From: a virus
Virus record (IMG/VR): IMGVR_UViG_3300046836_000305
Coordinates: 1 to 20,528 of that record
Length of the DNA: 20,528 nucleotides
Direction: 5' to 3' (one strand)
Below are positions 1-20,528 of the stretch, piece after piece. A program made the translations under genes and the position numbers. Within the stretch, counting starts at the first letter, position 1. Each line of letters begins with the position of its first letter. Under the pieces are notes generated by a model. That model saw only the letters and a program-made list of their open reading frames with translations. It was not told the origin of the DNA and ran no database searches.

Positions 1-431
1 CCGCGAATCCCGGCGTTCGCGAGAGCCGTATCACAAGCCGTCGCGGCCGTAGCAAGAGGCGCCGGGAGGGAGAGCGCGAGCGTATCGCCAAGCGTGGCAT
101 TCGCCGGCGTGATCTTGCCGTGATACGCTCGGAGAAAGACGTGGTAGCCCCGTGGCCCGTTGCAGGCCAGCGTGACGATCCGCGAGTTGCCGATGGCCTT
201 GAAGCACGCGCCCTCAGGGCCACTGCTGCTACTCGTGGTCATGGCGATCGTATCGCCCGGCTGCACCGTCAAGAACTGCGTGCCGCTGAGTGGCAACGCC
301 TGAGGCATTGGCGCCGAGACTGGAAGACGCGACGGTCGCCACGCCGCCGAGCCTACGAACACGGCCGGCTCCAGCGCGGTCCCGAGAGCGACCGCGCTGA
401 AGGCCGTGAGGACTGCGAGGCCGGTCTTCAC
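1..431 (-). CDS. Secreted or membrane-anchored protein, unknown function (3' end beyond window)
   Basis: An open frame of 143 codons begins at a GTG at 431 and runs off the left edge without a stop. The GTG overlaps the TGA of the preceding gene by 4 bases (GTGA), the same coupling used by the genes before it. The first 28 residues start MKTGLAVLTAFSAVALG, a basic N-terminus followed by a hydrophobic run ending near small residues, which suggests a signal peptide or N-terminal anchor. The rest has a QPGDTIAMTTSSSSG stretch and scattered cysteines (near residues 76, 90 and 136) that could form disulfides outside the cytoplasm. I do not recognise the family. Its place after the lysis cassette fits an accessory or lysis-linked secreted protein, which is inference only. 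Confidence 0.65.
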   Translation of the reverse strand, partial: MKTGLAVLTAFSAVALGTALEPAVFVGSAAWRPSRLPVSAPMPQALPLSGTQFLTVQPGDTIAMTTSSSSGPEGACFKAIGNSRIVTLACNGPRGYHVFLRAYHGKITPANATLGDTLALSLPAPLATAATACDTALANAGIR

Positions 432-814
432 GGAACCGGCGATTCGCCCGACGGCGCGGCAGGAGGCGCGGCGGGTCCGGCGTCGATCCCGTCGATGCTC
501 GTCTCGACGCCCTTGAGCGTCGTCATGATCGCGTCGAGCGCCGTCGTGTCCACGCCCTGCGCTTTTAGCGCATCGATCTGGGACTGAAGATCGGCGTTCG
601 CGGCCGTGAGGGTCGTCACCTGCGTTTGCAGCGCGGCGTTTGTCGCGTCTTCCGCCTGCTCGTGCGCGGTGACGCGGGCGAGGGCATCGGTGAGCTTCGA
701 GGTGACGGTGGTGAGTTCGTTCTGGACATCAGCGAGCGAGGTCATGATCTGTTTCCCCAATAAGGTGAGTTGATCGGCGAGCGGAGCGAGGACGAACGAG
801 CGAAAGGATTTCAT
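428..814 (-). CDS. Small coiled-coil protein, unknown function
   Basis: This 128-residue protein is chosen from the ATG at 814, which overlaps the stop of the upstream gene as ATGA. An internal ATG at 745 (residue 24, MTSLADVQNEL) has a weak purine-rich stretch (GGGGAAA) before it and is a credible alternative giving 105 residues. The middle, roughly residues 28 to 110, is alanine-, leucine-, threonine- and glutamine-rich with heptad-like spacing, typical of a coiled coil. The tail (GPAAPPAAPSGESPVP) is proline-rich and probably disordered. No catalytic motif or membrane segment is seen. Short coiled-coil proteins of this kind are common near phage lysis genes, but no function can be assigned. 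The next gene begins within its stop codon. Confidence 0.7.
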   Translation of the reverse strand: MKSFRSFVLAPLADQLTLLGKQIMTSLADVQNELTTVTSKLTDALARVTAHEQAEDATNAALQTQVTTLTAANADLQSQIDALKAQGVDTTALDAIMTTLKGVETSIDGIDAGPAAPPAAPSGESPVP

Positions 815-1548
815 CGTTTGGCGAGCTCGAAGCCGCCGAAAGCGCCAAGCGCAAAGGCCGTGACGGCGACGACCTTGCGCGGCGGGCAGGGAACGAAGAG
901 AAGCAGCCGGCATTCCTGTCCGGCGTCCGACTTGGCGATGTCTTCGGCCTTCGTGCGCGCGTCGAGCGCCGTTCTCAGGTCGCGGATCGTGTTCGTGTCG
1001 GCTGCGTGGAGGCTTTGCGCGATCGCGAGATTCCGTTCCGCCTTCGCCGCCTCGTCCGATTTCTCGACGAGCGACTTCCGAAGTTCGGCCCCGAGGTCGA
1101 CCACGAACTGCGGCACGTCGTAGAGACGCGGATCGCCCTGCCGCTGAATCGTGGCGTACTTCGTGGTATCTGGTTCGGGCTGGCCATCGACCCCAGCGAC
1201 TGCCGTCTCGCCTCGAGGCGCCGGGGTGTCGCGGTGAATCACGGTGATTGTGCCGAGGTGTTGGAGCGCGCGCGCCGCGCCGGAGTCCGCCTTGGCTTTT
1301 GCGACACGTAGCGCCTTCATCGAATCGGCGAACACGCGCGTCACGGAGTCACCGACCTTCGCCGACGCCTTCGCCGCGGTCTCGCTCGTTTGCGCTTGTG
1401 CGTCCGCCGCGTCCTGCCGGTCGCGGGCACTCTGGTGACGTTCGCCGGAGCAGCGGGCCAGCCAGAGCGACCCGAGTGCGACGAGGGCCGCCGCGACGAC
1501 GCGCGCGGCGGTGTTCTTGGCGAGGGCAGGCCAGTTGATAGGGATCAT
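811..1548 (-). CDS. Membrane-anchored coiled-coil protein, possible spanin-like
   Basis: A 245-residue protein starting at the ATG at 1548, which forms an ATGA overlap with the upstream stop; a longer frame reaching 1770 only overlaps the previous gene. Residues 15-31 (RVVAAALVALGSLWLAR) form an N-terminal membrane anchor. Residues about 36-100 and 155-205 are charged, alanine-rich and probably helical or coiled-coil, with a loop between them containing HRDTPAPRGE. Two cysteines (213 and 221) precede a second hydrophobic stretch at 224-240 (RKVVAVTAFALGAFGGF). The Rz/i-spanin plan has an N-terminal anchor plus a coiled coil, and the gene sits just after the endolysin, so a spanin-like role is possible. 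The C-terminal hydrophobic segment is atypical for Rz. Function remains inferred. Confidence 0.7.
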   Translation of the reverse strand: MIPINWPALAKNTAARVVAAALVALGSLWLARCSGERHQSARDRQDAADAQAQTSETAAKASAKVGDSVTRVFADSMKALRVAKAKADSGAARALQHLGTITVIHRDTPAPRGETAVAGVDGQPEPDTTKYATIQRQGDPRLYDVPQFVVDLGAELRKSLVEKSDEAAKAERNLAIAQSLHAADTNTIRDLRTALDARTKAEDIAKSDAGQECRLLLFVPCPPRKVVAVTAFALGAFGGFELAKR

Positions 1549-1832
1549 CGCTTGATCGTTTCGAGGATCGCCACCAACAAGCCAAGTCCCAGGCCGAGCG
1601 CATTGCGCCAATCGAACGCCGTGCCGACCCAGCGCGGTGCAATGACGAAATGAACTAAGAGCCAGCACATGAGCGGCACGACAATGAAGCGGCCGATCGG
1701 ATCGAAGCGGATCAGTCGCACCGTGTAACTCAGCGTGTACTCGCTGTGCCCCGAACCGAGCGCTAGGCACTCAACCGCGACGATCGCAAAAAAGAGAAGC
1801 GCCCAGAGGAAGGGCCAGTGGATGGTGGTCAT
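1545..1832 (-). CDS. Small multi-pass membrane protein, second holin candidate
   Basis: A 95-residue protein from the ATG at 1832, overlapping the endolysin stop as ATGA, with a purine-rich AGAGGTGG about 8 bases upstream. Hydrophobic segments are visible at residues 6-25 (WPFLWALLFFAIVAVECLAL), 48-65 and 78-92, giving two or three membrane spans separated by a short loop containing GSGHSEYTLS. The C-terminus ends in KR. Size, topology and position directly after the endolysin are compatible with a holin or a lysis accessory membrane protein. I do not recognise the family, and another membrane protein immediately before the endolysin competes for the holin role. Confidence 0.75.
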   Translation of the reverse strand: MTTIHWPFLWALLFFAIVAVECLALGSGHSEYTLSYTVRLIRFDPIGRFIVVPLMCWLLVHFVIAPRWVGTAFDWRNALGLGLGLLVAILETIKR

Positions 1833-2326
1833 ACCGCGCCCACCTCTCGCCAAACGGCCACCATACCCCCGGACGCAAGCAGTTCTGCCGCGTGCAGCGA
1901 CGGTGCCTGCCGCATCGGCTCGCCCCACTGGACATGCGGCCGATCTTGGAACCGCGGCCAATCTCCGCCCCAGGCGAGCGCATTGGCGCGCGCGAACTTA
2001 CCCAGCGCCTTCCAGAAATCCGCTGGCGCGTCCCACTGTCTCGATTTCGAGATGACGTCGACCGCGAGCCCGTAGCCGTGCCAGGTCGTCGTGTTCGTCT
2101 CGGCCTGCGTCACGACGCCGCGCCCGTCATCCCATTCGCGGCCGAAGCCGAAGAGCCACGCCTGCCGCTCTGAGGTACGGCAAGACTCGGAGACGATCGG
2201 ATCGTAGCCGGCTTCGGTGAATTGGCGGATCATCGCCGCGAGAGCATCGGAAAACCGCGGCGCGAGGCAGCTCAGCGAAGTGTTCACCGCCGGCTCGGCA
2301 GGCGGATCGGCGAGTCCGTGACTCAT
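1829..2326 (-). CDS. Endolysin, M15-family zinc peptidase (L-Ala-D-Glu / D-Ala-D-Ala type)
   Basis: A 165-residue peptidase predicted to cut peptide stems of peptidoglycan during lysis. The start is the ATG at 2326, which overlaps the upstream stop as ATGA; the frame extending to 2743 is only a shadow of the previous gene. Residues 45-54 contain VSESCRTSERQ, the S-x-x-R-[ST] element of this family. Residues 81-90 read TWHGYGLAVD, the H-x-x-G-x-A-x-D zinc motif with His83 and Asp90 as ligands and Thr in place of the usual Ser. WGGDW at 119-123 and PHVQW at 130-134 (His131, third ligand) complete the VanY/T5-Lys-like signature. There is no signal peptide, so export should need the neighbouring holin. 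The roughly 25-residue tail is short, with no recognised wall-binding domain. Confidence 0.93.
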   Translation of the reverse strand: MSHGLADPPAEPAVNTSLSCLAPRFSDALAAMIRQFTEAGYDPIVSESCRTSERQAWLFGFGREWDDGRGVVTQAETNTTTWHGYGLAVDVISKSRQWDAPADFWKALGKFARANALAWGGDWPRFQDRPHVQWGEPMRQAPSLHAAELLASGGMVAVWREVGAV

Positions 2327-2760
2327 TGGCCCGCCTTCGTGTCGACCGTCACCGTCGTCTGCGCCGCGGCGTGTTCTTTTGTCGGCTTCACGTCGTCGAT
2401 CGTCTCGCTCGAGCCGTCCGGCTTCTTTCGGAGCAGCAGGCCGAGCACACCCGTTCCGAGTAGCGTCGTCAACGCGCCCGCAAGGACGGTCGCCATCCCG
2501 ACGCTCGCATCTTTGGTGAACGCGAACCGGATGATGGCGCAGACAATCGCGAGCGCGGCGAGCATCGCCAGCCCCGCACACGCCCGCGCCATCGAGGCGT
2601 GATCCGTGTAGTTCGGATCGTCGACGAACGAGCGGACGTACGCCACAATCCGGCTGTAGTGCCGGTAGACGTAGACGAGCGCGAGGATCAGCGCCAGCTC
2701 GCCAACTGCTAACAACGTGAGCCAGAGCGCGGCAAGCATCCACGAGGCAGCGGCGCTCAT
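2323..2760 (-). CDS. Three-helix membrane protein, putative holin
   Basis: A 145-residue protein from the ATG at 2760, which shares one base with the upstream stop (TGATG). Three hydrophobic segments are evident: residues 4-32 (long, with ALILALVYVY), 58-81 (CAGLAMLAALAIVCAIIRF) and 88-110 (MATVLAGALTTLLGTGVLGLL). They are followed by RKK and a polar, charged C-terminal tail. Three spans with a hydrophilic cytoplasmic tail match the class I holin plan, and the gene directly precedes and overlaps the endolysin. No family-specific motif was recognised, so the assignment rests on topology and position. The other small membrane protein after the endolysin could instead be the holin, or the two could act together. 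Confidence 0.7.
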   Translation of the reverse strand: MSAAASWMLAALWLTLLAVGELALILALVYVYRHYSRIVAYVRSFVDDPNYTDHASMARACAGLAMLAALAIVCAIIRFAFTKDASVGMATVLAGALTTLLGTGVLGLLLRKKPDGSSETIDDVKPTKEHAAAQTTVTVDTKAGQ

Positions 2761-3266
2761 CAATCCGCGCGTTCCACTTCGAGCGCGATGAAATGCGCGT
2801 TCGCGTCGTCGACTTCGGTCTGGCTCATGCCCGGGATCACGCGCGCGACTTTCACGACGAGCCGCAACACGGTGAACATCTGCTCGCGCAAGATGCGCAG
2901 CCGCTCGCGGTTCTCCCGGTGATGCTCGTTGTTGTCCGTGCGGATCGCGTTCAGGGCGACGTTCGTCTCGTTGACGCGGCGCTGCTCGCCCACGGCCGCG
3001 TTATCCTTCCCGTCGCGAATGAGCACCTTGAGTTCGGCGAACAAGGCGTCGATGCGCTTCTCGAAGGCGATGGCGTCCGCGGCGATCTTCTCTTCGTGCG
3101 CCTCGCGCTTCTCTTTCTCGCCAGCGATCAGCGTCTCGAGCTTCAGAAAGCGCGCCCGGTTCGTCATGAGTGCCGAGACGAAGCCGAGGAGACCGGCGCC
3201 CGAGATCTCGAGCAGGCGCAGCCACCAGTCTTCGGCCGGCGGGCTCTGAATCTGCCATGCAGCCAT
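2760..3266 (-). CDS. N-terminally anchored coiled-coil protein of the lysis cassette
   Basis: A 168-residue protein. I chose the ATG at 3266, five bases after the stop of the tail-hub gene; the longer reading to 3317 would overlap that gene substantially. Residues 14-35 (WWLRLLEISGAGLLGFVSALM) form one membrane anchor. Residues 38-130 are highly charged and helical (GEKEKREAHEEKIAADAIAF and onward), typical of a coiled coil, and a second, less charged amphipathic helix follows at 130-145. An N-terminal anchor plus a long coiled coil next to holin and endolysin genes recalls inner-membrane spanins. No outer-membrane lipoprotein partner with a lipobox is visible, so this is tentative. Confidence 0.72.
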   Translation of the reverse strand: MAAWQIQSPPAEDWWLRLLEISGAGLLGFVSALMTNRARFLKLETLIAGEKEKREAHEEKIAADAIAFEKRIDALFAELKVLIRDGKDNAAVGEQRRVNETNVALNAIRTDNNEHHRENRERLRILREQMFTVLRLVVKVARVIPGMSQTEVDDANAHFIALEVERAD

Positions 3267-3270
3267 TGGG

Positions 3271-4980
3271 TTATGGTCCCCGGCCGTAGGAGGCGGAACT
3301 GACACGCGACGTTGCAACGATAGTCGACCCGACTTTTGCGATCAGGTAGAATGAGATACTGAGCGCGACCTGCGGCGCATCCGGCGGCGTGTGGAACGGC
3401 TCGATGTCCGTCCCGACGTCGTAGTCGTAGGTGAAGGTCAGTGCAGCGATCGTGTCGACGTACACGAAACCCGTATCGCCGAGCTGCACGTAGAGGTCGA
3501 ACGTCGCCGACGCGTCGCCGCCCCAGCCCCAGTTGAAGGCGACGTGATCCGTCGTGTAGTTCGGCACTTGTTCAAAGAGCGCGAATCCGCCAGGAACCGG
3601 ATTGTCTCCACTCGGTTCCGTCTCCCCGCCGACGGGCTTGCGAGCAAGCCAGCGGTAGTACGACCCCGCTGGCTTGCCACGGACGGTGAACTGCGACCGA
3701 CTCTTGCCCTGCGCGCCCCCATCGAGTTGATGGTGATACGCGACGATGGAAAGTTTTTGCTCTTCGTCTGAATGGACGAGATTCGCGGGGAAGGAGATCA
3801 GGTCATGAAGATCGGCGGGCCAAAAGAAGGGCATCTCGACAATCGCATCGGCGAACGGGTCCGCGATGTCACCGACGATCAGATTCGCGAGAGCCTGAGC
3901 AGATACCGAGTCCTGAATCGGGCCGCCGCTGTCCTCCTGGTCGATCATTGAACGGCGCCCGTAGCGGCGCACCGACTCGAGGTCGACCGCATTGACCGAG
4001 GCGCGTGAACTTCCGGGCGGGTCACCCGACGGGCCATAGTAGACCGTCACGTCATTGCGAATCGGCGTCCGGTCGCTCCGATACTGCGAAAAGTTGTAGT
4101 AGCTCGAGGGGGGAAAGGTCCAATCGGCGACGGTCTTGTTGCGGCCGGGGTCGCGGAGTGTGAACGAGAACGCCTGTAGCGAGTCGTCCCACCGCATCCG
4201 AACATCCCATCCAATCGTACCGACGACCCGAACAATCGGGCCGAGTCCCGACTCGATGTCATATTTGAATGGCGTGACTACAACGTCGGGATCGGGGAAG
4301 GCCGGGACAGAGAAGTGCAGCTTGGTATCGGGCGCGAGGAGGAAGATCAACTCGATCACCGCGCCGACAAGATCGAATACCGGGAACCCGCCGATGACAT
4401 TGGGCTTCGTGAACCACGTATCCGCGAGCTCGGCGGCCAGATCGCGACAGTCGAGTTCCACGATCGCGTTGGCCCAGTCGATCATGTCGATGTAGCCGTC
4501 AAAGATCGTGTGATAATCCGAGTCGGCCGGCGTGATGCCGATGTCAACCGTCGCCACGTCGATCGTGATCCGTCGGCCGGCGTCGATACTCGGACCCTTC
4601 CCGAGCGTGGCGTCCGCTTCAACGAAGGCGATCTGGTTGTAGGCGCTGTTGGTGCGAAAGGGGGCGAGTGACCGGCCACCGACTTCGCGCCAGAGCTTCA
4701 CGGTTGCCGTCGAGACGTTCTGGTCGATCGTGCCCGAGTATTCGATCGAGTGAATCCAGTTGATCGCGTCGCGGTTGGAGTAGTCCCAGATGACGCCGGA
4801 CGGGTCCTGGATGCGGACACGCGCCGCGACGTTGTAGCCAGCGCTCGTGAGAAGGCGGGCGAGATCTGTGTCGGTGATGAACCGGGCCGAGCCTGGCGTC
4901 CCAGAGTGAGACCCACCGCCGCCACCGAGGCCGCCCTCGTCAATCGTGAGGACGTTCAGAAGTGAAGCGTTAAGAAGCAC
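3271..4980 (-). CDS. Large tail-tip / hub-like structural protein
   Basis: A 569-residue protein starting with GTG at 4980 (LLNASLLNVLTID follows). No ATG is available before the conserved-looking region and the ribosome-binding site is poor, perhaps because the DNA upstream was altered (see the PAP2 fragment). A glycine-rich linker (GGLGGGGG, residues 16-23) precedes a region of about 170 residues rich in beta strands (VRIQDPSGVIWDYSN, then IFDGYIDMIDW and LDCRDLAAEL). That pattern recalls baseplate/tail-hub proteins. The last hundred residues, from about 470, look like an Fn3/Ig-type beta sandwich (HVAFNWGWGGDASATFDLYV). It is the last tail gene before the lysis cassette, as expected for a tail-tip component. 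The exact role is inferred from size and position. Confidence 0.65.
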   Translation of the reverse strand: MLLNASLLNVLTIDEGGLGGGGGSHSGTPGSARFITDTDLARLLTSAGYNVAARVRIQDPSGVIWDYSNRDAINWIHSIEYSGTIDQNVSTATVKLWREVGGRSLAPFRTNSAYNQIAFVEADATLGKGPSIDAGRRITIDVATVDIGITPADSDYHTIFDGYIDMIDWANAIVELDCRDLAAELADTWFTKPNVIGGFPVFDLVGAVIELIFLLAPDTKLHFSVPAFPDPDVVVTPFKYDIESGLGPIVRVVGTIGWDVRMRWDDSLQAFSFTLRDPGRNKTVADWTFPPSSYYNFSQYRSDRTPIRNDVTVYYGPSGDPPGSSRASVNAVDLESVRRYGRRSMIDQEDSGGPIQDSVSAQALANLIVGDIADPFADAIVEMPFFWPADLHDLISFPANLVHSDEEQKLSIVAYHHQLDGGAQGKSRSQFTVRGKPAGSYYRWLARKPVGGETEPSGDNPVPGGFALFEQVPNYTTDHVAFNWGWGGDASATFDLYVQLGDTGFVYVDTIAALTFTYDYDVGTDIEPFHTPPDAPQVALSISFYLIAKVGSTIVATSRVSSASYGRGP

Positions 4981-5012
4981 GGGCTAGCGGATTAGGAGGG
5001 GCGGGGGAGGTC

Positions 5013-5186
5013 GTGCTGCTCACCGCGCTCGCCACGATCGGGTTCGGCGAACATTACGTGACTGATCTGATATTCGCGATACCGCTTGCCGCCGCCGCAT
5101 GGCATTTCGCCGGTCGGCGTTGGCGCCCCGCCGCGTTCTGCACCTTGGGCCTCTTCGGCGCCTTGCTGGCGATTCGGTTCCATTAG
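5013..5186 (+). pseudogene. 5'-truncated PAP2-superfamily phosphatase (C-terminal fragment), antisense to the tail operon
   Basis: On the plus strand 57 codons followed by TAG encode a hydrophobic segment beginning VLLTALATIGFGEHYVTDLI. This resembles the third conserved motif and last helices of PAP2 (inositolphosphotransferase-like) membrane phosphatases, where G-x-H-Y-x-x-D supplies the catalytic His (here residue 14) and Asp (residue 18). A second hydrophobic helix (AAFCTLGLFGALLAI) follows. The N-terminal helices and first two PAP2 motifs are absent: the frame is closed by a TAA at 4971. It is the only plus-strand coding signal in the window and fills most of the one long stretch without a convincing minus-strand gene. 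AGGAGG at 4994-4999 and GGGGAGG just before the GTG could allow translation of a mini-protein. A decayed cellular gene piece is the likeliest reading. Confidence 0.6.
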
Positions 5187-5356
5187 CCCGTCGCCGGAGC
5201 TCCGACCGTGGGACTCCCGCCGCCGGCGCCAGAGCCGGTCGGCGGTACGACGGGCCGATACGGGAGATTGAAGTCTGGGAGTTGTCCGTCGAGCGTTCGG
5301 AAGGTTGGCACAACTGCCGCGCCTGGCGTTGGCGTTGTTACGGGTGAGGTGGCCAT
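5183..5356 (-). CDS. Short proline/glycine-rich tail-region protein, unknown
   Basis: A 57-residue frame from the ATG at 5356 to a TAA at 5185-5183. A good ribosome-binding site (CGGAGT) lies about 7 bases upstream, starting 4 bases after the stop of the preceding gene, which supports real translation. The protein begins MATSPVTTPTPGAAVVPTFR, continues with LDGQLPDFNLPYRPVVPP and ends in a glycine-rich tail; it is rich in Pro, Thr and Gly with no hydrophobic core. Its stop codon falls exactly where the antisense PAP2 fragment ends (CATTAG on the plus strand), so its C-terminus may have been cut or altered by that insertion. Function unknown; position suggests a minor tail component. Confidence 0.6.
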   Translation of the reverse strand: MATSPVTTPTPGAAVVPTFRTLDGQLPDFNLPYRPVVPPTGSGAGGGSPTVGAPATG

Positions 5357-5368
5357 TGATCTACTCCG

Positions 5369-6205
5369 TTATTCGTAGAGGATACATGTCCGCAGGCTGC
5401 TGCTGACCGCCGACAGCTGAGCCGTGGCGAGAAACGTCCGTGTCGAGCCATAGAGCGTCGCCGTCACTGTGATGCCAGCCGTCGGGAAATCCGTCGTCCC
5501 GCCAATCATCATCGCTGGCGTTGGATTGTTGCCTCCCGCCTCGTTCCATGTGAACGGGTGGAAGGTCATGGTGTGCGAGCCGATCACGTTCGAGGCGAGC
5601 GTACTTTGGTTGCAGGGGAACGTGGCAATAGTGCCCGGCACCGTACCTGAGACGGGAATGTTTTGCGTGAGGTCGCTGTTCGCGTTGTTGTGCAAATAAT
5701 CGACGCCGCTGGACATTGCGCCCGTCACATCAACGCCGCCATGGATGACGAAGTACCACATCGCTCCGCCTGACGATGTCCCGACTCCTCCAACCATGAA
5801 CGACAATCGACCCGTGGCCGAGGAGATCGCGTAGAACTTGTTGGTCGTTAATTCATTCGAGGTGAACGCCAATGTCTGCAGCGTCGAGGTCTGCCCGGTG
5901 AGTGTGCCCGATCCGTTCACGCCGCTCCCCAACTGCACCTTGAGCGAGGGGCCGTTGGTCGTATAGCCGTAGTCGATACGCATGTACCACGTCTCACCGC
6001 TCACGGTCGTCGAATACACGCGAAAGACGGGATACGTCCCGGCAGATCCCGGCGTGCCGGTGTTCGGGTCACCGTCGCCGGTCTGCGCCGTGTACGTCCA
6101 TCCGTGCGCCGTGATGAACGCATCGAAGACGCCGCCCCATAGCGCTTGCCAGACGGCGGCGGTCCCCATGGAGAAGTTTTGCGTGCTAGAAGTCTGGGTA
6201 GCCAT
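5369..6205 (-). CDS. Probable minor tail / virion surface protein
   Basis: A 278-residue protein from the ATG at 6205, with a modest purine-rich stretch (AGGGAC) upstream. Residues 14-35 (GTAAVWQALWGGVFDAFITA) look like an amphipathic helix. The rest is rich in Gly, Ser, Thr and aromatic residues with alternating polarity (TWYMRIDYGYTTNGP, MWYFVIHGGVDVTGA), typical of a beta-structured virion protein. There is no signal peptide or enzymatic motif. It lies between the tail fibre genes and the hub-like gene, so a tip- or fibre-associated structural role is likely. I cannot name the family with certainty. Confidence 0.65.
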   Translation of the reverse strand: MATQTSSTQNFSMGTAAVWQALWGGVFDAFITAHGWTYTAQTGDGDPNTGTPGSAGTYPVFRVYSTTVSGETWYMRIDYGYTTNGPSLKVQLGSGVNGSGTLTGQTSTLQTLAFTSNELTTNKFYAISSATGRLSFMVGGVGTSSGGAMWYFVIHGGVDVTGAMSSGVDYLHNNANSDLTQNIPVSGTVPGTIATFPCNQSTLASNVIGSHTMTFHPFTWNEAGGNNPTPAMMIGGTTDFPTAGITVTATLYGSTRTFLATAQLSAVSSSLRTCILYE

Positions 6206-6219
6206 TATTCAAGTCCCTG

Positions 6220-6648
6220 TTAGACGTAGAGCCACAGTGTTGCTTCTTTGATGACGCCATCAACTGTCTGCAGGCCGACCTGAAAGACGTCATCGGCCGA
6301 GAATGAGGGCGACCAACCGGAGAGCGTCGTATCCTGCATTTCGGAGGCGGCCGACAGCACGACGTTATGTCCGCCCGTGACGTCCGCGAGCGAACCTGGG
6401 AAGGCGGCGCGCGCGCATTTCTTGAGCGTGAATGACACACTGCCGACGGTGCCGTCTCCCGAGACGACAACAACCTTGCTGATCGTTCCACCAGCGGGAC
6501 GCGGCGCGGTCGTAACGAGGAGATCGCCGGTGAGCGTGAGCGGGAGACCTGTACCGCTGAAATGCGCGCCGAAAGGACTACTCGAGACCGGCCCACCTGA
6601 TCCGACCGGCGACGCGGGCCCGCCAGAGACCATCATTGTACGACGCAC
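6220..6648 (-). CDS. Small beta-rich tail-region protein, unknown
   Basis: A frame of 142 residues if started at the GTG at 6648, or 138/137 from tandem ATG codons at 6636/6633. No start has a clear ribosome-binding site, and the gene begins within a few bases of the stop of the tail fibre gene, so coupling is possible. The sequence has a Gly/Ser/Pro-rich N-terminal stretch (residues 9-35) followed by beta-like segments (ISKVVVVSGDGTVGSVSFTL, NVVLSAASEM, FQVGLQTVDGVIKEATLWLYV). No enzyme motif, membrane span or known domain is recognised. Its place directly after a fibre suggests a fibre accessory or small virion protein. Confidence 0.6.
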   Translation of the reverse strand: MRRTMMVSGGPASPVGSGGPVSSSPFGAHFSGTGLPLTLTGDLLVTTAPRPAGGTISKVVVVSGDGTVGSVSFTLKKCARAAFPGSLADVTGGHNVVLSAASEMQDTTLSGWSPSFSADDVFQVGLQTVDGVIKEATLWLYV

Positions 6649-6653
6649 GGCAG

Positions 6654-8015
6654 CTAGAGGTTCTGGCCGAAGACGGCGCCGACGATCGTCCCGTCGAGGC
6701 GTTTATAGAATGTGAATATGTCGTACTTTGACGCCGTCGTGGTCAGCGTCGGTGCCGTTCCGCCAGCCCAGACCGTGCCGGCAAAACTTGCCGTGAAGGA
6801 GCCCGCTCCAGTGGCAACCTCGATCGTATAGACGAGCCCTGCCACCATATTCGAGTGCGTCAGTGAAAAGTTGCCGGTCGCCGTGACCTTCTGCGCGCGT
6901 GCCACAGACCAGTCGATGGTGATCGCCGTGCTCGTATTGCCAGCGTCGTTGGTCGATGCGCCAATATCGTTTTCGACGATCGCGTCCCAGGCAGGGGCGG
7001 CCGAGACAGCGCCGGTGCCGGTTTGGCGGAGAAACTTCCGCGCCGCCACCGTATTGCCGGCGAGTTTGGACAGCGTGCTCGCCGCCGACCCGTAGATCAG
7101 ATCTCCGAGCGCGACCGAGGCGGGGAAGCTGTTCCCATTCGCCTTGGCGACCGTCGGGCCCGGATAGCTGCCGGACAGGTCGCCGCTCGCCGCGCCACTC
7201 GGCGAACCCGCCGAGAATTGGACGAACGAGATCGCGGTCGAGCCGACGGTGATGGTCGCCGGCGTGTTGCACACGAACTGCGTATTGGCGTAGGCCGTGC
7301 CGGCCGTGACAAAAACGGCGGCCTTGAGCAATTCCGCGCTCTGGTCGGCGTCCGTGACGCGCGTCAGAATGTACGGATGCGAGCCGTCGCCGACCTGCGT
7401 CAGCGAGTAGATCCCATTGTCCGCGCCGGCCGCCTCGTTGTCGACGAGAAGCCGGTCGCCCGCAATCAGCGTGACGCCGTCCTGTGCAGCGAGCGCGCCG
7501 TTCGAGTTACCCGTTAGGGTCGCGCCGACGCCGGAGGAACCATTGCTATACGTGTTCGCCGCGAGCGCCGCGGTGGTCCGAGCGCGCACGGCCGTCTTCC
7601 ACGCCACACCGGCAGCGTTGTTGTCGACGTAGGTCTTGGTAGCCTTCTGCGAAGCGACGAGGGCGTCGCTGTTGGCTGCCAGCGCGCCATCGGTGTCGAT
7701 CACATCGCTTTGGATGAAGTTCTCGAGCGTACCGGCAGTGATCCGCAACTCGAACGTGTCGCCTATTGCGAACGTGCCGGCCGATGTGCCTTCTTGCGCC
7801 CGCACAATGGTGAGCGTGTCGGACGACCGGGCCGTGACCTCAACAATTTCAATCGCGGAGCCGTCAACGCTCTGGATCGTGCCGATAAAGAAATCTGCGC
7901 CCGAGAGCGCCGGGAACGCGGCACCTTGCCCCGACTGCAGCGTGAGACTCGTATCGCTGGGCGCGACCGAGGCCGCGAGCTTTGCGCTCGTGCGGTTGGC
8001 GAAGAGTTGTGTCAT
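6654..8015 (-). CDS. Modular tail fibre protein
   Basis: A 453-residue protein starting MTQLFANRTS. Residues 1-95 are a typical phage fibre N-terminal module with EIVEVTARSSDTLTIVRAQE (residues 56-75), which in related fibres attaches to the tail. SQKATKTYVD (about 122-131) is the linker common to such fibres. From about 137 to 268 comes the VAWKTAVRA...DNGIYSLTQVGDG...LTRVTDADQSAEL module widespread in fibre proteins, then GDLSGSYPGPTVAKANG (about 278-294), another recurrent fibre element, and a C-terminal receptor-facing region of about 150 residues. No chaperone gene is recognised. The start is ATG without a strong ribosome-binding site, immediately after the previous gene. Role in host recognition is inferred from module content. 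Confidence 0.85.
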   Translation of the reverse strand: MTQLFANRTSAKLAASVAPSDTSLTLQSGQGAAFPALSGADFFIGTIQSVDGSAIEIVEVTARSSDTLTIVRAQEGTSAGTFAIGDTFELRITAGTLENFIQSDVIDTDGALAANSDALVASQKATKTYVDNNAAGVAWKTAVRARTTAALAANTYSNGSSGVGATLTGNSNGALAAQDGVTLIAGDRLLVDNEAAGADNGIYSLTQVGDGSHPYILTRVTDADQSAELLKAAVFVTAGTAYANTQFVCNTPATITVGSTAISFVQFSAGSPSGAASGDLSGSYPGPTVAKANGNSFPASVALGDLIYGSAASTLSKLAGNTVAARKFLRQTGTGAVSAAPAWDAIVENDIGASTNDAGNTSTAITIDWSVARAQKVTATGNFSLTHSNMVAGLVYTIEVATGAGSFTASFAGTVWAGGTAPTLTTTASKYDIFTFYKRLDGTIVGAVFGQNL

Positions 8016-8019
8016 GAGC

Positions 8020-9204
8020 TTAGATCGGTGGGGAGGAGTCGAGGCCGATCAAATAGCGATACCAAGAGAGGCGCTGCGATGCGGTCAGCGGCGCGTCAAA
8101 CATGACGATGTCGCGAAGCCACCCATCGAAGAATTGATCGTCGTCCTTTCCTCTCCCGAACCACGCTTCTGAACCATTGCTGAAGTCGGGGTCGCCCGTC
8201 AGATGCGTCGAGTAGAGTTGGACGTTGTTGACGTACGCGACCCGGTTCGGCGAGACTGCCGTGAGATCGACGGCCAGGTCCCACACGTTGAGCGAGCCGA
8301 AATCGACTCCGGCGGCAACGAAATCGCCATAATCGAGCTGTGAGTCGGTCACTGTCGAATCGAGGACGTGGCCGTTCGGATGCGGCCACTCAAAGTTCCC
8401 CGCCGTGCCGATGCCATTCAGGTCCCACGGGGCATTGCGGCCGGTCGAGCCGGGCGCCCCGTTAACGGCGCGGATGCCAGCCATGATTTCGCCTTTCGTG
8501 AGCCCGGTCCACCATGCCCCACCGTCGTCGACTCTTTTTAGCCACGTCAGCGTATTTCCGGGAAACTGGCTGCGGCCAGCCAATTGACCAACGCCGAATC
8601 GGATCATGTTTCCGTCAATCTGCGGCGCAATGTGAAAATCGTAAAACGCCGGGTTGCCGGCGGGACCGCCGAGGAAATGGTAGTTGTTGCCGGATTGATC
8701 TTGCCACACCGAAAGAAGGTCGCCGTCGCTAGCCGGCGTGCAAGCGGAGTAATCGACGGGGTTGATGTTGTCGTACGTCCACGCGCCCTTGAGGTAGCCC
8801 GTGCCTCGCCGCAAAAAGAGATGAACCACGGCCGAACGGTCCTGCGCGAACGGCGTTGGGTTCTCCTCGAGCACGAACGTCAGTCGCCGCTTGAGTCCCG
8901 ATGCGGTCTGGACCGGCGTGTGCTTGCCAGGAATCGGCATCACATAGATACCGCTCGTGGATTCGACGAGGTCGCCCGTCGCCACGAGGTTGCCGCCCTG
9001 GTTGATCAGCGCGAGGATCGCGAGCGCGTCGCTCGGCGCGAGCAGCCTCGTGGTGACGGTCCACTTCCGGAACAGCCCGCGGCGGATGAGGCGCATCGTG
9101 CCGTCGAACATCCGCTCGCGATCGGCGGCGTACTCTTCCGCGTCCTCGTCCGCCCCTGGACTGAGGCAGGGAATCGTCGTGCCGTTGAGTGCGAGGAAGG
9201 CCAT
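8020..9204 (-). CDS. Distal-tail-like protein fused to a LamG/concanavalin-type lectin domain
   Basis: A 394-residue protein following the tape measure gene, the usual position of the distal tail protein (Dit). Residues 1-115 (MAFLALNGTTIPCLSP, RKWTVTTRLLAPSDALAILA, SGLKRRLTFVLEE) resemble a small beta-barrel Dit-type ring domain. From about 140 onward the pattern changes to a LamG-like jelly roll: WQDQSGNNYHFLGG near 167-180, a beta-rich centre, and DGWLRDIVMFDAPLTASQRL near 361-380, the standard closing strand and helix of LamG-like domains. Such domains bind carbohydrates, so the protein probably forms a tail-tip ring carrying glycan-binding petals, comparable to evolved Dit proteins. Family assignment of the first domain is less certain than that of the second. 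Confidence 0.72.
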   Translation of the reverse strand: MAFLALNGTTIPCLSPGADEDAEEYAADRERMFDGTMRLIRRGLFRKWTVTTRLLAPSDALAILALINQGGNLVATGDLVESTSGIYVMPIPGKHTPVQTASGLKRRLTFVLEENPTPFAQDRSAVVHLFLRRGTGYLKGAWTYDNINPVDYSACTPASDGDLLSVWQDQSGNNYHFLGGPAGNPAFYDFHIAPQIDGNMIRFGVGQLAGRSQFPGNTLTWLKRVDDGGAWWTGLTKGEIMAGIRAVNGAPGSTGRNAPWDLNGIGTAGNFEWPHPNGHVLDSTVTDSQLDYGDFVAAGVDFGSLNVWDLAVDLTAVSPNRVAYVNNVQLYSTHLTGDPDFSNGSEAWFGRGKDDDQFFDGWLRDIVMFDAPLTASQRLSWYRYLIGLDSSPPI

Positions 9205-9207
9205 CGC

Positions 9208-11637
9208 CTAGAATCCGCCTTGGAAGGCGAACGCGGAGACACTATTCGTCCCGCGATCCTTCAACGCTTCGCGCTTCATCATCTCGTACAGGTCGCGCGC
9301 GCTTTTCGCGTCGGCGGCCTGGATCGTCACATTTCCGTGAACGTGGATGTCACTGCTGCCGTAGCCGATCGGCGCGTTGTAGGGGCCTGTCGTACCACCG
9401 ACGCCGGCCGGTGCGCTCGGCGGATTGCTCGGCGAGACACCGGGGATCGGAATGGGCGCAGCGGCGTAGCGGTAGGATTCGATCTTGAAGAACTGCGGAA
9501 TGTTCGAGATCGAAGCTGTGACTGCGTTGACAGTCTTTGACAGCGCATCGAGTGAGGCGGCTGAGTTGTCGACCGATTTCTTGTGGTGGTCGAACAGTCC
9601 GCCGATCAGACCGCCGAGTGCCGCGCCGGCGATGCCACCGATCACTGGAACGATCGCGTTGCCGAAGGCTGCACCAATGCCCGAACCGGCCATCTTTCCA
9701 ACAGCCGCCCCGAGTGCTGCGGACCCGCCCGCGGCGCCGATGCTTGCGCCAATCTGTGATCCCTGTCCATGCACAAAGGCCTGAGCCAAGCCTGAGAGCG
9801 CGAATGTCAGCGAGTTGGCGATGCCGAGCAGGCCAGCGTCAAGGCCGTCTTTCACACGCGCGAGCGTCGCGTTCACGTTCTGCAATTCGGGCGGGATCGC
9901 CGCCACCTCTGGCGCCTTGAAGACCACGCCGCCGAGTTGCGTGATCTGGCCAGGCCCCTGCACAGGAATCGGGCCGAGCCCCGGCGCTGCTGCTTGTACG
10001 CTTGTGAGCGGAATCGAGCCAGGCGCTGCGAGGTTGGCGAGCTGCGAGAGCGAGCCGAGAATGTCGTTCTTGATGGTCTGCGCGATCTGCTCGAGCTTGA
10101 TCCGCATCGGGTCCATCGCGTTCGGAATCTTCGCGAGGACGTTCTGCACTTCGATCAATGCGGCCGTCAGCGAGGCGCCGAATCCCGCGATCGGCCCGAA
10201 CTTCTCTTTCATCAGGTCGAATGCGGCAATGACATTCTGGGCGTGTTCGGTCGCATGCTTGAGCATGTCGGCCAGAGACACGCCCTCGCCACCGCTGTCG
10301 CCAGCAGCCACACCCGTCTGCTTGAGCTTCGCCGTAATCGCGTCGACGTTCGTCTGAATGACGCGCGCCTGCTCGGCAAGGTTGGAGTTCTGCGCGTTCA
10401 GCGACTCCATTGCATCGGCGGGGCGGGCGAACTTCGTTGCATCAAAATTCGTGATCTGGCTCGCGACCCGCGCCTGCTGCGCTCGAATGCTGGCGAGCAA
10501 TGCCTGGTCGGCCGCCTGCTGTTGTTTGAGCTGAGCAACGGTGAGGTTGTTCAGCGATTGCGTAAAGAGGTCGAGGTCGGCGGCCGTCTGCTTTGCGCCC
10601 TCGCCCTGCTTGGCGAACGCATAGATCACCGCGGCAATCGGCGCGCTCAGAAGGGCCAGAATGGGGCCGAGGCCCGTGACGATCTTCGCAATACCGGAGA
10701 GAGCTGAACCGGCGCCGAGAATCGCAAGTGCCCTATTTAGCAGGATGATCTTCTCGGTCAGCGAGCCAACGATGAAGAGCGCGGGGCCAATCGCCGCGAC
10801 GATCGCACCAACGCCAATCACTGCGGACTTCGTTCCCGAAGGCAGATCGTTGAGCGACTTGAGGAACCCCGTCAGCGCGTCGGCCGCTCGCGCGAGCGTT
10901 GGCGCGAGCAGATTGCCGAAGGCGACTGCCGCTTCCTCGGACGCTTGCTTGAGCCGTGCTAGGGCGTTCGCATTATCGCCGATCGTCCGCGCCGCTTCGC
11001 CTTGCTGCTGTTTCGTGCGGTCGAGAATGAGCGACCACGTTGCCTGTACCGTCGCTGCGTGTGACAGGTTATCGCCAACCTGCGCCAGCCCGAGCGAGTA
11101 GGCGCGGTTCTTGACATCCGTCTCATTGATCGCGATGCCGAACTCACGAAGCCCACGCGTCTGTCCCGCCAACGCCTGCTGAAGGGACGATTGCGCTACG
11201 TCAATCGAGACGTGATTGAATGCCGCGAGGTCGCCGGCCAGCTTCGTCACCGCTTGCGTCATCGACGTCGCTTGCGGGATACCGAGCCCAATCGACCGGA
11301 AGAACACGTCCGTGTTCGACGTGAGGTTTCGCAGTTCCTCGCTCGTCGCGGGGACGGTTTTCATCAGGTTCGTGATGAACCCTTCCATGTTCGCGGCCGA
11401 CGTGCCGAACGTGTGCTCGAGCTTCTTGATCGAGGCTTCGTTGTCTGCGGCCAGCTTCGCCGTGACACCCGCAAGCGCCACAAAAGGCAGGGTGACGGCC
11501 GCGGTCAGCGACTCGCCGAGCGATTGGAGCCGCGCACCGGTCTTGACCATCTGGGACTCAGCATCGCTCATGCCCTTCTTGAACGATGACAGATCCGCGG
11601 CAATGCGGACGACGAGTGACGCGGTGGTCTGTGCCAC
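9208..11637 (-). CDS. Tail tape measure protein
   Basis: This 809-residue protein is the longest in the window and sets tail length; at about 0.15 nm per residue it would give a tail near 120 nm. The start is GTG at 11637 with a good GAGGAA ribosome-binding site that overlaps the stop of the chaperone gene. The N-terminus (ADLSSFKKGMSDAESQM...GARLQSLGESLTAA) is the usual helical tape measure opening. Hydrophobic segments lie at about 42-60, 270-292, 303-341 and a Gly/Ala-rich one at 626-682 (GIAGAALGGLIGGLF), typical of domains that reach the host membrane. Helical stretches fill the centre. The end (HVHGNVTIQAADAKSARDLY, 765-784) is a common C-terminal motif of this family. No lysozyme or peptidase domain is visible. 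Confidence 0.93.
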   Translation of the reverse strand: MAQTTASLVVRIAADLSSFKKGMSDAESQMVKTGARLQSLGESLTAAVTLPFVALAGVTAKLAADNEASIKKLEHTFGTSAANMEGFITNLMKTVPATSEELRNLTSNTDVFFRSIGLGIPQATSMTQAVTKLAGDLAAFNHVSIDVAQSSLQQALAGQTRGLREFGIAINETDVKNRAYSLGLAQVGDNLSHAATVQATWSLILDRTKQQQGEAARTIGDNANALARLKQASEEAAVAFGNLLAPTLARAADALTGFLKSLNDLPSGTKSAVIGVGAIVAAIGPALFIVGSLTEKIILLNRALAILGAGSALSGIAKIVTGLGPILALLSAPIAAVIYAFAKQGEGAKQTAADLDLFTQSLNNLTVAQLKQQQAADQALLASIRAQQARVASQITNFDATKFARPADAMESLNAQNSNLAEQARVIQTNVDAITAKLKQTGVAAGDSGGEGVSLADMLKHATEHAQNVIAAFDLMKEKFGPIAGFGASLTAALIEVQNVLAKIPNAMDPMRIKLEQIAQTIKNDILGSLSQLANLAAPGSIPLTSVQAAAPGLGPIPVQGPGQITQLGGVVFKAPEVAAIPPELQNVNATLARVKDGLDAGLLGIANSLTFALSGLAQAFVHGQGSQIGASIGAAGGSAALGAAVGKMAGSGIGAAFGNAIVPVIGGIAGAALGGLIGGLFDHHKKSVDNSAASLDALSKTVNAVTASISNIPQFFKIESYRYAAAPIPIPGVSPSNPPSAPAGVGGTTGPYNAPIGYGSSDIHVHGNVTIQAADAKSARDLYEMMKREALKDRGTNSVSAFAFQGGF

Positions 11638-11640
11638 TAG

Positions 11641-12173
11641 CTATTCCTCATCCGTGGCCGCTTCGACCAGTTGCTCGTCCGCCTCGCGCAATCGCCGCTC
11701 CCGCATATCGTAGGCGTGCCAGGTGGTCAGTTCTTCCGAGTCCATCTCGACCCCGAGACGGCCGACGGTCATGTGCAACCGTTCGGCGAGCCGGTACAGG
11801 CTCACGCACTCGGGGTCGTCGTCGAGTTTTTTTCCGCGTCTACCACGGCCTGCGCCTCGAGCTTGTTCAGCTTCATGGCGGGCGCAGTGAGCTCGTCTAG
11901 GTCCCCGGCCGGCCACTGCATCAGCGCGTCACGGTCGGACGACTTGAAGCACATCTGTTTTGTTTCGGGGTCGCGCACCGTGGCGATCGCGATGGCGGCC
12001 TGCAGTGCGGCGGGATCGTCTTCCCCCGCGTCGTTCTTGGCCGCCTTGAGCAGGTCGCGCCGCTGCGCGACGCTCATCATCACGATCTCGACGGGGTTCT
12101 CGGGCAGGAAGCTGGGCGTAACCGTGATCGTTCTCGCCTCTCTCGAGGCGAGTAGTGCATCTCTGAGGGACAT
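11641..12173 (-). CDS. Tail assembly chaperone GT fusion, made by predicted -1 frameshift
   Basis: The G-type protein starting at 12173 and the overlapping -1 frame that ends at 11641 can be joined at an A AAA AAC heptamer, giving a fusion of 177 residues. Upstream of the site the fusion equals the shorter protein up to residue 116; downstream it continues LDDDPECVSLYRLAERLHMT and ends ...EAATDEE. The downstream frame has no convincing start of its own: upstream of the slip it reads arginine/glycine-rich shadow sequence (GRGPRRAHCARHE). It lies immediately before the tape measure gene, exactly where lambda-like phages make G and GT to chaperone the tape measure during tail assembly. The frameshift itself is inferred from sequence. 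Confidence 0.87.
11802..12173 (-). CDS. Tail assembly chaperone, G-type (unshifted product)
   Basis: A 123-residue protein from the ATG at 12173, starting four bases after the stop of the previous gene. It opens MSLRDALLASREARTITVTP and has VEIVMMSVAQRRDLLKAAK and VRDPETKQMCFKSSDRDALM, in keeping with phage tail assembly chaperones, which recall gpG or TAC families by size and location rather than strong sequence identity. The protein ends NSTTTPSA shortly after the slippery heptamer, so most ribosomes would stop here and a minority would make the longer fusion. It acts in the cytoplasm with the tape measure protein and is not expected in the virion. Confidence is high for the gene, and good for the role. 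Confidence 0.85.
   Translation of the reverse strand: MSLRDALLASREARTITVTPSFLPENPVEIVMMSVAQRRDLLKAAKNDAGEDDPAALQAAIAIATVRDPETKQMCFKSSDRDALMQWPAGDLDELTAPAMKLNKLEAQAVVDAEKNSTTTPSA
11826..11832 (-). promoter_or_regulatory. Slippery heptamer A AAA AAC for -1 ribosomal frameshifting
   Basis: On the minus strand the zero-frame codons GAA AAA AAC (codons 114-116 of the G-type gene) contain the canonical X XXY YYZ heptamer A AAA AAC. A -1 slip re-pairs both tRNAs on AAA AAA and enters the frame that ends at 11641. The GC-rich sequence just downstream (CGACGACGACCCCGAG) could stall the ribosome, but I did not identify a definite pseudoknot. Confidence 0.85.
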
Positions 12174-12177
12174 GGGG

Positions 12178-12813
12178 TTAGATGAGTGAGATGACGCGGC
12201 TGTCCGCGTCCGACGTGCCGACGAAGGTCAAGTCCTCGCCGATGATTGAACGGGTCGCGATGCTGATGGCCTGTTTCGTCGGGCGCGCCCAGAACGCAAG
12301 ATCCGCCGCGGCGCCGCTGTCGTGGAAAATCTGGATGACGAGCACCGTGCCGTTCAAAATGGCGGCCTTGAACTGCGCGCTGTACGTGGACTCCCAATTG
12401 CGGCCGAGCGATGCCGAGATGCTCTTGATGCCTGGGATCGACTCGTCATACCCGCCCGAGTCGAACGTCGTATCATCAAGCAGCTCGTTGCCGTGCGTAT
12501 ATGTGATCGACTTCGATTTCAGGATCGTCGTCATCGGGAGATAGGTCCCCGAGATCGTGACCGTGCGCGCCGTTGTTGCCGTGAATGTGACGACACCGGT
12601 TAGGCGGTTGATGACGTACGGGTCCGCCACCGGGTCTACCGCGACGCCCCCGTCTTTCACGGTGATCGTGGCCGTCGGTGACCAGACCTGTTTCGCGGTA
12701 TTCGTGATCTGGTATTTCTTGTTTGCGGTGAGTGCGGTCACCGCTTCATCAGTAAAGGCCGTGGGCGTGCCCCCGATCTTCACGAGGCCGAGTCGTCCAG
12801 CAGTCGAAGGCAT
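12178..12813 (-). CDS. Tail tube-like protein (major tail protein candidate)
   Basis: A 211-residue protein from the ATG at 12813, with AGGAA upstream overlapping the stop of the previous gene. It starts MPSTAGRLGLVKIGG, echoing the STAGR start of the two preceding genes. Residues 30-95 are beta-rich (WSPTATITVKDGGVAV). The section from about 97 (KSKSITYTHGNELLDDTTFD) through GGYDESIPGIKSISASLGRN, then a variable part and GEDLTFVGTSDADSRVISL, follows the general plan of siphovirus tail tube proteins: N-terminal tag loop, IpGik-type strand, and a repeated strand pair. It directly precedes the chaperone genes, the classical place for the major tail protein. Whether this or the two upstream paralogues builds the tube cannot be decided from sequence alone. 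Confidence 0.72.
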   Translation of the reverse strand: MPSTAGRLGLVKIGGTPTAFTDEAVTALTANKKYQITNTAKQVWSPTATITVKDGGVAVDPVADPYVINRLTGVVTFTATTARTVTISGTYLPMTTILKSKSITYTHGNELLDDTTFDSGGYDESIPGIKSISASLGRNWESTYSAQFKAAILNGTVLVIQIFHDSGAAADLAFWARPTKQAISIATRSIIGEDLTFVGTSDADSRVISLI

Positions 12814-12822
12814 GGCGTGTTC

Positions 12823-13263
12823 CTACGGGAGAGTGATCGTGCCGAACGTGAACGTGCCCGTCGTTTTCCCGTCGATCGAGATATTCGTTTTGTCGCGCAC
12901 CTTGGTATCGATCGCGATCTTCGTCAGGTTGACGGCGCCCTTCCAGCCTTTCTTCGTGACTGCGGAGCTGTCGAAGATCACGGCGACGTATCCACTCGGG
13001 GACGTCGCTTCGACCTCTGCCTCGATCATGGCGTCTTGGCCATTGGTGTCACCCACCCGCCGTCCGCCGCTCATCGTGAACGGCAACGAGCGAATGCCGG
13101 TGATTGACTGCTCGTACGCGACGCCAAACTCGTCGTCGGCAATCTCGGGCGACTCGGGCCCGCCGCTTATTGTGTCGATGCCGGCGACGAGGTGATACGA
13201 ACTCGCGCCGTTCGTGGCGGACCAATAGACCTGACACTTCCGGCCCGCGGTTGAGGAGGACAT
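12823..13263 (-). CDS. Tail-tube-type protein, paralogue B of a tandem pair
   Basis: A 146-residue protein from the ATG at 13263 with a strong AAGGAGA ribosome-binding site that overlaps the stop of the upstream gene. It is a clear duplicate of its neighbour: shared blocks include GGPESPEI, DDEFGV, YEQSITGI, NGQDA/TGQDA and a nearly identical end (RDKTNISIDGKTTG...FTFG.ITLP), about two thirds identical by eye. It is rich in beta strands and Gly/Ser/Thr with no enzyme motif. The position between the tail terminator and the chaperones is that of tail tube genes, so it is a tail tube subunit or related virion protein. The strong ribosome-binding site suggests abundant synthesis. Confidence 0.7.
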   Translation of the reverse strand: MSSSTAGRKCQVYWSATNGASSYHLVAGIDTISGGPESPEIADDEFGVAYEQSITGIRSLPFTMSGGRRVGDTNGQDAMIEAEVEATSPSGYVAVIFDSSAVTKKGWKGAVNLTKIAIDTKVRDKTNISIDGKTTGTFTFGTITLP

Positions 13264-13272
13264 GCTGTCTCC

Positions 13273-13716
13273 TTACGTGACCGGCAGCGTGATCGCGCCG
13301 AAGGTGAAGGCGCCCGTCGTCTTGCCGTCGATCGATATGTTCGTTTTGTCGCGGGTCTTGGTGTCGAACGAGACCTTCGTGATGTTCACCGCGCCCAGCC
13401 AGCCGTTGCCGGGTGACGTGCCGTCGAACAACACCGCGATGTATCCGTTCGGCGATGTGCCGGCGAGTTGCGCCGCGACGATGGCGTCCTGGCCCGTCGA
13501 ATCGCTCCCGATGCGAGCGCCGCCGGACAACGAGAAGGGCAGGCCGATGATGCCCGTAATGGACTGTTCGTATTCGACGCCGAACTCGTCATCGTTGATT
13601 TCCGGCGACTCCGGTCCACCGGTCACCGTATCGATACCGGCAATCAGGTTGTATGAGTCGTCGGTATTGTCGGCGGACCAGTAGACTTTCGCCTTTCTGC
13701 CAGCGGTCGATGACAT
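13273..13716 (-). CDS. Tail-tube-type protein, paralogue A of a tandem pair
   Basis: A 147-residue protein from the ATG at 13716 (MSSTAGRKAKVYWSADN). GAGAA about 7 bases upstream is a weak ribosome-binding site, and a stable hairpin lies about 28 bases upstream. It shares most of its length with the next gene, including GGPESPEINDDEFGVEYEQS and the end RDKTNISIDGKTTGAFTFG, with small indels and different loops (for example GTSPGN against SSAVTKK). Such divergence with a conserved core suggests duplication followed by specialisation. It is the first gene of the tail module after the tail terminator protein, where a tail tube gene is expected. It could also be a tube-related decoration. Confidence 0.7.
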   Translation of the reverse strand: MSSTAGRKAKVYWSADNTDDSYNLIAGIDTVTGGPESPEINDDEFGVEYEQSITGIIGLPFSLSGGARIGSDSTGQDAIVAAQLAGTSPNGYIAVLFDGTSPGNGWLGAVNITKVSFDTKTRDKTNISIDGKTTGAFTFGAITLPVT

Positions 13717-13734
13717 TGGAGTTCTCGAGGAGGG

Positions 13735-13768
13735 GGAAAACGAAACGCCCCGTCAGGCGACGAGGCGT
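13735..13768 (-). terminator. Hairpin with T-rich tail resembling an intrinsic terminator
   Basis: On the minus strand ACGCCTCGTC, loop GCCT, GACGGGGCGT form a 10-pair stem (one T-G wobble), followed by TTCGTTTT. On the plus strand the same position is a C-A mismatch, so the structure suits minus-strand RNA. It separates the tail terminator gene from the tail-tube genes, yet lies only about 28 bases before a start codon, so partial readthrough or an RNA-stability or processing role must be considered. Confidence 0.62.
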
Positions 13769-13794
13769 GTGATGGCACTTCGGGCGGTTGAGTT

Positions 13795-14259
13795 TTAGGA
13801 CTGATCTTCTAGGGTGATTTCGAGAAGCGGCCGGACGCATCGCGTGATTCCATCGACGAGGCGTTCCTTTCCCCAATCGTCATTCTGGTTCACCATCACG
13901 ACGTCATGGCCGGTGACCGAGAGAGACGAACCGTCCTGAAGGACCGCGAGCGCAGCATCGGCGATCGCCAGTCCGCGCTTATATCCGGCTGATCCGGTTG
14001 ATGCGGTCGTCGTCGAGCCGTCTTGCGTATAGATGTACAATTCAACCGTGACGACGTGGCCGCCCTGGCCAAAGAACAATTCTTCTCGCTCGCTTCCTTC
14101 GCCAACCACGAGATAGGGATATTCGAGGCTTTCCCGAACCTCATCGACAACACTGGACGAGCCGTCCGCTTGCGCGGCAAGGAGGTTCGTGACAGCCGAT
14201 GCGGATCGGAGCGCACCCACAATTCCGACCTGCGTCGCCCACGAAGCGGTTGCCGTCAC
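13795..14259 (-). CDS. Tail terminator / tail completion protein, DUF3168-like
   Basis: A 154-residue protein from the GTG at 14259, overlapping the upstream stop as GTGA. Its layout fits the DUF3168 / SPP1 gp17 and lambda gpU-like group: an N-terminal helix (SWATQVGIVGALRSASAVTN), a loop, EYPYLVVGEGSE (residues about 46-57, the YPYvv signature), strands HVVTVELYIYTQDG, a helix GYKRGLAIADAALAVLQD, and closing strands (TRCVRPLLEITLE). Such proteins cap the end of the tail tube and join it to the head. The order gp16-like, gp10-like, then this gene, then tail tube is standard for HK97-like phages, which strengthens the assignment. Confidence 0.8.
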   Translation of the reverse strand: MTATASWATQVGIVGALRSASAVTNLLAAQADGSSSVVDEVRESLEYPYLVVGEGSEREELFFGQGGHVVTVELYIYTQDGSTTTASTGSAGYKRGLAIADAALAVLQDGSSLSVTGHDVVMVNQNDDWGKERLVDGITRCVRPLLEITLEDQS

Positions 14260-14729
14260 GTTGTCCCCGCGATGTCATCGACGGCCTTCTCGAGCGCGCG
14301 ATTGATGTCTGAGACCGCTTGCGGCTTGTCGGCCTGAAAGGGTTCGGAGAGAAACGGCTGCGCCTTCCGGTTCCGTCGCGGGTCGCCGCGGTCGATAACA
14401 GGAGCATAGGCGCCCTTGCCAGTCGATCGACGGCGGGAGCGATGCGTTGCTTGCCCCCGGGCCGTCTTGGCCTGCGAACGACGCGGCAACTTCCCCTCGC
14501 CGACCTTGACCATCCCGACCATGCCGTCTTCTGAGTATTCGTCGCGGATCGTCGACGCCATTTCGCCCGTGAGTTTCGGGGCCTTCGATCGCGCCTCTGC
14601 GGTGACCTGCTTCGTGTTCTTGCGGATCGCCTCAGCGACTCGCGAACGCGTGAGCGGGTCGGCCAGCTTGAGCGCGCGAGACAACGAGTCCACGCCCTCC
14701 ACAAACACAGAGAACTTGACGCTGCTCAT
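14256..14729 (-). CDS. HK97 gp10-like head-tail / tail component
   Basis: A 157-residue protein from the ATG at 14729, sharing ATGA with the upstream stop; a longer frame to 14750 adds only residues overlapping the previous gene. It begins MSSVKFSVFVEGVDSLSRAL, then TRSRVAEAIRKNTKQVTAEA and SKAPKLTGEMASTIRDEY: the helix plus the A-P-x-x-T-G-x-h motif that marks the HK97 gp10 / minor head-tail family. A basic middle (RRSQAKTARGQATHRSRRRS, about 90-109) and a short Y-A-P-V-I-D-R-G element precede the C-terminal QPFLSEPFQADKP and helix. The family helps join head and tail; the precise role is not settled. Confidence 0.85.
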   Translation of the reverse strand: MSSVKFSVFVEGVDSLSRALKLADPLTRSRVAEAIRKNTKQVTAEARSKAPKLTGEMASTIRDEYSEDGMVGMVKVGEGKLPRRSQAKTARGQATHRSRRRSTGKGAYAPVIDRGDPRRNRKAQPFLSEPFQADKPQAVSDINRALEKAVDDIAGTT

Positions 14730-15076
14730 ACCTTCACGATCTCCGAGCAATAGAGCATCAATTGTTCGTGACGCTCCTCAACGTCTTGCACGCCGTGAAT
14801 CGCGAACGTGCGAGCCGTGCCGTTTACGGTGTAGCGTATGCGATACTTCGGAGTCACGTCCGCACGGTAGCGGATCGTGACTTGGTGAGTGATTTCCGGC
14901 TGTTCCTGCTTCGCTTGGAGGAACTCACGACCAACGCCAGGGCGCACGCTGGCGGCAACCGACCGAACGTCAGACCAAAGGGCATCTGAGCCGCCACCGC
15001 CGTCGTCGGTATACGATGGCAGTTGGAGCGTGACGCGCTTGTCTAGCGACCCGGCATTCAGCGGCGTGTAGACCAT
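14726..15076 (-). CDS. Head closure protein, SPP1 gp16-like head-tail joining family
   Basis: A 116-residue protein from the ATG at 15076, three bases past the upstream stop; a GTG at 15097 is possible but would overlap the fibre gene. The sequence follows the head-tail joining family: NAGSLDKRVTLQLPSY at the start (the L-d-x-R-V-t-l-q motif), SDALWSDVRSVAASVRPGVG (d-x-W-x-x-v...a-x-v-x-P), EFLQAKQEQPEITHQVTIRY, then YRIRYTVNGTARTFAIHGVQDVEERHEQ with a closing strand MLYCSEIVKV. It forms the ring below the connector that closes the DNA-filled head. Its stop overlaps the gp10-like start. Confidence 0.87.
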   Translation of the reverse strand: MVYTPLNAGSLDKRVTLQLPSYTDDGGGGSDALWSDVRSVAASVRPGVGREFLQAKQEQPEITHQVTIRYRADVTPKYRIRYTVNGTARTFAIHGVQDVEERHEQLMLYCSEIVKV

Positions 15077-15078
15077 CG

Positions 15079-16194
15079 TCAGGCCGTCCGCTTCCACATA
15101 TAGACGGCGATGTACGGCTGGACGACGCTCGACGCGCTGCCGGTAAAGGCCGGGGCAGAGTTGGTGCCCGTCGGCGTAACCGTATGCGTGTGACCTGAGA
15201 GCGCCGAGCCCGTGAACGTCGGCGCTGAGATCGTGCCCGCTGGCGTGAGCGTGTGCGTGTGCGTGCTCAACGCCGAACCGGTGAACGTCGGCGTCGACAC
15301 CGTGCCGGTTGCCGTCGTGACCGGCGTGACGCCGCTCGAGGTGTTGCCGGTCAGCAGTTTGGCGGGCGAAGTCGTCGATGCCGCAGCGACCGCGTTGCCG
15401 GTGAACGTCGGCTGCGAAATCGTGCCCGCTGGCGTCCCACCACTCACCGCGCTCGTCGTGCCTTGCGATCCCGTGAAGGTTGGCGCCGAGACTGTACCGG
15501 CGGGCGTCCCGCCACTCACCGATGACGTCGTGTTGCTGTTGCCGGTGAACGTCGGAGCAGCCACGGAACCCGTCGCGGCAACCGTCTTGGCGCCGCCCGT
15601 CTTTTCACTGGTGTCGAAGTCGGCGTCTCCTCCGTCCACGCCAACGAGCACACGACCGGCGCCGAAGGCTGACCATGTGCCGCGGCCGAGCAGCGTCGCC
15701 GGGTTCGTGCTCAGCGTGGAAATGTAGACTGCGCCAACCGGATAGAGCGTGTCGATCACTGTGGCGATCGTCGGGGCGTCGGCGCCCGCGGGACCAGTAT
15801 CGCCCGTGTCTCCCTTCACGCCCTGAGTGCCCTGAATGCCCTGCGGACCAGTAGCGCCGTCAGCACCGGCGGCTCCCGTATCCCCGGTGTCACCCTTCGC
15901 ACCCTGAACTCCTTGCGGACCCGCGGCGCCATCAGCTCCGGCAGGACCAGTGTCGCCCGTGTCGCCCTTATCTCCCTTCGGACCTGCCGGACCCGAACCG
16001 CCTCCTTGACCATCGACTGAGACGTATGGCAAATCGTTCCACGCAGAAACGCCATCGCCTACCTTCATCTGACAACTATCGACTTCGGCGCCGACTTCTC
16101 CCCGAAGCAAAATCGGATTAGCCGCACTCCATGCCGCGGCCGATCCGCGGCTCATTTGGAACCGTTTTCGGCGAACTAGATCGTCGAGCGGCAT
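15079..16194 (-). CDS. Collagen-like fibre protein (head or tail fibre)
   Basis: A 371-residue protein from the ATG at 16194 with GGGAAG about 6-10 bases upstream. Residues 7-58 ([44 protein letters not shown]) resemble an Mtd-N-like attachment domain. Residues 68-139 are 24 uninterrupted G-X-Y collagen triplets. Residues 147-200 ([20 protein letters not shown], then [20 protein letters not shown]) match the phage tail-collagen / gp10 C-terminal module. Residues 213-352 contain about six APTFTG-type repeats, with two HTHT motifs (312-315, 335-338) that could bind metal as in trimeric fibres. It ends [13 protein letters not shown], the usual terminus. Placed between connector genes, it may form capsid fibres instead of tail fibres. 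Confidence 0.87.
15139..15558 (-). repeat. APTFTG repeats in the fibre C-terminal half
   Basis: About six imperfect protein repeats each end in (A/Q/T)PTFTG or APAFTG, with spacers such as GGTPAGT and HTHT(L/V)TP. The underlying DNA repeats (gtgaacgtcgg and close variants on the plus strand) recur, so slippage or recombination could change copy number. Confidence 0.8.
15778..15993 (-). repeat. Collagen triplet repeat (24 G-X-Y units)
   Basis: 24 consecutive glycine triplets with a higher-order repeat around GDTGDTG(P/A)AGADGA, seen three times in full or in part. Triple-helical trimerisation is expected. The repeated DNA makes length variation likely. Confidence 0.9.
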
Positions 16195-16215
16195 GGAGTC
16201 TTCCCGGACCCTTGC

Positions 16216-16590
16216 TTACGACCGCGTGAGCAGCACAACGACGTGAATCTTCGGCGACCCACCGGAACCACCACCGGCGACCACGAGGTTGATCGCCTGG
16301 CCCGCCGTGACCGTCTTTGCCGCGCTCGGCGTCGCCGAATCAACATCGCCCGCCGCAGAGGCAGACGACGTGATCGTCACCACGCCGTTCGTGATGCCGG
16401 TCGCGCCGATCTTGGACGTGATGGTGATGTCGGCCGTCGAGACCGCGCCGTCGATCACCGTGTAGATCTTGCTGATGTCGCCCGCAAAGGGAGCGACCAT
16501 GTAATACGTCGCGTCGGCTGAGCCATCGGCAATATCGAGGCAGAGCGCAACGGGGTCAGTGGCCCGCGAGGGCAGGACAATCTGCGTCAT
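16216..16590 (-). CDS. Small beta-rich virion protein, possible capsid decoration
   Basis: A 124-residue protein from the ATG at 16590, overlapping the upstream stop as ATGA, with GGAGA about 10 bases before. It begins MTQIVLPSRATDPVALCLDI and continues with APFAGDISKIYTVIDGAVST, ITSKIGATGITNGVVTITSS, AGDVDSATPSAAKTVTAGQA and INLVVAGGGSGG; these alternating strands and Gly/Ala/Thr-rich turns give a compact beta-sandwich-like protein. I recall similar small proteins near the capsid genes of other siphoviruses, but cannot name a family. The position next to the fibre and the head genes suggests a head-surface protein. Function is inferred only from position and composition. Confidence 0.65.
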   Translation of the reverse strand: MTQIVLPSRATDPVALCLDIADGSADATYYMVAPFAGDISKIYTVIDGAVSTADITITSKIGATGITNGVVTITSSASAAGDVDSATPSAAKTVTAGQAINLVVAGGGSGGSPKIHVVVLLTRS

Positions 16591-17216
16591 GGGTAGTAGG
16601 TCTCCGCGATGCCATCAGCGATGGCGAGAAGAAGGCCGCGTTCGGCCGTGGTGTCGATGATGAGCGTCTCACCATCGGTTGAAGTCAGGTAACCGTCGGG
16701 CGCGCTGCCGGACGGGTCATCGTCTACAACCCAATCGCTCCCCACCAGCCGCAGCACACCCGGCAGGTCGAGCACGATGTACCGCGTCTGCACCGTGAGA
16801 GTGTTAGCCGAGTTGCCGCCGGTCAGCACACCGGCGCTGTTGTTGTCGATCGCGATCGTCAGCGCCGTGTCATCCAGGCCTGCGTGCGCGAAAGCCAGGG
16901 CCGCGTTCGCCTGGCCGTCTAACTGGCCGCGCCGGAAGTATCCGACATTGCCGTGCGCCCACTGTCCCGCCTGGGCCAAGAAGAGGCCGCGGCCGAACTC
17001 AAGGACGCTGCCGCCGTCGAAGATGACATGCACAGCCGCCGTGGGGTCAACATTGGTGTACGCGGCAGCGAAGTTCGCGTGATACGTTACGCTCAGTGGC
17101 AACAGAATCTTCCCGGCGCCGGGGGTCGCCACGGTCTCGACCGGCGTCGTTGGCAGAGCTTTGATCTGTGCGTCCGTCAGCGTGACGGTATGTCGCGCGA
17201 CCCGAAACAGTGGCAT
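16587..17216 (-). CDS. Structural protein of the head module, unknown
   Basis: A 209-residue protein from the ATG at 17216 without a clear ribosome-binding site. It opens MPLFRVARHTVTLTDAQIKA followed by LPTTPVETVATPGAGKILLP, an N-terminal pattern I have seen in phage proteins encoded near capsid genes. The rest is beta-rich (AAVHVIFDGGSVLEFGRGLF, LTIAIDNNSAGVLTGGNSAN, VQTRYIVLDLP) and ends with LLLAIADGIAETYYP. There is no enzyme motif or membrane span. The next gene starts within its stop codon, so the two may function together, perhaps on the capsid surface. I would call it a probable virion protein. Confidence 0.65.
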   Translation of the reverse strand: MPLFRVARHTVTLTDAQIKALPTTPVETVATPGAGKILLPLSVTYHANFAAAYTNVDPTAAVHVIFDGGSVLEFGRGLFLAQAGQWAHGNVGYFRRGQLDGQANAALAFAHAGLDDTALTIAIDNNSAGVLTGGNSANTLTVQTRYIVLDLPGVLRLVGSDWVVDDDPSGSAPDGYLTSTDGETLIIDTTAERGLLLAIADGIAETYYP

Positions 17217-17243
17217 GAGAGGAATCCGTGTAAGAGAAGGCGG

Positions 17244-17846
17244 CTAGGTGCCGCTCCCGTCCCAATAGCGATAGTGCGTATTCAGTAGCGCATCGACTGC
17301 GCGGTTCGTATTGAGCGATTCGCCAACCTGCGCCTCGCGGTTGCGATAGAAGTCTCCCACGAGCAGCAGCATTGCCGCCCGGAGATCGGCCAAAAGATCG
17401 GCGTTCCCGTCATCGTCCTGATCCAACCCAGCGACGTACGTGATCTTGACGCTCGCGATCTGCCGAGCCGCCACCGGCCAGTTCGTGTCCTGCACCGGCC
17501 CAATCCGACCGGGACGCGACTCGTAATCCACGACATAATCCGCCGAGTCCAACGCCTGCTCGTCGCCGTTCGAGTCGATATAGACCACCGACGTCACCGA
17601 TTTGAGCGGGGGACGCGGCAGGATGATCGGACCAGTCGGAAAGCCGTCCATCGTGAGCCGCCACGTCTGTTCAACCAGCGCGATCGACAGGCGACTCTCG
17701 ACGTGCAACCGCGCCGCGAGAATCCATGACGCGATCAAATCCGCTTCGGGTAGCTCTATCAAATCATCATCGCCCCGCAGATGCGTGATCGCATCCTCGA
17801 GTTCGATGAGCTCCACGACCGGCGCGGTAACGAGAAGGTGACCCAT
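17244..17846 (-). CDS. Head-tail connector, HK97 gp6-like
   Basis: A 200-residue protein from the ATG at 17846. It has the layout of the gp6-like connector / phiE125 gp8 group: PVVELIELEDAITHLRGDDD (helix 1, the l-x-e-a-k-x-h-l-r motif), LIASWILAARLHVESRLSIA with LVEQTWRLTMDGFP (the second helix and the T-w-r-l-x-l-d-x-f-P strand), IILPRPPLKSVTSVVYIDSN (the l-P-r-p-P-l-x-s-V-t-s-v-x-Y motif), YVVDYESRPGRIGPV, then VKITYVAGLD and a C-terminal helix LRAAMLLLVGDFYRNREAQV. This protein forms the ring beneath the portal. It lies directly after the capsid gene, as in HK97-like phages. Confidence 0.92.
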   Translation of the reverse strand: MGHLLVTAPVVELIELEDAITHLRGDDDLIELPEADLIASWILAARLHVESRLSIALVEQTWRLTMDGFPTGPIILPRPPLKSVTSVVYIDSNGDEQALDSADYVVDYESRPGRIGPVQDTNWPVAARQIASVKITYVAGLDQDDDGNADLLADLRAAMLLLVGDFYRNREAQVGESLNTNRAVDALLNTHYRYWDGSGT

Positions 17847-17889
17847 TACCGCACCGATCGTGAAGAGCGTTCAGCGTGCATCGGCAGAA

Positions 17890-19191
17890 TTACGCGGCCG
17901 GTGCGGCCAACGACGTCATCGAGCAGAACGCCGCGGGGCGAAGAACGACGAATGCAGCGCGGAGGTCCGCGCGGAGCGTCTTCTTGCCCTCGACGAACTG
18001 CGTGCCGGAGTAGCCCGCCTGCACGTCGATGCCCCGACGCTCGGCGATGTAGCAGAAGTTCGCGAAGTCGCCGACGATGCCCGTTCCGGCGCTTCCGGCT
18101 TCAACCAGCGCGACCGGCAGACCGAAGAGCGTCTGACTGCCGACTTGGCCGGGGTTGCCCATCACGTACTCGCCGAGATCCGTGCGCGTCAGGCGGACGA
18201 TCGCCCAATCGGTCGGATGCAGGACGATTACGTTCGGGTTCGCGCGGCCGGTCGTGCGCACCGCCATCATTGCGGAGAACACGGCATCGAAGATCGAGTC
18301 ACCGACGCCGCCCGCGGCCTGCGCCAACGTCTGAATATCGCCGTTGGAGTGGCCCGAGCTGACGTAATCGAGAATGCCGGCGAGGTTCGGCGCCGAGCCG
18401 TCGCCGTTGAAGATCTGCTGATCGAGGCGCTGCATGATGCCGAAGCGCAGTCGCGTATCGAGAATGGCGGCGACTTCGGGTGCGTCCTGCAACTGCTCGT
18501 CCGTCACCGGGAGGCTGATCGTGATCTTGCGGACCGGCGACTCCTGCTCCGTGTAGGCGAAGACGGATTCACCATAGGCGACGCCTTCCGCTTTTTCGGC
18601 CGCGTTGAACGTCGCGGTCGTCTCCTCCATGTACTTCACGAGCTCGTACTGGGTCGGCCGGACCGGGATGAAGTCGAGCAACTGCGGGGGACGAACAGCG
18701 GCCGGCACGATCTGACCCGTTCGCAACGACTCGGGCGCGAACCCGGCGGTCGTCTGGAACAGGGTCTTCAGGCTCATGTCGATCGTCGCGTTCGACGGCG
18801 CGCGATTCCGCATGCCCTCGACGAACGACTTGGTTGACGTGAAGAGCTCGCCGAAGGACTTGCGCGAGACTTCCGTCGGCTGACGGAAGCTGTCGTCCGC
18901 CGGCTCGCCGCGGAGTTCTTCGCGCTGGCGGTTGCGGTCGCGGACGGCCTTCATCTCCGCGTTACGCAGCTCGACGCCGAGGCTCTGCAATTCGGCATCC
19001 ATCTCGCGGATCTTGTCCGCAGCCGCGGCGGAATCGGCCACGCCGAGCTTCTTGAGAACGGCCGCACGCGACAGGTTGAACACGTCCGTACCGTCGCCGG
19101 CAACCTTGAGGACCGACGCCATCTCGGTCTGCTTGGCCGCGAACTGTTCCCGCTTTTCAGCGAGATCGTTTGATGCTACTTCGTCTGACAT
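17890..19191 (-). CDS. HK97-fold major capsid protein
   Basis: A 433-residue protein from the ATG at 19191 with a good ribosome-binding site (CGGAGA about 6 bases upstream). Residues 1 to about 125 are helical and charged (DAELQSLGVELRNAEMKAV), the scaffold-like delta domain expected to be removed by the protease. The mature shell part follows: LKTLFQTTAGFAPES, RPPQLLDFIPVRPTQYELVK, YMEETTATFNAAEKAEGVAY (E-loop region), ITISLPVTDEQLQDAPEVAA, RLRFGIMQRLDQQIFNGDGS, GILDYVSSG, VIVLHPTDWAIVRLTRT and QTLFGLPVALVEAGSAGTGI with GDFANFCYIAERRGIDV. These are the family's usual spine-helix, A-domain and loop blocks. The length fits an uncleaved HK97-type capsid protein. Confidence 0.96.
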   Translation of the reverse strand: MSDEVASNDLAEKREQFAAKQTEMASVLKVAGDGTDVFNLSRAAVLKKLGVADSAAAADKIREMDAELQSLGVELRNAEMKAVRDRNRQREELRGEPADDSFRQPTEVSRKSFGELFTSTKSFVEGMRNRAPSNATIDMSLKTLFQTTAGFAPESLRTGQIVPAAVRPPQLLDFIPVRPTQYELVKYMEETTATFNAAEKAEGVAYGESVFAYTEQESPVRKITISLPVTDEQLQDAPEVAAILDTRLRFGIMQRLDQQIFNGDGSAPNLAGILDYVSSGHSNGDIQTLAQAAGGVGDSIFDAVFSAMMAVRTTGRANPNVIVLHPTDWAIVRLTRTDLGEYVMGNPGQVGSQTLFGLPVALVEAGSAGTGIVGDFANFCYIAERRGIDVQAGYSGTQFVEGKKTLRADLRAAFVVLRPAAFCSMTSLAAPAA

Positions 19192-19489
19192 GATCCGTCT
19201 CCGGGCTAAGTGAGGCGGCCGTCAAATGGCCCGGAGAGGGACGTTCCGCAGTCGCGGACGTGCCTCCAACTGCTACGTGATTCTTGAGTTCGAATATACG
19301 ATCCATCACTACGCGGTCAGGATGGAACACATTCAGCCAACCGCAGTGACGACACCGCTTGCGCACTTCATTGTCGTGCGACCTAATCAATCGACCTGCG
19401 CCGAGCGGCTTGAGCATCGCGACCAGCATCAGCGGGCTCGCCGTCTGCGCGAGAAACATTGAACAACTATGACAGCGGAGTTCGATCAC
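19157..19489 (-). CDS. Com-like four-cysteine zinc-binding protein
   Basis: A 110-residue frame from a GTG at 19489 that overlaps the protease stop as GTGA, the same coupling seen elsewhere in this operon. Residues 1-55 read IELRCHSCSMFLAQ then, after about 30 residues, KRCRHCGWLNVFHP. The two CxxC pairs (Cys6/Cys9 and Cys46/Cys49) with G-W-x-N after the second pair resemble Mu Com, a small zinc-binding translational activator, and similar zinc ribbons. The spacing between pairs is longer than in Com. The remaining 50 residues are basic and of unclear value, and the end overlaps the capsid gene by 35 bases. A regulatory, RNA-binding role is possible but not shown. Confidence 0.7.
   Translation of the reverse strand: MIELRCHSCSMFLAQTASPLMLVAMLKPLGAGRLIRSHDNEVRKRCRHCGWLNVFHPDRVVMDRIFELKNHVAVGGTSATAERPSPGHLTAASLSPETDHVRRSSIKRSR
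19293..19320 (-). promoter_or_regulatory. Candidate promoter upstream of the capsid gene
   Basis: On the minus strand CTGACC (19320-19315), a 16-base spacer and TATATT (19298-19293) resemble sigma70 -35 and -10 boxes (4 of 6 and 5 of 6 matches). It lies inside the zinc-protein gene, about 100 bases before the capsid start, in the most AT-rich patch nearby. Chance is quite possible, and host sigma specificity is unknown. Confidence 0.25.
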
Positions 19490-20391
19490 GCCTTGAAGTT
19501 CCGACGGAACCGATCGAAGATTTCTTTCGCGACCGCATTGGCGTTCTCGGCCTCGAGTTCCGCGACCTTCGCCCGCGCTTCCTTGAGCTCGACAATCAGA
19601 TCGCGCACCATCTGCGACTTTGCCGGCATCGCACTCGGCGGGCCCGCCTTGTCGATCTTGTCCTTCCAGGCCGCCACGATACGGTTCTTGATCGTATCGA
19701 CTGCGGCCGCCGTGTACTTGTCGGCGTTGGCCTGCTGGCTGATGTAGTTCCAGGCCGCGCGGATATGCTCTTCCGTGTCGATCGGGTACTTTTTGTTGGT
19801 CGGATCCGCAAAGGCGACATCGCCGTACTTGTCGGTGCCCTCTTGTTCTTGCGGGCTGGCGTCCTCGGGATCGTTCATCGCCTTGGCGGACACGGTTCCG
19901 GTCAGGCCGTTCGCGCCCATGAACACGGGGCTGGACTCGAGCAGCGTGAGACCGGCAATCAGTCGGCTCGCGCCCTTCGATTTCCACTCGGGCGTCATTG
20001 GCGCCGTTTTCACCTGGCGCGAGAATCCGATAGACCACTCGGTATCTGGCCCCATCTCTTTGACCGTGTTGAATGCGTCGCGACCGCGCTCGGTCGACAT
20101 GAAGTAATGCGCCTTGAGCACTGCTCGGTCGCCTTCGATTGTGACCGTACCGCGACCAACCGGGGCCTTGCCTTCCGTGATGACGTCGTGCTCGTAGGAT
20201 GACAGTTTTACCTGCGCGCCGTCCTTGATGGCACCGGGAAGCACCACATCGCCGTCACGGTCGACGACGTTCATGGTGCTCACGATCGCCACGACCTCGC
20301 CGCGGTCGGCGTCCTTGATCTCGAATCCTTCGATGCCCTTTGCCTCAAAGGCGCCGTCGGAGCCGAATGACTTGCGGGCTATATCGGTCAT
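19486..20391 (-). CDS. Prohead protease, HK97 gp4-like (S78/U35), with extra C-terminal domain
   Basis: A 301-residue protein from the ATG at 20391, 11 bases after the stop of the preceding gene. Residues 17-170 are the protease: KGIEGFEIKDADRGEVVAIV, NVVDRDGDVVLPGAI (41-55, the D-r-x-g-D-v-v-x-p-G-a motif), SSYEHD with catalytic His68, EWSIGFS with catalytic Ser120, and LTLLESSPVFMGANGLTGT (148-166), the usual closing strand. It would cleave the capsid delta domain and itself during maturation. After an acidic linker, residues 187-247 (YGDVAFADPTNKKYPIDTEE, then HIRAAWNYISQQ) resemble a DUF6582-type segment found in other phage proteins, and a coiled coil follows (LIVELKEARAKVAELEAENA), possibly the scaffold-like part. 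Confidence 0.93.
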   Translation of the reverse strand: MTDIARKSFGSDGAFEAKGIEGFEIKDADRGEVVAIVSTMNVVDRDGDVVLPGAIKDGAQVKLSSYEHDVITEGKAPVGRGTVTIEGDRAVLKAHYFMSTERGRDAFNTVKEMGPDTEWSIGFSRQVKTAPMTPEWKSKGASRLIAGLTLLESSPVFMGANGLTGTVSAKAMNDPEDASPQEQEGTDKYGDVAFADPTNKKYPIDTEEHIRAAWNYISQQANADKYTAAAVDTIKNRIVAAWKDKIDKAGPPSAMPAKSQMVRDLIVELKEARAKVAELEAENANAVAKEIFDRFRRNFKA

Positions 20392-20402
20392 GGGTGGGTC
20401 GG

Positions 20403-20528
20403 TTAGTGGTTGCCGTTGAGCAGCCGCGAGGGAAGGCGGGACCGAATGCCCCGCAGCATCTTGACCACATCAGGAGAGAGCGTATCGGTCGGAAGCGCGG
20501 CGTCGCTTGGCAGGAGTTGCGTCGGATC
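20403..20528 (-). CDS. C-terminal end of the upstream gene, probably portal protein (5' part beyond window)
   Basis: The minus strand is open from the right edge to a TAA at 20405-20403 and encodes 41 residues (DPTQLLPSDAALPTDTLSPD, then VVKMLRGIRSRLPSRLLNGNH). The frame has the local codon bias and ends 11 bases before the protease start. In HK97-like phages the portal gene immediately precedes the protease, and portal C-termini are often low-complexity and acidic/proline-rich like this one. No diagnostic motif is included, so the identity rests on gene order. Confidence 0.5.
   Translation of the reverse strand, partial: DPTQLLPSDAALPTDTLSPDVVKMLRGIRSRLPSRLLNGNH

Follow-up and report, generated by a model that had tools for sequence, protein, structure and literature searches.

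A short plus-strand segment in the tail gene region of a tailed soil phage is, with reasonable though not high confidence, the 3′ remnant of an accessory, moron-type gene of the PAP2_3/Aur1-like family, the intact form of which would code for an integral-membrane lipid phosphatase or head-group transferase. The window, i.e., the whole stretch of DNA analyzed, is an IMG/VR virus record of 20,528 bases. Its minus strand carries recognizable genes for a prohead protease, an HK97-type capsid protein, tail proteins, a tape measure protein, fibres and an M15 endolysin, and the window is a fragment of a tailed-phage genome. The features that bear on the segment are the following:

1829–2326, minus strand: M15 peptidase endolysin (PF13539, E = 2.9e-8), homologous to that of contig G003 (37% identity by alignment; see below)
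2760–3317, minus strand: 185-aa protein with one hydrophobic stretch, adjoining putative lysis genes
3271–4980, minus strand: 569-aa protein, no Pfam or PHROG match
4980–4998, no strand: putative truncation junction, where PAP2 homology stops, bordering the 5′ edge of the 569-aa gene
4992–5183, minus strand: 63-aa ORF whose codons lie exactly antisense to those of the PAP2 frame, with a TAATG overlap with the upstream gene
4998–5186, plus strand: 3′-terminal remnant of a PAP2_3 (Aur1-like) membrane enzyme gene, from the PF14378 match and profiles
5040–5066, plus strand: catalytic motif 3, GFGEHYVTD (His codon 5052–5054, Asp codon 5064–5066)
5183–5356, minus strand: small Pro/Gly/Thr-rich ORF of 57 aa that closes the tail-fibre region; it and the PAP2 remnant are convergent, and their stops overlap

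Elsewhere in the window, the adjacent minus-strand genes at 12823–13263 and 13273–13716 form a tandem duplication (70.6% DNA identity over 439 bases), and a tail-type protein with collagen-like Gly-X-Y repeats is encoded at 15079–16194, between the head genes and the tail genes; its gene has internal repeats near 15140–15435.

The first-pass annotation had described a plus-strand ORF with a GTG start at 5013–5186, and an ORF of 57 codons is indeed present there, with its TAG stop at 5184–5186. The predicted translation matches the Pfam family PAP2_3 (PF14378; E = 6.3e-5) at profile positions 159–188 of 190, such that the last 30 positions of the family align with the first 30 residues of the ORF. 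The score of 23.3 bits falls short of the Pfam gathering cut-off (27 bits), as a fragment would be expected to do; when all six frames of the record were searched, the E value was 4.8e-6. A profile of about 75 cellular PAP2 genes, free of phage copies, gave this frame 24.5 bits, as against 6.0 for the runner-up among the frames of the window; when the phage copy of G003 was added to the profile, the score rose to 27.1 bits, and the best score among about 134,000 ORFs of 300 randomized windows was 11.3 bits. Judged by these scores, the homology of the 5013–5186 segment to PAP2_3 is far above chance. The earlier assignment to PAP2 stands, as do the truncation at the 5′ end and the antisense position.

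Enzymes of the PAP2 superfamily have a catalytic site made up of two His residues and an Asp residue, and they act on phosphorylated lipids or lipid head groups. The segment retains the His and the Asp of motif 3 (GEHYVxD), a motif in which G-H-Y-V-x-D is invariant in a 40-row alignment. When a full-length protein was compared with the window by tblastn, the C-terminal part alone was found, with neither motif 2 (PSLH) nor the APPW region; no second PAP2 piece is present anywhere in the window, and motifs 1 and 2 are both missing. In terms of PAP2 homology, the segment is the window's sole plus-strand coding signal, as described earlier. As motif 3 is all that is left, the predicted product cannot be an enzyme.

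The two ends of the fragment differ in character. The homology begins slightly upstream of the GTG codon, at about position 4998 (GAGEVV...), in a frame that is open from 4974. Mapped on a model of an intact homologue, the fragment corresponds to the last part of a membrane helix, to motif 3 and to the helix after it, and it has in addition a hydrophobic C-terminal stretch of its own; thus, of the two last helices and third motif assigned to it earlier, the motif and the helix that follows it stand, but the first helix is represented by its end only. The C-terminal tail after the motif-3 His is 43 residues long, against a family median of 42, and its length suggests that the 3′ end of the fragment is probably the native one. 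The fragment is a 5′-truncated gene with a complete 3′ end and not an arbitrary piece. Its TAG (5184–5186) overlaps the TAA (5185–5183) of the 57-aa minus-strand gene, for which no Pfam or PHROG match was found, so that the ORF ends, as had been reported, at the stop of its neighbour.

On the other side, the 569-aa gene starts at GTG 4980, immediately after an in-frame stop, and no recognizable ribosome-binding site precedes this codon; its 5′ end may therefore have been altered by the junction, and the absence of a ribosome-binding site fits an illegitimate join without proving it. No relatives of the 569-aa protein were found in viral contigs, in phage records or in contigs related to the window, and its proposed role as the tail hub was not confirmed. 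A consensus scan of 4800–5450 revealed no promoter or terminator, but the 5′ end of the fragment is lost and the consensus may not be that of the host. By its orientation, on the plus strand within a minus-strand operon, the fragment is placed as morons often are.

Complete PAP2_3 genes were found in two other phages. Contig G003 (IMGVR_UViG_3300031825_000048; 38 kb), with a capsid protein 51% identical to that of the window, has a complete gene of 291 aa at 5759–6634, on the strand opposite the structural genes and flanked by tail genes and by the M15 endolysin homologous to the window's; its product scores 79.3 bits with PAP2_3 and has the motifs TAPPW, PSLH and GEHYVAD. No homologue of the 569-aa protein adjoins PAP2 in G003, so the place of the gene there is similar, not identical. 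Plus-strand small-protein ORFs of 81, 62 and 133 aa with hydrophobic stretches flank the G003 gene (L016:5236–7040), the 62-aa ORF showing a CxxC...CxxC zinc-ribbon pattern; gene and ORFs possibly form one accessory cassette, for which PADLOC returned no match. The second contig, G222 (IMGVR_UViG_3300037483_000275; 57 kb), comes from a phage unrelated to that of the window and encodes a terminase, a portal protein and a capsid protein; its complete PAP2_3 gene is also opposite the structural genes and is convergent with a gene for a 925-aa putative fibre. A subtilase gene (Peptidase_S8, with an I9 propeptide-like match) lies beside the fibre and PAP2 genes (L105:13686–15245).

Another 50 relatives, by capsid or by endolysin, yielded no PAP2_3, many of these records being fragmentary. 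Its presence in G003, with none detected in these relatives, marks it, at the level of gene content, as an accessory gene. A search of 50,697 phage records with the G003 protein gave no match, and the PAP2_3 proteins of G003 and G222 both lack a PHROG family. A search of the open-access literature brought up no report of a PAP2 moron in a tailed phage; one article mentions PAP2 in a contig of a giant virus from an Arctic lake (PMC9469726).

What the intact enzyme might do was approached through its fold. The G003 protein, which has no sequence match in the PDB, was modeled from a 40-row alignment (pLDDT 84.5). The best structural matches of the model were to inositol phosphorylceramide synthase and Aur1 (Z of 21.2 for 9vj4_A and 20.8 for 9ivc_A; rmsd 4.1–4.3 over 265–268 aligned residues), followed by LpxE (Z 16.7) and PgpB (Z 12.1), and the predicted fold of the intact phage protein is thus closest to Aur1/inositol phosphorylceramide synthase. 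A Foldseek comparison of the model with viral models gave nothing at 1e-3; the weak matches include giant-virus PAP2 proteins.

We infer the following order of events. An ancestor of this phage would have carried a whole PAP2_3 gene on the strand opposite the structural genes, beside fibre and lysis genes, as in G003 and G222. The intact enzyme, with its His-His-Asp site (PSLH ... GEHYVxD), would have acted on phosphorylated lipids of the host membrane and plausibly changed the surface of the cell, either during infection or in lysogeny. An illegitimate join within the gene, at about 4980–4998, would then have removed roughly four fifths of it, and the same join would have placed the 569-aa gene and the lysis module against the PAP2 stump, next to the tail-fibre module. 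What remains is probably a silent scar. Of the two origins considered in the first-pass annotation, capture of host DNA or the remnant of a moron, the second is the better supported, by the complete genes of two other phages and by the native-looking 3′ end; position and orientation also favour it over random capture from a host. Against it stand the grouping of the fragment with a Thermomicrobium protein (see below), the absence of any promoter or terminator match in 4800–5450 and the non-identical site in G003.

A direct capture, in which illegitimate recombination inserted a host PAP2 gene's 3′ end, and nothing more of it, between two tail genes of a phage that never had the whole gene, is a less likely origin, to which we give roughly one chance in four. 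Over shared columns the fragment is identical to the Thermomicrobium protein at 17/36 positions, to G003 at 15/37 and to G222 at 11/37; a 38-column tree, short and with its sample drawn with G003 as the query, groups it with Thermomicrobium at 0.93, that is, with a cellular PAP2 and not with the phage copies. In sequence, then, neither phage copy is closer to the fragment than cellular ones are, and so the PAP2 genes of the window and of the phages may be separate acquisitions at similar places, which is at least as likely as their common descent. The rarity of phage PAP2_3 genes also speaks for direct capture, but the native-like 3′ end, the stop codon of which overlaps that of the neighbouring phage gene, and the existence of whole phage copies at comparable places speak against it, as does the failure of genome scans to find a cellular source.

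In these scans, an exact pattern from the fragment found no relative in 84,980 species genomes, and a family-level pattern returned mainly PAP2 genes of Actinomycetota and Thermomicrobiales, none of them close. In 201 genomes from the phylum to which a Thermomicrobiales MAG belongs, nothing was found at 1e-4, a threshold that was too strict, as even the match of G003 would score worse in a whole genome; among 396 genomes of an Actinomycetota phylum sample nothing exceeded 19.3 bits. The expectation that bacterial genomes might name the host was thus not borne out. Gemmatimonadota were suspected as possible hosts from the style of the G003 proteins.

The minus strand of the segment invites another reading, namely that the 63-aa ORF at 4992–5183 is a tail-operon gene that arose by overprinting on a captured PAP2 fragment. 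The ORF does occupy the gap between two minus-strand genes, with the TAATG overlap at its start, but its codons are exactly those of the PAP2 frame read in antisense, and it has no ribosome-binding site and no homologue in Pfam. Synonymous codon usage fails to separate the two strands over 57–63 codons; the GC content by codon position of the minus frame, however, is abnormal (0.77/0.53/0.67, against about 0.6/0.5/0.78 in the genome), whereas that of the PAP2 frame looks normal. The 63-aa ORF is probably a shadow ORF, and we regard overprinting as improbable.

Slightly less probable still is that the segment works today as a plus-strand membrane peptide of 57 to 67 residues, e.g., as an inhibitor of the host's own PAP2 enzyme. 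The frame is open, encodes two hydrophobic stretches and has a GTG preceded by purine-rich sequence; the ribosome-binding-like sequences noticed earlier are present, but AGGAGG lies 13 nt and GGAGG 2 nt upstream of GTG 5013, both poorly spaced, no promoter match was found, and open frames of such length are common at 63% GC. An assembly chimera, with a bacterial fragment pasted into the contig, is very improbable. In its favour, no second contig covers the junction; contig G001 (the same phage, 100% identical) ends at window position 5559, short of the segment, and the contigs of the other close relatives end earlier. Against it, assembly would have had to go wrong twice in about 210 bases flanked on either side by phage genes, and one of the two false joins would have to coincide exactly with the stop-codon overlap.

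Broken accessory genes at module borders, truncated morons among them, are ordinary in phage genomes. The PAP2 scar itself is ordinary in this sense, and the rare intact Aur1-like genes carried by phages are the better lead: they suggest, in a form open to test, that phages use an enzyme of this kind to modify the lipid-linked surface of the host cell. The boundary between tail and lysis genes is also marked out as a site where accessory genes are gained and lost. More tentatively, Aur1-like lipid head-group transferases might be acquired time and again by some soil phages, on the strand opposite their late operon and beside fibre or lysis genes, to remodel the host membrane or surface, e.g., for superinfection exclusion, in which case the window would record a loss by module exchange; we hold this wider proposal to be rather doubtful.

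Compared with the PAP2_3 family, Aur1-like enzymes included, the segment is alike in GEHYVxD, in the helix that follows and in C-terminal length, and differs in the absence of motifs 1 and 2 and of most membrane helices. The PAP2_3 genes of G003 and G222 belong to the same family and have the same relative orientation at a comparable place, but they are complete and are not the closest sequence relatives of the segment. From phage morons and lysogenic-conversion genes the remnant differs in being truncated, with no promoter or terminator detected and no accessory function any longer. Such genes are accessory, often reversed and found at module borders, and PAP2 likewise occurs sporadically, on the strand opposite the late operon, where tail and lysis genes meet; a comparable arrangement is seen in Microcystis phage Mwe-Yong1, a capsid relative, in which a reversed, opposite-strand M48 peptidase gene lies directly after the tail spike, at the end of the tail operon (L191:35838–37013).

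Follow-up and report, generated by a model that had tools for sequence, protein, structure and literature searches.

The slip site of the lambda tail chaperone gene is G_GGA_AAG, a heptamer of the GGGAAAG type. The lambda G/GT type is described as widely conserved in the accessible part of PMC5009743, where UUU_Ynn is also given as prone to +1 shifting in bacteria, the archaeal virus HSTV-2 as very likely +1, and a fungal gene as shifting by -1 in most species and by +1 in some. Among SEA-PHAGES genomes, 2397 joined tail chaperones are annotated, according to the accessible part of PMC10885494. For an HK97-like chaperone cluster, frameshifting of 6 and 7% was measured for two genes, and A_AAA_AAC is counted among the consensus heptamers (accessible part of PMC3711429).

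We analysed a stretch of viral DNA of 20,528 nucleotides (the window; IMG/VR record IMGVR_UViG_3300046836_000305), for which a preliminary description had proposed a programmed -1 frameshift between two tail chaperone frames. The window very probably holds the tail chaperone locus of a long-tailed phage, in which a minority -1 slip on A_AAA_AAC gives a G-T fusion.

Anatomy of the frame junction

The whole feature is carried by the minus strand, which the preliminary description had not specified. The features of the locus are as follows.

11802 to 12173, minus strand: tail assembly chaperone ORF (G-like), zero frame, 123 aa, ATG start; PHROG 344, fold match to 2OB9
11826 to 11832, minus strand: slippery heptamer A_AAA_AAC in zero-frame register; from sequence, chance estimate and retention in relatives
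11641 to 11826, minus strand: -1 frame extension, T-like domain, 61 codons plus TAG; PHROG 337, alignment with 9 relatives, some of them -1 and some +1
9208 to 11637, minus strand: tape measure protein of 809 aa that starts with GTG; matched by PHROG tape measure families (E 3.6e-15 for the best one with a name)
12178 to 13716 (13716-13273, 13263-12823 and 12813-12178), minus strand: tail-tube-like genes upstream of the chaperone; weakly matched by PHROG families of major tail proteins
11803 to 11805, minus strand: GTG of the -1 frame that overlaps the stop of the zero frame (GTGA, 11805-11802); from sequence, possible reinitiation start
11748 to 11818, minus strand: predicted RNA stem-branch structure with an outer 10-bp stem (11818-11809 / 11757-11748); possible stimulator

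The A7 run occupies 11833-11827 and is followed by C at 11826, so that the zero-frame codons read GAA (11834-11832), AAA and AAC (11828-11826), as the preliminary description had stated. The heptamer A AAA AAC (11832-11826) thus stands in the X_XXY_YYZ register required for a simultaneous -1 slip. The zero frame ends at TGA 11804-11802, and in the -1 frame 61 open codons run from CTC (11826-11824) to TAG (11643-11641), which leaves a gap of 3 bases before the tape measure GTG (11637). The predicted fusion has 116 + 61 = 177 residues, joined as EKN/LDDD, and the unshifted product 123. All numbers given earlier were correct, including the two product lengths and the distance from the extension to the tape measure start, and the observation stands.

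The chaperone gene lies between the tail tube gene(s), assigned by weak PHROG matches, and the tape measure gene; this order and the identity of the chaperone agree with the lambda G/GT type proposed earlier. Two of the tube-like genes (13273-13716 and 12823-13263, minus strand) form a tandem pair, 68% identical over 145 aa, and the relatives L009 and L010 have two and one such genes, respectively. Another ORF (15079-16194, minus strand) is collagen-like, repeat-rich and fibre-like, and by eye sits between head-tail and connector genes.

The upstream protein matched PHROG 344, tail assembly chaperone (E 1.2e-11), and the extension weakly matched PHROG 337, tail protein (E 4.1e-4). No Pfam model scored above cut-off for either the chaperone or the extension of the window, and the NCBIfam search gave nothing meaningful, with no model matched by the extension. 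The chaperone of relative L045 reached PF06222 (Phage_TAC_1). For PF06223 (Phage_tail_T, lambda T), the extension of the window had no match, and relative P0004 scored 13.7 bits (E 0.087), below the cut-off of 25.9. An AlphaFold model of the G part was built with 14 aligned sequences (pLDDT 84.6, pTM 0.72). Foldseek ranked both chains of 2OB9, the tail assembly chaperone of HK97, first for this model (E 3.2e-4 and 1.0e-3, probability 1.00), followed by YqbN (E 0.057), and nothing else fell below E 0.6. The reading of the upstream frame as a tail chaperone was therefore borne out by both PHROG 344 and the predicted 2OB9 fold, and that of the downstream frame as T-like by PHROG 337, weakly, and by homology to the extensions of relatives. 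By analogy, we infer that the extension acts like T though it is outside Pfam family PF06223.

We infer the events in cells, the frequency of slipping and the part played by each product as follows. Most ribosomes would read the G-like chaperone (123 aa) to its stop. At A_AAA_AAC a minority would shift by -1 as tRNA-Lys and tRNA-Asn pair anew with AAA AAA, and the product of these ribosomes would be the G-T fusion of 177 aa. If the analogy to lambda holds, the G part would bind the tape measure protein while the T part would recruit the tail tube protein, so that the short and the long product would be needed in a set ratio.

Outside the junction, neither strand of the window, which has 63% GC, holds 7 or more A in a row. 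With codon shuffles of 21 window ORFs, in-frame AAAAAAC was expected 0.0008 times in 41 codons, and any X_XXY_YYZ with Y = A/T 0.036 times. Among lysine codons AAA is in the minority (45 vs 148 AAG). Two other IMG/VR records carry the same 601 bases without a difference, which makes a misassembled A run unlikely. A GGGAAAG also occurs in frame in the tail terminator gene (13873-13867, minus strand), with the -1 frame open to 13589. We took it as chance and rejected it as a slip site, as 3 Y = A/T heptamers in 5840 codons is about the shuffling rate (0.00087 per codon), and GGGAAAG was absent from the forward strand of L009 and L010.

A 10-bp stem starts 7 nt after the heptamer (z -3.87, 200 shuffles), the spacing usual for -1 stimulators. 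This stem may raise the slip efficiency in this phage. In a scan of 12170-11510, z was -3.2 and -2.7 at the stem, but another place in the gene, at 12080, folds as strongly (z -3.29), so the stem does not stand out alone. When 13 sequences were folded downstream of the slip site, z was -2.5 or lower in 5 and not in the other 8: the window, L012 and L099 gave -3.1 or lower, L096 and L101 about -2.6, and the rest from -1.17 to +0.99. On this basis we did not take the structure as a stimulator consistently shared by the relatives; the near copies are identical and so hold no covarying positions. No internal Shine-Dalgarno stimulator of the dnaX kind was seen by eye in the window. Scans of 11400-12400 gave no promoter-like site and one terminator-like site, on the opposite strand and at about chance level. 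A perfect 8-bp hairpin with a GAGA loop was found at about 12152-12133 (minus strand), in the first codons of the chaperone gene, where L091 and L010 fold less strongly.

Slip signals in relatives and other readings of the locus

The tblastn search of the window's chaperone in the phage collection gave no match, the genome collection search gave 3 loci, and named relatives were reached via L008 and L010. The chaperones of L008/L009/L090/L091 and of L010/L011/L074/L075 are 33% and 30% identical to that of the window, respectively. The 12-base GGAAAAAAACTC is kept at the same junction in both groups, and the extensions of the window and the relatives align from KKL onward. Between the extensions of L091 and L010 there were 21, 17 and 33 differences at codon positions 1, 2 and 3 (66 codons), a substitution pattern that looks as for a protein under selection. 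The counts for the window against each of these two relatives (26, 32 and 32 in 56 codons; 29, 29 and 32 in 57 codons) were near even and too diverged to tell. Frameshift joins are annotated in the named phages Kovu, Dubu, Ottawa, Jflix2 and phiSASD1. The preliminary description expected a gene finder to report two overlapping genes, and this was seen in the relatives Mae-JY09 and REQ1. In the annotation of the window, the two overlapping ORFs should be treated as one frameshifted gene.

We surveyed 259 fetched loci with profile searches for both domains. The loci had been picked by protein similarity and not by heptamer, and are no random sample of phages. Both domains were found in 201 loci; those with T without G (54) or G without T (4) were dropped from the cluster counts. 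In none of the 201 did G and T share a frame: the two frames always differed and overlapped, with T in -1 in 103 loci and in +1 in 98. Clustered at 80% identity, each direction separately, the loci gave 62 clusters, 45 of the -1 and 17 of the +1 direction.

A canonical heptamer was present in the overlap of 40 of the 45 -1 clusters, taking the commonest site per cluster (GGGAAAA in 18, AAAAAAC in 15, GGGAAAC in 4, AAAAAAA, AAAAAAG and GGGAAAG in 1 each, none in 5). Among the five clusters without a heptamer, one has a member, L097, with GGGTTTC. With one representative per cluster and expected rates taken from the upstream part of the same genes, there were 40 heptamers in 1038 overlap codons of the -1 clusters against 3.0 expected. 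UUU_C stood at the junction in 16 of the 17 +1 clusters, or 16 times in 405 codons where 0.21 were expected. At distances of up to 75 nt from the stop, UUU_C was found in none of the 45 -1 representatives and a heptamer in one of the 17 +1 representatives (L159, with GGGTTTC upstream of its UUU_C). The signals nearly exclude one another. Alignment with related phages, as suggested earlier, thus found the heptamer kept at the frame junction. Relatives lacking it had been named as evidence against the frameshift: some do lack one, but those in the -1 frame mostly have it and the +1 clusters carry UUU_C. The base triplet after the heptamer is TCC in 10 of 16 AAAAAAC junctions (TCG in the window), which may be a protein constraint or a 3' context effect. 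The actinobacteriophage -1 relatives L097, L100, L102, L103 and L104 mostly have NNU_UUC (GGGTTTC, GGATTTC, ATCTTTC) replacing the canonical heptamer.

The T-like domain could also be made as a separate protein of 54 aa by termination-coupled reinitiation, with a stop at TGA (11804-11802) and a restart at GTG (11805-11803). The window has the GTGA overlap that this needs and L091 has an ATGA overlap, though its ATG sits within the conserved T core. However, L010 has no start at that place, no Shine-Dalgarno-like stretch was seen by eye before the GTG, and reinitiation leaves unexplained why the heptamer is kept in register in so many clusters. The T core was recognised in 17 of 22 -1 representatives, the core pattern failing in the other 5, window included, and in the stretch looked at no ATG, GTG or TTG stood ahead of the core in any of the 17; among +1 representatives a start codon was there in 5 of 12 and missing in 7. 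A conserved start for the downstream frame had been named as an argument against frameshifting; the recognised -1 cores have none, but the window itself has its GTG, at which reinitiation is possible. On this evidence we regard reinitiation as very unlikely.

That the fusion is read from edited mRNA, with a base gained through slippage of RNA polymerase on the A run, is extremely improbable. The window has a run of 7 A, but A runs of 6-7 are thought too short for efficient polymerase slippage, and among the 16 AAAAAAC junctions the run is 6 in 5, 7 in 11 and never longer. GGGAAAA and GGGAAAC, without a long A run, occupy the same place in 22 other clusters. A -1 frame that is open by chance, with an incidental heptamer, is scarcely credible and already contradicted by the different overlapping frames in every two-domain locus and by the conserved extension core, although the extension has only 61 codons and no Pfam or NCBIfam match.

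Against a minority -1 slip on A_AAA_AAC stand the 5 of 45 -1 clusters without a canonical heptamer, a stem that is not common to the relatives, a G part that in the window is below the Pfam cut-off, the GTGA overlap that allows reinitiation, and the slip site itself, as A_AAA_AAC is regarded as weaker than A_AAA_AAG in E. coli.

Probable opposite slip directions among relatives

The +1 clusters were missed in the preliminary description and go beyond it. In distant relatives, a one-base forward slip seems to lead to the same fusion. The +1 reading assumes a +1 over a -2 slip, and UUU_C fits +1. The +1 relatives include L014, L015, L016, L018, L022, L023, L159 and L109, and their UUU_C is mostly CGA_UUU_CCU. 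In the Microcystis phage Mae-JY09 (L109), the site is CGA_UUU_CCU and the T domain lies in +1, the two parts being annotated as two hypothetical proteins; the likely +1 frameshift site is at 1807-1815.

Direction is interleaved on the tree of the chaperones and has therefore probably changed several times. A careful 33-row tree required at least 3 direction changes, 3 of them forced by starred branches, and a quick 62-row tree with the chaperone junction columns cut gave 6 changes, 2 of them forced. In both trees the branch of the window is long and its precise position uncertain; L108 was left out of the 33-row tree, and a second analysis places it as -1 AAAAAAC. The chaperones of L127 (-1, with GGGGGAA) and L159 (+1, with CGA_UUU_CCU) are 69% identical and have opposite frames.

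These results make it likely that in one homologous family the slip direction has switched repeatedly between -1 (X_XXY_YYZ) and +1 (UUU_C, mostly UUU_CCN), and that hardly any locus has both signals. If true, the fusion is under selection, and the slip mechanism and frame are free to turn over. A well-sampled family in which the same fusion is seemingly made by opposite slips would be a natural experiment on the origin and replacement of programmed frameshift sites, and the L127/L159 pair offers a direct case for reporter tests. In searches of a collection of open papers, to which the key papers on lambda tail frameshifting do not belong, we found no report of direction switching in this phage chaperone family, and the accessible part of PMC4351075 has nothing on it.

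Comparison with known systems

Judged from its sequence, the window is a genuine case of the lambda G/GT type, though an ordinary one. It differs from lambda in its heptamer, A_AAA_AAC against G_GGA_AAG, and has little sequence similarity to it, but shares the order of tube, chaperone and tape measure genes, the -1 slip near the chaperone gene end, predicted in the window, and the added T domain (accessible part of PMC5009743). The predicted fold of its G part matches that of HK97 gp13 (PDB 2OB9; E 3.2e-4), whereas identity in the structural alignment is only 16-17%. Kovu, Ottawa, Dubu, phiSASD1 and Jflix2 have a homologous chaperone, a -1 overlap before the tape measure gene and annotated joins, but use GGGAAAA, GGGAAAC or GGGTTTC in place of the AAAAAAC of the window. 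The +1 relatives, with CGA_UUU_CCU and variants, have the motif type of the UUU_Y +1 sites (bacterial UUU_Ynn and influenza A UCC_UUU_CGU; accessible part of PMC5009743). This is not the mechanism of the window itself, and in contrast to those systems the sites of the +1 relatives lie in phage tail chaperones.
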